Below are positions 1 through 64,000 of a DNA stretch of 64,000 bases, in pieces; the first letter of the stretch is position 1, and each line of letters begins with the position of its first letter. The stretch is from Christiangramia lutea. GTDB lineage: Bacteria; Bacteroidota; Bacteroidia; Flavobacteriales; Flavobacteriaceae. Below the pieces are notes generated by a model. That model was not told the origin of the DNA. It was given only the letters and a program-made list of their open reading frames with translations, and did not search any database. Location: the NCBI RefSeq assembly GCF_022489035.1, contig NZ_JAKVTV010000001.1:1116001-1180000 (forward strand), given 5' to 3'. Both the position numbers and the translations under genes were made by a program.

Positions 1-927
1 AAACCTTTCGTTTATGCCACGGCTATAGATCAGCTTAAGTTCTCACCTTGTGATACATTACCAAAATCAAGATTTACAATAGAAGCTGGTAAGCATGGAA
101 ATCAAAATGACTGGTCTCCAAAAAATGCGGGAGCCAATGATCCAAAAGATTATGAAGGGATGGTATCTTTAAAAGATGCCCTGGCCCAATCTATAAATAC
201 TGTTACAGCTAGATTAATAGATAAGACCGGACCTAAGCCAGTAATAAATCTTGTTGAAAAACTTGGTGTGGATGTATCCAATATTCCTGAAGTACCATCA
301 ATCGCTTTAGGAACGCCAGATATCAGTCTTTTCGAGATGGTATCAGCTTTTAGCACCTTTGCAAATCAAGGCGTTTATGTAAAGCCTATTATCGTGAACA
401 GGATCGAAGATAAGAATGGAACAGTTCTATATCAGCATGTTCCTGAAACCAGGGACGTACTTAGTAAAGAAGCTGCTTATGTTACTGTTAATCTTCTGGA
501 GGGTGTTACCCAATCTGGTTCAGGAGTAAGGCTTAGAGGAACATGGGCTAAGGGACGTAAAGATTATGAAAGAGCAGTTACAGGTTATCCTTATGATTTC
601 AAAAACCCGATTGCCGGTAAAACTGGAACTACACAAAACCAGAGTGACGGGTGGTTCATTGGAATGGTACCAGATCTTGCCACTGGGGTTTGGGTTGGTG
701 CCGAGGACAGATCAGTCCATTTCCCAGGAATTACCTACGGGCAGGGGGCTACTATGGCCCTGCCAATCTGGGGAATGTATATGAAAGACGTTTATGCCAA
801 CGAAGACCTTAAGGTGTCTAAAGAGGCCTTTGAAAGGCCTGAAAATTTGAGTATCCAGGTGAATTGTCACGAATATGGTGCTGCCAGAAAAACTGATAAT
901 TCTGTTCCTGATGAACTTGATTTTTAA
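1..927 (+). CDS. Penicillin-binding protein 1A, C-terminal part (5' truncated)
   Basis: The frame is open from base 1, so the gene starts outside the window. The visible part is the transpeptidase domain of a class A (bifunctional) penicillin-binding protein, which cross-links peptidoglycan in the periplasm. The first codons read KPFVYATAID; in this family that follows the catalytic serine of SxxK, so the first codon is probably the lysine of that motif and the serine lies just upstream. The SxN motif is SIN at 190-198 and the KTG motif is at 619-627 in GKTGTT, followed by the usual SDGWFIG stretch. The glycosyltransferase half is not visible. The protein ends in a short Asp/Glu-rich tail. 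Family assignment is firm; choosing 1A rather than another class A type is inference. Confidence 0.93.
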   Translation, partial: KPFVYATAIDQLKFSPCDTLPKSRFTIEAGKHGNQNDWSPKNAGANDPKDYEGMVSLKDALAQSINTVTARLIDKTGPKPVINLVEKLGVDVSNIPEVPSIALGTPDISLFEMVSAFSTFANQGVYVKPIIVNRIEDKNGTVLYQHVPETRDVLSKEAAYVTVNLLEGVTQSGSGVRLRGTWAKGRKDYERAVTGYPYDFKNPIAGKTGTTQNQSDGWFIGMVPDLATGVWVGAEDRSVHFPGITYGQGATMALPIWGMYMKDVYANEDLKVSKEAFERPENLSIQVNCHEYGAARKTDNSVPDELDF

Positions 928-986
928 TTATTTCTCAATAAAATAAAAGGTTTTCTTTAATAAATTAAGGAAGTCGGCAAATAGCA

Positions 987-1017
987 TTGTAACCACATTT
1001 TTATTTTCGTATTTTCG
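987..1017 (+). promoter_or_regulatory. Promoter of the CoA-transferase operon
   Basis: TTG at 987-989, a 20-bp spacer and TATTTTCG at 1010-1017 match the Bacteroidota pattern TTG-N17-23-TAnnTTTG with one mismatch. It sits 17 bp before the ATG at 1035. Confidence 0.5.
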
Positions 1018-1034
1018 GTTAAAATTCTGAAAAA

Positions 1035-1733
1035 ATGATCATAAAAACAGTTGATAACGTACAGGAAGCTGTTGATGGGGTTAAGGACGGAATGACGTTC
1101 ATGCTTGGTGGTTTCGGTTTATGCGGAATCCCGGAGAATGCGATTTCTGAACTTGTTCGTCTCAATGTAAAAAACCTTACCTGTATTTCTAATAATGCCG
1201 GGGTAGACGACTTTGGTTTAGGACAATTACTTCACAAAAAACAGATCGATAAAATGGTTTCTTCCTATGTGGGGGAAAATGCCATTTTTGAAAAACAAAT
1301 GCTTAGCGGTGAGCTTGAAGTAGAGCTTATTCCGCAGGGAACTCTAGCTGCCAGATGCCAGGCCGCTCAACAGGGTTTTCCTGCTATCTATACACCAGCT
1401 GGTTACGGTACTGAAGTTTCCCTTGGAAAAGAAACCCGTGATTTTGATGGAAAAATGTATGTACTTGAAAAAGCGTTTAAGGCCGATTTTGCCTTTGTTA
1501 AAGCCTGGAAAGGTGATAAGGCCGGTAACTTGATCTTTAAAGGAACTGCCAGGAATTTTAATCCGGTAATGTGCGGTTCTGCAAAAATCACTGTTGCTGA
1601 GGTTGAGGAACTCGTTGAACCTGGGGAATTAGATCCTAACCAGATCCATATTCCGGGAATCTTTGTACAGCGAATATTCCAGGGTAAGGATTACGAGAAA
1701 AGAATTGAGCAGAGAACGGTTCGTTCTAAATAA
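1035..1733 (+). CDS. scoA: 3-oxoacid CoA-transferase, subunit A
   Basis: Alpha subunit of a two-subunit family I CoA-transferase (succinyl-CoA:3-ketoacid or acetate/acetoacetate CoA-transferase), which moves CoA between a donor acyl-CoA and acetoacetate or a related acid. The length of 232 residues is normal. The N-terminal glycine-rich segment [13 protein letters not shown] and the GTLAAR and GYGTEVS stretches are typical. The subunit B gene lies downstream at 2153, but a 118-codon four-helix-bundle ORF now separates the two, which are normally adjacent. The substrate cannot be read from sequence; acetoacetate is the usual guess. Confidence 0.92.
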
Positions 1734-1735
1734 AC

Positions 1736-2145
1736 CAATTAATAAATGAATCAATTAATCAATGGAATCTAGAAAGAATATTGTTCTGGAGAAATCCATT
1801 GATTTTTCACTGGAGCTCATAAATTTCTGTGAAGCCCTGAAAAGTGAAAAGAAATATGTGATTGCAGACCAGCTTTTACGTTCAGGTACAATTATAGGTG
1901 CAAATGTTCATGAGGCTCAAAATTCAGAGAGTAAATTGGATTTTATCCATAAAATCAAAATAGCTTTAAAGGAACTTGAGGAAACTAAGTACTGGATGAC
2001 CCTTTGCGAGAAATCGAAAAGTTATCCTTTTGAAAATAGCTTAAAATTAAAGCTTGACGAACTAGGATTGATACTTTATAAAATTGTGAGTACCAGCAAA
2101 AATAACCTGAAGAAATAATTGATTCATTGCTTCATTATTAAATTG
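1736..2145. mobile_element. IVP-like cassette bounded by imperfect inverted repeats
   Basis: The four-helix-bundle ORF is framed by inverted repeats at 1736-1763 and 2118-2145. The inner 19 bases (AATGAATCAATTAATCAAT at 1745-1763) match the reverse complement of 2118-2136 at 17 of 19 positions; over 28 bases about 23 match. The ORF start codon lies in the left repeat and the last base of its stop codon begins the right one, so repeats plus ORF form one unit. In the mRNA the ends would pair and close the ORF into a loop, as in the intervening sequences of some bacterial 23S rRNAs that carry this protein family. I see no clear target duplication. That the unit is mobile is inference. Confidence 0.5.
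1762..2118 (+). CDS. Four-helix-bundle protein (23S rRNA intervening-sequence protein family)
   Basis: 118-residue all-helical protein with the hallmarks of the IVP / four-helix-bundle family also related to the Avd accessory protein of diversity-generating retroelements: the central LLRSGTIIGANVHEA segment (about residues 40-54), then DFIHKIKIALKELEETKYW. It is rich in Lys and Glu and has no signal peptide or membrane segment. It lies between scoA and scoB on the same strand, 28 bp after the first and 34 bp before the second, so it is probably co-transcribed. The family's function is not established; Avd binds nucleic acid and a reverse transcriptase, but no reverse transcriptase is seen here. 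Family call is confident, role unknown. Confidence 0.85.
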   Translation: MESRKNIVLEKSIDFSLELINFCEALKSEKKYVIADQLLRSGTIIGANVHEAQNSESKLDFIHKIKIALKELEETKYWMTLCEKSKSYPFENSLKLKLDELGLILYKIVSTSKNNLKK

Positions 2146-2152
2146 AAAAATT

Positions 2153-2809
2153 ATGCTAGATAAAAACGGAATAGCACAGCGAATAGCAAAAGAAGTTAAG
2201 GATGGGTATTATGTGAACCTGGGAATTGGAATACCTACCCTGGTGGCCAATTTTGTACGTGATGATATCGAGGTGGAATTTCAAAGTGAGAACGGTATCC
2301 TTGGAATGGGACCCTTTCCTTTTGAAGGAGAAGAAGATGCCGACCTTATTAATGCCGGGAAGCAAACCATTACAGCCTTACCGGGAGCTAGCTTCTTTGA
2401 CTCCGCTACCAGCTTTGGAATGATTAGAGGGCAGCATGTAGACCTAACTATATTAGGAGCCATGGAAGTTGCTGAAAACGGTGATATCGCCAACTGGAAA
2501 ATTCCTGGGAAGATGGTAAAAGGAATGGGTGGAGCGATGGATCTTGTGGCTTCGGCAGAGAATATTATTGTAGCTATGATGCATACCAATAAGGCTGGTG
2601 CCTCGAAACTTCTTAAGAAATGTTCCCTGCCTTTAACTGGGGTTGGCTGTGTTACAAAGATTGTTACCAACCTGGCGGTTATCGAGGTGACCGATGATGG
2701 TTTCAAACTACTTGAAAGGGCACCGGGAGTTAGTGTAGAGGAAATCGAAAAAGCTACAGAAGGAAAACTTATAGTAGAAGGTGATATTCCTGAAATGAAA
2801 TTAGGTTAA
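2153..2809 (+). CDS. scoB: 3-oxoacid CoA-transferase, subunit B
   Basis: Beta subunit of the CoA-transferase, 218 residues. It carries the SENG motif (in QSENGILGMGPFP, about residues 43-56) whose glutamate forms the covalent CoA-thioester in family I transferases, and the GGAMDLV stretch. It completes the enzyme started by the subunit A gene upstream. A strong hairpin terminator follows within 5 bp of the stop. The four-helix-bundle insert lies before its start and does not disturb the frame. Confidence 0.93.
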   Translation: MLDKNGIAQRIAKEVKDGYYVNLGIGIPTLVANFVRDDIEVEFQSENGILGMGPFPFEGEEDADLINAGKQTITALPGASFFDSATSFGMIRGQHVDLTILGAMEVAENGDIANWKIPGKMVKGMGGAMDLVASAENIIVAMMHTNKAGASKLLKKCSLPLTGVGCVTKIVTNLAVIEVTDDGFKLLERAPGVSVEEIEKATEGKLIVEGDIPEMKLG

Positions 2810-2813
2810 AAAG

Positions 2814-2842
2814 AAGCCGGGTCTCGAGATCCGGCTTTTTTT
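2814..2842. terminator. Intrinsic terminator, probably bidirectional
   Basis: Stem AAGCCGG (2814-2820) / CCGGCTT (2831-2837) with a 10-base loop, a T-run after it on the plus strand and an A-run before it. It lies between convergent genes and can serve both. Confidence 0.85.
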
Positions 2843-2844
2843 AT

Positions 2845-3204
2845 TTAGGCAAAAGAGGTAGAGTTCTCCTGAATATCTATAAGAAACTCGATAGCATCTT
2901 CCTGGGTGATAAGCTGCCCTCTAGAATTGGCCTGTGAAAAATAACGGTACCAGCCCACATTTTCCAGGTTTGATTCAAGCACCTTCACTTCCTCTATAGA
3001 AGGCATTTTCCAAACGGTCATGTACCTGTAATCACTTCGGTAAGGAGTGAATTCGTCATTTCTGGCCCAACCCAGGTTCTCAACACCACTTGCCTTCATA
3101 TTATTAATTCGTTGGTGCATATTTTTCATCAGACTTTTTCTTTCTTCCTTGCTTAATTTCATCCATTTAGTGGTGACGTTCCACATTTCGATATATAAAT
3201 ACAT
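2845..3204 (-). CDS. Hypothetical protein, 119 residues
   Basis: Small soluble protein, MYLYIEMWNV at the start, with no signal peptide. It is rich in Trp, Tyr and charged residues and predicted to be mixed alpha/beta (beta start, helix KLSKEERKSLMKNMHQRINNMKAS, then VWKMPSIEEVKVLESNL), a layout compatible with a small ferredoxin-like barrel of the kind found in stress or monooxygenase-like dimers. I do not recognise the family with certainty. It ends 3 bp from the shared terminator and stands alone between convergent and co-oriented neighbours, about 95 bp downstream of the exonuclease gene. Confidence 0.7.
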   Translation of the reverse strand: MYLYIEMWNVTTKWMKLSKEERKSLMKNMHQRINNMKASGVENLGWARNDEFTPYRSDYRYMTVWKMPSIEEVKVLESNLENVGWYRYFSQANSRGQLITQEDAIEFLIDIQENSTSFA

Positions 3205-3299
3205 AATTTTAATATTTTGATTTTCAATAAATTAAAGTTAAACATTTATATACTGGAATGCTAGCCTGAATAGTTCGAATTCGAAAGCTTTTTAAGTTT

Positions 3300-4013
3300 T
3301 TAGACTGAAACTATTTCTGTTTCGCTTAGCAGTGGCTCCTGTCTAAGTCGTAAAAGAACCTGTGCTATCGCAATAACGTCTCTTTCGCAGTATTCAACGA
3401 TCCTGTCTATTTCACCATTTTCATAATAGACTTCTCTAACCATAGAGCCATCTATATCTTCTTTAGGTGAAGGGATACCAAGCACATGGGTGAGTAATTT
3501 TAGCGAAGTATAATGTTTATAATCGCCGAATTTCCATAATTCGAGAGTGTCCAGATGAGGGACTTCCCAGGGCTTTTTACCGAACAGATCTAATTTTGAA
3601 GGTAGGCGAAGATTGTGAATAAGCATCCTTCTGGCGATATAAGGAAAGTCGAATTCCTTACCATTATGGGCGCAAAGTAAATGATAGGGCTGAAAGAAAT
3701 ATTCATCCAACAAATTGGTAAAATCTTTTAGTATTTTTTCTTCTTCTCCTTTAAAACTGGTAACTCGAAATTTTCTGCTGCCGCTTTTGAAATTGAAAAA
3801 CCCTGCAGAGATACAAACGATCTTGCCAAATTCACTCCAGATACCCGCCCTTTCATAAAACTCTTCAGCCGTAAATTCGTCTTTCCTTTGGTACTTAGAT
3901 TTTTCTTCCCAGAGGATTTTCTTGTCGTCGCTCAATTCAGAATAATTCCTGAATTCGGGCACAGTTTCAATATCCAGAAAAAGAATATTTTCCAGGTTTA
4001 ATTTATGAAGCAT
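3300..4013 (-). CDS. Predicted 3'-5' exonuclease, DEDD/RNase H fold
   Basis: 237-residue protein with the three exonuclease motifs of the DEDD family: Exo I LFLDIETVPEF near residue 12, Exo II HNGKEFDFPYIARR near 116, Exo III YCERDVIAIAQ near 208. The four acidic ligands for two metal ions (D, E, D, D) are present. It matches the PolB-like predicted 3'-5' exonucleases common in Bacteroidota and lacks a polymerase domain. It would remove nucleotides from DNA or RNA 3' ends in the cytoplasm; the substrate is unknown. Its start overlaps the end of the serine hydrolase gene upstream by 11 bp, so the two are probably translated together. Confidence 0.85.
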   Translation of the reverse strand: MLHKLNLENILFLDIETVPEFRNYSELSDDKKILWEEKSKYQRKDEFTAEEFYERAGIWSEFGKIVCISAGFFNFKSGSRKFRVTSFKGEEEKILKDFTNLLDEYFFQPYHLLCAHNGKEFDFPYIARRMLIHNLRLPSKLDLFGKKPWEVPHLDTLELWKFGDYKHYTSLKLLTHVLGIPSPKEDIDGSMVREVYYENGEIDRIVEYCERDVIAIAQVLLRLRQEPLLSETEIVSV

Positions 4014-5151
4014 GATTCAACATTTTGTAAGTCTCATCAATATACATATAAAAATCCTGGTAGTGTTTATCGTCTTTTTCCTTTCGAATTAATTTTCGAC
4101 CAAGTCTAATAATCACCAGTTCATCTTCAGGAATCATTATAACGTACTGGCCTAAAATACCTCTCATGTAGAAAATTTCCTTATCCCTATGATCACTTAG
4201 CCAGAACCCGTATCCGTAATAGGGAGTCTTTTCGAATCGTGGATTTGTAGCCTTAGCGATATATGCTGAATCCAGGATCTGTTGATTGTTCCATTTTCCG
4301 TAATTGATGAATAATTTGCCAAATTTGGCAAAATTACGGGCATTGCTGGAAATACAGCAGTAGGCCTTTGCCATTTCAGATTCTTCGCTGTCTATTTGCC
4401 ATAGAGCGTCATCGTTCATCCCTAAAGATTTCCAGAAGCTATCACTTAGGTAATTGCTAAGGCTTTTTCCAGTTGCTTTTTCAATTACCATTCCCAGTAA
4501 CTGGGTATTCCCGCTTAGGTATTTAAATTCTTCGCCTGGCTTTTCGATAACCTTTAATTCAAGCACCTGTTCCCTTATATCATCACCAAAATAGGCCCTT
4601 GCAGTGGAAGCAAAAGGATTATAATAATTTTCGTTCCAGTTAAGGCCCGATGCCATAGAAGAAAGGTCGCCCACACTTAGCCTGGGATCAAAACCTGGAA
4701 AAAAGTCGGCTACAGGCTGATTGATGTTTTCGATAAATCCATCCTGTATCGCTTTAAATAGAAGGGCTGATACTATGCTTTTTGCCATCGAAAATGAATT
4801 TGTTTTCGACCTCTCGTCATAATCGTTGTAATATTTTTCGAACCAAATACTGTCATTCTTGATAATGAGAAAAGCTGCTGTTTCCAGCTCCTTGTTCAGG
4901 CTGTCCAGTTTTGATGTCGCCTTAACCAGATTATATTCTTCATCTAAGGGCCATTCCTGGACTTTATCAGCATTTTGAATAACATGGTTGTTGAAATATG
5001 AATAGTCGTCTATAAAGGCTGTTTTGTGGCCCGTAAAGTATGTAGTGGAAATTCCTTTAAAGATATATCCGTATCCAAAGATGTAAAGGATGAGTGAAGC
5101 AAAAAGTAAAACCCCGGCAATTAATAGAATTGCCCTGAAAAGCTTTTTCAT
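4003..5151 (-). CDS. Serine hydrolase, class C beta-lactamase/PBP4-like, membrane-anchored
   Basis: 382 residues. A single hydrophobic segment (about residues 5-28) can be an uncleaved anchor or signal. The catalytic SxxK is SMAK in NSFSMAKSIVSAL (about residue 142), and a YxN-like region is YLSGNTQLLG (about 208-217). Such enzymes are esterases, D-aminopeptidases or transpeptidase-like hydrolases more often than true beta-lactamases, so I call only the superfamily. Acting outside the cytoplasm is inferred from the anchor. The stop overlaps the exonuclease start by 11 bp. Confidence 0.85.
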   Translation of the reverse strand: MKKLFRAILLIAGVLLFASLILYIFGYGYIFKGISTTYFTGHKTAFIDDYSYFNNHVIQNADKVQEWPLDEEYNLVKATSKLDSLNKELETAAFLIIKNDSIWFEKYYNDYDERSKTNSFSMAKSIVSALLFKAIQDGFIENINQPVADFFPGFDPRLSVGDLSSMASGLNWNENYYNPFASTARAYFGDDIREQVLELKVIEKPGEEFKYLSGNTQLLGMVIEKATGKSLSNYLSDSFWKSLGMNDDALWQIDSEESEMAKAYCCISSNARNFAKFGKLFINYGKWNNQQILDSAYIAKATNPRFEKTPYYGYGFWLSDHRDKEIFYMRGILGQYVIMIPEDELVIIRLGRKLIRKEKDDKHYQDFYMYIDETYKMLNHAS

Positions 5152-5227
5152 TTATCTCAATTTTATCGATTTGTCCCTTATTCTGATACTTTCAAAGGGA
5201 TCATCTGCAACCTAAAATACTATATTT

Positions 5228-5701
5228 TCAGAAAAGGCTTTGTTGAAGCGGAGGGTTTTCGTGTTCCAGAAGCCATTTTTTTCGATGTAATCCTCCGGCA
5301 TAACCTGTTAGGGAACCATCACTGCCAATTACCCGGTGACAGGGGACAACGATCCATAATGGATTTTTTCCATTAGCCGAGGCTACCGCTCGAATGGCTT
5401 TTTCGTCTCCTAAATCTTTTGAGAGCTGCAGGTAGGAGGTGGTTTTTCCAAAAGGTATCTTTTGTAAATGATCCCATACCCGTTTCTGAAACGCAGTTCC
5501 TTCAGGATTAAGCTTCAGGTCGAAATTTTGAAGTTCTCCGGTAAAGTAATCCTGCATTTGCTTAACTGCTAATGCCAGTTCTTCCGGAATATCGGTAGAA
5601 GTTGATTGCTCATCATCAAGAACTTTTATTGAAGAAATACCCTCTGAATTTCCACAAATTTCAGCAATTCCCAGAGGTGTTTTAATTCTTACTTTCTTCA
5701 C
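5228..5701 (-). CDS. ogt: Methylated-DNA--protein-cysteine methyltransferase
   Basis: Suicide DNA repair protein that takes the methyl or alkyl group from O6-alkylguanine onto its active-site cysteine. The PCHR motif is in WIVVPCHRVIGSDG, preceded by the helix-turn-helix segment that flips the base (AIRAVASANGKNP) and followed by LTGYAGGLHRKKWLLEHE. I chose the GTG start at 5701 (about 157 residues) with AGGAAAA before it; a longer frame from 5836 would run through the tail of the CNNM gene in another frame and give a non-homologous Arg/Lys-rich leader. With this start it overlaps the upstream gene by 20 bp, suggesting coupled translation. Confidence 0.9.
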   Translation of the reverse strand: MKKVRIKTPLGIAEICGNSEGISSIKVLDDEQSTSTDIPEELALAVKQMQDYFTGELQNFDLKLNPEGTAFQKRVWDHLQKIPFGKTTSYLQLSKDLGDEKAIRAVASANGKNPLWIVVPCHRVIGSDGSLTGYAGGLHRKKWLLEHENPPLQQSLF

Positions 5702-6812
5702 TTTTTTCCTCTTTTTCCTCTGTTTGATCGCCTTCACCGGACTCCTGATCCTGTTTTCGTTGAATAAGTCCCAGCCTTTTAGCTCTGCGTTCCCAGTTCT
5801 TCCTAGCCAGCATCTGCATATCTTCAACACTATCACTTTCGTCCATGATCTCGAGGCCTAGCAGGGTTTCGATTATATCTTCCATGGTGACGATCCCGGT
5901 TACATTACCATATTCATCCACGATCATGGAAATATGAGCCCTTTTCTGAACGAAAATTTCGAATAGTTCGGGAATTGGGGTATTGTCCTTGGTTACAAGT
6001 ATATCTCGTTTGATCTCACTAAGCGCCTGGTGACCTTTTTCATCAATAACCTCTTCGAGAACATCGTCTTTAAGGATAAAACCTGAAATATTGTTGGACC
6101 TGCCTTCATAAACCGGGATTCGAGAGAACTTCAGATTTTTATGAGTCTGATGAAATTCTTTCAATGTAAGGCTTTCATCTTCGGTAATTGCTACCGAAAA
6201 TGGCGTCATCACATCTTTTGCTTCTACAGATTTGAAAACCAGCAGGTTCTTAATTACCGTGGTTTCGCTTTCTTCAAAAACACCTTCCTCTTCAGCCGCA
6301 TCAGTAATTGCCGCAAATTCCTCACGACTCATACTACTTACGTGAGCAGATTTCCCAATTAGTTTGGTGGTTAACATTAGCAGCCATAGAATACCCGTGT
6401 ATTTTAATGGGAATATCATGAGTTGAAGAGATTTCGCCGTGAAATTCCCCAGGGATTGCCAGTAAGTGGCTCCAATGGTTTTTGGAATGATTTCAGAAAG
6501 GATCAAAATTGCTAAGGTCATTACAGCGGATACTATACCAACAGAATTACCGCCATCACCAAAAGTCTTTTCAGCCTGAACTCCTACCAGGATAGCACCT
6601 ACAGTATGTGAGATGGTATTAATGGTTAATATGGCGATCAAAGGTTTGTCTATATCTTGCTTCAGGCTCGCAAGTATATTTGCATATTGTTTTCCTTCCT
6701 TTTTTTTGATCTTTATGTAGGACGGAGTGATACTTAGTAGAGCCGCTTCCAGAATGGAACACATAAAAGAAAAGAAGATCGACAAAACGGCAAAAAGGAT
6801 TAATAAGCCCAT
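5682..6812 (-). CDS. CNNM-domain protein with CBS pair (HlyC/CorC-like)
   Basis: 376 residues: an N-terminal CNNM/DUF21 membrane domain with about four hydrophobic segments (residues 1-155, including SEIIPKTIGA), then a CBS pair (about 200-320; MIVDEYGNVTGIVTMEDIIETLLG). Relatives take part in magnesium/cobalt homeostasis. The usual C-terminal transporter-associated (CorC_HlyC) domain is absent; the tail is instead a low-complexity Glu/Lys/Ser stretch. The Flavobacterium gliding protein GldE has the same base architecture but is longer, so I do not call this GldE. The 3' end overlaps the alkyltransferase start by 20 bp. Confidence 0.85.
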   Translation of the reverse strand: MGLLILFAVLSIFFSFMCSILEAALLSITPSYIKIKKKEGKQYANILASLKQDIDKPLIAILTINTISHTVGAILVGVQAEKTFGDGGNSVGIVSAVMTLAILILSEIIPKTIGATYWQSLGNFTAKSLQLMIFPLKYTGILWLLMLTTKLIGKSAHVSSMSREEFAAITDAAEEEGVFEESETTVIKNLLVFKSVEAKDVMTPFSVAITEDESLTLKEFHQTHKNLKFSRIPVYEGRSNNISGFILKDDVLEEVIDEKGHQALSEIKRDILVTKDNTPIPELFEIFVQKRAHISMIVDEYGNVTGIVTMEDIIETLLGLEIMDESDSVEDMQMLARKNWERRAKRLGLIQRKQDQESGEGDQTEEKEEKSEESKN

Positions 6813-6886
6813 ATGCTTTATTAGCTGTTAGATTGGCTAATTTATAGATTCTTAGAACAAAATTTTTAAAAGAAATGATAAAAGCC

Positions 6887-6920
6887 AAAAAAAGCCTTCT
6901 GTTTTTAGGAGAAGGCTTTT
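6887..6920 (-). terminator. Terminator of the haem operon
   Basis: An 11-bp stem (6890-6900 with 6910-6920, AAAGCCTTCT arm) with a 9-base loop, followed on the minus strand by a T-run (A-run 6887-6893). It lies just after the DinB-family gene. Confidence 0.8.
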
Positions 6921-6931
6921 GTGTTTTTAAG

Positions 6932-7444
6932 TTACCAGCCTCGGTATGCCGGCGGTTCTATACTATTTAAATTCAAATATACTATCAATTGTCCTCGGTG
7001 ATGAGAAACATGATCCTGCATTAAATTAAGCAATTGCATTTTACTCATTTCCCCCGAAAAGAAATCGGCTTTTACCTTGAGATCTTTTTCATCTAAAGAG
7101 CTTACACTTTCGCTGATCTTATCAAAGGATTCGGTTAAACGGGCAATAATTTCCTCTTTACTCTCTGGAAAAGATCTTTTTTCTGAAATTTTCTTTTCAA
7201 GGAAATAATCTGAATGTATCCAGGTCATATTCCTGTTTATGTGCGCTAATTGTTGAGAAAAACTCATCTGTCTTTCCGTAGGTTTATAGGAATATTTTTC
7301 TTCAGGCATGGCTTTCGCAATTTCAAGCAGGTAATCCCTGGAGTTATCCCACTTTTTCAGAAAAGCGTTTATATAATCTGAATCTTGTGAAAATGTGTTG
7401 AAGCTTGAAAAAAGAAGGATCAATAAGAAAGCAATTTTCTTCAT
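6932..7444 (-). CDS. DinB-family protein, exported
   Basis: 170 residues with a signal peptide (MKKIAFLLILLFSSFNTFSQ, cleavage likely after residue 19-20). The rest is a four-helix DinB/YfiT-like fold: the metal-ligand histidines fit LAHINRNMTW and the HxxxH-type QDHVSHHRGQL near the C-terminus. Members are metal-dependent thiol transferases or of unknown role. It is the last gene of the haem operon, its ATG sharing a base with the end of hemB, and it is followed by the operon terminator. A haem-related role is not shown by the sequence. Confidence 0.8.
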   Translation of the reverse strand: MKKIAFLLILLFSSFNTFSQDSDYINAFLKKWDNSRDYLLEIAKAMPEEKYSYKPTERQMSFSQQLAHINRNMTWIHSDYFLEKKISEKRSFPESKEEIIARLTESFDKISESVSSLDEKDLKVKADFFSGEMSKMQLLNLMQDHVSHHRGQLIVYLNLNSIEPPAYRGW

Positions 7445-8436
7445 TACTGAGAGATTAGTTTTACAGCATCCCTGGCGAAATAAGATGCTATCATATCTGC
7501 TCCTGCTCGTTTAATGGCGGTTAGTTGTTCCAGCAACACGGCATCATGATCCAGCCATCCTTTTTCTGAAGCAGCTTTTATCATGGCGTATTCTCCGCTT
7601 ACCTGGTAAACCGAAACTGGCACGTTCACCACATTTTTAATATCTCTTACGATATCCAGGTAACAAAGGCCTGGTTTAACCATCACAATATCTGCGCCTT
7701 CATCTATGTCCATCATGGTTTCCCTTATGGCCTCTTCACGATTAGAAGGGTCCATCTGGTAAGTCTTTTTATCTTTGGGAATGTCCTGTGCGTCTACTGG
7801 CGCAGAGTCCAAAGCATCACGAAACGGACCGTAAAATGCAGAAGCATATTTGGCTGAATAGCTCATGATTCCCGTATGATGAAATCCTTCATCTTCCAGC
7901 AGGCTTCTAATTTCAAAGATACGACCGTCCATCATATCGCTGGGAGCAACAAAATCGGCTCCGGCTTTAGCGTGAGAAAGAGACATTTCTGCCAGTACCG
8001 CTGAGGTATCATCGTTAAGAACTTTGCCTTTATCAATGATCCCGTCATGACCAAATTTGGAATATGGATCTAGGGCTACATCGGTCATTACGATCATTTC
8101 AGGCACTGCATTCTTAATGGTTTTTACTGCTCGTTGCATCAATCCTTCCGGGTTGATGGCTTCAGTTCCGGCATTGTCTTTCAGTTTTTCATCAACCTTA
8201 ACAAAAAGCAACACCGATTTTAAGCCAAGACTCCATAACTGCCGGACTTCTTTTTCAATAAGGTCAAGGCTGTAGCGATAGTATCCTGGCATGGAAGCAA
8301 TTTCTTCCTTTACATTTTTTCCTTCAACTATAAATAGCGGAACAATAAAATCATTAGGTGAGAGGATGGTTTCTCTAACCATGGCGCGTATAGATTCGTT
8401 CGTTCTAAGTCTGCGATTTCTCCTTAATGGAAACAT
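7444..8436 (-). CDS. hemB: Porphobilinogen synthase
   Basis: Condenses two 5-aminolevulinate molecules to porphobilinogen, the second dedicated step of haem synthesis. 330 residues is normal. The two substrate-binding lysines fit SYSAKYASAFYGPF and MVKPGLCYLDIV; APSDMMDGR is the conserved family segment. The region that in zinc enzymes carries three cysteines reads LDPYSKFGHDG, without cysteines, which suggests a magnesium-type enzyme. It is the penultimate gene of the minus-strand haem operon, 4 bp after the DUF4421 gene. Confidence 0.96.
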   Translation of the reverse strand: MFPLRRNRRLRTNESIRAMVRETILSPNDFIVPLFIVEGKNVKEEIASMPGYYRYSLDLIEKEVRQLWSLGLKSVLLFVKVDEKLKDNAGTEAINPEGLMQRAVKTIKNAVPEMIVMTDVALDPYSKFGHDGIIDKGKVLNDDTSAVLAEMSLSHAKAGADFVAPSDMMDGRIFEIRSLLEDEGFHHTGIMSYSAKYASAFYGPFRDALDSAPVDAQDIPKDKKTYQMDPSNREEAIRETMMDIDEGADIVMVKPGLCYLDIVRDIKNVVNVPVSVYQVSGEYAMIKAASEKGWLDHDAVLLEQLTAIKRAGADMIASYFARDAVKLISQ

Positions 8437-8440
8437 GTGT

Positions 8441-9430
8441 TTAATTTTTTATTGAATCAATTTTTTCGTTGACATCGTCTGAAATGTCCAATACTTTTTT
8501 CGGAGCATCAAACCTGTAACCTATAAAGGCCTGAAAATATGGAATATTATCTTCTGTATAAGTACTTCTATCTGTATTATGATTTAAAATGAGGTAACTG
8601 TACTGGGCCCCGGCATAAAAATCTGAAAAGTCATAATTAATGGCTCCCCTGAAATTTAGATCATACAACATAGAAGTCAGGCTTTCCGAATCGGAGCCAT
8701 CGGAAAAGTTTACTCCAATCCCAGCTGAACCTCCGGCTGAAAGGAGGAGGTTTATAGTGGGGACCCAGTTATAATAATACCCGGGAGAGATCGCGATGTC
8801 TACAGAATGATATTTTTCATCGATCTCCTGGCCACCACCTCCAGTACCACGAATTTTATAATTGGTATAGTAATATATTAGCTGCGGAAGAAAAGTGCCG
8901 GCACTCCTTAATTGTTTCTCATCCTGGTTGGTAATTGCCCTGAACGAGAAATTCTGGTTGAAAATATAACCTGTGCTACCTCCAATTTTGAAGGATTTGG
9001 TTCGGGGTAAATAAACCTGGTTCATATCATTTTCAACATAAAAGCCTTTTTCGCTGTACAATTCCAGGTTTTGCATCCAATTCCCGAAGTAGCCTCTAAG
9101 CCCAATATTGAACAGCCTCGAGTCGTCATTATCCTTATTTTCGGCCATAAAATCTGGGGCGAAGGAATAGGAAAGGCTAAGCCCTCTAAAAGAAACTTTA
9201 GCCCCTATCTTATTTTGCTTATTTGGAGTTAAGGATACAGTCTCCTCTGTTTGTCTGCTGCTAAATTCGAATGAATTATAAGTATTGATATAAAAAAGTC
9301 TACCCGTTATTTTGTCTGGAAACTTTTGAATGTATTGCTCTTGCTGTAGGGAATCCTGAACTGATTCCTGAGCGACCAATGTTGAGCTAATAATCCAAAA
9401 GCATATGAAAAAAGGATTTTTTATACCCAT
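8441..9430 (-). CDS. DUF4421 outer-membrane-like protein
   Basis: 329 residues with an N-terminal signal (about residues 1-20, ending LVAQ). The body has alternating hydrophobic/aromatic beta strands (GLSLSYSFAP, LNFRGAINYDF, FQAFIGYRF) as in outer-membrane barrels, matching the Bacteroidota DUF4421 family of unknown function. It is embedded in the haem operon: its start overlaps the hemF stop by 10 bp and hemB follows after 4 bp. The tight coupling suggests co-regulation with haem synthesis, but no haem-binding motif is evident. Confidence 0.8.
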   Translation of the reverse strand: MGIKNPFFICFWIISSTLVAQESVQDSLQQEQYIQKFPDKITGRLFYINTYNSFEFSSRQTEETVSLTPNKQNKIGAKVSFRGLSLSYSFAPDFMAENKDNDDSRLFNIGLRGYFGNWMQNLELYSEKGFYVENDMNQVYLPRTKSFKIGGSTGYIFNQNFSFRAITNQDEKQLRSAGTFLPQLIYYYTNYKIRGTGGGGQEIDEKYHSVDIAISPGYYYNWVPTINLLLSAGGSAGIGVNFSDGSDSESLTSMLYDLNFRGAINYDFSDFYAGAQYSYLILNHNTDRSTYTEDNIPYFQAFIGYRFDAPKKVLDISDDVNEKIDSIKN

Positions 9431-10326
9431 GATTTTGGTGTTCTTAGAACCTCCAGTAATTTAGCTTCAGGACTACCTGCTTCCGGATGATGATCATACA
9501 CCCACTGTACATGTGGTGGTAAACTCATCAGGATACTTTCAATCCTGCCATTGGTCTTCAACCCGAATAAAGTTCCTTTATCGTGAACCAGATTGAACTC
9601 CACATAGCGGCCTCTTCTTATTTCCTGCCAGGTTCGGTTATCTGGAGTATAAGATAATGCTTTTCTTTTTTCCACGATAGGCACATAGGCGTCCAGAAAA
9701 GAATTCCCGACGTTGGTCACAAAATCATACCAGTCTTCAATCTTCATATGGCTGTCGCCTTTTAGATAATCGAAGAACAGACCGCCGATTCCCCTGCCTT
9801 CGTCACGATGGGAATTCCAGAAATATTCATCACATTTCTTTTTATATTCGGTATAAAGCGAAAAACCATGGGGTGTACAGGCATTTTTGCATACCTGGTG
9901 AAAATGCCTTGCATCTTCCTCGAAGAGATAATAAGGCGTAAGATCCTGGCCGCCTCCAAACCACTGGTCTATTACTGTTCCGTCTTTATCATACATCTCA
10001 AAATATCTCCAGTTCGCATGAACTGTTGGTACCATTGGATTTTTTGGATGAAGAACCAGGCTGAGTCCGCAGGCAAAGAAATCTACATCTCCAACCTTGA
10101 AATATTTTTGCATAGCCGGGGCTAATGGACCAAAAACGGCTGAAATGTTCACACCACCTTTTTCGAATACTGCCCCGTTTTCGATAACTCTTGTTCTTCC
10201 GCCGCCACCTTCCTTTCTCTTCCAGATATCTTCCTGGAATTTCGCTTTTCCATCGATCTCTTCCAGCTTGGAAGTGATACTGTCCTGAAGATTTTTTATG
10301 TAGCTATAGAACTTTACCTTCATCAT
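9421..10326 (-). CDS. hemF: Oxygen-dependent coproporphyrinogen III oxidase
   Basis: Converts coproporphyrinogen III to protoporphyrinogen IX using oxygen. 301 residues, standard for HemF. Conserved segments include WFGGGQDLTPYYLFEEDARHFH, GIGGLFFDYL, and RRGRYVEFNLVHDKGT(L)FGL with its conserved Arg and Glu. It lies 3 bp after hemE. Its presence indicates aerobic haem synthesis; no oxygen-independent HemN is seen in this window. Two in-frame ATGs are adjacent at the start. Confidence 0.96.
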   Translation of the reverse strand: MMKVKFYSYIKNLQDSITSKLEEIDGKAKFQEDIWKRKEGGGGRTRVIENGAVFEKGGVNISAVFGPLAPAMQKYFKVGDVDFFACGLSLVLHPKNPMVPTVHANWRYFEMYDKDGTVIDQWFGGGQDLTPYYLFEEDARHFHQVCKNACTPHGFSLYTEYKKKCDEYFWNSHRDEGRGIGGLFFDYLKGDSHMKIEDWYDFVTNVGNSFLDAYVPIVEKRKALSYTPDNRTWQEIRRGRYVEFNLVHDKGTLFGLKTNGRIESILMSLPPHVQWVYDHHPEAGSPEAKLLEVLRTPKSWV

Positions 10327-10329
10327 ATT

Positions 10330-11355
10330 TTATTCCCGGTATTCTTTAACCGCATCCACAAAAGCTTTGGCGTTATCTACAGGAATATCTGGCAAGATGC
10401 CATGACCCAGGTTTGCGATATACCTGTCTTTCCCGAAAGCTTTGATCATATCATGAACCATGTACCTTATCTCTATAGGTTTTGAATATAGCCTGGCCGG
10501 ATCAAAGTTACCCTGAAGGGTGATCTGCCCACCACTGAGATACCGGGCATTTCTGGCCTCACAGGTCCAGTCAACACCCAGAGCTGAAGCACCAGATTGA
10601 GACATTTCTTTTAAGGCAAACCAGCAACCTTTTCCATAGGCGATCACAGGCACCTCATCTTTAAGGGCGTCGATGATCTGCTGCATATATTTCCAGGAAA
10701 ACTCCTGGTAATCTTTAGGTTCCAAAAGTCCACCCCAGGAATCGAACAATTGTATGGCATCTACTCCAGCTTTTACTTTTTCCTTCAGGTAAGCGATGGT
10801 AGTGTCTGTGATCTTCTGAAGCAGAACATGCGCAGCCATAGGTTCCATAAAGCAAAATCTCTTGGCTTTGTCAAAAGTTTTTGAACCCTGCCCTTGCACA
10901 CAATAACAAAGAATGGTCCATGGAGAACCCGCAAAACCTATTAACGGAACTTCATCATTGAGTTCCTGTTTAGTAAGTTTAATAGCATCAAAAACATAGT
11001 CCAGTTCCTCATTTACATCAGGAACGATCACGTCATTCACCTTTTTGGCAGTATTTACCGGATTAGGCAACCATGGCCCTACACCTGGCTTCATTTCCAC
11101 ATCTATGTTCATCGCCTGTGGTACCACCAGGATATCACTAAAAAGTATCGCCGCATCCGGGCCTATCTGCCTGATAGGCATTACTGTGATCTCTGTAGCC
11201 AGTTCCGGGGTTCTGCAACGGGTAAAGAAGTCGTATTTTTCCTTTAATTTCATGAAATCTGGCAGGTATCTTCCTGCCTGTCTCATCATCCAAACCGGTG
11301 GACGTTCTACAGATTCGCCTTTTAATGCTTTTAAAAACAGGTCATTTTTGATCAT
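10330..11355 (-). CDS. hemE: Uroporphyrinogen decarboxylase
   Basis: Removes four carboxyl groups from uroporphyrinogen III to give coproporphyrinogen III. 341 residues. The N-terminal signature [17 protein letters not shown] and the [12 protein letters not shown] segment with the catalytic Asp region are intact. It overlaps the end of hemD by 14 bp and is followed after 3 bp by hemF, fitting one operon. Confidence 0.96.
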
Positions 11356-12019
11356 ATCCTGAGGTGTTTTTTTCGTTCTTAAATTTCGAGACCACTTTGG
11401 TGATCACATTCTCGATGCTGGGTTTTGAAGCCACGATCACATTTTCAGTATGTTTTAAAGCTTCATTTGCAGTAGTTTCACCAATGCAAAAAGCAGAGGT
11501 GTTTAGAATATTATCTACGGTAAAACTTTGAACTCCGCTAGGGCTAAAGAAAAGGATTCCATCAAAATCTGAATGAAATCTTTTAGTATTTAACTCAGTT
11601 TTATAAACCTGGGTCTCTTTGTAGTTTATATTATTCTCTTTTAATATTTCAGGAAGTTCATCTCTGCGTTTATTTCCGCTGAAAAAGTGAAATTCTTTAT
11701 TGCTATGTTGTTCGGTAATTTTTAAGGCCAGTTCCTTTGCGTTGTTAGCTGATTCTTTTACGTTCATGCCACAAGATCTTGCAAAAGCTGAGGTTTTCTC
11801 TCCTACACAAAAACAATTTTCAATTGCTATCTCCTCCTTACAGATTGATTTTAAAGCGTTCTTGCTGGTGAAAATAGCGTTTTCAATTTTCTTGGTTTTA
11901 AAATTTAAAGCATGGAAAATAATTGAAATGGCATCATATTCCACCAGTCCTATTCCGCTGTTGAGCAATAGCTCCTTTTGATTAAGAGCCAGCTTTTTTG
12001 TGGATAGAACAGTGGCCAT
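11342..12019 (-). CDS. hemD: Uroporphyrinogen-III synthase
   Basis: Cyclises hydroxymethylbilane with inversion of ring D. 225 residues, slightly short for the family, whose sequence is poorly conserved. Recognisable parts are [26 protein letters not shown], and [14 protein letters not shown]. Assignment rests on these and on its place between hemC and hemE, with a 3-bp gap on one side and a 14-bp overlap on the other. Confidence 0.9.
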
Positions 12020-12022
12020 AAC

Positions 12023-12940
12023 TCAATTGTTTAAAACTGCCTTGATTTCCCGCATTAAATCCCTTCCGCCGTTCTCTAAAATTTGAATGGCGCATTCATG
12101 CCCCATTTGATTCGATTCCTCAAGCGGAAGTGACCTTTCTACTTCTATTTTCTTATTCCCATCAAGGCTGAAGAGGGCACCCTTAAAATGTACATTATTA
12201 TCAACTATTCTTGCTAGGCCTCCAATAGGAGCGGTACAACCACCTTCCAGCACTCTAAGGAATTCACGTTCTATATGCACGCAAGTCTCTGAATTCTTAT
12301 GGTTTAAAAGGCTTAATGCTTCACGGCTATACTCGTCATTTTCCATAGCTACGATAAGCATGGCGCCCTGAGCCGGGGCAGGGATCATCCAGTTGAGGTC
12401 AATGAAATTTTCAGGTTTTATCTCAATTCTTTCCAGTCCGGCAGCAGCGAAAATAGCCCCATTCCATTCATTATCATCCAATTTCTGCAGACGTGTATTT
12501 ACATTCCCACGCAGGTCTACGACTTTATGATCTGGATATTTATGTAACCACTGAGCTTTTCTTCTCAGGCTACCTGTAGCAATAGTACCTTGTCCGTTTT
12601 CGAGAAACTCAATTCCTTTGTGTATAAGGATGTCCTTATTGCTTGCTCTTTTCATGATGGCGCCTTCTACAATTCCTTTTGGAAGGGCCGTGGGGACGTC
12701 TTTCATGGAATGAACGGCAATATCTACCTCTCCTTTGATCATGGCCACATCCAGGGTTTTTGTAAAGATTCCTGTAATGCCCATTTCGTATAATGGCTGA
12801 TCAAGATTGAGGTCGCCGGTAGATTTTACCGGAACAAGTTCGGTTTTGTGTCCAGTACTTTCCAGAGCATTTTGAACCGTCTTTGCCTGCCATAGCGCTA
12901 ATTCGCTGTCGCGGGTTCCAATTCTTATGGTTTTGCTCAT
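12023..12940 (-). CDS. hemC: Hydroxymethylbilane synthase (porphobilinogen deaminase)
   Basis: Polymerises four porphobilinogen units. 305 residues. Signature features: IGTRDSELALWQA at the N-terminus, HSMKDVPT with the catalytic Asp, RRKAQ and LRGNVNTRLQKL, and the dipyrromethane-cofactor cysteine in EGGCTAPIGG. The start overlaps the hemA stop by 4 bp, so translation is probably coupled. Confidence 0.97.
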   Translation of the reverse strand: MSKTIRIGTRDSELALWQAKTVQNALESTGHKTELVPVKSTGDLNLDQPLYEMGITGIFTKTLDVAMIKGEVDIAVHSMKDVPTALPKGIVEGAIMKRASNKDILIHKGIEFLENGQGTIATGSLRRKAQWLHKYPDHKVVDLRGNVNTRLQKLDDNEWNGAIFAAAGLERIEIKPENFIDLNWMIPAPAQGAMLIVAMENDEYSREALSLLNHKNSETCVHIEREFLRVLEGGCTAPIGGLARIVDNNVHFKGALFSLDGNKKIEVERSLPLEESNQMGHECAIQILENGGRDLMREIKAVLNN

Positions 12941-14193
12941 TTCCTAACTTCTTCTAACTGAAATACCTTTTGGATAAGTTCCAGGCTCTCATCAGTGGTT
13001 TCGCTGTCTTCCTTTAAATGATTGGCAAAGTGTTTCATGATCTTCTGAATGATCCTGTTGCTTATGATCTCTGCCTGTTCATCATTAAAGTCAGTTATTT
13101 TTTTACGCTGAAAATCCAGTTCGGCGTCTTTCATCATTTTCAGCTTCATTTTTAAAGCCTTGATGGTAGGTGCAAACTTTCTAGTCTCCAGCCATTGATT
13201 AAAATCTCCCTCAACTTCTGCGATTATCTTTTTCGCCTGCGGAATGAACTGTTTACGTCTTTCCAGGGTCTCATCGGTCATTTGCGACAGATGGTCCAGG
13301 TGGATAAGTTTTACATTTTCCAGTTCATGAACGTCATCTGAAACATTCTTTGGGATAGAAAGATCAAGGATGAGAAGCTCTTTTTTCGGATAAATAAGCT
13401 CCTTTGAGATCGTAGGGTTATGCGCACCGGTAGCTACAATAAGAATGTCGCTATTTCTTATTTCCGCCTGTAGATCGGCATAATCCTTAACGATAAGATT
13501 GAATTTACCTGCGATTCTTTCAGCTTTGTTCTTGGTACGATTTATAAGGGTAATATGGTTGTTACCCGTATGTTTTACCAGGTTCTCACAGGTATTTCTT
13601 CCAATTTTACCGGTTCCGAAAAGAAGGATGTTCTTTTCTGAAATGTTTTCAATATGGTTTAGGATATATTGTACAGAAGCAAAAGAAACAGACGTCGCTC
13701 CACTGGAGATCTCGGTTTCATTCTTTATGCGTTTGCTGGCCTGAATTACGGCATTCACCAATCGCTCGAAAAAGGCGTTTACCAGACCAAGTTTTTTAGA
13801 CCTGATAAAAGCTACTTTTAACTGACTTATAATTTCAAAATCTCCCAGGATCTGGCTATCCAGGCCAGTTCCAACCTTGAAAATATGCGAAATTGCCTGT
13901 TTGTTTTTATATACGTAAGCAACTTTTTCGAACTCCTCAACCGTTCCGTGAGTGTGTTCACAAAGCAATTTTATAAGCTGAAATGGATGTTGGGCGAAAC
14001 CGTAAATCTCGGTTCGGTTACAGGTGGAAGTCACCAGAATACCATCAATTCCTTCCATTTTAGCCTGTTCAAGAAGTCTCTGTTTAGATTCTTCGGTAAG
14101 GCTAAAATGGCCTCTGATCTCAGCATCAGCCTTCTTATAGCTTAATCCAATGGTATAAAAGTGTTTTCCTGTAGAAATGTGATAATCTTCCAT
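12937..14193 (-). CDS. hemA: Glutamyl-tRNA reductase
   Basis: Reduces glutamyl-tRNA to glutamate-1-semialdehyde with NADPH, the first committed and usually rate-controlling step of the C5 haem route. 418 residues: catalytic domain with the cysteine in VTSTCNRTEIYG (about residue 58), NADP-binding domain (LLFGTGKIGRNT), and a C-terminal helical dimerisation domain. First gene of the haem operon. The next enzyme, HemL, is not in the window. A Bacteroidota -7 element lies 26 bp upstream and a DNA palindrome about 85 bp upstream. Confidence 0.96.
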   Translation of the reverse strand: MEDYHISTGKHFYTIGLSYKKADAEIRGHFSLTEESKQRLLEQAKMEGIDGILVTSTCNRTEIYGFAQHPFQLIKLLCEHTHGTVEEFEKVAYVYKNKQAISHIFKVGTGLDSQILGDFEIISQLKVAFIRSKKLGLVNAFFERLVNAVIQASKRIKNETEISSGATSVSFASVQYILNHIENISEKNILLFGTGKIGRNTCENLVKHTGNNHITLINRTKNKAERIAGKFNLIVKDYADLQAEIRNSDILIVATGAHNPTISKELIYPKKELLILDLSIPKNVSDDVHELENVKLIHLDHLSQMTDETLERRKQFIPQAKKIIAEVEGDFNQWLETRKFAPTIKALKMKLKMMKDAELDFQRKKITDFNDEQAEIISNRIIQKIMKHFANHLKEDSETTDESLELIQKVFQLEEVRK

Positions 14194-14218
14194 GTATCTG
14201 TTTAGGTGGACACGGCAG

Positions 14219-14226
14219 CAAAATTA
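14219..14226 (-). promoter_or_regulatory. -7 element of the haem operon promoter
   Basis: On the minus strand TAATTTTG (matches TAnnTTTG) lies 26 bp before the hemA ATG. A clear TTG at the right distance is not seen, so the promoter may be weak or activator dependent. Confidence 0.45.
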
Positions 14227-14277
14227 ATATATGCTTAATTGAAAAAGTAACGCTGGAAGCACTAAATGTGTCGATAG

Positions 14278-14291
14278 ATGATAATTATCAT
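14278..14291. promoter_or_regulatory. Perfect 14-bp palindrome between hemA and the AraC gene
   Basis: ATGATAATTATCAT reads the same on both strands and lies in the divergent promoter region, upstream of the AraC -7 element. It looks like the core of a Fur box (TGATAAT/ATTATCA), but the binding protein is not known. Confidence 0.4.
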
Positions 14292-14321
14292 GAAATTAGG
14301 ACTGAAAAGCTTAAAATGCCA

Positions 14322-14329
14322 TACTTTTG
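14322..14329 (+). promoter_or_regulatory. -7 element of the AraC-family gene
   Basis: TACTTTTG matches TAnnTTTG, 66 bp before the ATG. No perfect TTG is present upstream; TTAGG near 14296 is the nearest candidate. Confidence 0.45.
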
Positions 14330-14359
14330 CAGTAATCATAGTGGGTTTAGAGCAATTAG

Positions 14360-14376
14360 TTTAGATTGATTCTAAA
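14360..14376. promoter_or_regulatory. Candidate iron-regulator operator before the AraC gene
   Basis: TTTAGATTGATTCTAAA is a dyad (TTTAGA-5-TCTAAA) between the -7 element and the start codon, a position suited to repression. It differs by one base from the site before feoA and resembles the site between the TonB receptor and dtxR genes. The spacing recalls DtxR/MntR boxes; the regulator is inferred. Confidence 0.55.
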
Positions 14377-14395
14377 TAAATGAAAATTTTATCCT

Positions 14396-15286
14396 ATGGA
14401 AGATCACTTAAAAAATAACGCTGTAAGTATCTCTGAAGAAATTAAGATTGAAGATGGTTTTTTTATCTTAAAGTTTCAAAATGACACCGGTGATTCTCAA
14501 CTGATGTCCAGGGAAATAGATAATAGTTTTATACAGTTTCACTTTAATGTAAAAGGAAAGAGTAAATTTCTCTTTAATAATGGTAATTATGAATTACCGC
14601 TTTCAGAGGAAAACTCATTATTGCTTTATAACCCGCAAAGGGACCTTCCATTGAATGTTTCACTAGAGGCTGAATCCTGGTTGATATCCCTGGTGATCTC
14701 TATCAAAAAATTTCATGCCCTGTTCTCTCAGGAAGCAGATTATATCACCTTTTTAAGCTCAGATAACAAGGATAAGAAGTATTACAAGGATGCGCCAGTT
14801 TCGCCTTCCATGGCGGTGGTGCTGAATCAGTTAATGAATTTCAACCTAACGCCTAGCATCAAAAATTTGTATTTTAAGGCTAAAGCGTTTGAATTGCTAA
14901 GCCTCTATTTCAATAAAGCTGAAAATCCCGATCTGGAACAATGTCCTTTTTTAAGTGACGAAGAGAATATAAAAAAGATAAGAAGAGCTAAGGATATTGT
15001 GATTGCCAGGATGGCCGAGCCACCTTCTCTTCAGGAACTTTCAGATGAAATAGGATTGAGCCTGAAAAAACTAAAGGAAGGTTTTAAGCAGATCTATGGA
15101 GATTCTGTGTACAGTTTTCTATTCGATTACAAAATGGAATATGCACGTAAATTGCTGGAAACCGGTGAATATAATGTGAATGAAGTGGGATTGAAGGTGG
15201 GTTACAGCACCGCAAGTCATTTTATCGCTGGCTTCAAAAAGAAATTTGGAACAACTCCCAAAAAATATACACTATCAGTAAACTGA
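14396..15286 (+). CDS. AraC-family regulator, PchR-like
   Basis: 296 residues with an N-terminal cupin-like sensing region and a C-terminal pair of helix-turn-helix motifs (about residues 195-293: PSLQELSDEIGLSLKKLKEGFKQIYG and the second HTH VNEVGLKVGYSTASHFIAGFKKKFG). The linker with ECPFL-like QCPFLSDEENIKKIRRAKDIV is reminiscent of PchR-type siderophore/iron regulators. Divergent from hemA, upstream of ThuA and hemH, with a DtxR-like dyad in its own leader, so an iron or haem regulatory role is likely. Its ligand and targets are not known. Confidence 0.85.
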   Translation: MEDHLKNNAVSISEEIKIEDGFFILKFQNDTGDSQLMSREIDNSFIQFHFNVKGKSKFLFNNGNYELPLSEENSLLLYNPQRDLPLNVSLEAESWLISLVISIKKFHALFSQEADYITFLSSDNKDKKYYKDAPVSPSMAVVLNQLMNFNLTPSIKNLYFKAKAFELLSLYFNKAENPDLEQCPFLSDEENIKKIRRAKDIVIARMAEPPSLQELSDEIGLSLKKLKEGFKQIYGDSVYSFLFDYKMEYARKLLETGEYNVNEVGLKVGYSTASHFIAGFKKKFGTTPKKYTLSVN

Positions 15287-15291
15287 TCCTT

Positions 15292-16002
15292 ATGCGACTA
15301 TTCTTCACCCTGTTATTCACGATATTTGCTTTGAATTCTACTAATTCCCAAACCAAAGTCCTGATATTTTGTGAGACTGATGGATTTGTACATGATTCCA
15401 TTGAGGCGGGTATACAGGCTTTGCAGCAACTGGGTAGACAAGATAATTTTCAGACCGTAGTGAGCAGGGACAGCAGGTTTTTTCTTGAAAATGATCTTGA
15501 TCAGTACGATCTAATCATTTTTTTGAATACCACCGGGGATATTCTGAATCCCGAGGAGCAAATGCAATTTCAGAATTATATGGATAATGGCGGCAATTTC
15601 TTTGGAATACATTCCGCTGCCGACACCGAATATGACTGGAAATGGTATGGAGACCTGGTAGGAGCTTACTTCGATGGTCACCCGGAAGTTCAGCAGGCTG
15701 AAATAATCGTTGAAATGCCCGATCATGTTACAGTTGAACACTTACCCCGCAATTGGGAGAGGACAGATGAATGGTATAATTATAAGAATATTAATAAAGG
15801 CCTGAATGTATTGTTGAGTTTAAATGAAGATTCTTACGAAGGTGGTAAAAATGGTAATTTTCATCCTATTGCCTGGTATCAAAATTATATTGCCGGAGGT
15901 AAGGCGGTTTACACTGGTCTGGGTCATACCATAGAATCATATTCAGAGTCAAATTTTCTGGAACACTTAAGCAGATGTATTAGCTTCGCAGTTTCAGGCT
16001 GA
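15292..16002 (+). CDS. ThuA-domain protein, exported
   Basis: 236 residues with a signal peptide (about residues 1-19, ending NSQ). The ThuA/glutamine-amidotransferase-like fold is shown by FCETDGFVHDSIEAG, the turn GGNFFGIHSAADTEYDWKWYGDLVGAYFDGHP split over residues 99-131, and GLGHTIESY near the end. ThuA proteins are linked to sugar (trehalose) use in some bacteria, but their chemistry is not settled. It follows the AraC gene by 5 bp and probably shares its transcript. Confidence 0.85.
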   Translation: MRLFFTLLFTIFALNSTNSQTKVLIFCETDGFVHDSIEAGIQALQQLGRQDNFQTVVSRDSRFFLENDLDQYDLIIFLNTTGDILNPEEQMQFQNYMDNGGNFFGIHSAADTEYDWKWYGDLVGAYFDGHPEVQQAEIIVEMPDHVTVEHLPRNWERTDEWYNYKNINKGLNVLLSLNEDSYEGGKNGNFHPIAWYQNYIAGGKAVYTGLGHTIESYSESNFLEHLSRCISFAVSG

Positions 16003-16043
16003 AAATTATAAGACCATAGAAAACTCCAATTAAAATGGAGCGG

Positions 16044-16075
16044 TTGAAATTATACAGAGTACTATTTTAGATTTG
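16044..16075 (+). promoter_or_regulatory. Promoter of hemH
   Basis: TTG at 16044-16046, 21-bp spacer, TAGATTTG at 16068-16075; fits TTG-N17-23-TAnnTTTG exactly. The ATG is 14 bp downstream. Confidence 0.6.
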
Positions 16076-16088
16076 AAAAAGAAAAATT

Positions 16089-17123
16089 ATGAGTAAAGGC
16101 GTATTGATGGTCAACCTGGGTTCTCCAGACAGCACAGATCCTAAAGACGTTAAAAAATACCTTGGAGAATTCCTTATGGATGAGCGGGTGATCGATGTTC
16201 CTTACTGGGCGAGAACCTTGCTGGTAAAGGGAATAATTCTGAATACCAGACCAAAAAAATCGGCTGAAGCTTACCAGAAGATCTGGTGGGACGAAGGTTC
16301 ACCGCTTATTGTCCTTTCCAAAAGATTACAATCTAAAATAGACCATAATACTTCTGTACCAATTTCCCTGGCCATGCGTTACGGGACTCCGAGCATCAAG
16401 CAGGGGCTTCATGAATTGCATGATCAGGGAGTGGATGAGGTTTTGCTTTTTCCGCTTTACCCACAATTTGCTATGGCTACTACAGAAACCATTCTGGTGC
16501 TGGCCGAAGAATTAAGGAAGGAGCATTTTCCTGAAATGAGCTTCACAACAGTTCCGCCTTTTTACAATCATCAGGATTATATTCGAACGCTTGGAAACAG
16601 TATCGCAGAAACTCTTAAAGATGTGGAATATGAACATCTGTTGTTCTCCTATCATGGAGTGCCGGAAAGACACATAAGGAAAAGCGATATCACTAATTCA
16701 CATTGCAAAATAGATGGGTCGTGTTGCCAGTCAGACTCTACTGCACACCAATTCTGTTATCGTCACCAGTGTTTTGAAACTACTCGCCTTGTTGCAGAGT
16801 ACCTTGGTTTAAAACCAAATACTTACAGTGTTTCTTTCCAGTCCAGGCTTGGATTTGATCCATGGTTAAAACCTTATACCGACAGGACTATCGAAAGATT
16901 TGGAAAACAGGGAATGAAGAAGCTGGCGATCGTAACTCCGGCATTCGTTTCAGATTGTCTGGAAACACTAGAAGAGATCGCGATGGAAGGTGAAGAGATC
17001 TTCCATGAAGTTGGAGGGAAAAATTTTACCGTTGTACCTTGTCTTAATGACCGGGAAGAATGGGTGAAAGTACTTTCCAGGTGGATAGACGAATGGGCTC
17101 ATCAAAAGCCGGTTGAGGCCTGA
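16089..17123 (+). CDS. hemH: Ferrochelatase
   Basis: Inserts Fe2+ into protoporphyrin IX to give haem. 344 residues. VNLGSPDS at the start, the catalytic histidine in FSYHGVPERH (His 189) and the C-terminal SDCLETLEEI region with the conserved Glu are present. A cysteine-rich insert follows the catalytic histidine: Cys at about 206, 212, 213, 223 and 228, ending CYRHQCFETT. E. coli HemH lacks this; it may bind a metal or Fe-S cluster. Its stop overlaps the MATE gene start (TGATG). Confidence 0.96.
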   Translation: MSKGVLMVNLGSPDSTDPKDVKKYLGEFLMDERVIDVPYWARTLLVKGIILNTRPKKSAEAYQKIWWDEGSPLIVLSKRLQSKIDHNTSVPISLAMRYGTPSIKQGLHELHDQGVDEVLLFPLYPQFAMATTETILVLAEELRKEHFPEMSFTTVPPFYNHQDYIRTLGNSIAETLKDVEYEHLLFSYHGVPERHIRKSDITNSHCKIDGSCCQSDSTAHQFCYRHQCFETTRLVAEYLGLKPNTYSVSFQSRLGFDPWLKPYTDRTIERFGKQGMKKLAIVTPAFVSDCLETLEEIAMEGEEIFHEVGGKNFTVVPCLNDREEWVKVLSRWIDEWAHQKPVEA

Positions 17124-18463
17124 TGGCCGTTCGGAATTCTAAAGAGCTGGGCGAAAAGCCCATTGGTAAGCTGTTAATTCAGCAAGCCGTACCGGCATCT
17201 ATCGGGATTCTCGTAATGTCACTTAATATCCTGGTAGATACCATTTTTGTTGGTAACTGGATTGGTCCTATCGCAATTGCAGCCATTAATGTGGTACTTC
17301 CGGTTTCTTTCTTTATAGCCGCGCTAGGTATGGCCATAGGGATAGGTGGTTCTTCGATCATTTCACGTGCCTTGGGAGCAGAGGATCAGATAAAGGCTTT
17401 AAAAACTTTCGGAAACCAGATCACTCTCACCATCTTACTTTCAACCTTGCTGGTGATACCTGGACTTATTTTTGTAGATAGTCTTATTCCCGCCTTTGGA
17501 GGAAAGGGTGAAATATTCGATCCGGCCAAGATCTACTATATCATTGTTCTGTGCGGAGTACCTTTTCTTGCGCTAGCCATGATGGGGAATAATGTGATAA
17601 GGGCGGAAGGTAAACCCAGGTTCGCCATGATCGCCATGATCATTCCTTCAGTAGGGAATCTTATTCTGGATTTTATTCTAATTAACCAACTGGATATGGG
17701 GATGGAAGGTGCAGCATTCGCCACAACCGCGTCTTACGTTTTGTGTCTTGGATATATCATCTGGTTCTTCCTTTCAAAAAATTCAGAATTAAAGATCAGT
17801 TTTGCTCATTTCAGACTTGATATTCCTATTCTTAAGGAAATATCCTCCCTTGGAGCTGTGACCCTAGCCAGACAGGCGGTGGTGAGTGTCACTTATCTTT
17901 TAATGAATAATATACTTTTCGATTTAGGCGGTGAGGAATCGGTAACCGTTTATGCGATCATTGCCAGGATGCTTATGTTCGCCCTTTTCCCGGTACTTGG
18001 AGTTACCCAGGGATTTCTGCCTATTGCGGGATTCAATTACGGCGCCGGCAAGTATCCAAGAGTTCGGAAGAGTATCAATACTGCAATTTTATACTCCAGT
18101 TTTATGGGCTTATTGATCTTCCTGGGAATTATGTTTTTTGCACCAGAGATCGTCCAGATTTTTACAAGTGAAGCCTCTATTATAGAACAAACACCTTCTG
18201 CCATGCGTTGGGTCTTTGCTGCGATTCCAATAGTTACCATACAGTTGATTGGAGCAGCCTATTTTCAGGCGATCGGAAAGGCGGTTCCGGCTTTTTTGCT
18301 AACCTTATCCAGGCAGGGATTCATATTCATTCCGTTGATCCTCATTTTGCCGAATTATTTCGGGGAATTGGGAGTATGGATATCATTTCCCATCGCCGAT
18401 CTTCTTTCTACTATAATTACTGCATACTTCCTGAATCGGGAGGTTGTGAAAACCCTGAAATAA
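17123..18463 (+). CDS. MATE-family multidrug/metabolite efflux pump
   Basis: 446-residue integral membrane protein with about 12 hydrophobic segments and the two-fold repeat of MATE transporters (RALGAED near residue 82, QGFLPIAGFNYGAGKY near 300). It would export cationic drugs or metabolites by Na+ or H+ antiport. It starts on the last base of hemH, so it is translationally coupled to ferrochelatase; export of a tetrapyrrole or protection from haem intermediates is a possible but unproven reason. Confidence 0.92.
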   Translation: MAVRNSKELGEKPIGKLLIQQAVPASIGILVMSLNILVDTIFVGNWIGPIAIAAINVVLPVSFFIAALGMAIGIGGSSIISRALGAEDQIKALKTFGNQITLTILLSTLLVIPGLIFVDSLIPAFGGKGEIFDPAKIYYIIVLCGVPFLALAMMGNNVIRAEGKPRFAMIAMIIPSVGNLILDFILINQLDMGMEGAAFATTASYVLCLGYIIWFFLSKNSELKISFAHFRLDIPILKEISSLGAVTLARQAVVSVTYLLMNNILFDLGGEESVTVYAIIARMLMFALFPVLGVTQGFLPIAGFNYGAGKYPRVRKSINTAILYSSFMGLLIFLGIMFFAPEIVQIFTSEASIIEQTPSAMRWVFAAIPIVTIQLIGAAYFQAIGKAVPAFLLTLSRQGFIFIPLILILPNYFGELGVWISFPIADLLSTIITAYFLNREVVKTLK

Positions 18464-18521
18464 GGCTACTTGGAAATTCGCTTAAATCCTTATCTTTAAA
18501 ACCTATCTAACCAGGAATAAA

Positions 18522-21500
18522 ATGAACAAAAATCTACTTCAGGCAAGTGTTATTCTATGCTTGTTATTCAATGGAATTTTTATTGAAAAGACTTCAGCTC
18601 AGAACCCGGATGAAAAATATTACGAGGCGCTTGAATATCGTTTAATAGGTCCTTTCCGGGGAGGAAGAAGTGCGGCCGTTACTGGGGTTCCCGGAGAACC
18701 GAATCTTTTTTATTTTGGAGCTACCGGAGGAGGAGTTTGGAAGACGGAAAATGGTGGAAGAAGTTGGGAAAATATTTCTGATGGATATTTCGGAGGTTCG
18801 ATTGGAGCCATTGAGGTAGCCAAAAACGATCATAATGTTATTTATGTTGGAGGAGGAGAAAAGACCGTTAGAGGAAATGTTTCTTCAGGTTACGGAATTT
18901 GGAAATCTGAGGACGCCGGAAAAACCTGGACCAGTGCCGGACTTGAAAAAAGCAGGCATGTTCCCAGGATCGTAACCCACCCCGATGATTATAATACGGT
19001 TTATGCGGCTGTTCTTGGGAATATTTATAAACCTACCGATAATAGGGGTGTTTTTAAATCTACCGATGGTGGAAAGAACTGGGAAAAAGTGCTGTTTTCG
19101 AATTCTCAATCGGGTGCGGTGGATCTTATCATGGATCCCAACAACCCGCGAATTCTCTATGCCTCTACCTGGAACGTCCAAAGAACTCCGTATAGTTTAA
19201 GTAGTGGAGGCGAAGGTTCAGCTTTGTGGAAAAGTACCGATAGCGGAGAAAGTTGGAAAGAGATCTCTAAAAACAAAGGCTTTCCACAAGATACTTTGGG
19301 AATTATAGGAGTAACTGTTTCTCCTGCGAATAGTGACCGCGTTTGGGCCATTGTTGAAAATAAGGAAAAAGGAGGGGTGTATAGAAGTGAAGATGGTGGA
19401 GAAACCTGGGATCATATAAATGATGACAGGAACCTGAGACAAAGAGCCTGGTATTATACACGTATCTACGCCGATTCAAAAGATGAGGATGTGGTCTACG
19501 TGCTGAATGTGAATTATCATAAAAGTACCGATGGAGGGAAGACTTTTAAATCGGATAGGGCTCCACATGGTGACCATCATGATCTCTGGATATCTCCTGA
19601 AAATCCGCAGCGTATGATCATGGGGGATGATGGTGGTGCACAGGTGACCTATGATGGCGGTGAGACCTGGAGCACTTACCATAATCAACCTACCTCACAG
19701 TTTTACCGGGTTACGACAGATAATGCATTTCCTTACCGGATCTATGCTGCTCAACAGGATAATTCTACGGTTAGAATAAGGCACAGAACCGAGGGAGGCA
19801 GTATCAGTGAAAATGACTGGGAGCCAACTGCCGGTGGAGAAAGCGCACATATTGCCGTAGATCCTGAAAATGATGATATCGTCTATGGAGGTAGTTATGA
19901 TGGTTTTCTAACTAGATACAATCATGAAACCAGAACGGTGAGAAGTATTAGTGTATGGCCAGACAATCCAATGGGTCATGGTGCCGAAGATCTGAAATAC
20001 AGGTTTCAGTGGAATTTTCCTATTTTCTTCTCCCCGCATGATCCGGATAAATTATATACAGCTTCTAATCATTTGCACCTAACCACCAATGAAGGTGAAA
20101 GCTGGGAAGAGATAAGTCCAGATCTTACCAGGAATGATAAATCAAAGCAAAGATCTTCCGGAGGGCCAATAACCCAGGATAATACTTCGGTGGAATATTA
20201 CAGTACAATTTTCGCCGCGGCTGAATCTCCGGTAACCCCCGGAATTTTATGGACCGGTAGTGATGATGGTCTAATCCATATATCAAAAGATGGAGGTGAA
20301 AACTGGGAGAATATCACTCCTAAAGGGATGCCGGAGTGGATGATGATCAATAGCATTGAACCATCTTCCTATGATGAAGCCACTGCTTATGTTGCCGGAA
20401 CAAGATATAAACTTGGAGATTTCAAGCCTTATCTTTACAAGACCACAGATTATGGAAATTCCTGGAGGTTGATCACAAATGGAATTTCTCCAGAACATTT
20501 CACCAGGGTCTTAAGAGAAGATCCTGTAAAGAAAGGTTTGCTTTATGCCGGAACAGAAACCGGAATGTATATTTCATATAATGATGGAGCTAACTGGAAA
20601 CCATTTCAGCTAAATTTACCCATCGTTCCTATTACAGATCTGGCTATAAAAGAAAATAATCTTATTGTTGCTACTCAGGGGAGAAGTCTCTGGATCCTTG
20701 ATGACCTTACTTTAATTCATCAATTGGAGGATGTTGATGATAGTTCCAGTATGCTATTCAAACCTAAAGATAGCTACCGAATGGATGGTAGTTCATCTGA
20801 ATCCTTAACAGCGGGGAAGAATCATCCTTCAGGGGTGGTAACTTATTTTTATCTGAACGATATTGAAGATAAAAAAGTAATTATCAGTTACCTGAATAGT
20901 TCTAACGACACCATTCAGAAATTTAGTACGAATGATGAGAAGAATAAACTGGAGGTGAAAGAAGGTGCCAATATGCATAACTGGAAGATGCGCGGTAAGG
21001 CTGCTGAAAAGCTTGATGGAATGATCCTCTGGTGGGCAAGTTTAGAAGCTCCGCAGGCTGTTCCTGGAGATTATAAGGTTGTTCTGGAAATAGACGATGA
21101 GGTGCTTACCGAAAACTTCAAAATTCTACCAGATGCTAATGCTGAGACCGATGTTTCAGGAATGCAGAAGCAATATGATTTCATTAGCAGTGTGAACCAA
21201 ACTGTGGACAGGGCTCATAAGTCCATCCGGAAAATGAGAAATATCGAGACTCAGCTTGATGATTTTCAAAAGCAATATAAAGGGAATGCTGAGGTGAAAC
21301 CTCTATTAGAGAGAGCTGAAAAATTAAGCGAAGAATTGTCTGAAATCGAAAACGCTCTTTACCAAACCAAGAACAGGAGTAACCAGGATCCTTTAAATTT
21401 CCCAATAAAACTTACAAATAAACTGGCTCATTTGAATAGTCTGGTTGGAATGGACGATTTCCCTCCTACGACTCAGGATATAGAGGTTAAAAATATGCTC

Positions 21501-21623
21501 ACCGCAAAAATAAATTCTGAACTGGAGAAGTTTGACAGACTTCTGGACGAGGAGGTGAAACAATTCAATAAGGAATTCAACGAAATGGATCTTAATTATT
21601 TATTCGTAGAGGCTGAAAAATAA
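18522..21623 (+). CDS. Exported VPS10/sortilin-like beta-propeller protein
   Basis: 1033 residues with a signal peptide (about residues 1-26, ending TSAQ). The first 700 residues are a large propeller with about eleven BNR/Asp-box repeats of the type S-x-D-G-G-x-T-W (for example KSTDGGKNW, RSEDGGETW, ISKDGGENW). After that come a beta domain and a C-terminal helical part (about 890-1030). Such proteins are abundant in Bacteroidota, function unknown; sialidase activity is not implied because the catalytic residues are not evident. No C-terminal sorting domain is seen. Its stop shares a base with the hemJ start. Confidence 0.85.
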   Translation: MNKNLLQASVILCLLFNGIFIEKTSAQNPDEKYYEALEYRLIGPFRGGRSAAVTGVPGEPNLFYFGATGGGVWKTENGGRSWENISDGYFGGSIGAIEVAKNDHNVIYVGGGEKTVRGNVSSGYGIWKSEDAGKTWTSAGLEKSRHVPRIVTHPDDYNTVYAAVLGNIYKPTDNRGVFKSTDGGKNWEKVLFSNSQSGAVDLIMDPNNPRILYASTWNVQRTPYSLSSGGEGSALWKSTDSGESWKEISKNKGFPQDTLGIIGVTVSPANSDRVWAIVENKEKGGVYRSEDGGETWDHINDDRNLRQRAWYYTRIYADSKDEDVVYVLNVNYHKSTDGGKTFKSDRAPHGDHHDLWISPENPQRMIMGDDGGAQVTYDGGETWSTYHNQPTSQFYRVTTDNAFPYRIYAAQQDNSTVRIRHRTEGGSISENDWEPTAGGESAHIAVDPENDDIVYGGSYDGFLTRYNHETRTVRSISVWPDNPMGHGAEDLKYRFQWNFPIFFSPHDPDKLYTASNHLHLTTNEGESWEEISPDLTRNDKSKQRSSGGPITQDNTSVEYYSTIFAAAESPVTPGILWTGSDDGLIHISKDGGENWENITPKGMPEWMMINSIEPSSYDEATAYVAGTRYKLGDFKPYLYKTTDYGNSWRLITNGISPEHFTRVLREDPVKKGLLYAGTETGMYISYNDGANWKPFQLNLPIVPITDLAIKENNLIVATQGRSLWILDDLTLIHQLEDVDDSSSMLFKPKDSYRMDGSSSESLTAGKNHPSGVVTYFYLNDIEDKKVIISYLNSSNDTIQKFSTNDEKNKLEVKEGANMHNWKMRGKAAEKLDGMILWWASLEAPQAVPGDYKVVLEIDDEVLTENFKILPDANAETDVSGMQKQYDFISSVNQTVDRAHKSIRKMRNIETQLDDFQKQYKGNAEVKPLLERAEKLSEELSEIENALYQTKNRSNQDPLNFPIKLTNKLAHLNSLVGMDDFPPTTQDIEVKNMLTAKINSELEKFDRLLDEEVKQFNKEFNEMDLNYLFVEAEK

Positions 21624-22171
21624 TGGAATATTACAATTATATAAAAGCACTACACTTAATATTCGTGATCACCTGGTTTGCCGGTTTGTTTTACATTCCC
21701 AGGCTATTTATTTATCAGATCGAAGCCTATGATAAGGAAGAACCTGAAAAAGGCATCTTAACCCGGCAACTCAAGTTAATGGCTAAAAGATTATGGTTTA
21801 TCATAACCTGGCCTTCGGCTATTCTGGCTAGTACTTTTGCATTTATCCTTTTACTTATGATCCCGGAATGGCTTCAACAGCCCTGGATGCATGTGAAATT
21901 GGGATTTGTAGTATTGCTTTATGCATATCATTTTAAATGTCATTTGATTTTTAAAGAGCTTCAGAATGATGTGGTAAAATGGACTTCCAACCAGATGAGA
22001 TTGTGGAACGAGGGTTCAACTCTTATCCTTTTTTCAGTCATTTTCCTGGTGATCGTAAGGGATGCGATTAACTGGATCTACGGTGTAACTGGTATTTTTA
22101 TTCTGGCTATAATGTTGATGCTGGGAATAAGAATTTATAAAAGAATTAGAGCAAAAAATCCAGATGCCTGA
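21623..22171 (+). CDS. hemJ: Protoporphyrinogen IX oxidase, HemJ type
   Basis: 182-residue membrane protein with about four or five transmembrane helices. The N-terminus YNYIKALHLIFVITWFAG followed by LFYIPRLFIYQIEA is the HemJ signature, with the conserved His in KALH and Arg in PRLF. HemJ oxidises protoporphyrinogen IX to protoporphyrin IX, the step between HemF and HemH; no HemG or HemY is visible. The ATG overlaps the TAA of the gene before it (TAATG). It supplies the step missing from the two haem clusters. Confidence 0.9.
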   Translation: MEYYNYIKALHLIFVITWFAGLFYIPRLFIYQIEAYDKEEPEKGILTRQLKLMAKRLWFIITWPSAILASTFAFILLLMIPEWLQQPWMHVKLGFVVLLYAYHFKCHLIFKELQNDVVKWTSNQMRLWNEGSTLILFSVIFLVIVRDAINWIYGVTGIFILAIMLMLGIRIYKRIRAKNPDA

Positions 22172-22212
22172 AATGGTGTGATAATTGTTACAATTGAGGC
22201 AAGCTGCCAAAT

Positions 22213-23667
22213 ATGAAAGTGCTTAAACTGTCTTTACGAACCCGTATTTTTATCTCGATGATCCTATTGGTTCTGGGTGCCTCGATCCTGATCTTCGTGG
22301 TTACGGTCTACCAGTATAAGCAGGAAGCTGAAAATTACCACGAAGAAAGACTGGAGCGTAAGCAGAAAGCTATCCTGGAGAATATAAAATTTGTTCTCGC
22401 CAGTACTACCTATGTGGTGGATACAGAAAACCTAGAGCCTATTTTTAATGAGCGCAATAAGATCGATGAAATGGCCGAGGTTCATGAGATGCAGATCCAT
22501 ATTTATGATCTTGAGGGGAATCTTATAATCAAATCTGATGAATCTTTTTTTAAAGACACAACTAAAGTTCAGATCCCGGGTGAAGTTCTAGAGAAACTGG
22601 ACCTTTCCGCAGATAAAAGCTATCTGCAAAAAGCAGAGATCAACGGGCAGAAATACCAGTCTTCCTATACTTATATTACAGATCAAAGATTCAAGCCGCT
22701 GGCGATTCTTTATTTGCCCTATCTGCAGGATGACCGAATGCTTAACCGTGACCTGAACAATTTCCTGATGAGGATGGGAGAGGTGTATTTATTCATGTTG
22801 CTAATAGCGATCATTCTTTCATTTTTCCTTTCAAAATATATTACCAAATCACTGAAAATTATTTCAGAAAAGATCAATCAGACCAGGCTGGATAAAAGAA
22901 ATCAGAAAATTGAACTTTCCAACGCGACAGAGGAGATCTATGCCCTGGTTTCAGCATATAATAGTATGATTGATGAGCTGGAAGAAAGTGCCGTTAAACT
23001 TGCTACCAGTGAGCGGGAGCAGGCCTGGAGGGAAATGGCCAAACAGGTGGCGCATGAGATCAAGAATCCGCTTACCCCAATGAGGCTTAGCGTTCAAAGC
23101 TTTCAACGAAATTTCGATAAAACCGATCCAGATATAGAATCTAAGGTTAACGAGTACAGTAATACTCTCATTAACCAGATCGATACGATGAGCTCGATCG
23201 CTTCAGCCTTTTCCAATTTTGCGAAAATGCCTGCTCAACAGAATGAAACCCTTAATGTACCAAAGATCGTGAAGCTGGCTCTGGATATTTTCAATGAAAA
23301 TTACATTGAATTCAAAAGTGAAAAAGAAGAGATCCTCGCCAAATTCGACCGTACTCAGTTGATTAGGGTTGTCACCAACCTGGTCAAGAATGCGACACAG
23401 GCTTTAAAGGATGTGGAAAACCCGCATATCCTGGTAATGGTAGAAGAGGATGAGAATGAAGTATTCGTTTCAGTTTCAGATAACGGCTCTGGTATTTCTG
23501 AAGAGAACAAGGGCAAGGTTTTCGAGCCAAAATTCACCACAAAATCCAGTGGAATGGGGCTTGGACTCGCTATGGTAAAGAATATTGTTGAAACTTACAA
23601 TGGGAGTATCAGCTTTGTTTCTAAACAAAATAAAGGCACTATATTTAACGTACGATTTCCAAAATAA
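22213..23667 (+). CDS. Sensor histidine kinase, NtrY-like
   Basis: 484 residues: TM1 (about 12-34), an extracytoplasmic sensor region, TM2 (about 192-215), HAMP (about 216-270), then the dimerisation domain with the phospho-accepting histidine in VAHEIKNPLTPMRLS (about residue 280) and the ATPase domain (N box LVKNATQAL, SDNGSGI, SGMGLGLAMVK). The H-E-x-K-N-P-L-T-P-M form is typical of NtrY-type kinases. No response regulator gene is adjacent, so the partner is elsewhere. It lies 41 bp after hemJ and 5 bp before the enoyl-CoA hydratase gene. Confidence 0.9.
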   Translation: MKVLKLSLRTRIFISMILLVLGASILIFVVTVYQYKQEAENYHEERLERKQKAILENIKFVLASTTYVVDTENLEPIFNERNKIDEMAEVHEMQIHIYDLEGNLIIKSDESFFKDTTKVQIPGEVLEKLDLSADKSYLQKAEINGQKYQSSYTYITDQRFKPLAILYLPYLQDDRMLNRDLNNFLMRMGEVYLFMLLIAIILSFFLSKYITKSLKIISEKINQTRLDKRNQKIELSNATEEIYALVSAYNSMIDELEESAVKLATSEREQAWREMAKQVAHEIKNPLTPMRLSVQSFQRNFDKTDPDIESKVNEYSNTLINQIDTMSSIASAFSNFAKMPAQQNETLNVPKIVKLALDIFNENYIEFKSEKEEILAKFDRTQLIRVVTNLVKNATQALKDVENPHILVMVEEDENEVFVSVSDNGSGISEENKGKVFEPKFTTKSSGMGLGLAMVKNIVETYNGSISFVSKQNKGTIFNVRFPK

Positions 23668-23672
23668 GTTTT

Positions 23673-24455
23673 ATGAGTTATAACAACATTTTAGAAGATA
23701 TAAACAACGAAATTTTAACAATCACCATCAACCGGCCTAAAAAGCTGAATGCGCTTAATCGAGAGACTATTCAGGAGCTTCATGAAGCCTTTAAAGAGGC
23801 TAAATCTAATGAGGAGGTAAAAGTGGTTATAATTACCGGAAGTGGTGAAAAAGCATTTGTAGCAGGAGCAGACATCAGTGAATTTGCCGATTATTCACCA
23901 AAGGAAGGTAAGAGTCTTGCCGCTGACGGTCAGAAAAAGCTCTTTGATTATGTGGCAAATTTCCCAAAACCTGTGATCGCAGCAGTGAACGGTTTTGCCC
24001 TTGGAGGAGGTCTTGAGCTTGCGATGGCTGCTCATTTCAGGATCGCCAGTGAAAATGCTAAAATGGGGCTTCCAGAGGTTTCTCTTGGAGTAATTCCCGG
24101 CTATGGAGGGACGCAGCGCCTTCCCCAGCTGGTAGGAAAAGGAAGAGCTATGGAAATGATCATGACCGCGGGAATGATTGATGCAAACCAGGCGCTGCAA
24201 TATAATCTTGTGAATCATGTGGTGGAACAGGAAGAATTGCTTGAATTTGCTGAAAATATTGCAGGTAAGATCATGAAAAATTCCATGGTTGCCATTGGAG
24301 CTGCTATCAAGGCGATAAATGCAAATTACGAAGATGGTAAGAATGGCTTCGAAACCGAGATCAATGAGTTTGGTCGCTCCTTCGGAACCGATGATTTTAA
24401 AGAAGGAACTGCGGCATTTCTGAATAAAAGAAAAGCAGAATTTCCTGGGAAATAA
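23673..24455 (+). CDS. Enoyl-CoA hydratase/isomerase
   Basis: 260-residue crotonase-fold enzyme. The oxyanion-hole segments are AFVAGADISEFADY and NGFALGGGLELAMA, and the catalytic glutamates fit LPEVSLGVIPGYGGTQRLP (both present). It hydrates trans-2-enoyl-CoA, probably in fatty acid or short-chain acyl-CoA breakdown (crotonase-like). Last gene of the hemH-MATE-propeller-hemJ-kinase run; a terminator follows after 9 bp. Confidence 0.92.
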   Translation: MSYNNILEDINNEILTITINRPKKLNALNRETIQELHEAFKEAKSNEEVKVVIITGSGEKAFVAGADISEFADYSPKEGKSLAADGQKKLFDYVANFPKPVIAAVNGFALGGGLELAMAAHFRIASENAKMGLPEVSLGVIPGYGGTQRLPQLVGKGRAMEMIMTAGMIDANQALQYNLVNHVVEQEELLEFAENIAGKIMKNSMVAIGAAIKAINANYEDGKNGFETEINEFGRSFGTDDFKEGTAAFLNKRKAEFPGK

Positions 24456-24464
24456 ATAATGAGG

Positions 24465-24497
24465 GAGGTAATTATCGCTTTTAATTACCTCTTTTTT
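24465..24497 (+). terminator. Intrinsic terminator after the enoyl-CoA hydratase gene
   Basis: Ten-bp stem GAGGTAATTA (24465-24474) / TAATTACCTC (24482-24491), 7-base loop, six Ts. Confidence 0.85.
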
Positions 24498-24509
24498 ATT
24501 CGCATAATA

Positions 24510-24550
24510 TTGGAAAAAATCCAATAAAAAGGAAAAATTCCATATTTTTG
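24510..24550 (+). promoter_or_regulatory. Promoter with two dyads before the radical SAM gene
   Basis: TATTTTTG (24543-24550) matches the -7 consensus and lies only 4 bp before the ATG at 24555. Two small dyads precede it: TTGGA-5-TCCAA at 24510-24524 and GGAA-3-TTCC at 24531-24541. The transcript would begin at or very near the start codon. Confidence 0.45.
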
Positions 24551-24554
24551 TGTT

Positions 24555-25628
24555 ATGTCGAAGGAACAGTTTATAAAAGGAAGAGGAGCTCAATTAAACG
24601 TTTCAAATCGTTTCCATGAGCATAGCCATGAGCAAAGGGATGATTTTCTGAATTATTGCGCATCAGAAGGAGAGGAGCCTGAGAAAACCAAAACAAGCAT
24701 CATTGAAACTTTTCCAAAGTCTATCGTTAATAAGGTTACCAGCCCTGATGTGGGTATGGATTATTCCCTGAATCCTTACCAGGGTTGTGAACACGGCTGT
24801 ATATATTGTTACGCTAGAAACTCTCATGAATATTGGGGATATAGTGCTGGACTGGATTTTGAAAAAAAGATCCTGGTAAAACGAAATGCTGTAGAGCTTC
24901 TTGAGAAAAAACTTAAAAGTAAAGGCTGGCAGGCTAAACCGATTGTTCTTTCCGGAAATACAGATTGTTATCAGCCTATTGAAAAGGACCTTAAGATCAC
25001 CCGGTCTTTGTTACAAACCTTTTTAAAATACCGGCACCCGGTTGGGATGATCACCAAAAACGCTCTTATTCAAAGAGATCTTGATGTTTTAAAAGAGCTG
25101 GCCCAGGATAACCTGGTGAGTGTGGCAATTTCCATAACCTCTCTTAAAGAAGATACCCGAAGAATTCTGGAACCAAGAACCGCCACAATCAAAAAAAGAT
25201 TGGAAACGGTTCAAAAACTGGCAGAGGCTAATGTGCCTGTAACGGTTATGATGGCTCCAATTATTCCATCTATCAATAATCATGAGATCATGCCTTTGGT
25301 AAAAGAGGTGGCAGAAAGAGGTGCCAGAAGAGTTGGTTATACTATAGTTAGATTAAACGGGGCAATAGGTGAAATTTTTACCGACTGGATAAGAAAAGCA
25401 ATGCCAGACAGAGCAGATAAAGTATTGCATCAGATCGAGAATATTCACGGCGGAAGTTTGAACGATAGCAGGTTTGGAACCAGAATGAAAGGTGAAGGAG
25501 AATTTGCAAAACAAGTGGAGCAGCAATTCAGAATTGCCCGGAAACTATATTTAAAAGATCTGCAGCGGCCTATGCTTAACTGCAAATTACACGCCGACTA
25601 TAAGGACGGACAAATGAAGCTTTTCTAA
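24555..25628 (+). CDS. Radical SAM protein, PA0069/SplB-like
   Basis: 357 residues. The N-terminus (KGRGAQLNVSNRF) and the iron-sulfur motif GCEHGCIYCYARN (C-x3-C-x2-C, about residues 76-84) are those of the PA0069 family, related to spore photoproduct lyase SplB. These enzymes make a 5'-deoxyadenosyl radical from S-adenosylmethionine; the family's substrate is not known, although DNA repair has been proposed from its relatives. The next gene is a DNA glycosylase on the same strand after 65 bp, which supports a repair link. The conserved N-terminus starts about eight residues after the chosen ATG, so the start is likely right. Confidence 0.9.
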   Translation: MSKEQFIKGRGAQLNVSNRFHEHSHEQRDDFLNYCASEGEEPEKTKTSIIETFPKSIVNKVTSPDVGMDYSLNPYQGCEHGCIYCYARNSHEYWGYSAGLDFEKKILVKRNAVELLEKKLKSKGWQAKPIVLSGNTDCYQPIEKDLKITRSLLQTFLKYRHPVGMITKNALIQRDLDVLKELAQDNLVSVAISITSLKEDTRRILEPRTATIKKRLETVQKLAEANVPVTVMMAPIIPSINNHEIMPLVKEVAERGARRVGYTIVRLNGAIGEIFTDWIRKAMPDRADKVLHQIENIHGGSLNDSRFGTRMKGEGEFAKQVEQQFRIARKLYLKDLQRPMLNCKLHADYKDGQMKLF

Positions 25629-25693
25629 AGTAGATTTTCATCAAACCTGAAAATTTCAATAACTTCAGGAACGTTTATTAAATATTAGAAAAA

Positions 25694-26476
25694 ATGCCAG
25701 AATTACCAGAAGTAGCTTACCAGAAAATTTATATAGATTCCACCAGTCTACACAAAAAGATCGTGGATGTTCAACTTGGTGCAGATAAGATCTTTCAGTC
25801 ACCAAAAAAAGATTTTAAAGAGGTGCTTCTAGGAAATGAAGTCGTGGGGAGCCATCAAATTGGAAAATACCTGTTGTTGAAATTAGAACAGAATGATTAC
25901 CTGGTGATACACTTCGGTATGACGGGTAAAATGGATTACTTCAATCATGACGAAATTCATAAACACGCACAACTAACTCTAAGTTTTGAAGACGGTTCTA
26001 AACTCTCCTTTATCTGTCCGCGTAAATTCGGAAAATTGTTTCTTACAGGTAGCCTGGAAGACTTCCGTAAGCAACAAAAGCTTGGCCCGCATGCAACTGA
26101 AGTTAGTGAAGAGCAATTCTTAGAATTATTTGAAAAGAAAAAAGGCAGTGTGAAAACTGCTCTTATGGATCAGTCTTTTATTGCGGGACTGGGAAATTTA
26201 TATGTAGATGAAATGCTTTTTCATAGCGGGATACATCCAAAATCCAAGGCTGAAAATCTTTCAAAAAAAGAAATTTCAAAAATGTACCGAGACATGATGG
26301 ATGTCCTCGACACCGTAACCAGATGCAAAACAGAGGGAACAAAAATACCGGATACGTACCTACAACCTCACAGGATCAAAGGTGAAGTTTGTCCTAACGG
26401 AAAAGGGAAAGTCGAAATGATCAAAGTTGGTGGCCGGAGCACCTATTTCTGCCCGGAATGCCAAAAGGAGAAGTAG
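25694..26476 (+). CDS. Fpg/Nei-family DNA glycosylase
   Basis: 260 residues. Begins MPELPEV, with the catalytic Pro2 and Glu3 of bifunctional formamidopyrimidine/endonuclease VIII-type glycosylases, and has the beta-clamp lysine region HFGMTGKM and the helix-two-turn-helix QSFIAGLGNLYVDEMLF. It would excise oxidised purines or pyrimidines. The C-terminal zinc finger is degenerate: the first pair reads C-P-N-G instead of C-x2-C, while RSTYFCPECQ keeps the second pair. Some family members are zinc-less. Whether it prefers Fpg or Nei substrates cannot be read. Confidence 0.88.
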   Translation: MPELPEVAYQKIYIDSTSLHKKIVDVQLGADKIFQSPKKDFKEVLLGNEVVGSHQIGKYLLLKLEQNDYLVIHFGMTGKMDYFNHDEIHKHAQLTLSFEDGSKLSFICPRKFGKLFLTGSLEDFRKQQKLGPHATEVSEEQFLELFEKKKGSVKTALMDQSFIAGLGNLYVDEMLFHSGIHPKSKAENLSKKEISKMYRDMMDVLDTVTRCKTEGTKIPDTYLQPHRIKGEVCPNGKGKVEMIKVGGRSTYFCPECQKEK

Positions 26477-26488
26477 CCTGTCCGCATA

Positions 26489-26518
26489 TTGGGAATCGTT
26501 CTCGATTCGATAGTTTTG
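26489..26518 (+). promoter_or_regulatory. Promoter of the S9 peptidase gene with an internal dyad
   Basis: TTG (26489-26491), 19-bp spacer, TAGTTTTG (26511-26518). Inside the spacer lies GAATCG-4-CGATTC (26493-26508), a perfect inverted repeat placed where a repressor would block RNA polymerase. Confidence 0.5.
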
Positions 26519-26526
26519 CAGTTAAG

Positions 26527-26569
26527 ACTGTAACTATAAGGTTGTGTTTTTGACCTATAAGAGAACAGT
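26527..26569 (+). promoter_or_regulatory. Predicted hairpin in the S9 peptidase 5' leader
   Basis: ACTGT (26527-26531) can pair with ACAGT (26565-26569), and inside it TATAAGGT (26535-26542) with ACCTATA (26553-26559), one bulged A. The leader is about 115 nt. No known riboswitch is recognised. Confidence 0.3.
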
Positions 26570-26637
26570 TTTATCAAGGACTAAAGAAGCTCTACTTTCG
26601 AGAGAGATGAGGCTAACCAAATTAATTTAAGAAACCC

Positions 26638-28584
26638 GTGAAGAAAAAACCAGGAAATACCGAATTGCCATCTACTAAAACAGAATTAGGTAAACTGGCA
26701 GCATTAGAGACAGGCGATTATAAATATTCAGTAGAAGATTATTTTAAAACACCGGAAGCTTTTTCATTTCAATTATCTCCAGATGGTAAGTATCTAGCTT
26801 ATATGAAGCGAAGAACCACCGGGGAGCGTGATTTGTATTTAAGGGAAATTTCAACTCAAAAGGAGAGTTTACTTAAAAAGCAGGAAGAAGATTTGATTCG
26901 AGGTTTTTACTGGAAAAATAACAACCGTATCTTATATCTTCAGGATAAAGGTGGTGACGAAAATTATCATGTTTTTGGTGTAGATGTTAATGGAGAGAAC
27001 GATAGTGATCTAACTCCTTTTGACGGTGTTAGAGTGATTATTATTGCCGTTTTAAAAGAGGATGATGATCATGTTATTATTCAGATGAATAAAGAAAATC
27101 CTCAACAGGAAGAGCCTTATCGTCTTAATATAAATACAGGTGAGGTTACTAAGCTTTATACAGTGAAGGAAGGAGATGCACCGGTGGCAGGTTATAATTT
27201 TGATCGAAAAGGGAATTTGCGGGCAATTACACGCGTGGTAGATGGGGTAAATACTGAACTTCTCTATGAAATTGAAGGAGAATTTAAAAGAGTAAAATTA
27301 ACAGAGTTTGGTGACACTTTCAGCATTTCATCTTTTAATCCTAATACCAATAACCCAGATGATGCTTATGTAGTATCAAACCTTGAAGGCGATAAAACAG
27401 AGATCCAGCTTTATGATCTTAAGCAAAACAAAAAGATAAAAACAGTTTATAGTAATGAAACTTTCGATGTTTCAGGAATTAGCCTGTCAAGAAAGCGAGA
27501 CTACGAAATTGACTATTTCAAGTACACCGGGGAAAAGGCCGTAATTGTTCCCGTAAGCGATACGTATAAAAAAATCTACGCAAGGTTAAAACAGGAATTT
27601 GCTGAAAAGCAATTCTTTACCGTTGGAAAGACCGATGATGAAAGTCAGTATATGGTATTAGTCACCAGTGATAAAATTATAGGTGAGTACTATTTGTATG
27701 ACAGGAACAAGGGTGATGTAAAGCTTCTATATACACTTCTGCCTCAATTAAAAGCGGAAGATATGGCTTCCATGAAGCCGATTAGCTTTAAGAGCCGTGA
27801 TGGTCTGGACCTTCACGGATATATTACGCTGCCAAATAATTTTGAAAAAGGTCAAAGTGTTCCGCTTATAGTGAATCCCCATGGAGGTCCACAGGGAATT
27901 CGCGATACCTGGGGTTTCAATCCTGAAGCTCAATTATTCGCCAGCCGTGGATATGCGACCTTACATGTGAACTTTAGAGTCTCTGGAGGATATGGAAAAG
28001 AGTTCCTGAAAGCAGGTTTTGGAGAAATTGGACGAAAGGCAATAGATGATGTAGAGGATGGAATAGATTTCGCTATAGAACAGGGTTGGGTAAATAAGGA
28101 CAGAGTAGCCATCTATGGTGGAAGTCATGGCGGTTATGCTGTTTTACGTGGAATGACCAAAACTCCGGAAAAATATGCTTGCGGAGTAGATTATGTAGGA
28201 GTAAGCAATCTGAATACTTTTATGGAAACAATCCCTCCTTATTGGGAAAAATACAGGGAGATATTATATAAGATCTGGTATAATCCAGGGATTCCTGAAG
28301 AGAAGGAAATTATGGATGAGATCTCTCCCGCATTACATGTTGAAAAGATCAAAAAACCTCTTTTTGTTGTTCAGGGTGCTAATGATCCGCGGGTAAATAT
28401 TGATGAAGCAGACCAGATCGTAGAAAGTTTAAGGAAACGTGGAGTTGAGGTGCCTTACATGGTAAAATATGATGAAGGGCACGGATTTGCGAAAGAGGAA
28501 AGCAGGTTAGACCTATATAAAGCGATGATGGGCTTCTTTGCAGAGCATCTTAAGGATAAAAAACCTGATACGGCAAAAGCATAA
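26638..28584 (+). CDS. S9-family prolyl oligopeptidase-like serine peptidase
   Basis: 648 residues: an N-terminal beta-propeller (about 35-390) and a C-terminal alpha/beta hydrolase domain. The catalytic triad fits Ser in YGGSHGGYAV, Asp in GANDPRVN and His in DEGHGFAKEE. The start is a GTG at 26638; a stop codon lies in frame five codons before it, so no longer form exists. There is no signal peptide, although many Bacteroidota S9 peptidases are exported, so this one is probably cytoplasmic. It would cleave short peptides; specificity unknown. A terminator follows. Confidence 0.88.
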   Translation: MKKKPGNTELPSTKTELGKLAALETGDYKYSVEDYFKTPEAFSFQLSPDGKYLAYMKRRTTGERDLYLREISTQKESLLKKQEEDLIRGFYWKNNNRILYLQDKGGDENYHVFGVDVNGENDSDLTPFDGVRVIIIAVLKEDDDHVIIQMNKENPQQEEPYRLNINTGEVTKLYTVKEGDAPVAGYNFDRKGNLRAITRVVDGVNTELLYEIEGEFKRVKLTEFGDTFSISSFNPNTNNPDDAYVVSNLEGDKTEIQLYDLKQNKKIKTVYSNETFDVSGISLSRKRDYEIDYFKYTGEKAVIVPVSDTYKKIYARLKQEFAEKQFFTVGKTDDESQYMVLVTSDKIIGEYYLYDRNKGDVKLLYTLLPQLKAEDMASMKPISFKSRDGLDLHGYITLPNNFEKGQSVPLIVNPHGGPQGIRDTWGFNPEAQLFASRGYATLHVNFRVSGGYGKEFLKAGFGEIGRKAIDDVEDGIDFAIEQGWVNKDRVAIYGGSHGGYAVLRGMTKTPEKYACGVDYVGVSNLNTFMETIPPYWEKYREILYKIWYNPGIPEEKEIMDEISPALHVEKIKKPLFVVQGANDPRVNIDEADQIVESLRKRGVEVPYMVKYDEGHGFAKEESRLDLYKAMMGFFAEHLKDKKPDTAKA

Positions 28585-28610
28585 ATATTTCTATAAAAAT
28601 AGGATAACAA

Positions 28611-28640
28611 AAAAGGCTGTTGCATGTGCATCAGCCTTTT
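28611..28640. terminator. Bidirectional intrinsic terminator
   Basis: Stem AAAAGGCTG (28611-28619) / CAGCCTTTT (28632-28640) with an inner TGCA/TGCA pair in the loop, T-runs on both strands. It serves the S9 gene and the convergent HD gene, whose stop codon overlaps its edge. Confidence 0.85.
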
Positions 28641-29292
28641 ATTTTTTTCCTTCCCATTCCGAATAAAACTGGTCCAGGTAATGCACCATGAAGGCATGCC
28701 TGTCTGCGGCAATTCTTCTTCCGGTTTGTGTATTCATTCTGTCCTTAAGCAATAATAGCTTTTCGTAGAAGTGATTTATGGTAGGTGCATCTGAAGCCTT
28801 ATATTCTTCTTTGGTCATATGCAGATTGGGCTCTATCTCAGGATCATACAGAGCTCTGCCTTTGAATCCGCCATAATTGAAGCACCTGGCAATTCCAATA
28901 GCGCCAAGGGCATCAAGTCTGTCAGCATCCTGGACGATATCGAGTTCTGCGGAAGTAAAATTTTGCTCAGTATTTCCTCCTTTAAAGGAGATATTTTCAA
29001 TGATCTTCACTACATGATCTATAATTTCTTCCGAAGCATTCTGAGATCTTAGAAAATCTGAGGCAACTTGGGGACCAACGGTCTCGTCTCCATCATGGAA
29101 TTTGGAATCTGCGATGTCATGTAATAAAGCACCTAATTCAACTACCTGGAGATCGGCTTGCTCTCCTCCTGCGATTAGCCTGGAATTATTCAAAACCCGT
29201 TCAATATGGAACCAGTCATGTCCTCCTTCGGCATCATGAAGTTTTTCCTTAACAAATTTGATCGTGCTTTCGACGAGGGTATTTTCGGGCAT
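28639..29292 (-). CDS. HD-domain phosphohydrolase, YedJ-like
   Basis: 217 residues. The HD motif set is clear: GGHDWFHIERVLNN (His near residue 19-24), LLHDIADSKFHDGDE (HD near 53-54) and the C-terminal DADRLDALGAIGIAR (Asp near 118). This is a metal-dependent phosphohydrolase of the YedJ type, with an undetermined nucleotide or phosphate-ester substrate. It lies downstream of the PlsC gene on the same strand, after 10 bp, and ends on the shared terminator. Confidence 0.88.
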   Translation of the reverse strand: MPENTLVESTIKFVKEKLHDAEGGHDWFHIERVLNNSRLIAGGEQADLQVVELGALLHDIADSKFHDGDETVGPQVASDFLRSQNASEEIIDHVVKIIENISFKGGNTEQNFTSAELDIVQDADRLDALGAIGIARCFNYGGFKGRALYDPEIEPNLHMTKEEYKASDAPTINHFYEKLLLLKDRMNTQTGRRIAADRHAFMVHYLDQFYSEWEGKK

Positions 29293-29302
29293 AAATAGCT
29301 AA

Positions 29303-30034
29303 CTAGATGATATCGGCAATAATTATTCTTTCGATCTCTGCAGCAAGAGCCTCCGGATCCTGATTTCCTACTTCTATAGGTTTATGAGTTTTAAGTTTTA
29401 CACTTACACCCAGCTCTATCGGGAAGTTTCCGTGTTTAAAGAGTTTCCAGGAATTATTTATGGTAATAGGAACCACTACAGCGTCTGGAAGTTTTTTAAA
29501 CAACATCATCAAACCGTTCTTTCTGAATTCTTTCGGTGCACCGGTACGGCTACGCGTACCTTCCGGGAAGATGACAGCAGATCTTTTTGTTTCCTTTAGA
29601 TAATCTGCGAACTGGCTCATTTTAATAAGGGATTCTCTCCTGTTTTTTCGGTCTATAAGTACCGAACCACCGTGCCTTAAATTGAATGATATACTTGGAA
29701 TTCCATGCCCTAATTCCTTTTTGCTCACAAATTTTGGATGATGTTTCCTGAAGTGCCAGATTATAGGTGGGATGTCATACATTCCCTGGTGATTCGCTAC
29801 GAAAATGCAGGTTTTATCAACCGGAAGATTAAATTCATTTTCTATGCTAAATGTTGTTCCCAGTAAATTTAGGCACCTCAATAGGAAAAAATTGAAAATA
29901 TCCACACTCTTTTTATGAGCCTGATATCCTCCCAGTTTTAAACAAATCCATTGAATTGGATGAAAAACCAGCATACATAGAAAAAAGCAAATGTAAAAAA
30001 CGACCGATAAGGGATAGGATAGAATTTTTTTCAT
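29303..30034 (-). CDS. plsC: 1-acyl-sn-glycerol-3-phosphate acyltransferase
   Basis: 243 residues; an N-terminal hydrophobic segment, then the acyltransferase motifs NHQGMYDIP (H-x4-D, about residue 82) and FPEGTRSRTG. It acylates lysophosphatidic acid to phosphatidic acid at the inner membrane. The HD phosphohydrolase follows closely on the same strand. Paralogues exist in most Bacteroidota, so essentiality is not implied. Confidence 0.9.
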   Translation of the reverse strand: MKKILSYPLSVVFYICFFLCMLVFHPIQWICLKLGGYQAHKKSVDIFNFFLLRCLNLLGTTFSIENEFNLPVDKTCIFVANHQGMYDIPPIIWHFRKHHPKFVSKKELGHGIPSISFNLRHGGSVLIDRKNRRESLIKMSQFADYLKETKRSAVIFPEGTRSRTGAPKEFRKNGLMMLFKKLPDAVVVPITINNSWKLFKHGNFPIELGVSVKLKTHKPIEVGNQDPEALAAEIERIIIADII

Positions 30035-30078
30035 CTCAAATTAAAAGTACAAAAATAACCATTTAGCATTAGGCACAT

Positions 30079-30105
30079 AAAAAAACCACGCCGGTAGCGT
30101 GGTTT
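30079..30105 (-). terminator. Intrinsic terminator after the bacilliredoxin gene
   Basis: Nine-bp stem AAACCACGC (30083-30091) / GCGTGGTTT (30097-30105), loop of 5, with an A-run at 30079-30085 that gives a T-tail on the minus strand. Confidence 0.8.
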
Positions 30106-30126
30106 AATCTACTATCTAAAATAAGA

Positions 30127-30537
30127 TTAGCAAAATTCGTTATAAGCACCAATCAGGTTTTCTGCGATCATTTCTGCAGGTCTTCCTTCAATGTGATGAC
30201 GTTCTAGCATGTGAACCAATTCACCGTCCTTGAACAGTGCCATAGATGGAGAAGAAGGAGGGAAAGGTACCATCATATCTCTTGCTTTCTCAGTAGCTTC
30301 TTTATCTACTCCTGCGAAAACTGTTACCAGGTTATCTGGTTTTTTTGCATTCTGTAGAGACAGTCTTGCTCCCGGACGAGCATTAGCTGCAGCACAACCA
30401 CAAACTGAGTTCACAACTACCAAAGTAGTCCCTTCGAGAGCCATTGCCTTTTCTACATCTTCTACAGTGTGTAATTCCTGAAAACCAATTTTTGTAAGAT
30501 CTTCTCTCATTGGTTTTACTAATTCCGCTGGATACAT
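30127..30537 (-). CDS. BrxA/BrxB-family bacilliredoxin
   Basis: 136-residue thioredoxin-fold protein of the YphP/YqiW (DUF1094) family, with the CGC active site in VVNSVCGCAAANARPGARL. In Bacillus these proteins remove bacillithiol from oxidised proteins; in Bacteroidota they are widespread. N-terminus MYPAELVKPMREDL is typical. It stands alone between terminators with its own leader. Confidence 0.9.
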   Translation of the reverse strand: MYPAELVKPMREDLTKIGFQELHTVEDVEKAMALEGTTLVVVNSVCGCAAANARPGARLSLQNAKKPDNLVTVFAGVDKEATEKARDMMVPFPPSSPSMALFKDGELVHMLERHHIEGRPAEMIAENLIGAYNEFC

Positions 30538-30720
30538 ATATTTTTAATTTTTGTATTAAACTTTATTGAAGCACAAAGATACCAAATTAAGTTCAGCCTG
30601 CATATCTCAAATTACTATGTGCTAATAGGTTCAATTTATAACCGCCTGGGGGAACAGGTATCCTAAAATTGTGGTTTGAATATTGAAAATGTTATCTTAG
30701 CGGCTAAAGAAAATTGCCCG

Positions 30721-31455
30721 ATGATCAAATGGCTTGCCGCAGTTCTGGGATATATCTACTTCAGGTTTCCCGGCGCTATTCTTGGATTTATTATAGGTTC
30801 ACTCCTGGATAATTACATCCGTTCTTCTGGTGGTATCTTTAATTCTATTCTTGGCGAACAAAAGCAAAGTGTCTCGCCCGGAGATTTTGAATTGAATTTA
30901 CTATCCCTTTGTTCCATCGTGATCAAGGCAGACGGAAATGTTTCCCAACAGGAGCTTGATTACGTAAGATCCTACTTTATTCAAGCTTATGGAAAAGAAC
31001 GAGCTAATGCCACATTTAGGACCTTTAATGAGGTGGTTAAGAACAGGCAGGTATCCGCATCTAATATTGCCAGGTATCTCGCTGCCCGTACTAAATATCC
31101 AACCAGGTTACAGATCATTCATTTCCTCTTCGGAATTGCAAAAGCAGATGGACATGTGAGCGCTGCGGAAGCAGATGTGATCCAGGAAATCGCAGGATAC
31201 CTTCAAATAGGCCGAAGGGATTTTGAAAGTATCAAAGCCATGTTCTTCAAAAAAACCGATTCGGCTTACACGATCCTGGAAATAGATAAATCTGCAACCG
31301 ATTCTGAAGTGAAAAAAGCCTACAGGAAAATGGCCAAGAAATATCACCCGGATAAATTAGGCCATATGGATGAAGCTTATAGGAAAGGTGCACAAGAAAA
31401 ATTTACTAAAGTTCAGGAGGCCTACGAACAGATACAGAAGGAACGCGGGTTTTAA
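30721..31455 (+). CDS. TerB and DnaJ domain protein (DjlA-like co-chaperone)
   Basis: 244 residues from the ATG at 30721; an upstream in-frame TTG at 30676 would add 15 residues but has no support. N-terminal hydrophobic segments (AAVLGYIYFRFPGAILGFIIGSLL), then a TerB-like helical domain (about 60-165, DGNVSQQELDYVRSYF and ADGHVSAAEADVIQEIAG), then a J domain at the C-terminus (about 180-244) with HPD in KKYHPDKLGHM. The architecture is that of membrane-bound DjlA, which stimulates DnaK. Its stop overlaps the convergent thioredoxin gene stop by 4 bp. Confidence 0.87.
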   Translation: MIKWLAAVLGYIYFRFPGAILGFIIGSLLDNYIRSSGGIFNSILGEQKQSVSPGDFELNLLSLCSIVIKADGNVSQQELDYVRSYFIQAYGKERANATFRTFNEVVKNRQVSASNIARYLAARTKYPTRLQIIHFLFGIAKADGHVSAAEADVIQEIAGYLQIGRRDFESIKAMFFKKTDSAYTILEIDKSATDSEVKKAYRKMAKKYHPDKLGHMDEAYRKGAQEKFTKVQEAYEQIQKERGF

Positions 31456-31922
31456 TCAATTTTTATAAGTGTTTTTAAGTTGTCTGTAGTCAGGTATTCA
31501 TGGCTTTTCCGTTTAACCTGGAAATTTGCATCTAGAACCATGACTACCGGAAAAGAAATAGGTTTGTCTTTCCTGCTTGCCAGTAACAGAGGGATTTGGT
31601 GTATTCCCCTTCGATTCGTCTTTTGCTGTTCATTTGTAAAAATTTGCCCCTCGAATTCTATATTTTCCACACTTTCAGCATCCATTTTCACTGCGTAGAA
31701 TTCCGTGTTGAGCTTTTGAATCACCTCCTTGTTCCTAAAGGCGTTTCTATCCATCTTTTTACAGTAAACACACCAATCTGTATAAAAGTAAATGACCACA
31801 GGTTTGTTTTCGGTTTTTAATGAGTCCTCTAGTTCTTCAAATCCTATCCAGTTGATCTCATCTTTTTGACCAAAAGTTATCTGCGGGACAATAATCATTA
31901 ATAGAAAAAAGATCCTTTTCAT
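31452..31922 (-). CDS. Thioredoxin-fold protein, exported
   Basis: 156 residues with a signal peptide (about residues 1-18, ending FGQ) and a redox-active C-V-Y-C in WCVYCKKMDRN. Resembles DsbD C-terminal or thioredoxin-7 periplasmic reductants. It lies 11 bp downstream of the TonB receptor gene on the minus strand and is probably co-transcribed with it. The last residues of the convergent DnaJ gene share its stop (TTAA). Confidence 0.85.
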   Translation of the reverse strand: MKRIFFLLMIIVPQITFGQKDEINWIGFEELEDSLKTENKPVVIYFYTDWCVYCKKMDRNAFRNKEVIQKLNTEFYAVKMDAESVENIEFEGQIFTNEQQKTNRRGIHQIPLLLASRKDKPISFPVVMVLDANFQVKRKSHEYLTTDNLKTLIKID

Positions 31923-31933
31923 AATTCAAACAG

Positions 31934-34285
31934 TTAATTATGGAGGTTTCCGAATTTTATCCCAAAGAAAAAAGTACGGGGTCTTGAAGGTCCATAGATG
32001 TAATCTGAATCCCGGGTAGGGCCGGAATCAAAGTCATCCTGATATTCATCGAACACATTCTGAACACCCGTACTTAGATTGATGTGGAAATTTTCAGTTA
32101 TATCTATATGCTGACTTATTTTTAAGTTCATATCCCAGAAAGTGGGGGACTTTCTTAATTCTAATAATCCATTGCTGTTGATAACCCTCGGGATGGTCAT
32201 TTTACCGGTATAAGTTCCGGTAAGGTCTACAGCAAATCCTTCAAAGGGGGAAGTATTTATATTTAAATAGCCGTAAAAATCTGGATTCCTTACAAATTCA
32301 GAAATAATAACATCTTCCTCATCCCCTGAGACTGCTTCGTACAATACCTGGTCTTCCTTATAAATAGATTGCTGGTAGGTTCCGCCTAACTGAAAGGTAA
32401 GGGCCGATGAAGGTGAAACCCCAATTTCAAAATTTGTTCCGGCCACATAGGCTCCGCTTCCATTTCTAACCTCCTTGACAATAGAGCCATTTGGTAAACT
32501 AGCCCCGGTACTTACTGTGGTGAAAGGATCATTAAGTTCAGTATAAAAACCTTCGAGAAGAAAATCTGTCTGCAACTTGTTGATGCTTTTAGAATAGTTC
32601 AGGGAAGCGGTATAGGCGTTGGAATATTCCGTCTCAAGATCTTCTGCCAGAATCACGAATTGCGGCTCTCCGCCAACCGATGAAATATGAAGGTCCTCGT
32701 TAAATGCCTGTGGAGCTCGAAATCCCCGCGCATAACCTCCTCTGAACTGTAATTCATCTGTAATATCAAAGAGGACGGTTAATCTGGGACTAAGAACTGT
32801 TTGTTTAATGTTAGAGTTTCTCTCTATATTTTCCACAGCATAAATTCCTGCTACATTTATATGGTCAAGTCTGGCACCAAGAAGAGCAGTGAAACTTTCC
32901 GCCGGTTTCCATTCATATTGGGCAAAAGCGGCATATGAATTTACCTTCTGATCTATGAATCTTTTATAACCAGAAATCACATCCTCGGTATTGCTATGGT
33001 TGAATTCAACTCCTGAAGTAAGCACATCTTTATTATCAAAGTTTCTGGTAAACTGAAATCCAGCCAGGGCAGCGAGGTCTTTTGTGTTTCCATAGGCATT
33101 GGATGCCAGTAAGCTATCCTGGGCCGTACGTCCTCCTCCAAGGCCGCCATAATAACTTTTTCGGTCTGTATGCTGTCCAGAAATATATACGGAGTAGTTA
33201 TTTGTCATATCGACATTTGAAAGATCGTAGGTAAGACCGCCAATAAAAGTGTTGTGATCAAGCTGCTCTGTAATATCGGTAAGATGGGGAGGGAGTTCAA
33301 GTCGATCCCCACCCCTTCGGTATTCCTTTAAAGCCGTTAGGTCTAAACTGATCTTGCTGGTCTCATCTGGCTTTAAGAAAGCCTTTGCACCAAGCGTATT
33401 ATTTGTTAGTTCGGTTATTTCGGTGAATCCATCGCCATTGGCATCATAAGCTGAACGGTCACGGTTCATTCCATAAATGGTCACTCCGCTATTAAGGTCT
33501 TCGGTGACTACAGATCCGGCGAAATTTAAGGTTCGGTCTGGAATTTCTCCATCTATCAGAGAAAGATTACTATTAATATTCCATGTATTGAGTACCGGTT
33601 CTTTTGTAATGATATTTACGGTGCCGGCAATAGCATTGGAACCAAACAATGCCGATCCTCCACTACGTACAACTTCTACTCGATCTAAAATGGAGGTTGG
33701 GATCTGTTCCAGTCCATAAACACTATTAAGCGCACTAAAAACAGCTCTGCTATTTATAAGAACCTGGGTGTAGCTTCCATCCAATCCATTCAGTCTTACC
33801 TGGGTGAAACCACAATTCTGGCAGTTTGTCTCAACTCTTACTCCGGGCTGAAAATTTAAGGTCTCAGCTACTGAAACCGATTGGGTTGCATTGAAGAGTT
33901 TGGAGTTCAGTACATTCACGACTACCGGTGCCTGTTTCAGGTTAATTCGATTCCGGGTGGCACTCACTACTACCTGGTCCAGTCCAAGGGCATCTTCTTC
34001 CAATTCTATAAAAAGTGTTTTATCTGAAAATTCCCTCAGATTTATGGAAATATCCCTGGTTTTATAGCCTATTGCCTGCACATGGATAGTTGTGCTCTGA
34101 TCATTTATTTGAATACTGAATTCACCATTGATGTCTGCGCTAGTACCTTTATTGGTTCCATTTATCGAAATACTGGCAAAAGGAACCGGTCTTTCTCCAT
34201 CGGTAACCTTTCCATTGATTTTCAAATTCTGGGCAGCTAAAGTGGAAGAGAGAATACATAATAAAATACCTAATATACCTTTCAT
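31934..34285 (-). CDS. TonB-dependent outer-membrane receptor
   Basis: 783 residues from the ATG at 34285; a TTG directly before it could add one residue. Signal peptide ending AAQ (about residue 18), a carboxypeptidase-like regulatory domain (about 20-105), the plug (VVVSATRNRINLKQAPVVVN, RLNGLDGSYTQVLINSRAV) and a 22-strand barrel ending in FFGIKFGNLHN. The downstream thioredoxin gene, the divergent DtxR-type regulator and a DtxR-like box in the promoter suggest import of an iron or other metal complex. The ligand is not visible from sequence. Confidence 0.9.
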   Translation of the reverse strand: MKGILGILLCILSSTLAAQNLKINGKVTDGERPVPFASISINGTNKGTSADINGEFSIQINDQSTTIHVQAIGYKTRDISINLREFSDKTLFIELEEDALGLDQVVVSATRNRINLKQAPVVVNVLNSKLFNATQSVSVAETLNFQPGVRVETNCQNCGFTQVRLNGLDGSYTQVLINSRAVFSALNSVYGLEQIPTSILDRVEVVRSGGSALFGSNAIAGTVNIITKEPVLNTWNINSNLSLIDGEIPDRTLNFAGSVVTEDLNSGVTIYGMNRDRSAYDANGDGFTEITELTNNTLGAKAFLKPDETSKISLDLTALKEYRRGGDRLELPPHLTDITEQLDHNTFIGGLTYDLSNVDMTNNYSVYISGQHTDRKSYYGGLGGGRTAQDSLLASNAYGNTKDLAALAGFQFTRNFDNKDVLTSGVEFNHSNTEDVISGYKRFIDQKVNSYAAFAQYEWKPAESFTALLGARLDHINVAGIYAVENIERNSNIKQTVLSPRLTVLFDITDELQFRGGYARGFRAPQAFNEDLHISSVGGEPQFVILAEDLETEYSNAYTASLNYSKSINKLQTDFLLEGFYTELNDPFTTVSTGASLPNGSIVKEVRNGSGAYVAGTNFEIGVSPSSALTFQLGGTYQQSIYKEDQVLYEAVSGDEEDVIISEFVRNPDFYGYLNINTSPFEGFAVDLTGTYTGKMTIPRVINSNGLLELRKSPTFWDMNLKISQHIDITENFHINLSTGVQNVFDEYQDDFDSGPTRDSDYIYGPSRPRTFFFGIKFGNLHN

Positions 34286-34300
34286 CAATTAAATTTTATG

Positions 34301-34308
34301 CAAATCTA
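34301..34308 (-). promoter_or_regulatory. -7 element of the TonB receptor gene
   Basis: On the minus strand TAGATTTG fits TAnnTTTG and lies 15 bp before the ATG. The candidate operator at 34318-34333 covers the region just upstream of it. Confidence 0.5.
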
Positions 34309-34317
34309 TAAAATTAA

Positions 34318-34333
34318 TTTAGGCTTATCTAAA
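34318..34333. promoter_or_regulatory. Candidate metal-regulator operator between TonB receptor and dtxR genes
   Basis: TTTAGGCTTATCTAAA, a dyad with TTTAGG/TCTAAA halves (5 of 6 match). It sits upstream of the TonB receptor -7 element and next to the dtxR -33 region. Related dyads precede feoA and the AraC gene. A DtxR-family repressor encoded alongside is the natural candidate. Confidence 0.5.
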
Positions 34334-34336
34334 AAA

Positions 34337-34367
34337 TTGATTAATCAAATTAAAAAATGTATTTTTG
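34337..34367 (+). promoter_or_regulatory. Promoter of the dtxR gene
   Basis: TTG (34337-34339), 20-bp spacer, TATTTTTG (34360-34367), ATG 19 bp further on. The TTG is part of a perfect 12-bp palindrome TTGATTAATCAA (34337-34348). Confidence 0.6.
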
Positions 34368-34386
34368 GCTCAATTAAAAATGAATT

Positions 34387-35043
34387 ATGTTCAGCTTATC
34401 TGAAGAAAATTATCTGAAAGCCATTTTTCACCTTGAAACTGCATATAAAAGCGGGGTTAGTACAAATGCACTTGCCGAGGAAATGCAGACCAAAGCTTCA
34501 TCGGTAACCGATATGATAAAGCGACTTTCAGACAAGGACCTGGTGAATTACAAAAAATACCAGGGTGTAAAACTTAGCGAGGCCGGAAAAAATGCAGCTA
34601 TTGAGGTAATAAGAAAGCACAGGCTTTGGGAAGTCTTTCTTGTAGAAAAGCTCGATTTTAATTGGGATGAGGTACATGAGGTAGCCGAACAATTAGAGCA
34701 TATAAAATCTGAAAAGCTAACCAACGAATTGGATAAATTCCTTGAATATCCTAAACGTGATCCACATGGGGACCCTATTCCCGATGCACATGGAAATTTC
34801 TCGGTTGCCAATCGTGCACTTTTATCTGATCTCAAAAAAGGGGAAACAGGGATCTGTGTAGGAGTGAAAGATTCTTCAGTAGATTTTCTCCAGTATCTTG
34901 ATAAGAATAAAATATCCTTGGGTAAGGAGATCGAAGTTCTGGAAAAAGAAGATTTTGACCAGTCGATGCTAATAAAAATAGAACAAGAAGAATTGAGGAT
35001 ATCCAATTTGATATCTGCCAACCTGTTTATTAAAACAATATAA
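34387..35043 (+). CDS. DtxR-family metal-dependent regulator
   Basis: 218 residues: N-terminal winged helix (SLSEENYLKAIFHLE, then TKASSVTDMIKRLSDKDLVNYKKYQGVKLSEAGK), the metal-binding and dimerisation domain (about 75-140, with HRLWEVFLVEKLDFNWDEVHEVAEQLEH and YPKRDPHGDPIP), and an SH3-like FeoA domain at the C-terminus. These repress iron or manganese uptake genes when the metal is bound. It is divergent from a TonB receptor and followed by a ZIP transporter after 2 bp. Iron versus manganese specificity is not read from sequence. Confidence 0.93.
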   Translation: MFSLSEENYLKAIFHLETAYKSGVSTNALAEEMQTKASSVTDMIKRLSDKDLVNYKKYQGVKLSEAGKNAAIEVIRKHRLWEVFLVEKLDFNWDEVHEVAEQLEHIKSEKLTNELDKFLEYPKRDPHGDPIPDAHGNFSVANRALLSDLKKGETGICVGVKDSSVDFLQYLDKNKISLGKEIEVLEKEDFDQSMLIKIEQEELRISNLISANLFIKTI

Positions 35044-35045
35044 AA

Positions 35046-35867
35046 ATGGAATTAGTTTTAGATTATTTTGAAACTCTCGATCCTGTATACGCAGCTTTTT
35101 TAGCCACATTGTTTACCTGGGGACTTACTGCCCTTGGAGCTTCGCTGGTATTTGTGTTCAAAGGAATGAACCGGGCATTTTTTGATGGAATGCTTGGTTT
35201 CACTGGAGGAGTAATGGTTGCAGCTAGTTTCTGGAGTCTTTTGGCACCGGGAATTGAAATGAGCCCAGGGGAGGGTTTTGAAAAGACCATTCCGGCCCTT
35301 GTAGGTTTTGGCTTGGGTGCACTTTTCATCTTCGGACTTGATAAGGTACTACCACACCTCCATGTAAATTTCAAAATGAGTGAATCTGAAGGAATTAAAA
35401 CGCCCTGGCATAAATCCATATTATTAACGCTGGCTATAACCTTGCACAATATCCCTGAAGGTCTTGCGGTTGGAGTACTTTTCGGCGGTGTCGCAGCCGG
35501 ATTTGAAGGAGCGAGTATTGGTGGTGCAGTAGCATTGGCACTTGGAATAGGGCTGCAAAATTTTCCTGAAGGATTCGCGGTAGCCATGCCATTAAGAAGG
35601 CAGGGTCTTAGTAGATGGAAATGCTTCAATTACGGGCAATTATCTGCCATCGTAGAACCGGTTGCTGCCGTTCTAGGAGCCTGGGCTGTACTTACCTTTC
35701 AGCCAATTTTGCCATATGCACTTTGTTTTGCCGCTGGAGCCATGATCTTCGTTGTTGTTGAAGAGGTGGTTCCTGAAGCTCAGCAAGGTAATTTTACAGA
35801 TATTTCTACAATGGGATTTATTGGAGGATTCATGGTAATGATGACCCTGGATGTTGGGCTGGGTTAA
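35046..35867 (+). CDS. ZIP-family metal transporter
   Basis: 273 residues, about eight membrane segments. The metal-site helices TLHNIPEGLAVGVLFGG and GIGLQNFPEGFAVAMPL carry the HNxPEG and QNxPEG motifs of ZupT-like transporters. Takes up divalent metals such as zinc, iron or manganese into the cytoplasm. It lies 2 bp after the DtxR-family gene and so is probably controlled with it. Confidence 0.92.
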   Translation: MELVLDYFETLDPVYAAFLATLFTWGLTALGASLVFVFKGMNRAFFDGMLGFTGGVMVAASFWSLLAPGIEMSPGEGFEKTIPALVGFGLGALFIFGLDKVLPHLHVNFKMSESEGIKTPWHKSILLTLAITLHNIPEGLAVGVLFGGVAAGFEGASIGGAVALALGIGLQNFPEGFAVAMPLRRQGLSRWKCFNYGQLSAIVEPVAAVLGAWAVLTFQPILPYALCFAAGAMIFVVVEEVVPEAQQGNFTDISTMGFIGGFMVMMTLDVGLG

Positions 35868-35918
35868 GATATTTTGCAACAATTGAAGATTAATGTCGTT
35901 TTTATAATAAAGACTTAA

Positions 35919-36371
35919 ATGAAACTTTCTGTAATAATCCTGGCGCTTTTCCATGCGGTGTTTCTGGCAGACCAGGAACCTGTCTCATCTAAATATAGTA
36001 TTCAATCCGAAACTCTTTGTGTAGGGGACAACCTGGAGTTTGGTGATTACAGTATTAAGTTTAAAAAGATAATTTCAGACTCAAGATGTCCTAAAGGCGT
36101 AACCTGTGTTTGGGCTGGGGAGGTAGAAGTCCTGGTAGAATTCTATGAGAACGGAAAGTTAAAGGGTAATAAAGTCATTACAGGTACCAATATAGAAATT
36201 GGAGGAAATGAGATCATTTCTGAAGCTGGGATTTCCCTGAAAGAATACTTTGGCGAAAAAAATCTCGGGATAACTAAAGTAGTAGTTTCTCCATACCCGG
36301 GAAAAAGGAAGATTTCCCCTGAAGAGTATAGTGTAAATTTAGGTGTTACCAGGACAATAGAGAATGATTAG
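35919..36371 (+). CDS. Small exported hypothetical protein
   Basis: 150 residues with an N-terminal hydrophobic segment (residues 3-16, probably a signal) and a small beta-rich domain. The DSRCPKGVTCVWAGEVEV motif recurs in many secreted Bacteroidota proteins of unknown function; the two cysteines probably form a disulfide. It lies 51 bp after the ZIP gene and may be read with it. Its TAG stop overlaps the stop of the convergent FeoB-associated gene by 4 bp. Confidence 0.8.
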   Translation: MKLSVIILALFHAVFLADQEPVSSKYSIQSETLCVGDNLEFGDYSIKFKKIISDSRCPKGVTCVWAGEVEVLVEFYENGKLKGNKVITGTNIEIGGNEIISEAGISLKEYFGEKNLGITKVVVSPYPGKRKISPEEYSVNLGVTRTIEND

Positions 36372-36520
36372 TCACAGCCGCAGTCTGAAACTCCGCAAGA
36401 ACCGGTTTTTTTCTTACCTCCTAAGAAAGAGGGTTTCCAAATAAATTTTGTAACCAGAAACCCGGTTGCAAACAAAAATGTGATAAAGACCAATATTTCC
36501 TGTAAAAGTTCCATAGTCAT
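36368..36520 (-). CDS. FeoB-associated Cys-rich membrane peptide
   Basis: A 50-codon gene: MTMELLQEILVFIT, then a single transmembrane helix (about residues 6-25) and a tail ending KKKTGSCGVSDCGCD with three clustered cysteines. This is the small Cys-rich membrane partner (FeoC-position) often found after feoB. It starts 31 bp after the feoB stop on the same strand, so it is the third gene of the feo operon. A second ATG two codons in is an alternative start. Confidence 0.82.
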   Translation of the reverse strand: MTMELLQEILVFITFLFATGFLVTKFIWKPSFLGGKKKTGSCGVSDCGCD

Positions 36521-36551
36521 TAAGTCGTTCTTTATACTGTTCCTTACTATT

Positions 36552-38654
36552 CTATTTTAATAACTGAAAGGCTATAAGTGCTACTACATAAGCAAAGCCA
36601 CTCATAATTACCAATTGTAAAATAGGCCATTTCCAAGTGTTGGTTTCCCGTTTTACAATGGCAAGGGTACTCATACATTGCATGGCGAAAGCATAAAATA
36701 ACAACAGGCTCACTCCGCTCGCAAATGTAAATAAAGGCCCGCCGAGTACCGGATTGGTCTCCGCGGCCATCCTGTTTTTTATAGTTTCTTCCTCGTCACT
36801 TCCAACACTATAAATAGTGGCCAAGGTTCCTACGAAAACCTCCCTGGCGGCAAACGAACTAATAATCGCTATACCTATCTTCCAGTCATAACCCAAAGGA
36901 GCTACGGCAGGTTCAATTCCTTTACCCATAATTCCTATATAGGAATTCTTCAGTTTGAAAGATGCGATCTCTTCATCAAGTTCAGCCTGGCTAATATCAC
37001 TTTCAGAATCATATTTGGAAGAAACTACTTCTCTGGCATTTTCAAAATCATCACCAGGACCATAACTAGCCAATACCCATAATATTACTGAAATTGCCAG
37101 AATAATCTTTCCTGCGCCAAAAACAAAGGATTTAGTCTTTTCGACCACGTTAATAGCCACATTCTTGATCATAGGTAACTTGTAATTAGGCATTTCAATT
37201 ACAAAATAACTCTTGCTATTCGTTTTCATGATCTTATTAAGGATCCATGCTGAAAAGATTGCCATTCCAAAACCTAAAAGATACAGGATCATTAAAGTGA
37301 GCCCCTGCAGGTTGAACCCAATGAAATTACGGTCTGGGATCACCAAGGCGATAATAATAAGGTAAACAGGAAGTCTTGCAGAGCAGGTAGTAAAAGGAAC
37401 TACGAGGATGGTTATAAGTCGTTCCTTCCAGTGTTCGATGTTTCGGCTCGCCATTACGGCAGGTATGGCACAAGCAGTTCCGGATACCAGTGGTACAACA
37501 CTCTTTCCGCTAAGTCCGAAGCGCCTCATTATTCTATCCATAAGGAAAACAACCCGGCTCATATATCCAGATTCTTCCAAAATGGAAATGAACAGGAACA
37601 GGAAAGCGATCTGAGGTATAAAGATCACAATTCCACCTAATCCCGGAATTATTCCTTCCGCGATCAAATTGGTAAAAGATCCGGTGGGTAATGTATTTTT
37701 AGTCCATTCACTTAAAGATGCAAAAGTAGCGTCTATAAGATCCATGGGATAACTGGACCAGTTATAAATGGCCTGGAAGATTAATAATAAAATACCAAAG
37801 AAGATGACGTATCCCCATACTTTATGGGTTAATATTCTATCCAGTCTCGATCTAAGATCGGTCGCAGCATTTTTATCGATGGTCATGGTTTCCTTTAGAA
37901 GACCATTGATAAACTGATATCTTAAAATAGTTTCTTTTTGCTGAAGTCTTTTTAGGTCGCTTATAGATTTTGTGCTGAAATCTGAGGTTTTTTTCAGCTC
38001 TCCACGGTTGATATTACCAAAATTTACGTCCTGGGTAATTACCAGCCATAGTTTGTAAAGAGACTGATTTGGAAATGCTTTCCGAAGATTTCCGAAATAT
38101 TCCGGATCTATAACCGAAGCATTTACGCAAGGTTCAATGGGAAGATGCCGGTAATTTAGAATTAACTCCTTCAAATAATCTATTCCCATCCTTTTGCGGG
38201 CACTCACCAGAGCGATCTTTGTCTTCAATCGTTCTTCAAGCAATTCCACGTCAAGACTAATTCCTTTGCGGTCCATCCGGTCTGCCATATTAATGGCAAG
38301 GATGGTAGGAATTCCCAGGTCTTTGATCTGTGTGAAAAGTAGAAGATTTCTTTTTAAATTTTCAACATCGCTAACTACGACGGCAACATCGGGATAGTCC
38401 TTATCGTTTTTGTTTAGCAATAATTCAATTACCACGTTTTCATCAAAGGACGAAGCATTTAGACTATAGGTGCCCGGAAGGTCCAGAATATGAGCTTTTA
38501 GCCCACGAGGAAGTTTACAGATCCCTTCCTTTTTTTCAACCGTAATTCCGGGATAGTTACCAACTTTCTGGTTGAGCCCGGTTAGTTGATTAAATACAGA
38601 AGTCTTACCGGTGTTGGGATTACCAATTAAAGCAACATTAATTTGCTTAGCCAT
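36552..38654 (-). CDS. feoB: Ferrous iron transporter B
   Basis: 700 residues. N-terminal G domain (G1 GNPNTGKTSVFN, G3 DLPGTYS, G4 NMADRMD) and a helical guanine-dissociation-like segment, then the membrane domain with Gate motifs and about ten helices. It imports Fe2+ under low-oxygen or iron-limiting conditions, driven or gated by nucleotide hydrolysis. It follows feoA by 1 bp and is followed by the Cys-rich peptide. Confidence 0.97.
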   Translation of the reverse strand: MAKQINVALIGNPNTGKTSVFNQLTGLNQKVGNYPGITVEKKEGICKLPRGLKAHILDLPGTYSLNASSFDENVVIELLLNKNDKDYPDVAVVVSDVENLKRNLLLFTQIKDLGIPTILAINMADRMDRKGISLDVELLEERLKTKIALVSARKRMGIDYLKELILNYRHLPIEPCVNASVIDPEYFGNLRKAFPNQSLYKLWLVITQDVNFGNINRGELKKTSDFSTKSISDLKRLQQKETILRYQFINGLLKETMTIDKNAATDLRSRLDRILTHKVWGYVIFFGILLLIFQAIYNWSSYPMDLIDATFASLSEWTKNTLPTGSFTNLIAEGIIPGLGGIVIFIPQIAFLFLFISILEESGYMSRVVFLMDRIMRRFGLSGKSVVPLVSGTACAIPAVMASRNIEHWKERLITILVVPFTTCSARLPVYLIIIALVIPDRNFIGFNLQGLTLMILYLLGFGMAIFSAWILNKIMKTNSKSYFVIEMPNYKLPMIKNVAINVVEKTKSFVFGAGKIILAISVILWVLASYGPGDDFENAREVVSSKYDSESDISQAELDEEIASFKLKNSYIGIMGKGIEPAVAPLGYDWKIGIAIISSFAAREVFVGTLATIYSVGSDEEETIKNRMAAETNPVLGGPLFTFASGVSLLLFYAFAMQCMSTLAIVKRETNTWKWPILQLVIMSGFAYVVALIAFQLLK

Positions 38655-38655
38655 A

Positions 38656-38886
38656 TTAGCCTATTAATTCAATTTCTATTAAAAGAGCAGTTTCCTTTCT
38701 AATTGCCAGATGACTTCCGTTAATATTGAGATACATAGGATCCTGGAATGGCGCAGTTTGAACAAGCTCTACTTCGTTCCCAGGAAGGCAACCCATTTCA
38801 AGAAGCTTTAAAGGCACCATTTCTGCTGAGAATTCCTTGATGATCCCCCGCTGACCCCTTTTTAAATTAGCAACCGTCACCTTCAC
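38656..38886 (-). CDS. feoA: FeoA protein
   Basis: 76-residue SH3-like FeoA domain (MKVTVANLKRGQRGIIKEF, LLEMGCLPGNEVELV). A small cytoplasmic partner that modulates FeoB. The start is GTG at 38886 and no ATG lies nearby in frame. It is the first gene of the feo operon; the leader carries a dyad nearly identical to the one before the AraC gene at 14.4 kb. Confidence 0.93.
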   Translation of the reverse strand: MKVTVANLKRGQRGIIKEFSAEMVPLKLLEMGCLPGNEVELVQTAPFQDPMYLNINGSHLAIRKETALLIEIELIG

Positions 38887-38891
38887 TTTTA

Positions 38892-38908
38892 TTTAGATTG
38901 ATTTTAAA
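38892..38908. promoter_or_regulatory. Candidate iron-regulator operator before feoA
   Basis: TTTAGATTGATTTTAAA; one base different from the AraC-gene site (TTTAGATTGATTCTAAA). It lies at the predicted transcription start of feoA, between the -7 element and the start codon. Confidence 0.6.
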
Positions 38909-38913
38909 CAAGG

Positions 38914-38942
38914 CAAAAGTAATGGAATTTAGTCCAATACAA
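38914..38942 (-). promoter_or_regulatory. Promoter of the feo operon
   Basis: On the minus strand TTG (38942-38940), 18-bp spacer, TACTTTTG (38921-38914); exact fit to TTG-N17-23-TAnnTTTG. Confidence 0.6.
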
Positions 38943-38957
38943 AAGTTAAAGGGGAAA

Positions 38958-39632
38958 TTATTGGGTTTGCTCCTTTTTTAGAATTTCGAGGTCATGCATT
39001 AGGTCTTCAATGGCTTCAGGATCGGTGCCGTCGTAGAATCCGCGAATTTGCTTCTTTTTGTCTACCAGTACAAAGTTTTCGGTGTGGATCATATCATACT
39101 TACCCCCATCGCCGTTGGATTTCGTGGCGAGATATGACTTTCTGGCCAGGTCGTAGATCTGTTTCTTATCGCCTGTCACCAGGTTCCATTTTTCATCGAT
39201 CACTCCTTTTTCTTCTGCATACTTTTTCAGTACGGGGACACTATCTGTTACAGGAAATACCGTGTGTGAAAGCAGGAGAACTTCATCGTCGTTCTTTATC
39301 TCTTCCTGGATCTCGATCATATGATCTGTCATAATAGGGCAGATGGTAAGGCAGGTTGTGAAAAAGAAGTCGGCGATATAGATCTTATCGTTGTAATAAT
39401 CCTGGGTAATGGTATCTCCGTTTTGATTCACAAGTTCAAAATCGCTTATGGTATGATATTTACGAACATATTGTTTAGTAGAATCTACCAGTTCAGCATT
39501 AACCATATCTGGTTGATAAACGGGCAGTCGTTCTTCCGGTTTCAGTAAAGAATAGATAGATAAAATTATAATTACTGAAAGGATAAAGAAAACTATGGCA
39601 AAGGTTTTGTATCGTGCAAAAAACTTGAGCAT
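38958..39632 (-). CDS. SCO1/SenC-family protein
   Basis: 224 residues, one N-terminal membrane anchor (about residues 10-30), then a thioredoxin-like domain with the copper-binding C-x3-C in FFTTCLTICPIM and the distal His in MIHTENFVLVDKKK. SCO proteins deliver copper to, or keep reduced, the CuA site of cytochrome oxidase. No oxidase genes are adjacent. A -7 element (TAACTTTG at 39656-39649, minus strand) lies 16 bp before the start. Confidence 0.92.
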   Translation of the reverse strand: MLKFFARYKTFAIVFFILSVIIILSIYSLLKPEERLPVYQPDMVNAELVDSTKQYVRKYHTISDFELVNQNGDTITQDYYNDKIYIADFFFTTCLTICPIMTDHMIEIQEEIKNDDEVLLLSHTVFPVTDSVPVLKKYAEEKGVIDEKWNLVTGDKKQIYDLARKSYLATKSNGDGGKYDMIHTENFVLVDKKKQIRGFYDGTDPEAIEDLMHDLEILKKEQTQ

Positions 39633-39730
39633 AAGTTTTAAATTTCTGCAAAGTTAGAGCCTGTGGTTTAAATAGTCGAATTCTATTTGTGAATTTTTTA
39701 CTGTTGGCAAATCACTTGACATTTAAACTT

Positions 39731-39759
39731 TTGTAGGAGCTTTTAAAAACTTACTTTTG
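39731..39759 (+). promoter_or_regulatory. Promoter of rseP
   Basis: TTG (39731-39733), 18-bp spacer, TACTTTTG (39752-39759), then 26 bp to the ATG. Confidence 0.6.
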
Positions 39760-39785
39760 TGCGATTTTAAATTTGAAGTTACTAG

Positions 39786-41102
39786 ATGGATCCATTTTTA
39801 GTTAAAGCCATACAATTAATACTAAGCCTTTCTTTTCTAATTGTTTTACACGAGTTGGGACACTTTATCCCGGCAAAACTTTTCAAGACCAGGGTAGAGA
39901 AATTCTTTCTGTTTTTTGATGTGAAATTTGCCCTTTTCAAGAAAAAGATAGGTGATACAGTATACGGTATTGGATGGTTGCCCCTGGGAGGATATGTGAA
40001 GATATCCGGAATGATAGATGAGAGTATGGATAAGGAGCAGATGGCTCAACCGGCTAAAGATTGGGAATTCAGAAGCAAGCCAGCCTGGCAGCGACTTATT
40101 ATTATGCTTGGAGGTGTTACGGTAAACCTTGTTCTTGGTTTTCTTATCTATATGATGATCATGTTCGTTTGGGGTACTGCTTATGTTGGGCCAGATGAAA
40201 TGCCGGAAGGTTTTGCTGTTGTAGACTCATTCAAGGAATATGGTTTTGAAGATGGAGATAAGATCCTTCAGGTGAACGGAAAGGATTTCGAGAATAGCCT
40301 GGATATCAATAAACACTTGTTTATGCGAGATGTTCAGAATATCACCGTTCTGCACGAGAATGGAAAAGAAGAGACCATTACGATACCAGAGGAAATAGGA
40401 ACTTCGATGTTTGAACAGGGGATCATGCAACCTTTTGTTCCTATTAATCAGCCTGTACTGGATACGGTAGTTGCTGAAATGGCCGCCGCAAAAGCCGGTC
40501 TTAAAAAAGGTGACAGTATCATTTCACTGAATGATCAGGAAATTGGGTATTGGCACGAGATCGCTCCTGTTTCTATTGAAAATAAACAGAAACAGATAGA
40601 GGTTGTTTATAAGCGAGACGGGAAGATTCTTAGCACAATGGTAAAACCTGACGATGACGGGAAACTGGGGATTGCACCAAGAACCGATATTGAAATTAAG
40701 AGAAAAAGTTATGGTTTCGTGGAAAGCATAAGCAAAGGATTCGATTATGGATACTGGACGCTTCGGGACTATGTTTATCAGTTCAAATATGTATTTACAA
40801 AAAAGGGAGCTTCTCAGTTAGGCGGATTTGGCGCAATTGGCGGACTTTTTCCTGATACCTGGAACTGGGCTGGTTTCTGGCATACTACAGCTTTGCTTTC
40901 TATCATCCTTGCATTTATGAATATTCTCCCAATACCTGCTCTGGATGGAGGACATGTAATGTTCCTGTTATACGAGATGGTAACCGGTAGAAAACCGAAT
41001 GATAAGTTCATGGAAGTAGCACAAATGGTTGGATTCTTCATCCTTATTGCCCTTGTGCTTTATGCGAATGGAAATGACATTTATCGCTGGTTATTCGAAT
41101 AG
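39786..41102 (+). CDS. rseP: RseP-type site-2 protease (M50)
   Basis: 438-residue intramembrane zinc metalloprotease: HELGH in the first helix (VLHELGHFIPAKLF, about residues 22-26), two PDZ-like domains (about 130-310), and the third zinc ligand in NILPIPALDGGHV (about 380). In relatives it releases extracytoplasmic-function sigma factors by cutting their anti-sigma factors within the membrane. No sigma/anti-sigma gene is next to it. A good terminator follows. Confidence 0.95.
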   Translation: MDPFLVKAIQLILSLSFLIVLHELGHFIPAKLFKTRVEKFFLFFDVKFALFKKKIGDTVYGIGWLPLGGYVKISGMIDESMDKEQMAQPAKDWEFRSKPAWQRLIIMLGGVTVNLVLGFLIYMMIMFVWGTAYVGPDEMPEGFAVVDSFKEYGFEDGDKILQVNGKDFENSLDINKHLFMRDVQNITVLHENGKEETITIPEEIGTSMFEQGIMQPFVPINQPVLDTVVAEMAAAKAGLKKGDSIISLNDQEIGYWHEIAPVSIENKQKQIEVVYKRDGKILSTMVKPDDDGKLGIAPRTDIEIKRKSYGFVESISKGFDYGYWTLRDYVYQFKYVFTKKGASQLGGFGAIGGLFPDTWNWAGFWHTTALLSIILAFMNILPIPALDGGHVMFLLYEMVTGRKPNDKFMEVAQMVGFFILIALVLYANGNDIYRWLFE

Positions 41103-41122
41103 ATATTTCAGATAAGACTTCC

Positions 41123-41151
41123 AAAAGCGGTACTATGGTACCGCTTTTTTT
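41123..41151 (+). terminator. Intrinsic terminator of rseP
   Basis: Eleven-bp stem AAAAGCGGTAC (41123-41133) / GTACCGCTTTT (41138-41148), loop TATG, T-run to 41151. Confidence 0.88.
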
Positions 41152-41276
41152 ATATCCGGATGCATATTCAGGTCAATTCGAAAATAATTTTCTCTCTCGC
41201 AAACGTCTAAAATATTGATATTCTGACAGCTTCAAAAAACTATAAAAAATCTTCTAAAAAAAATCGAAAAAATCTT

Positions 41277-41307
41277 TTGACGGCATTTAAAAATTGATTT
41301 ATATTTG
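41277..41307 (+). promoter_or_regulatory. Promoter of the tRNA-Asn gene
   Basis: TTG (41277-41279), 20-bp spacer, TATATTTG (41300-41307); the tRNA begins 24 bp later. Confidence 0.6.
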
Positions 41308-41330
41308 CAACCGCTTACAAAGCAAAACAC

Positions 41331-41404
41331 TCCTCCTTAGCTCAGTTGGTTAGAGCATCTGACTGTTAATCAGAGGGTCCTTGGTTCGAGCCCAAGAGGA
41401 GGAG
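41331..41404 (+). tRNA. tRNA-Asn (GTT)
   Basis: 74-nt cloverleaf. Acceptor arm TCCTCCT pairs with AGGAGGA (41397-41403) and G is the discriminator; D arm with AGCTCAGTTGGTTAGAGC, anticodon stem TCTGA/TCAGA with loop CTGTTAA (GTT at 41365-41367), TPsiC arm GGTTCGAGCCC-type. CCA is not encoded. Confidence 0.97.
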
Positions 41405-41409
41405 CTTCA

Positions 41410-41440
41410 AATCCCTTACCATTCGGTAAGGGATTTTTTT
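41410..41440 (+). terminator. Intrinsic terminator after tRNA-Asn
   Basis: Eleven-bp stem AATCCCTTACC (41410-41420) / GGTAAGGGATT (41425-41435), 4-base loop, T-run. Confidence 0.88.
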
Positions 41441-41589
41441 ATTTCATTTACAGAAGAAATTTCATGGATCGAACTGGGAATTCCATTCACTTATCCTTTA
41501 TTTTTTACTTGAGTATTAGGTTCTTCGGTTCCAAGCTTAATTTTAATTTAATATATAATTGATAATAAGGTTAAGCTTATAAGGTTTAT

Positions 41590-41684
41590 TTGTGCTCATT
41601 AAGATGCACACTTAAAATCGTATAAGTTTTTGTCGACTTGATTATAATTGTGTGTAGGGCCGTCTTTTGGGACGGCTCTTTTTT
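41590..41684 (+). ncRNA. Candidate small RNA between tRNA-Asn and the porin gene
   Basis: A hairpin terminator (GGGCCGTC 41657-41664 / GACGGCTC 41671-41678, then a T-run) stands where no gene ends on the plus strand, since the tRNA already has its own terminator. Upstream lie a small hairpin TGTGC (41591-41595)/GCACA (41606-41610) and a weak -7-like TTTATTTG near 41585-41592. No ORF with a start and typical codon use fits. The 41441-41590 stretch shows nothing else I recognise. An attenuator of the porin leader is the alternative. Confidence 0.35.
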
Positions 41685-41792
41685 ACTTCTATTTCCACCT
41701 GATTATTACCGAAGTCTTAACCTGAAGGAAACATTAAGTTAACGTTGAAATCGTTTCTTTGCCGCCGACAAAAACTTGAAAATACGATTTTA

Positions 41793-42998
41793 ATGAAAAA
41801 TGCAATCTACCTTGTAATTGCGTGCTTTTTTACGGCCCTTAATCTTCAATCACAGGAAATTAGTGATACAAAATTCGGTAAGGGATTAATCAATTTTACT
41901 TCTAAGGATAGTTCTTTTAGCGTTAAGTTTGCTCCCAGGATGCAATTTAGATCCTATACTTCATGGGATTATGATGGTGAGAATTATGAGGATCCTGAAC
42001 AATCATTTCTTATTAGAAGAGCCAGGTTAAAATTTGACGGTTGGGCGCTTACTCCAAAACTTAAATATAAGATCGAGCTTGGGTTATCCAGCAACGATAT
42101 TGGAGGAGGAAGTGTTTATACCGGAAATGCACCTAGATATATTCTCGATGCCGTGCTAAAATGGAACTTTTACGAGAATTTTGAATTATGGGCGGGTCAA
42201 ACCAAGTTACCTGGAAATATCGAACGTGTTATTTCTTCCGGAAACCTTCAGTTCATAGACCGTTCTATTTTAAATAGCCGATTCAATATAGACCGTGATA
42301 TTGGAATCCAGCTTCACCATAAAATAAACCTTGGTGAAAATTTCGTAATTAAGGAAAAATTCGCCCTTTCTCAGGGAGAAGGTAGAAATGTGAATGTTGG
42401 AAATATTGGCGGACTGCAATATACCGGAAGACTCGAATTTTTGCCTTTTGGGGAATTTATAAAAAAAGGTGACTATATTCAGGCCGATTTAGAAAGAGAA
42501 CCCAGACCAAAATTGATGGTTGGTGCGGTTTACGATTTTAATGATGATGCGGTAAAGACCAGAAGTAACCTTGGTTCCTATATGCTTCTTGAAAATGGAG
42601 AATTCTATAGAACCGACATTTCAACCATATTTGTGGATGCTATGCTCAAATATCGCGGTTTTTCAGTGATGGCCGAGTATGCAAATCGTGATGCCGATGA
42701 ACCTTTGGCAATGGTTCAGGGTGAAACCGAAAATTCAGAATATGTTGTTCTGGTTGGAAATGGTTTAAATGTGCAGGCATCGTATCTGTTCAAGAACAAT
42801 TATGAGATCGCTGGGAGATATTCCAGGAATAATTATGAAGAAGTTACAGGAGTCTTAGATCCCGAGCAGTACACTTTAGGGATATCAAAGTATATTGTGG
42901 GTCATAAATTAAAAATTCAGTCAGATGTTGTTTATTCAACATTAAATGATTTGAATGACAACATTATATGGCGAGCTGGATTTGATTTTCATTTCTAA
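41793..42998 (+). CDS. OprO/OprP-like porin
   Basis: 401 residues from the ATG at 41793, which gives a proper signal peptide (MKNAIYLVIACFF..., cleavage about residue 21); the longer frame from 41745 adds an Arg-rich leader with no signal character. The rest is an outer-membrane barrel of the phosphate-selective porin family (FLIRRARLKFDGWALTPKLKYKIEL, QIDRDIGIQLHH-like), ending in an aromatic residue (DFHF). It lies 70 bp upstream of the PiT phosphate permease, so phosphate passage is likely. Confidence 0.85.
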   Translation: MKNAIYLVIACFFTALNLQSQEISDTKFGKGLINFTSKDSSFSVKFAPRMQFRSYTSWDYDGENYEDPEQSFLIRRARLKFDGWALTPKLKYKIELGLSSNDIGGGSVYTGNAPRYILDAVLKWNFYENFELWAGQTKLPGNIERVISSGNLQFIDRSILNSRFNIDRDIGIQLHHKINLGENFVIKEKFALSQGEGRNVNVGNIGGLQYTGRLEFLPFGEFIKKGDYIQADLEREPRPKLMVGAVYDFNDDAVKTRSNLGSYMLLENGEFYRTDISTIFVDAMLKYRGFSVMAEYANRDADEPLAMVQGETENSEYVVLVGNGLNVQASYLFKNNYEIAGRYSRNNYEEVTGVLDPEQYTLGISKYIVGHKLKIQSDVVYSTLNDLNDNIIWRAGFDFHF

Positions 42999-43068
42999 AA
43001 TTAACAATTAGGTAACAGTAAATCCGGAATTAGGTTGGATACTTGCACCGCTTTTTAAACAAGATAAA

Positions 43069-45312
43069 ATGGAAAATATTTATTTGTTGATGTTAGTAGC
43101 ATTAGTGGTTCTGGCCATCGCCGATTTGGTGGTTGGAGTTAGTAATGATGCTGTAAACTTTTTGAACTCGGCAATTGGTTCGAAAGCGATCTCTTTTAAA
43201 ACAATCATGATCGTCGCCAGTTTGGGTATCTTTTTCGGTGCTGTTTTTTCCAGCGGAATGATGGAAGTTGCCCGAAAAGGTATATTTATGCCGGGCCAAT
43301 TCTACTTCGATGAGATCATGATCATATTTATGGCTGTCATGATCACAGATATTCTCCTCCTGGATTTCTTTAATACGCTAGGGATGCCAACGTCCACAAC
43401 TGTATCTATAGTATTCGAATTACTTGGGGCTGCAGTGGTAATGGCACTTATTAAGATAAGCAGTTCAGATACGCAAACCCTTTCTAATTTGGCTGGGTAC
43501 ATAAATACAGATAAAGCTACTGAGATCATTTCAGGTATATTCCTGTCAGTGGTGATCGCCTTTACCATTGGTGCTTTAGTTCAGTGGTTATCCAGGCTTG
43601 TATTCTCTTTTGAATATGAGAAAAAGATTAAGAATTTCGGTGCTATTTTTGGAGGAATCTGTTTAACTGCCATTGGTTATTTTATTTTCTTCAAGGGATT
43701 AAAAGGAACTCCGTATTACGACAGTTTTAAAGATGTTCTGGCCAGCCAGTGGATGATCGTTGTAGGGGTAAGTTTTGTATTCTGGACCTTGTTCTCCTGG
43801 TTATACATGAAGATATTTAAGAGAAGTATTCTGATTATCGTAATTGCTATTGGAACATTCGGTCTTGCGCTTGCATTCTCTGGAAATGACCTGGTGAACT
43901 TTATTGGAGTGCCAATGGCTGCATATCATTCATACGAAGCATGGGCTGCGTCGGGACAGGCTGCTTCTACTTTTTCTATGGAGGTGTTAAGAACCAAAGT
44001 GCCTGCTGAACCAATCTTACTGTTTATCTCTGGAGGTATCATGGTACTTACCTTATGGTTCTCAAAAAAGGCTAGAAGCGTTGCCGATACTGAAATTGGA
44101 CTTTCAAGACAGGGTCATGGTAGCGAGAAATTTAACCCGAATATACTCTCCAGAGCACTGGTTACCGGAAGTACAAAGCTTTCTGATACTTTAAAGAATA
44201 TCATGCCGCATAAGGCTAAAAAGAAGATCAGCAAAAGTTTTGAAAAACCTGATGATATCCTGGTTGGTGATAAGGCTGAAGAGCAACCTGCATTCGATAT
44301 GATAAGAGCCGCGATCAATCTTACCGTTGCTGGTGTTCTTATCTCTATAGCAACTTCCTATAAATTACCTTTATCTACTACCTATGTAACCTTCATGGTT
44401 GCTATGGGTACTTCTCTTGCAGATAAAGCCTGGGGTAGAGAAAGTGCAGTGTATAGAGTAGCCGGGGTGCTTAATGTTATTGGAGGATGGTTCTTCACTG
44501 CATTTAGTGCATTCACTGCTGCGGGAATTTTAACCTATATAATATTCCTTGGAAAAGGTGTTGCCATTGCAATATTGTTGATTTTGGCAATAGGTCTTCT
44601 TGTAAGGAATTATATTTCTCATAAGAAAAAGACCGACGCGAAAGCTGATACTTCAGGGCTTAAAAAGTCTGAAAGTAAAACCGTACAGGGGATCATCCAG
44701 GAAAGTGCTGATAATATTTCTAACGTGGTTTCAAGATCCAATAAGATCTATTCAGATGTTTTAACCGGTTTATCGAAACAGGATAAAAAGAAACTTAAGA
44801 AAAGTAAGAAAGGTGTAGATAAACTGGATGCCGAGATCGAAGAATTGAGAGATCATATTTTCTTCTTTATCAAAAAACTTGATGAAACCAGCGTTAGGGG
44901 AAGTAGTTTCTATATTACTATTCTTGGATACTTAACCGATATTGCTCAATCTCTGGAGTATATCTCAAAAAAGAGTTATAAGCATGTGAATAACAATCAT
45001 AAGCCTTTAAGATATAATCAGATCACAGATCTTAAGGAGATAGATGACAATCTAAGCGAATTGCTGAGTAGGATCAACGATATATTTACGGAAAGGAAAT
45101 TCGACGAGATGAAATCTATTGTAGACTCTAAAGAGCGTTACCTACAGAGTTTGGATGAGAAGATAGAGAAGCAGGTTTCCAGGACAAGGACCGAAGAATC
45201 AAGTCCAAAGAATACAACTTTGTATTTCAATATACTGGTAGAAACAAAGGACCTTATGAAGGCTATTATGAATCTTATGGAAGAATATAGCAACAGTTAT
45301 AAGAAAGTCTAA
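43069..45312 (+). CDS. PiT-family inorganic phosphate transporter with PhoU-like C-terminal domain
   Basis: 747 residues. The N-terminal 520 residues form a PiT permease with the duplicated signature (GVSNDAVNFLNSAIGSKA near 23 and GNDLVNFIGVPMAAY near 268; PTSTTVSIVFELLGAA and PLSTTYVTFMVAMG). The C-terminal 200 residues are helical, Lys/Glu-rich and PhoU/DUF47-like. Many organisms encode this regulator as a separate protein. It takes up phosphate with protons or sodium. A bidirectional terminator follows. Confidence 0.92.
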   Translation: MENIYLLMLVALVVLAIADLVVGVSNDAVNFLNSAIGSKAISFKTIMIVASLGIFFGAVFSSGMMEVARKGIFMPGQFYFDEIMIIFMAVMITDILLLDFFNTLGMPTSTTVSIVFELLGAAVVMALIKISSSDTQTLSNLAGYINTDKATEIISGIFLSVVIAFTIGALVQWLSRLVFSFEYEKKIKNFGAIFGGICLTAIGYFIFFKGLKGTPYYDSFKDVLASQWMIVVGVSFVFWTLFSWLYMKIFKRSILIIVIAIGTFGLALAFSGNDLVNFIGVPMAAYHSYEAWAASGQAASTFSMEVLRTKVPAEPILLFISGGIMVLTLWFSKKARSVADTEIGLSRQGHGSEKFNPNILSRALVTGSTKLSDTLKNIMPHKAKKKISKSFEKPDDILVGDKAEEQPAFDMIRAAINLTVAGVLISIATSYKLPLSTTYVTFMVAMGTSLADKAWGRESAVYRVAGVLNVIGGWFFTAFSAFTAAGILTYIIFLGKGVAIAILLILAIGLLVRNYISHKKKTDAKADTSGLKKSESKTVQGIIQESADNISNVVSRSNKIYSDVLTGLSKQDKKKLKKSKKGVDKLDAEIEELRDHIFFFIKKLDETSVRGSSFYITILGYLTDIAQSLEYISKKSYKHVNNNHKPLRYNQITDLKEIDDNLSELLSRINDIFTERKFDEMKSIVDSKERYLQSLDEKIEKQVSRTRTEESSPKNTTLYFNILVETKDLMKAIMNLMEEYSNSYKKV

Positions 45313-45331
45313 GAAACCCTTGAAATTCATG

Positions 45332-45364
45332 AAAAGCCACTTTAGAAATAAAGTGGCTTTTTTT
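45332..45364. terminator. Bidirectional intrinsic terminator
   Basis: Thirteen-bp stem AAAAGCCACTTTA (45332-45344) / TAAAGTGGCTTTT (45349-45361), GAAA loop, T-runs on both strands, between the PiT and DsbD-N-like genes. Confidence 0.9.
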
Positions 45365-45803
45365 ATAGACTTAATTTAAAAGGAAGTTTTCGGGGAAAGA
45401 AACACTGCCGGTCATCACAGGCCTGGTAACTAAGTTCTCCCTTAAGGATTTTGGGAGTATTTTCTATGCCTACCTCTAGGATCACCGTAAAATCACTGCT
45501 TATTACCTTATGAATGTTCTCGCCGAAAATAACGGTGTCATAACTTTTAATCACAAAGTATTTTTTAATAATATGCTTGCTTTCAGGTAAATGAAAGTTT
45601 ATCGAGGTGGGTATAATATTGTCTGGTACTTCATCTTCGGCCTGAATATGAAAACCCGGTTTAACCAGGAACCTGAGTTCTATATGAAGTTTATCATCTT
45701 TACTTTCAATTATAGTTCTCTCGGGCAAAAAGGCAACGAATTCCTTTTGTGGCAGGAATATCAAAAAGGTTAGAAGAATAAAATGATACTTATAACAACT
45801 CAT
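45363..45803 (-). CDS. DsbD N-terminal-domain-like protein, exported
   Basis: 146 residues from the ATG at 45803 (with GAAAAAA before it); a start at 45839 would add 12 residues. Signal-like N-terminus, then an immunoglobulin-like beta domain with the DsbD-alpha signature YQACDDRQCFFPRKLPF near the C-terminus, whose two cysteines would exchange electrons. The transmembrane and thioredoxin parts of full DsbD are missing. Its start overlaps the TlpA-like gene by 14 bp, so it probably works with that protein. Confidence 0.75.
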   Translation of the reverse strand: MSCYKYHFILLTFLIFLPQKEFVAFLPERTIIESKDDKLHIELRFLVKPGFHIQAEDEVPDNIIPTSINFHLPESKHIIKKYFVIKSYDTVIFGENIHKVISSDFTVILEVGIENTPKILKGELSYQACDDRQCFFPRKLPFKLSL

Positions 45804-46380
45804 CAAGTTTTTTCTTAACTGCGATAAGCTCAGCGTCAAAATTCTTTGAATCCAGCAAAGACATGAACTGGATTTTACCTTCTTTGTCTATAATAATATT
45901 TGAGGCCAACATTACCTCATCCCGGGATAGGTCTGGTAAAATATTTTTTGGTGCGAAACTGCCGGCTACCTCACCATCTGGATCGAGCAATATAGGAAAA
46001 CTGAGGCCATGCCTATCTTTGAGTTTTTCTTCTACTAGTTCTTTAGGTTCTTTTACATCAATTATAATTACTTCTACACCTTTGGCTTTATAATTCTGGT
46101 AAAGCTTCTCTAAATATGGTGCTTCAGCATTGCAGAAGGGACACCAGGTGGTTGCAATATGGATCACCAGTATTTTATCGTTATAATCGGTAAGATTAAC
46201 GGTTTTACCATCCAGACTCAGTAGACTGAAATCTGGTGCTTCTTTTTTGTAGTCAATTTCAGATGTTTTGTTACCACTTAAAGATTTTTGAGCAAGTAAA
46301 TCCTGGCTAAAACTGAAAATTGTCAACAAGAAAAAAGAGACAAGAAAGACAGATGATCTTAGGGAATTATTTGTCTTCAT
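45790..46380 (-). CDS. TlpA-family thiol-disulfide oxidoreductase, exported
   Basis: 196 residues: signal peptide (about 1-30), then a thioredoxin/peroxiredoxin-like domain with W-C-P-F-C in HIATTWCPFCNAEAPYL and the cis-Pro region. Periplasmic reductase of the TlpA/ResA type, used in cytochrome c or other thiol chemistry. It precedes the DsbD-N-like gene by an overlap of 14 bp. A TAATTTTG -7 element is found upstream on the minus strand. Confidence 0.88.
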   Translation of the reverse strand: MKTNNSLRSSVFLVSFFLLTIFSFSQDLLAQKSLSGNKTSEIDYKKEAPDFSLLSLDGKTVNLTDYNDKILVIHIATTWCPFCNAEAPYLEKLYQNYKAKGVEVIIIDVKEPKELVEEKLKDRHGLSFPILLDPDGEVAGSFAPKNILPDLSRDEVMLASNIIIDKEGKIQFMSLLDSKNFDAELIAVKKKLDELL

Positions 46381-46670
46381 GATTTTATTTTTAATTTTTT
46401 GATTGATCTGAAATACAGATATTTACAAAATTAATCCAAATATACCTGACTTCGAAACTTACTAGGAAAAGCCTTGGAAAATCAATATTTTGAAAACTTT
46501 AAGAAATGTAAGTAGCCTACAGTCAAAAAGTATAATAAAAAAGTATTTCATCTATTATTAATATCATTTGGTAGAAAAGATTGAGAAATCTTTTTTAGGT
46601 AGTCCTTATAAACATATTTTCGCGCCGCCCCAAAATCTATTACGACTAGCCTATTATATCGTAAATAGAA

Positions 46671-47171
46671 ATGACATTATTAAAAAACGTATTCTCAGAA
46701 TACAGATTTGCCCCAACACTTTTTAATGGCCGTTTTATCGGTAAAATTATTAAGTCAGTTTTTTTTGTAATACTTTTCCTATGTTTTTCGGCTTGTAATC
46801 CGGTTGCATTGGTAAACCCCGACACTTACGGAGATAAATGGGATAACACCTATTTATGGTTCAAACCCGGAGAGATGAATACCATCTATATCTCTGATAC
46901 TGCCGATCCAGCTTCTGCTGAGCCAATTCCAAATGATAGTGAGTTCCTTATTGAGTGGAACAAAAAGGATAAGGTGTACGACCTTAAGGTGACTTCTTAT
47001 TACACAGATATCGACTTTGCCTGGTTTACCGGCTATGATGCCGAGAGTTCTTCTGAAGAAATTCCATGGGTGAAAGATGGGAATACCATCGAACTTCAAA
47101 GCGATAAGCTACTTGCTCCAACAGATGGAGATATGTACCAGATCTCGATTTCAGACGATCTGGAAAACTAG
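46671..47171 (+). CDS. Hypothetical lipoprotein
   Basis: 166 residues with a hydrophobic segment and a lipobox LCFSAC (about residues 37-42), preceded by a rather long positively charged leader of about 25 residues. The mature part is acidic, rich in Asp and Trp, with no recognised domain. It is 54 bp before the macrodomain gene and may be co-transcribed. The 290 bp upstream (46381-46670) holds a weak hairpin near 46576 and a -7-like TATTTTCG near 46615, nothing else recognised. Confidence 0.72.
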   Translation: MTLLKNVFSEYRFAPTLFNGRFIGKIIKSVFFVILFLCFSACNPVALVNPDTYGDKWDNTYLWFKPGEMNTIYISDTADPASAEPIPNDSEFLIEWNKKDKVYDLKVTSYYTDIDFAWFTGYDAESSSEEIPWVKDGNTIELQSDKLLAPTDGDMYQISISDDLEN

Positions 47172-47225
47172 ATTTGTCTGGTTTTCTGCTGGCTTTAATT
47201 TTACGTAAATTATACCACTAAAAGT

Positions 47226-47762
47226 ATGATTTACACATTGCAGAATATAGACCTGGAAGTAGTGAAAGGCGATATTTCAGATCAGCCTGACCTTGATGCC
47301 GTCGTGAATGCTGCTAATGCTCAACTGGCGCCTGGAGGAGGAGTTGCAGGTGCAATTCATAAGAAAGCTGGTCCAGACCTTTTCCAGGAATGTACCGAAC
47401 TTGCACCAATAAAGCCTGGTGAGGCCGTAATCACCAAAGCTTATAAATTACCTAATAGAAATGTGGTTCATTGTTTAGGACCTGTTTACGGTAAGGATAT
47501 ACCAGAGGAAGAATATCTGGCTTCCTGTTATAAAAATTCGCTTCTACTCGCAGAAAGGCATAAACTTTCTTCATTAGGTTTTCCGGCTATTTCTACTGGT
47601 ATCTTCGGTTATCCACCGGAGCTCGCCGTTGAGGTAGTATTTAAAACAGTTTTAGCAGAATTGCCCAAACTGGAACATCTTAAAAAGATTAAATTTGTTT
47701 TATTCAGCGATGAAGATCTCCGGCTTTACCAGGATAAGCTGAAGAAAATAAGTTTAGGCTAA
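47226..47762 (+). CDS. Macrodomain protein (ADP-ribose/O-acetyl-ADP-ribose hydrolase)
   Basis: 178 residues forming a single macrodomain. The ADP-ribose loop VVNAANAQLAPGGGVAGAIHKKAG and the second loop FPAISTGIFGYPPELA are typical of MacroD/YmdB-type enzymes that remove ADP-ribose from proteins or deacetylate O-acetyl-ADP-ribose. It lies 15 bp before pncB and with pncA makes an NAD-recycling unit. Confidence 0.9.
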   Translation: MIYTLQNIDLEVVKGDISDQPDLDAVVNAANAQLAPGGGVAGAIHKKAGPDLFQECTELAPIKPGEAVITKAYKLPNRNVVHCLGPVYGKDIPEEEYLASCYKNSLLLAERHKLSSLGFPAISTGIFGYPPELAVEVVFKTVLAELPKLEHLKKIKFVLFSDEDLRLYQDKLKKISLG

Positions 47763-47777
47763 CCAACCAGGAATTTC

Positions 47778-49190
47778 ATGAACAAATTTTCAGCAACCTA
47801 TACAGATCTGTACCAGATTTCGATGGCTCAGGTCTATTTCAAAAAGGGGCAAAAAGATCATCAGGCTATATTTGACTATTATTTTCGAAAACTGCCTTAT
47901 AGGGGAGGTTATGCCATTTTTGCGGGACTGGAAGATCTACTGGAAGAGATCTCAAAACTAAGTTTTAATGAGACAGATCTAGAATTTCTCCGGAAGCAGG
48001 GATTTGAAGACGATTTCCTGGAATATCTAAAGGATTTTAAATTCCACGGAAATATAAATTCTGTGCAGGAAGGTGATTTTGTATTTCCCACCCGTCCTAT
48101 TCTGCAGGTAGAAGGAAATCTTATTGAAGCACAGCTTGTTGAAACTATCCTGTTGAATCTACTAAATTTTCAAACCCTTATCGCGACCAAGGCGAGTAGA
48201 ATCAGGTATGTCGCTGGAGAGTCTACTTTGCTGGATTTTGGTTTAAGGCGTGCTCAGGCAACAGGAGGTTTTTACGCTTCACGTGCGGCTGTGGTAGGAG
48301 GATTTGATGGAACCAGCAATGTACTTGCTGGAAAGAAATTTGATATTCCTGTTTCGGGAACCATGGCGCATTCTTTTGTTCAAAGTTATGATGAGGAACT
48401 GGAGGCTTTCAGGGATTTTGCTGAAGGCAGGCCTAATGCTTGTGTTCTTCTGGTAGATACATATAATACCTTGAAAAGTGGCCTTCCGAATGCGATCAAG
48501 GTAGCTAAAGAAATGGAAAAGCGTGGACAGCGTTTACTGGCCATAAGACTGGATAGTGGTGACCTTTCTTATTTTGCTAGGGAAAGCCGAAAATTACTGG
48601 ACGAAGCCGGGCTTGATTATGTGAAGATTGCAGCATCCAATCAACTGGACGAGCACATCATTAAAAGTTTGAAAGAACAGCAGGCCCCGATTGATATTTT
48701 TGGAGTGGGAACAAACCTGGTCACCGGTGATCCGGAGGGTGCTCTGGATGGAGTGTATAAATTGTCAAGCTCGAATGGAAAACCCAGAATAAAAATCTCA
48801 GAGAGTATCGTTAAAATAACGCTTCCACATAAAAAGCAGGTGTTCAGGATCAAAGATGAAAATGGGATGTGTGTTGGAGCTGATGCTATTGGATTGCATA
48901 GTGAAGAAAGTATCCCTGAAATGATTCATCCTTTCGAGCCTTATAAGTCTATGAGACTGGATAGTTTTCAACAGGAGCCTCTGCTGAAGACGGTCATGGA
49001 GAATGGGGTGATGCAAATTGAAAAAAGAAGTCTGAAAGAGATTGCTGAATACAGTATTTCCAGGCTTGCTGAGCTTCCCAAAGAATATAAGCGATTCAAT
49101 AATCCGCATATTTATAAAGTAGGTATCAGCGAGAAGTTAAGAGATGAGAGGGAAAAACTAATTACGGCTTCCAAAAATAAACTGAAATGA
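47778..49190 (+). CDS. pncB: Nicotinate phosphoribosyltransferase
   Basis: 470 residues. Converts nicotinate plus phosphoribosyl pyrophosphate to nicotinate mononucleotide in NAD salvage. Typical segments: TDLYQISMAQVYF at the N-terminus, LLDFGLRRAQ, GGFDGTSNVLAGKKF, ALRLDSGDL-like AIRLDSGDLSYFA, and IFGVGTNLVTG. The stop overlaps the pncA ATG (ATGA), so the pair is translationally coupled. Confidence 0.96.
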   Translation: MNKFSATYTDLYQISMAQVYFKKGQKDHQAIFDYYFRKLPYRGGYAIFAGLEDLLEEISKLSFNETDLEFLRKQGFEDDFLEYLKDFKFHGNINSVQEGDFVFPTRPILQVEGNLIEAQLVETILLNLLNFQTLIATKASRIRYVAGESTLLDFGLRRAQATGGFYASRAAVVGGFDGTSNVLAGKKFDIPVSGTMAHSFVQSYDEELEAFRDFAEGRPNACVLLVDTYNTLKSGLPNAIKVAKEMEKRGQRLLAIRLDSGDLSYFARESRKLLDEAGLDYVKIAASNQLDEHIIKSLKEQQAPIDIFGVGTNLVTGDPEGALDGVYKLSSSNGKPRIKISESIVKITLPHKKQVFRIKDENGMCVGADAIGLHSEESIPEMIHPFEPYKSMRLDSFQQEPLLKTVMENGVMQIEKRSLKEIAEYSISRLAELPKEYKRFNNPHIYKVGISEKLRDEREKLITASKNKLK

Positions 49191-49801
49191 ATGCACTTAT
49201 AATCATAGATGTACAGAATGATTTTATGCCTGGTGGTGCTCTTGCAGTTCCGCAGGGCGATGAGATCGTTCCTTTGATCAATGATCTTCAGGAGAATTTT
49301 GATCTGGTGGTCGCAACTCAGGACTGGCATCCTGGAGAACATGCAAGTTTTGCCAGTTCTCATAAAGGTTCCGAAGAATTTGAAGTAATTAAACTGGAAG
49401 GGTTGGATCAGGTCTTATGGCCTGAGCATTGCATTCAGAATACCAAAGGAGCAGAATTTCATCCCGATTTGAAAACTGCCAGAATAGAAGCCATTTTTAG
49501 AAAAGGAACTAATAAAAAGATAGATAGTTATAGCGGATTCTATGATAATGCCCACCTGAAATCTACCGGGTTAGCAGGTTATTTGAAAGAAAAGAACGTG
49601 AAGAACTTGTTTTTTGCCGGACTGGCGGCTGAATATTGTGTTCATTTTTCGGTCATCGATGCCATCGGCGAAGGTTTTAATACGGTATTGATCGAGGATG
49701 CTACAAAAGCACTGCAAGTTGAAGATTTTGAAAAATCGAAATTAGAAATCTTGAGGAAAGGAGGACAAATCATTAAATCTCAAGATCTGAAATTTAATTA
49801 A
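49187..49801 (+). CDS. pncA: Nicotinamidase
   Basis: 204 residues. Hydrolyses nicotinamide to nicotinate, feeding PncB. Catalytic Asp in IIDVQNDFMPGG, metal-site ATQDWHPGEHASF, Lys in RKGTNKKID, and the nucleophilic Cys in AAEYCVHFS are present. It overlaps the pncB stop by 4 bp; its stop shares TTAA with the convergent membrane-protein gene. Confidence 0.95.
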   Translation: MNALIIIDVQNDFMPGGALAVPQGDEIVPLINDLQENFDLVVATQDWHPGEHASFASSHKGSEEFEVIKLEGLDQVLWPEHCIQNTKGAEFHPDLKTARIEAIFRKGTNKKIDSYSGFYDNAHLKSTGLAGYLKEKNVKNLFFAGLAAEYCVHFSVIDAIGEGFNTVLIEDATKALQVEDFEKSKLEILRKGGQIIKSQDLKFN

Positions 49802-50571
49802 TTCAGGTAAACGATGTATCCCAGGTTGAACCAAAGAACGAAGTCGTTAAATTTATTCTGAGGTCCCTGAACATCGAGTCCTTCAATACTATCTGAATTG
49901 TAATAAATAGCTCGTGCCTCTAACTGAAGGTCATTATGTCTACCCAGGCGATAGCGTAAACCGGCAATTCCTTGTATGGAGAAGGTATTGTCTGGTTCCA
50001 GGAAAAGTCCATCTTCAAAAGTTTCAAAAAGTACCTTGGGGCTATCCAGCGGCCCAAGTTCAGAATAGGCATCAGGCCTGAAATGAACATAATTTGCACC
50101 TAAACCTATAAAAGGGGCAAAACGAACGGCGAAATCCCGAGCTTCCTTAATGCCGAAAATATGGTATTCCAGGGTTAATCCTCCCTGGTATAATTCTGTA
50201 TTACCATGCATAGCTCTAAGTTGTCTTCCTCCTTCGGTATTCTTGGAAGCAACCGGACCATAATGTTCCAGTTTAGACCGTAAATAATCTATTTCTGCTC
50301 TAATTCTAAAGTGCTTTTGAAAGAATAGTTTGGTTGGCTTACAGTTGCAATAAGGCTTATAAGCGAAATTAACATAATACACCAGGCCAACTCCAAAACC
50401 TTCATTTTCAAGGTTGTTCTGCACATTCCAGCGCTCACCATAATCGGTAAAAAAGCCTGCGGGACCTGTGATTGCGCCTAATTCGTGGGAAATATACAGC
50501 TGGCCGTAAGTCTTGCCAGACCATAGCGAGAGAACAAGCAGAAAAAATAAGATTGCTCTAGGTTTAATCAT
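49798..50571 (-). CDS. Outer-membrane beta-barrel family protein (THC0290_0291-like)
   Basis: 257 residues with a signal peptide (about residues 1-23, ending TYG) and a predicted small barrel: YISHELGAITGPAGFFTDYGERW at the start, HDLQLEARAIYY, and FVLWFNLGYIVYLN at the end with a terminal beta strand. A conserved Flavobacteriaceae family of unknown function. A -7 element TATATTTG lies 23 bp upstream (50601-50594, minus strand). Divergent from gdhA. Confidence 0.8.
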   Translation of the reverse strand: MIKPRAILFFLLVLSLWSGKTYGQLYISHELGAITGPAGFFTDYGERWNVQNNLENEGFGVGLVYYVNFAYKPYCNCKPTKLFFQKHFRIRAEIDYLRSKLEHYGPVASKNTEGGRQLRAMHGNTELYQGGLTLEYHIFGIKEARDFAVRFAPFIGLGANYVHFRPDAYSELGPLDSPKVLFETFEDGLFLEPDNTFSIQGIAGLRYRLGRHNDLQLEARAIYYNSDSIEGLDVQGPQNKFNDFVLWFNLGYIVYLN

Positions 50572-50707
50572 TGGGATTGACTAGCAGTGTAAGCAAATAT
50601 AGCAAAACTACAATAACGGAAATTTAATCCATGCTAGTATTATCGAGCCTTTAAAATTTAAAAGTTAATTTTATATGAAATGATAAAATGAAAGTTCTAA
50701 TCATTAA

Positions 50708-52117
<1,410 letters not shown>

Positions 52118-52143
52118 ATTTCTCTATACTTATAAAATAGAAG

Positions 52144-52170
52144 AAGCCGCTTTTAAAAGCGGCTTTTTTT
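52144..52170 (+). terminator. Intrinsic terminator of gdhA
   Basis: Eleven-bp stem AAGCCGCTTTT (52144-52154) with AAAAGCGGCTT (52155-52165); the innermost bases act as the loop. T-run to 52170. Confidence 0.9.
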
Positions 52171-52195
52171 ATAAATTCACGCCAAATTTTCCTGA

Positions 52196-52915
52196 ATGCT
52201 TATCCACACCAAAGCGATCATTATTAGTGCTTTAAAATATGGGGAGGCCGATTTGATAGTAAAAGCCTATACGCTGTCTGATGGTCTTTGTACCTATATG
52301 TTGAAAGGTGTTCTGAAATCTAAGAAAGGAAAATTCAAGGCTTCCATGTTCCAGAGTCTTACCCAGCTGGAGGTCGTGGCGAATCATAGGGGAGGAGGTA
52401 AGCTGGAGTATCTAAAAGAGGCCAAGGTTACTGGGAATTACCTTAGTCTGCACACTCATCCTGTTAAACTGGCCATAGTATTGTTTCTGGCTGAGATTCT
52501 GCGTAACAGCATCCAGGAAGAAGAAAGCAATGAACCTCTTTTCCATTATCTTGAATACAGTTTTCAATACCTGGATACCACAGATAAAATTGCCAATTTT
52601 CACCTTCTTTTTCTGTTGAATCTTACCCGTTACCTGGGATTCCAGCCAGATCGGGGAATGGAAGATTTGCCCGTATTTAATTTGTTAGAAGGGGTTTTTC
52701 AGGAAATTCCAACCAATGACTATTGTATCGAAGGCAAAAATGTAGATTTGCTGAAAAGTCTTTTGGGCACCGATTTTGATGCTTTGCAGCATATAAAAAT
52801 GAATCAGGCTTCACGAAAGGAATTTTTAAAAATGCTTCTGCTTTATTACGAACTACACATTGAAGGCTTTAGAAAGCCAAAATCTTTAAGTGTGTTAAAT
52901 GAAATTTTCAGCTAA
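52196..52915 (+). CDS. recO: DNA repair protein RecO
   Basis: 239 residues: N-terminal OB fold (IISALKYGEADLIVKAYTLSDGLCTYMLKGVLKSKKGK) and a helical C-terminus. RecO loads RecA with RecR on single-stranded DNA. The zinc-binding cysteine cluster of some RecO proteins is absent, as is common. It is directly followed by the TonB receptor gene (TAA ATG, 0 bp gap). Confidence 0.92.
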   Translation: MLIHTKAIIISALKYGEADLIVKAYTLSDGLCTYMLKGVLKSKKGKFKASMFQSLTQLEVVANHRGGGKLEYLKEAKVTGNYLSLHTHPVKLAIVLFLAEILRNSIQEEESNEPLFHYLEYSFQYLDTTDKIANFHLLFLLNLTRYLGFQPDRGMEDLPVFNLLEGVFQEIPTNDYCIEGKNVDLLKSLLGTDFDALQHIKMNQASRKEFLKMLLLYYELHIEGFRKPKSLSVLNEIFS

Positions 52916-55315
52916 ATGCGATTAATATTATTTTCCCTTTTTCTTTTAATTTTTTCGGTTTCTACGGCTCAGGAAATAACGGTATTAGATAATAATACGG
53001 GAGCGCCAATTCTGGAAGTTGAAATTTATAATAAGGACAGGTCGGTTTCCACACGAACCGATGCTTCGGGAAAGGCTGATATTTCAGATTTTTCAGATAC
53101 TGAGGTCATTATTATTAATGCTGAATCTTATGTTGAAGTATACCGGAGAAAAAGAGAGATCATCAATAATAGCAATATCGTTCTTCTACATTCAAGCGAG
53201 AACCAACTTGAGCAGATCACTCTCTCTGTGGCCAGGTTTAAGCTTAAAAAAGATGAGATCCCTCAGAAGATTGTAAGTATCACTCCTTCAGAAATCCAGC
53301 TTGCAAGTCCGCAAACTTCGGCAGATCTGCTGGAAAGTACGGGCCAGGTTTATATGCAGAAAAGCCAGCTTGGAGGAGGTAGCCCGATGATTCGTGGTTT
53401 TGCAACCAATAGGTTGCTTTTAACCGTAGATGGAGTACGTATGAATTCAGCGATTTTCAGAAGTGGAAATCTCCAAAATGTTATTTCTGTAGATCCAATG
53501 ATGGTGGAAAGTGCTGAGGTGATTTTGGGCCCGGGATCGGTAGTATATGGAAGCGATGCGATAGGAGGGGTGCTTAACTTTTTTACGTTAAGACCAAAGT
53601 TTAGTTTTAATGAGGGTACCTCATTTTCTGGTAATATTTATACCCGGTTTTCAACAGCGAATAACGAGAATACAGTACATGCCGATCTTAATATAGGTAG
53701 GGAAAACTGGGCCTTTAGAACAGGGATAACCTATTCAGATTTTGGGGACCTGAGGATGGGAGAGCATGGTCCAGATGATTATTTGCGTACAGATTATGCG
53801 GCCAGGCAGGACGGGATAGATGTAATGTTGCCAAATCCAGATCCCCTGGTACAAAAACCAACGGGTTACGACCAGTTGAACCTGCTTCAGAAGATAAAAT
53901 ACATGCCTGCTCAAAACTGGGATATCAACCTGGGGCTTATTTATTCGGAAACATCAGACTTTCCTCGTTTTGACCGACTATATCGTAAAAGAGACGGTGT
54001 TTTGCGGTCTGCCGAGTGGTATTACGGGCCACAGGAATGGTTCTTGGGAAACCTGAACGTGAACCGCAGGAGCCATTCTGGTTTTTATGATAAAGTTCAA
54101 TTTACTGCGGCTTACCAGTTCTTTGGTGAAAGCAGGAACGACCGTAACTTTGGAGATCCAATATTATTCACTACCGAGGAAAATGTGGATGCATATTCTG
54201 CAAATCTTGATTTTGAAAAGGGCTTTTCAGAAAGTAAGTTTTTCTATGGTTTCGAATATGTGCTCAATAATGTTTCTTCAAAAGGTAGTTTTAGAAATAT
54301 AGATTCAAATGAAACTGGCGCCACAGCAAGCAGGTATCCTGATGGTTCCAACTGGCAATCTATGGCGATCTACTCCAGTTATCAATGGAAGATTACTCAA
54401 AAACTATCCCTGCAATCCGGGATTAGGTATAATCAAGTACTTGTAGATGCCAGTTTTGATGACCGGTTTTATGATTTCCCTTTTGAAGAGGCCAATATCA
54501 ATACCGGTGCTTTAACCGGTAGTCTTGGTTTGAACTGGAGAATGAATAGTTTTGTAGGCTGGAGGCTTGGCCTTTCTACCGCATTCAGAGCTCCAAATAT
54601 TGATGATGTAGGTAAGATCTTCGATTCTGAACCAGGTTCGGTAGTAGTTCCTAACCCAGATCTCAAGTCGGAATATGCCTATAATGCTGAACTGGGGGCA
54701 GATTTCAAATTTTCCAATTCCATTCGTCTGGGATTAACAACTTATTATACCTACCTGGATAACGCGATGGTACGCCGTGATTTTGATCTGGATGGTGTCA
54801 CTGAAATTGATTACCAGGGAGAACCTAGTAGGGTGCAGGCAATTCAAAATGCCGCAAATGCTTATGTATGTGGGCTTGAAGCAGGACTGGAAGTAGATTT
54901 TTCTGTGGCATTGAGACTTAAATCACAATTCAATTATACCTACGGAAGAGAGAATGAAGGCGACCAATATGTACCCTTAAGACATGCAGCTCCAATGTTC
55001 GGCAACACACATTTGATCTGGAATAAAAGGAGGTTGAAATTCGATCTATTCGCTGAATATAATGGTCAATTCGATTTTGAAGACCTGGCTCCTGGAGAGC
55101 AGGATAAGCCTTATCTATATGCTCTGGATGAGAACGGAAATCCTTACTCGCCGGCATGGTACACTTTGAACATTACTGGGCAGTATGAATTCAATTCCAA
55201 TTGGCGCGCTACGGCTTCGGTTGAAAATATTACAGATCGGCGGTATCGAACCTACTCATCAGGGATAGCGGCCGCCGGTAGAAATTTAATCATCGCCCTT
55301 TCCTATACTTTTTAA
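52916..55315 (+). CDS. TonB-dependent outer-membrane receptor
   Basis: 799 residues. Signal peptide (about 1-18, STAQ), a short carboxypeptidase-like N-domain (about 19-95), plug (ASPQTSADLLESTGQVYMQKSQLGG, SPMIRGFATNRLLLTVDGVRMNSAIFRSGN split around 150-200) and a barrel ending LIIALSYTF. Typical of receptors for haem, siderophore, vitamin B12 or other ligand; nothing shows which. No SusD partner. It begins right after the recO stop and may be read with it. Confidence 0.92.
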   Translation: MRLILFSLFLLIFSVSTAQEITVLDNNTGAPILEVEIYNKDRSVSTRTDASGKADISDFSDTEVIIINAESYVEVYRRKREIINNSNIVLLHSSENQLEQITLSVARFKLKKDEIPQKIVSITPSEIQLASPQTSADLLESTGQVYMQKSQLGGGSPMIRGFATNRLLLTVDGVRMNSAIFRSGNLQNVISVDPMMVESAEVILGPGSVVYGSDAIGGVLNFFTLRPKFSFNEGTSFSGNIYTRFSTANNENTVHADLNIGRENWAFRTGITYSDFGDLRMGEHGPDDYLRTDYAARQDGIDVMLPNPDPLVQKPTGYDQLNLLQKIKYMPAQNWDINLGLIYSETSDFPRFDRLYRKRDGVLRSAEWYYGPQEWFLGNLNVNRRSHSGFYDKVQFTAAYQFFGESRNDRNFGDPILFTTEENVDAYSANLDFEKGFSESKFFYGFEYVLNNVSSKGSFRNIDSNETGATASRYPDGSNWQSMAIYSSYQWKITQKLSLQSGIRYNQVLVDASFDDRFYDFPFEEANINTGALTGSLGLNWRMNSFVGWRLGLSTAFRAPNIDDVGKIFDSEPGSVVVPNPDLKSEYAYNAELGADFKFSNSIRLGLTTYYTYLDNAMVRRDFDLDGVTEIDYQGEPSRVQAIQNAANAYVCGLEAGLEVDFSVALRLKSQFNYTYGRENEGDQYVPLRHAAPMFGNTHLIWNKRRLKFDLFAEYNGQFDFEDLAPGEQDKPYLYALDENGNPYSPAWYTLNITGQYEFNSNWRATASVENITDRRYRTYSSGIAAAGRNLIIALSYTF

Positions 55316-55346
55316 ACAAAATTCTATAAAGAGATTAAGATTCAGG

Positions 55347-55368
55347 TTCTTAAGTTTCAACTTAAGAA
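55347..55368. promoter_or_regulatory. 10-bp inverted repeat upstream of ileS
   Basis: TTCTTAAGTT (55347-55356), TC, then AACTTAAGAA (55359-55368): a perfect dyad 32 bp after the receptor stop. No T-run follows, so it is a poor terminator; an operator is the alternative. Confidence 0.35.
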
Positions 55369-55453
55369 TAATTACACATGTATTTTACCTTAGAATAATA
55401 TCTTCTTTTGTTAAAAATCCTTATTTTCGCACATCATTTGAAAATAGGAGAAA

Positions 55454-58400
55454 ATGAGCAGAAGGTTCCCTGAATACAAAGGTCTTGACCTGCCGAAGGT
55501 GGCAGAGGAAATACTCAATTATTGGGAAGAGAATGATATTTTCGGGAAGAGCGTTTCTACCCGGGAAGGAAAAGAACCATTCATATTTTTTGAAGGTCCT
55601 CCTTCAGCTAATGGTTTGCCGGGAATTCACCATGTGATGGCGCGTTCTATCAAGGATATATTTTGTAGATATAAAACTCAAAAAGGTTATCAGGTTAAAC
55701 GTAAAGCGGGTTGGGATACTCACGGTCTTCCAATTGAGCTGGGTGTTGAAAAAGAACTTGGTATCACAAAAGAGGACATTGGAACTAAGATCAGTGTAGA
55801 AAAATACAATGAAGCCTGTAAGAGCGCAGTAATGCGTTATACCGATGTTTGGAACGATCTTACCAAAAAGATGGGTTACTGGGTAGATATGGAAGATCCG
55901 TATATCACCTACAAATCCAAATACATGGAGACGGTTTGGTGGCTGCTTTCAGAGATCTACAAGAAAGATCTTATCTATAAAGGATATACCATTCAGCCGT
56001 ATTCTCCAAAAGCAGGAACCGGTTTGAGTTCTCACGAACTTAATCAGCCGGGGACTTACCAGGATGTGACCGATACTACGGTTACGGCCATGTTCAAAAT
56101 CAAAGAAGAAACACTTCCGGATTTCCTTAAAGAAGTTCCGAATTTATATTTCATCGCCTGGACCACCACTCCATGGACGCTGCCTTCGAATACCGCTTTA
56201 ACCGTTGGTCCTAAGATCGACTATGTGACAGTTAGAACATATAATCAGTATACTTTTGAGCCGATCACTATTATCGTGGCAAAGGAACTTGCTGAAAAAC
56301 AATTCGATAAAAAGTTCAGAAAAGCAGAATCTGAGGAGGATTTGAATTCTTATTCAAAAGAAGATAAAAAGATTCCATATCTAATTGGAGAAAGTTTTTC
56401 AGGAAAAGACATTGTTGGAGTAAGATATGAGCAATTGTTGCCTTATGCTCAACCGAATGATAATCCTGAAAATGCTTTCAGAATTATCTCTGGTGATTTC
56501 GTAACAACTGAAGATGGTACCGGTATTGTACATACCGCGCCAACTTTTGGTGCAGATGATGCCCTGGTAGCGAAACAGGCAACACCTGAGGTTCCTCCAA
56601 TGCTGGTGAAAGATGAAAATGGAAATTTAGTTCCACTCGTAGACCTTCAGGGTAAATTCAGACCAGAAATGGATGAGCTTGCCGGGAAATATGTGAAGAA
56701 TGAATATTATGATGAAGGAGAGGCTCCTGAAAAATCTGTAGATGTCGATATCGCCATCAAGCTAAAAGAAGAAAACAGGGCTTTCAAAGTTGAAAAATAT
56801 GTTCACAGCTACCCTAATTGCTGGAGAACAGATAAGCCTATATTATATTATCCATTGGATTCCTGGTTTATTAAGGTGACCGAATTCAAGGACAGGATGC
56901 ACGAGCTAAACCAGGGAATTAACTGGAAGCCGAAATCTACGGGTGAAGGCCGTTTCGGTAACTGGCTGGCTAATGCCAACGACTGGAACTTAAGCCGAAG
57001 CCGATATTGGGGAATTCCGTTGCCTATCTGGAGAACCGAAGACGGTACTGAAGTGAAGGTGATGGGATCTGTAGCTCAGCTGAAGGAAGAAATGGCAAAA
57101 GCCGTTGAAGCTGGAGTTCTTGAAAAAGATATTTTCGAAGGTTTTGAGCCTGGAGATATGAGTGAAGACAATTACGAAAAAGTAGATCTTCACAAGAACG
57201 TTGTGGATACGATGACGCTGGTTTCCGATTCTGGAAAGCCGATGAAACGTGAGGCAGATCTTATCGACGTTTGGTTCGATTCTGGTTCTATGCCGTATTC
57301 ACAGTGGCATTATCCTTTCGAAAATAAAGAAAAAGTAGAAGATAAATGGCGTAAAGCCGACTTTATCGCCGAAGGTGTGGATCAAACTAGAGGTTGGTTC
57401 TATACATTACATGCGATCGCAACCATGATCTTCGATGATGTTGCTTATAAAAATGTGGTTTCCAACGGACTTGTATTAGACAAAAACGGGCAAAAAATGT
57501 CCAAGAGGTTAGGGAACGCGGTAGACCCATTCGAGACCCTTTCGGTTTATGGGCCTGATGCTACCCGTTGGTACATGATCTCGAATGCGAATCCTTGGGA
57601 TAATTTAAAATTTGATATCGAAGGGATCGGGGAAGTACAACGTAAATTCTTCGGCACCTTATACAATACTTATTCATTCTTTACGCTATATGCTAATATC
57701 GATGAATTCAGCTATTCTGAAGAAGATGTGGCATTAGAGCAAAGACCTGAAATAGATAGATGGATACTTTCAGAATTGCATACGCTAATTGAGAAAGTTG
57801 ACAAGTTCTATGCAGATTATGAACCTACAAAAGCGACCAGGGCGATCTCTGAATTCGTTCAGGAGAATCTTAGTAACTGGTTTGTTAGGTTGAGCAGAAG
57901 AAGATTCTGGAAAGGAGATTACGAGCAGGACAAGATCTCTGCTTACCAGACACTTTATACCTGCCTGGAAACAATTGCGAAACTTGGGGCTCCTGTTGCA
58001 CCATTTTTCATGGACAGGTTGTTTATGGACCTGAATGCGGCGACTGGAAAAGACCAGTCAGAATCGGTGCATACCGCTGATTTCCCGGTTTTTGAACAGA
58101 AATTTGTTGATAAATCTCTGGAAAGGAAGATGGAAAAAGCCCAGACGATCTCTTCTTTGGTGCTTTCCCTTCGTAAAAAAGAGATGATCAAGGTTCGCCA
58201 ACCTTTGCAAAGGGTAATGATACCGGTACTTGACGAAGAACAGAAAAATGAGATAAAAGCCGTAGAAGACTTGATCAAATCTGAAGTAAATGTTAAAGAA
58301 GTCGAGCTTATTGATGATGCTTCAGGCCTGTTAGTGAAGCAAATAAAGCCAAATTTCAGGGTTCTTGGCCCAAGATTTGGCAAGGATATAAAGCTGGTAA

Positions 58401-58855
58401 TCAGCAAGATAAATCAATTTGGTCCGGAGGAGATCTCTGAAATAGAGCGTAAGGGCGAGATTGAAGTAGAAATTAACAAAAATTTAATTAAATTGTCTCT
58501 TGAAGAGGTTGAAATCTCTTCGCAAGACATTGAAGGATGGTTAGTTGCCAGTAATGGTGGCTTGACAGTAGCCCTGGACGTGAGTATCAGTCCGGAGTTG
58601 AAAAAGGAAGGTGTTGCCAGAGAACTGGTGAATAGGATCCAGAACCTCCGCAAGGATTCAGGCTACGAAGTGACTGATACGATTGATATAACCCTACAAA
58701 AAAACGGCATTATCGAGGATGCTGTAAAAGATAATATAACATACATTAAGAATGAAACATTAACTGCGAACCTCGAATTTGCAGAGGTGGTCGATGAAGG
58801 AGCTGAAGTAGAATTTGATGAAGTTGCCACTAAAATGTTTATTAAAAAACATTAA
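55454..58855 (+). CDS. ileS: Isoleucyl-tRNA synthetase, eukaryotic-like IleS2 type
   Basis: 1133 residues, longer than bacterial-type IleS1 (about 940). Class I synthetase: catalytic domain, editing domain (WTTTPWTLPSNTAL), KMSKR in GQKMSKRLGN and a long anticodon-binding domain. The signature normally HxGH reads G-I-H-H (residues 57-60, in ANGLPGIHH), the altered GxHH form reported for a subset of IleS2 enzymes. IleS2 proteins are often insensitive to mupirocin. Charges tRNA-Ile. It is followed after 3 bp by the DksA-like gene. Confidence 0.95.
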   Translation: MSRRFPEYKGLDLPKVAEEILNYWEENDIFGKSVSTREGKEPFIFFEGPPSANGLPGIHHVMARSIKDIFCRYKTQKGYQVKRKAGWDTHGLPIELGVEKELGITKEDIGTKISVEKYNEACKSAVMRYTDVWNDLTKKMGYWVDMEDPYITYKSKYMETVWWLLSEIYKKDLIYKGYTIQPYSPKAGTGLSSHELNQPGTYQDVTDTTVTAMFKIKEETLPDFLKEVPNLYFIAWTTTPWTLPSNTALTVGPKIDYVTVRTYNQYTFEPITIIVAKELAEKQFDKKFRKAESEEDLNSYSKEDKKIPYLIGESFSGKDIVGVRYEQLLPYAQPNDNPENAFRIISGDFVTTEDGTGIVHTAPTFGADDALVAKQATPEVPPMLVKDENGNLVPLVDLQGKFRPEMDELAGKYVKNEYYDEGEAPEKSVDVDIAIKLKEENRAFKVEKYVHSYPNCWRTDKPILYYPLDSWFIKVTEFKDRMHELNQGINWKPKSTGEGRFGNWLANANDWNLSRSRYWGIPLPIWRTEDGTEVKVMGSVAQLKEEMAKAVEAGVLEKDIFEGFEPGDMSEDNYEKVDLHKNVVDTMTLVSDSGKPMKREADLIDVWFDSGSMPYSQWHYPFENKEKVEDKWRKADFIAEGVDQTRGWFYTLHAIATMIFDDVAYKNVVSNGLVLDKNGQKMSKRLGNAVDPFETLSVYGPDATRWYMISNANPWDNLKFDIEGIGEVQRKFFGTLYNTYSFFTLYANIDEFSYSEEDVALEQRPEIDRWILSELHTLIEKVDKFYADYEPTKATRAISEFVQENLSNWFVRLSRRRFWKGDYEQDKISAYQTLYTCLETIAKLGAPVAPFFMDRLFMDLNAATGKDQSESVHTADFPVFEQKFVDKSLERKMEKAQTISSLVLSLRKKEMIKVRQPLQRVMIPVLDEEQKNEIKAVEDLIKSEVNVKEVELIDDASGLLVKQIKPNFRVLGPRFGKDIKLVISKINQFGPEEISEIERKGEIEVEINKNLIKLSLEEVEISSQDIEGWLVASNGGLTVALDVSISPELKKEGVARELVNRIQNLRKDSGYEVTDTIDITLQKNGIIEDAVKDNITYIKNETLTANLEFAEVVDEGAEVEFDEVATKMFIKKH

Positions 58856-58858
58856 GCC

Positions 58859-59242
58859 ATGTCTACAGAAGTAAAAGAGCGTTACAGCGATGCTGATCTG
58901 GCAGAGTTCAAAACTCTGATCAAGAAGAAAATTGAAAAAGCCCAGGAGCAACTTGAGATCTATCAGAGTGCTTATAAAAACGATGGGAATAATGGTACAG
59001 ATGATACCTCACCCACATTTAAGGCCTTTGAGGAAGGAAGTGAAACCATGAGTAAAGAGGCTAATTCACAATTGGCTATCCGTCAGGAGAAATTTATCAG
59101 GGATCTTAAGAATGCCCTGATGCGAATTGAGAATAAGACCTATGGAATTTGCAGAGTTACAGGAAAGTTAATTGCGAAAGAAAGATTGCTGCTTGTACCT
59201 CACGCAACTCTTAGCATTGAGGCTAAGAACATGCAACGTTAA
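58859..59242 (+). CDS. DksA/TraR-family protein with degenerate zinc finger
   Basis: 127 residues: an N-terminal helical coiled coil (LAEFKTLIKKKIEKAQEQLEIYQ) with acidic tip region (NGTDDTSPTFK), then the C-terminal zinc-finger position, here Y-G-I-C-R-V-T-G-K-L-I-A-K-E-R-L. Of the four zinc cysteines of DksA only one remains; the others are T, S and A-like residues (in PHATLSIEAK). Zinc-less members of this family bind RNA polymerase in the secondary channel. It lies 3 bp after ileS and a terminator follows. Confidence 0.85.
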   Translation: MSTEVKERYSDADLAEFKTLIKKKIEKAQEQLEIYQSAYKNDGNNGTDDTSPTFKAFEEGSETMSKEANSQLAIRQEKFIRDLKNALMRIENKTYGICRVTGKLIAKERLLLVPHATLSIEAKNMQR

Positions 59243-59262
59243 TTAAAGAATTCATATTTGTG

Positions 59263-59297
59263 AACGCCCATTTCATTCAATGATGGGCGTTTTTTAA
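59263..59297 (+). terminator. Intrinsic terminator after the DksA-like gene
   Basis: Nine-bp stem AACGCCCAT (59263-59271) / ATGGGCGTT (59283-59291), then a T-run to 59297. Confidence 0.85.
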
Positions 59298-59307
59298 TTG
59301 CCTGGTG

Positions 59308-59928
59308 ATGCTGAGGAAATGGGTGTTGATATTCGGAATTCTTATGGCAGGGTCTAGTTACGGCCAGAAGGATACCCGTGAAATTATTGATGCAGCAAAA
59401 ATTGAAAAGATCAATATTGATACGGATGAGGTTTATCTTATTACGATCATCACTACAAATTCTTCCGAAATCAGGATAAGCACCCATTCTGAAGGTGAAT
59501 ATTTTAATGAAATATTCTTAAGGACCCGGGTAGGTGAGCAGCAGTTAGAAATCTTTTCGGAATACCCGGAAAGGTTAACCGGAGGTTTCGATAAATTAAG
59601 TGCACATAAGGTCTTTTCTCTTGAAATTTTTCTGGAGATTCCTATAGGAATGGAGATCAATGTGAATTCTAATATTGCTTCCCTTAAGGCTTCAGGAGAT
59701 TATAAGGCGATCTATGCCAATTTGAAACAGGGTTATTGTGATCTTAAGAATTACACAGGTAATGCGGTGATCAACACCTATACGGGTAATATTTTGGTAG
59801 AGACCTCTTCAGGGTTAATTGAAGCTAAAAGCAGAAATGGCAGTGTAGTGATCCCAGATTTCATACCCGGCCGAAACCCGATAAAGCTCAATAGCATAGA
59901 CGGAGATATTAAGGTGATAAAAAACTAA
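59308..59928 (+). CDS. Exported hypothetical protein, DUF4097-like
   Basis: 206 residues from the ATG at 59308 (a GTG one codon before is an alternative). Signal peptide about 1-19 (GSSYG), then a right-handed beta-solenoid-like repeat region (INVNSNIASLKASGDYKAIYAN, LKNYTGNAVINTYTGNILVETSS), as in DUF4097 adhesin-like proteins. It precedes lspA by 43 bp. Function unknown. Confidence 0.78.
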   Translation: MLRKWVLIFGILMAGSSYGQKDTREIIDAAKIEKINIDTDEVYLITIITTNSSEIRISTHSEGEYFNEIFLRTRVGEQQLEIFSEYPERLTGGFDKLSAHKVFSLEIFLEIPIGMEINVNSNIASLKASGDYKAIYANLKQGYCDLKNYTGNAVINTYTGNILVETSSGLIEAKSRNGSVVIPDFIPGRNPIKLNSIDGDIKVIKN

Positions 59929-59971
59929 TTAAAATTAGTATTTTTGACCCGTTTTCAAACAAAATAGATTC

Positions 59972-60601
59972 ATGTCCCTTAAAAAAGCCGGATTCCTTAT
60001 TATCCTGATCCTTCTTATTGATCAGATTTCCAAATTATATATCAAAACCAATTTTGCTTTAGGCGAAGAGATTGAAGTCTTCGACTGGTTCCGGATACTA
60101 TTTGTGGAAAACGAAGGAATGGCCTGGGGGACCAAGATTCCGGGAGAATACGGCAAACTAGCTTTAACTCTATTTCGTCTTACTGCCATAGTAGGTATAG
60201 GTTACTGGCTTTGGGATTCGGTAAAAAAAGGAGGTTCCAGAATACTTATTACTTCCATTGCACTGATTTTTGCTGGTGCTTTTGGTAATATTATAGACTC
60301 CGTGTTTTATGGGATTCTGTTTAACGATAGTTATGGGCAGGTAGCGAGCTTTTTGCCGGAAACTGGTGGTTATAGTTCTTTATTTCACGGGAAAGTAGTA
60401 GACATGCTCTATTTCCCTTTATGGAAGGGGTATTTACCAGAGTGGATCCCTATTTGGGGAGGAAAGTATTTTACCTTCTTTGAACCTGTATTCAATATTG
60501 CCGATTCTGCTATTAGTGTAGGGGTGGCAATGCTGTTATTATTCAATAAAAGAGCATTTCCGAAGGAAAATGAAAAAAAGGCAGAAGAGAAAACGGCTTA
60601 A
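59972..60601 (+). CDS. lspA: Lipoprotein signal peptidase
   Basis: 209-residue membrane aspartyl protease with four helices. The catalytic aspartates fit GNIIDSVFYG and FNIADSAISVG, and the VENEGMAWGTKIPG segment is the family hallmark. It cleaves prolipoproteins after diacylglyceryl transfer. The protein is longer than E. coli LspA (164) by an insertion of the type common in Bacteroidota. Its stop overlaps the stop of the convergent response-regulator gene by 4 bp. Confidence 0.93.
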   Translation: MSLKKAGFLIILILLIDQISKLYIKTNFALGEEIEVFDWFRILFVENEGMAWGTKIPGEYGKLALTLFRLTAIVGIGYWLWDSVKKGGSRILITSIALIFAGAFGNIIDSVFYGILFNDSYGQVASFLPETGGYSSLFHGKVVDMLYFPLWKGYLPEWIPIWGGKYFTFFEPVFNIADSAISVGVAMLLLFNKRAFPKENEKKAEEKTA

Positions 60602-61014
60602 GCGGCAGTTTTTTCGAAGATCTTCTCAAATTTCTTTAATTCAATAGGCTTGATAAGATAATCTGTAACCAGATTAAAAGATTTTGCCCTTTCCAGGTCA
60701 CGAGGATCGATAGAAGAACTCACTACGTAGAGGGTAATCTTTTTGTTCAGTTTGTTCTTGATCTTGATAAATTCATTCAGGAACTCCCAGCCATCCATTA
60801 CCGGCATGTTCAGATCCAGGAAAATAATGTCTGGTAATTTATCTTCATCGGTGGTATTTTGCATGATCTCTTTGAAGTAATCAAGCGCTTCCTTTCCGTT
60901 TTTGTAAATAAGGAGGTTTTCGGATAGTTTTTTGATCTCTATGATCTTCTTAACTAAATTCACGTATATCTTATCATCGTCGATGATACACGCCAGTTCT
61001 ACTTTTTGCCCCAT
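60598..61014 (-). CDS. Single-domain response regulator
   Basis: 138 residues, receiver domain only. The phospho-acceptor Asp is in IIFLDLNMPVMDGWEF, the acidic pair in CIIDDDKIY and the Lys in DYLIKPIEL. No output domain, so it acts through protein contacts, as in the CheY-like regulators paired with PAS kinases. It is 12 bp after the kinase gene, which it probably serves. Confidence 0.92.
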   Translation of the reverse strand: MGQKVELACIIDDDKIYVNLVKKIIEIKKLSENLLIYKNGKEALDYFKEIMQNTTDEDKLPDIIFLDLNMPVMDGWEFLNEFIKIKNKLNKKITLYVVSSSIDPRDLERAKSFNLVTDYLIKPIELKKFEKIFEKTAA

Positions 61015-61026
61015 AGTAAATAGAAT

Positions 61027-62481
61027 CTAGAATTTGATTTTAAAGGTTGTCCCGATATTTAGGGTACTGCTAACAGATATCGTCCCCCCAAGGGCCTCTA
61101 CCTGATTTTTAGTTATGAACAGACCAATTCCTTTTGCCTCGGGATTGCTGGGGTGATAGATTTTATACATTCCAAACATCTTCTCACCGTGCTCATCGAG
61201 GTCTATTCCCATCCCGTTATCGCTAACTTCCAAATACTCTTTGTCGTTCTCGATATAGGTTTGAATAAAAATAACTGGTTTACGACCCGGTTGCTTGTAC
61301 CTGATCGCGTTCGTGATTAAATTTAGTAAAATACTTTCAAGATACTCAGGGATATAGCTTATTTCTTTCAAATCCTGAAACTCAGCGACGATTTTTGCAT
61401 TTTCTCGATTAATCAAGGACGAAGTAGATGCTAAAACTATCTCTAGGGCTTCCTCGAATCTGATTTGTACCTTTTCTTTCTTCAATGAAGTTTGAATGCT
61501 CACAATATCATTCAACCTGGAAATTGCTGAATCCAGATTATCTGCAACATCCTCTACATTGGCCAGCAGATCTAATTTATCTCTATCAGTTTTAGATTCA
61601 CGTAGTAACTCAACGATGAGGCTTAAATTGCTACTATGAGATCTTAGATGATGCGAAACTATATGGGCAAAATTGAATAACCTGGAATTCTGTGTGGCTA
61701 TGATATCCAGCGAATTCTGAAGATTCAGTTCATTATTCTTATTCTCATCAATATTTTGAAGCACTCCCCGAATCCCTACTACCCGCTGTTCATCATTATA
61801 AACTGGTTTTCCGGTTAATCTCACCCAAAATTCTCTTTGCTGAAAAGAAACCATTTTGAGCTCCAGTTTAAAGGGGATCCCGAAATTCTCACATTTATCG
61901 AAAGCATTGCGCATACGGTTATGGTGCTCTTCGGCGTAGAACTTCATTCTGTCTTCGTAGGCTGGCTGGAAATTTCTAGGGCATTCCACAATTTTTAGTG
62001 AAACATCATCCCAGTAGATATTCTTGTTCATTGTATCTACATACCAGCCCCCGGTAGAGGTCATTTCAGCGGTTTCTCGGTAATAGAAGAAGTTTTCTTC
62101 TATAGTATATTGATCTCTTTTACTCTGGTGGATATTTACGAAAAGCAGTACTGCAGTTTCACGAAAATCATTGTTTCGGCTTTTCTGATTCTTGCATTCG
62201 AACCAGCGGTACTTCCCGTTTTCAAGCTTTAGTTTGATCTCAAAACTGAACGGTTCATTTTCATTGATAAGTTTTTCAAAATGAATTCTGAAATCGTAGC
62301 GGTAATCAGGATGAAGTATGTGATTTATAAAAAATTCGAACCTGTCTTCCTCTATTTTGGGACGTCCTACGAGGGAGTCAAAATGCCCAGACCAGTTAAT
62401 CTCCTTGGAAAATAGATTTATCTTCCAGTAGGCTATATCGAAGTCTTCCAGTATGCTGTTTAACTGTAGGTCGTTGAGCAT
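61027..62481 (-). CDS. PAS-domain sensor histidine kinase, cytoplasmic
   Basis: 484 residues, no membrane segment. Two PAS/PAC-like regions (about 10-115 and 130-240), then HisKA with the His in FAHIVSHHLRSHSSNLS (about residue 275) and a HATPase with N box (NLITNAIRYKQ), VSDNGMGID and GIGLFITKNQV. Senses a cytoplasmic signal; the response regulator downstream by 12 bp is its likely partner. Confidence 0.9.
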   Translation of the reverse strand: MLNDLQLNSILEDFDIAYWKINLFSKEINWSGHFDSLVGRPKIEEDRFEFFINHILHPDYRYDFRIHFEKLINENEPFSFEIKLKLENGKYRWFECKNQKSRNNDFRETAVLLFVNIHQSKRDQYTIEENFFYYRETAEMTSTGGWYVDTMNKNIYWDDVSLKIVECPRNFQPAYEDRMKFYAEEHHNRMRNAFDKCENFGIPFKLELKMVSFQQREFWVRLTGKPVYNDEQRVVGIRGVLQNIDENKNNELNLQNSLDIIATQNSRLFNFAHIVSHHLRSHSSNLSLIVELLRESKTDRDKLDLLANVEDVADNLDSAISRLNDIVSIQTSLKKEKVQIRFEEALEIVLASTSSLINRENAKIVAEFQDLKEISYIPEYLESILLNLITNAIRYKQPGRKPVIFIQTYIENDKEYLEVSDNGMGIDLDEHGEKMFGMYKIYHPSNPEAKGIGLFITKNQVEALGGTISVSSTLNIGTTFKIKF

Positions 62482-62540
62482 CAGAGCGAATTGGTTAGGT
62501 TAAAAATAAGGTATTAACCTTATCCCTACAAAATTTTATT

Positions 62541-63107
62541 TTAGCCGAAATCATATATTTTTTCAGGGGTGACACAATAGTCCAGTGGAATGTCACCGCT
62601 AAATACACCATTAATCTCTTCTATAGCCTCGAAAAACGAAAGTCCTATTTTAATAACATCTGTCTTGCAGCTGGAAAGGAACTTATCGTAAAAACCCTTA
62701 CCATATCCCACACGGTGACCCGTTTTATCAAATGCGAGTAATGGTATAAATACTACATCCAGCTTTTGGTTTGGGATTTCTATTCCTCCCTGAGGCTCAG
62801 GAATATTCCATCTGTTCTTCTTGATTACCGTTTGATCTGTTAAAAGAAAATTTATCAGCTTACCGGATTGGGCATCTGCTTTAGGTATAATTACATCCTT
62901 ATCCTTGCCTTGCAGTATATGTAGTAGATATTCTGTATTGACCTCCTTTTGCTCTGAAATACTTAAAAAAATATGGTAGTAATTATATTCCCAAATTGGT
63001 AATTTCAGGGCCCTGTTCGCGATCTCCAGGCTAAGATCATCTATTTTATCCTGATCCAGCTTCAGTCTTTGTTCCTTGAACTTTTTTCTAAGCTCCTCCT
63101 TTTTCAT
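62541..63107 (-). CDS. 5-formyltetrahydrofolate cyclo-ligase
   Basis: 188 residues from the ATG at 63107; an ATG at 63149 would add 14 residues with no homology (MLFFIFPCN...). ATP-dependent ring closure of 5-formyl-THF to methenyl-THF in folate recycling. Typical segments: MKKEELRKKFKEQRLKL, VVFIPLLAFDKTGHRVGYGKGFYDKFL (positions 62690-62770) and IGLSFFEAI. Overlaps the next gene start region by 20 bp. Name fits MTHFS/YgfA. Confidence 0.92.
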   Translation of the reverse strand: MKKEELRKKFKEQRLKLDQDKIDDLSLEIANRALKLPIWEYNYYHIFLSISEQKEVNTEYLLHILQGKDKDVIIPKADAQSGKLINFLLTDQTVIKKNRWNIPEPQGGIEIPNQKLDVVFIPLLAFDKTGHRVGYGKGFYDKFLSSCKTDVIKIGLSFFEAIEEINGVFSGDIPLDYCVTPEKIYDFG

Positions 63108-64000
63108 GGTCTTCGCTTTTGGGTTGCATGGAAATATGAAAAATAGCATCTCCCTGGTAGACTATTGGTGATTCATTTACATTGATCACATAGCCTTCAC
63201 TACTACTTTTTATTTTATGCCTGAATTTTCCGTAGGGATCTGTAATGGTCGCTATATATTCTCCTTTTTCCACATGTTTTCCGCAAGGAACTTTAACATG
63301 TAAAAGTCCGCTGTATTTAGCTCTTAACCATGAGCTGTTTTCTATAAGTACCGTGTCTTTTTTTACGTCTGGATATTCGAATTTTAAACCCAGCATATCC
63401 AGGTGGCTCAGGATCCTCATGGCACCATCTACTCCATATTTGGCAATTTCCTTATTGCTGTCCAGGGATTTTCCACCCTCAAATAATAAAACGGGAATTC
63501 CTAATTTTGAACAGGTCTCACGAAAAGATTTCGTTATCGTTTTAGAATGGATGGTAAAAGGCGCATTAAAGATACGAGCGTATTTTATGCTCTGTTCGTC
63601 ACCTTTCTTAACCCTGATCTGCGGAGCATTGAACCTTGCGGCTCCTCCGGTATGGAAATCCAGGCAAAAATCGGCAATTGGCAAAATTTTCTTTACAAAC
63701 TGAAAAGCAAACCTACTGGCAAGTGAACCATGCTTGGTTCCTGGAAATACCCGGTTAAGATCACGTCCGTCGGGGAATTCCCGGGACATATTTAAAAAAC
63801 CGAAAATATTAACTATAGGAATGCAGATGATGGTACCTATTTTGGGTTTGTTAATTCCCTTTGAAATGATCTGCCTAATAATCTCTACTCCATTGATCTC
63901 ATCTCCGTGAATACCTGCAGTTAAAAGCACTACAGGACCTGGTTTTTTAGAACGTTCAATAATTACCGGAACCTCTACAGAAGTAGTAGTGTAGAGTTTG
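63088..64000 (-). CDS. Succinylglutamate desuccinylase/aspartoacylase-family zinc hydrolase (5' truncated)
   Basis: The frame remains open to the window edge at 64000, so the start lies outside; the first visible codons read KLYTTTSVEVPVIIERSKKPGPVV. The zinc site fits GIHGDEING and the later His in DFCLDFHTGGAARF (about 63660), with a Glu in the FEGGKS region. This M14-like family deacylates N-acyl amino acids or deacetylates related compounds; in Bacteroidota it is often next to a RimK-like ligase. It overlaps the folate ligase gene by 20 bp. Substrate unknown. Confidence 0.88.
   Translation of the reverse strand, partial: KLYTTTSVEVPVIIERSKKPGPVVLLTAGIHGDEINGVEIIRQIISKGINKPKIGTIICIPIVNIFGFLNMSREFPDGRDLNRVFPGTKHGSLASRFAFQFVKKILPIADFCLDFHTGGAARFNAPQIRVKKGDEQSIKYARIFNAPFTIHSKTITKSFRETCSKLGIPVLLFEGGKSLDSNKEIAKYGVDGAMRILSHLDMLGLKFEYPDVKKDTVLIENSSWLRAKYSGLLHVKVPCGKHVEKGEYIATITDPYGKFRHKIKSSSEGYVINVNESPIVYQGDAIFHISMQPKSEDHEKGGA

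Follow-up and report, generated by a model that had tools for sequence, protein, structure and literature searches.

Small units with inverted ends are well known as MITEs, REP-RAYT systems and insertion sequences, where arm-only tracts also occur, and heptanucleotide repeats (STRR) are familiar from cyanobacteria and others; the Avd protein of diversity-generating retroelements is kin to the four-helix-bundle S23p/IVP proteins considered here. The closest described system is the intervening sequence (IVS) of the Coxiella 23S rRNA, for which sections of PMC4990558 describe a 428-nt element with a 28-bp terminal stem and an S23p open reading frame (ORF), before whose start codon stand three GACAGAT heptamers that vary in copy number among strains. 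The same sections state that this IVS is excised by RNase III, that its S23p ORF is reported to be decaying and is probably not expressed, and that the S23p protein of Xanthomonas is a homopentamer. Passages of PMC4679880 report heptamer arrays in cyanobacteria, Beggiatoaceae and some Bacteroidetes, describe arrays of TAACTGA, and presume a horizontal spread for which “no mechanism is evident”, while the part of PMC4476775 on the 7-nt motifs of the trnL-intron P6b region describes paired repeat classes with evolutionary origins that are not known. Neither PMC4679880 nor PMC4692102 uses the terms “four helix”, “S23” or “intervening” in its main text, and the open-licence literature searched yielded no paper linking IVP genes with heptamer arrays in a general element outside rRNA.

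The window analyzed here, a stretch of 64,000 nucleotides from Christiangramia lutea, contains an IVP gene between the two genes for the subunits of 3-oxoacid CoA-transferase. On the forward strand, scoA (subunit A; 1035..1733; TIGR02429, E 3.2e-78) is the 5′ host gene and scoB (subunit B; 2153..2809; TIGR02428, E 1.7e-98) the 3′ host gene, and in the 419 bases that separate them lies an ORF of 118 aa (1762..2118, forward strand) that matches the IVP/S23p four-helix-bundle families PF05635 (E 1.6e-21) and TIGR02436 (E 7.3e-24). Its closest solved relative is PDB 2rld (E 1.4e-22), which was deposited as five chains. The left arm (1736..1763, forward strand) is an imperfect array of 8-nt units, AATTAATA AATGAATC AATTAATC AATG, which ends in the ATG of the IVP gene, and the right arm (2118..2145, reverse strand) is an imperfect inverted copy of the left array that begins at the last base of the stop codon. 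Inverted repeat arms were delimited at 1724-1757 and 2116-2149 (34 nt, 74% complementary, 358 nt apart), and a gapped alignment of 1736-1763 with 2118-2145 matches in 25/29 columns with a score of 34, which was reached by 0/1667 same-spacing placements in the window (maximum 26). The IVP-like gene between scoA and scoB, the imperfect inverted repeats with 17 of 19 inner bases matching, and their overlap with the ATG and the last base of the TAA had all been described in the first-pass annotation and hold up here; the array nature of the arms is a point absent from it. The IVP gene is the sole listed ORF of at least 60 aa within the unit, which therefore holds no transposase of its own such as would speak for an insertion sequence or MITE, and the family scans that gave PF05635 and TIGR02436 named no recombinase, ligase or nuclease domain; to our knowledge, none of these domains is known for IVP. 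Nothing in Rfam matched positions 1500-2400 of the window.

Compared with the Coxiella IVS, as the cited sections present it, the insert shares an S23p/IVP ORF, terminal inverted repeats, a patchy distribution and a size of around 430 nt, and both carry tandem repeats by the ORF, the GACAGAT of Coxiella corresponding to an 8-nt variant in the window copy and to 7-nt units in most of its kin. The window element lies in an operon spacer and the Coxiella IVS in rRNA, and purifying selection acts on the window ORF, which is intact, in contrast to the decay reported for that of Coxiella. It is called an IVS-type element, and not an rRNA IVS, because it is located between scoA and scoB. With the cyanobacterial heptamer repeats (STRR, TAACTGA and trnL), IVP arms share, as far as the cited passages describe these, 7-nt quasi-tandem arrays that are intergenic and patchy among lineages, and the trnL-intron heptamers are likewise arranged as a paired stem. 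Those passages describe heptamer repeats without a protein partner. The window copy has 8-nt units, and one further place in its genome matches its left arm. Unlike MITEs, REP-RAYT systems and insertion sequences, the IVP unit is without a transposase and has ends made of arrays that differ between elements.

The scoA-scoB insert is probably a copy of a minimal mobile element of IVS type, in which an IVP gene is framed by inverted 7- or 8-nt arrays. Arms and ORF recur together as a unit, which some relatives have and others lack at a given site. Across 24 genomes of the genus, that of the window included, scoA and scoB enclose an IVP gene in 10, are adjacent in 12 with few bases between them, and are separated in one (G016) by a 39-nt remnant resembling a right arm and in another (G021) by a run of N. 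This sporadic presence among relatives is also that of the 23S rRNA IVS, and with 12/24 genomes empty and 10/24 occupied, the insert is better regarded as a movable unit than as a fixed operon gene, which all relatives would share. In a scoAB tree of the 23 genomes other than the window's own, occupancy is patchy, and the sisters G010/G004 and G008/G006, both supported at 100/99, differ in it.

The same picture extends to other genera of the family, where scoB was found in 54/60 genomes. Among the matches listed, 29 scoAB loci from other genera comprise 6 with an IVP gene, 1 with a degraded one (G024, a weak partial match), 12 that are empty, defined as a spacer of up to 17 nt, and 10 with other sequence. 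The 16 scoAB IVPs form two well-supported subclades, each mixing the genus of the window with other genera, and the union of the two has a support of 44/0 only; judged from these sequences, repeated targeting of scoAB, allele exchange or old inheritance may each explain the two subclades. The scoA-scoB spacers of three other genera (L177, L180 and L190) hold a different short inverted repeat, of the ttcctgc...gcaggaat kind, and on this account the spacer seems to draw several kinds of repeat. Two further spacers (L183 and L189), of 347 and 360 nt, are nearly the size of the element and have no IVP match.

The arms were compared over 125 distinct IVP genes, a part of those present among the matches listed, from the 24 genomes of the genus and 60 genomes of the family, the latter contributing 60 further regions; with the plasmids described below, the sampling covers one family and a few plasmids. 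Start codons were assigned by rule, and some fall inside an arm (as in G012, with an inverted repeat score of 11). In these 125 IVP genes, self-matches at lag 7 occupy 46.7% of positions in the 45 bases 5′ of the ATG and 45.2% in the downstream flank, taken as reverse complement, as compared to around 31% after shuffling. The best of the periods 5-12 was called wherever at least one arm exceeded the 99% level obtained by shuffling. Among 137 elements (the 125 family IVPs and 12 plasmid loci), 91 have period 7, 25 have period 8, including the window element with its two imperfect 8-nt arrays, 4 have period 6 or 10, and 17 have none; both arms were significant as arrays in 65/137. The median arm is 33-34 nt long and stands around 9 nt away from the ORF, and its unit varies among elements (TCAGTGG, GTTTCAG, ACAATTG, GGTGAAC and others), but within an element the left arm mostly resembles the inverted right arm. 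An inverted repeat score of at least 24 is reached by 72/125 IVP genes, with 53/125 below it; among 390 control ORFs the share is 2.1%, and among 3000 cross-paired flanks 5.2%.

A stricter fixed threshold finds a 7- or 8-nt array in 83/143 elements, and in both arms of 28. The window as a whole yields zero period-7 or period-8 arrays at this threshold, so its own arms fall below it. The 143 IVP genes have 3652 period-7 arrays per Mb of flank beside them, while the background, taken at set positions over 80-100 kb per genome, ranges between 0 and 30 per Mb across 14 genomes; in G008, two of the three background arrays adjoin an IVP gene by their coordinates. The enrichment beside IVP genes is limited to periods 7 and 8 and exceeds 100-fold over the sampled regions. 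No clear difference was seen in the idea that arrays are denser in IVP-rich genomes, at 80-100 kb per genome. The idea that the period is set by protein lineage was likewise set aside: on the full tree of 134, the period was clustered (8 changes, with a shuffled mean of 23 and 0/500 as low), but with one element per site, the signal was weak (42 sites, 8 of them period-8; 6 changes, mean 7.5, 41-44/500 as low) and a pairwise comparison gave no separation, for which reasons it is not claimed.

Within the family, the IVP protein and the inner arms are constrained, and the unit lies in sense inside operons. Of 131 elements, 6 without a near neighbor were left out of the scoring; 122/125 of the rest lie in sense between two same-strand genes and 0 are antisense to both. 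By site, with sites defined by clustering on neighbor homology, 37/40 are purely of this kind, as compared to 368/708 ordinary genes and 78/180 genes of similar size (43-52%). The bias is weaker at the 12 plasmid loci, where annotation tables give 7 in sense to both neighbors, 4 antisense and 1 mixed. The dN/dS of IVP is 0.04-0.18 in the 17/31 same-site pairs with unsaturated dS, which come from six sets of elements, including two at scoAB. Columns of the inner arms at scoAB, picked by hand, are invariant in 29/41 cases for type a (six elements) and in 38/53 for type b (four elements), versus 11/98 and 25/100 third codon positions, respectively. At sites common to at least two elements, arm-to-arm similarity stays at 19-22 at all levels of IVP divergence, whereas the similarity of the same arm between same-site elements drops from 32 to 14, with 13 being random; therefore, either both arms evolve jointly or one element takes the place of another at the site. 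For scoAB type a alone, simple decay suffices.

A tblastn search with the window IVP against plasmids matched 25 records, 11 of which were from Nostoc; 12 plasmid loci entered the counts and five further loci were examined later. Heptad arrays flank IVP genes in cyanobacteria, in which the arms are 7-nt arrays, in a Bernardetia (Bacteroidota), in a Chloroflexota plasmid and in Treponema saccharophilum, and at one plasmid locus (L152), 39/39 arm bases are identical. The Treponema locus (L154, 2498-2854) has its heptad arrays on either side of the IVP gene in direct rather than inverted orientation. Among Nostoc plasmids, L288 is 87.6-87.8% identical to L287, L290 and L291 along 418 nt; the match begins 34 nt ahead of the start codon and extends to 12-18 nt past the stop codon, so that it ends in the arms, and no second match of at least 100 nt was found between them. 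L287, L290 and L291 represent one site in three plasmids, and the neighbors of L288 are different. At L287 (1300-2182), and at the same site in L290 and L291, the IVP unit stands within a cytosine-methyltransferase gene; L292 and L293 have this gene uninterrupted, with around 300 nt that are missing at the occupied site. At the L152 site, around 200 nt found in five related loci are missing. The target stretch absent from these two Nostoc plasmid sites was presumably lost at insertion. By eye, no target-site duplication was seen, the scoAB relatives being too diverged for a base-exact reading, and no copies above 87% DNA identity were found among the 125 family elements, the top pair being one between genomes. 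In two Nostocales plasmids (L151, 2024-4115, and L153, 2114-3870), an IVP unit with heptad arms separates cas2 from cas1 and runs antisense to them; in the relatives L294 and L295, these two genes are direct neighbors.

A mechanism can be proposed in which IVP, whose closest solved relative has five chains and whose Xanthomonas homologue is a reported homopentamer, would bind the array as DNA or as single strands and, together with host enzymes, would steer how the ends are joined and inserted at a break, where target DNA would be lost. Read-through from the host operon would then transcribe the element. Slippage and hairpin-templated repair could renew both arms together, and such joint renewal would allow the unit to change while the two arms go on matching.

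Several points go against a mobile element, namely the lack of a known recombinase, ligase or nuclease domain in IVP, the 17/137 elements without a significant array, the only 65/137 with both arms significant, the 53/125 with inverted repeat scores below 24, the direct arrays of the Treponema locus, the arrays that occur without IVP, and a top DNA pair of 87%. Purifying selection in place and the recurrence of sites across genera would also be expected of a gene that has long been resident and has a role in the host. Such a domesticated operon gene, with the scoAB mRNA or its products as the target of IVP and a regulatory hairpin formed by the arms, would account for the selection on IVP, the constrained arms, the sense placement of 122/125 elements in operons and the occupation of scoAB in several genera by two IVP subclades, but it is quite unlikely given that half of the genus (12/24 genomes) has no IVP at scoAB, that the same build is found at around 40 sites with unrelated neighbors, and that the arms have no excess of G-U mismatches. 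The first-pass annotation had raised the possibility of a special tie to the balance of the two CoA-transferase subunits, which has become improbable because cassettes of this build fill around 40 sites across the sampled genomes, and scoAB is without one in half of the genus. It had also allowed for a gene fixed in the operon, to be found in all relatives, but only 10/24 genomes of the genus are occupied. Its suggestion of a mobile, IVS-like unit seated in operons is supported by the empty sites at which scoA abuts scoB in 12/24 genomes, by the unit common to two unrelated Nostoc sites and by the sense placement.

The remaining part of that annotation, an RNA that folds with the ORF as its loop, stands as a fold and falters as a selected feature. 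The RNA of 1720-2160 folds at -91.7 kcal/mol (z -2.97, 0/100 shuffles as low), and RNAalifold pairs the arms at scoAB in a 12-bp stem for type a and in 12- and 7-bp stems for type b. This would suit a device in which the folded transcript is cut by RNase III, as reported for the Coxiella IVS in the available sections of PMC4990558, and the scoAB message is split. Maintenance of the arms for RNA pairing would predict more mismatches of the G-U than of the A-C type, yet the arms of 105 elements have 114 and 126, respectively (p 0.48), and compensatory pairs are few (2/12 in type a and 2/19 in type b). Selection on RNA pairing was thus rejected and the device is considered unlikely, although it and mobility may both be true at once. 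It is very improbable that the arrays are slippage repeats of the ordinary kind with no link to IVP, and that IVP genes simply pile up in repeat-rich spacers. Arrays without IVP do exist in the genus and in cyanobacterial plasmids, but beside IVP genes, it is only periods 7 and 8 that are enriched, by more than 100-fold, and the arms are more alike inverted in 112/143 elements and more alike direct in 27/143.

For the reading preferred here, that of a minimal mobile element, a wider form can be put forward tentatively, and with some doubt: IVP-array units may form a separate class of minimal mobile elements that has no known recombinase, with the S23p/IVP pentamer itself both recognizing 7- or 8-nt arrays and propagating them. 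If true, one and the same system would have left behind the 23S rRNA IVS as well as the dispersed heptamers of cyanobacteria, Bacteroidota and other groups, as its insertions and remnants. Three puzzles have so far been separate: where S23p-coding intervening sequences come from, what the scattered four-helix-bundle genes do, and from what source heptamer repeats arise. They are brought together by one anatomy, which is seen in four phyla (with direct orientation in one). The pairs of occupied and empty sites make mobility, the binding of arrays by IVP and RNA processing directly testable.

Arrays are also present away from IVP genes. The first-pass annotation had asked for further copies of the ends: a search of the window's own genome with a 20-mer of the left arm, allowing up to two mismatches, gave one further match (20/20), upstream of a methyltransferase-like gene, where neither a second arm nor an IVP gene was found. 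A similar tract precedes this gene, by eye, in 4/23 readable loci (G000, G003, G007 and G012), and none of its 24 loci in the genus has an IVP match. Several genomes of the genus have a palindromic repeat (...gagatttctcc...cgaaatgac...) upstream of the same gene (L298-L314). As to TAACTGA, long perfect arrays occur in the genus (G000:C1:117408-117533, G007:C1:549445 and 2309268, and G002:C12:87308), some of which adjoin other heptads. TAACTGA arrays as ends of IVP units were rejected as a candidate, with 0/30 listed loci matching IVP (many of these overlap, and 9/24 genomes have the pattern). The comparison of TAACTGA presence with IVP matches gave a p of 0.07, a loose value because G000 was counted by Pfam and the others by protein search. 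In cyanobacteria, an L152 query matches 37 places in one 69-kb plasmid and 10 in each of three others.
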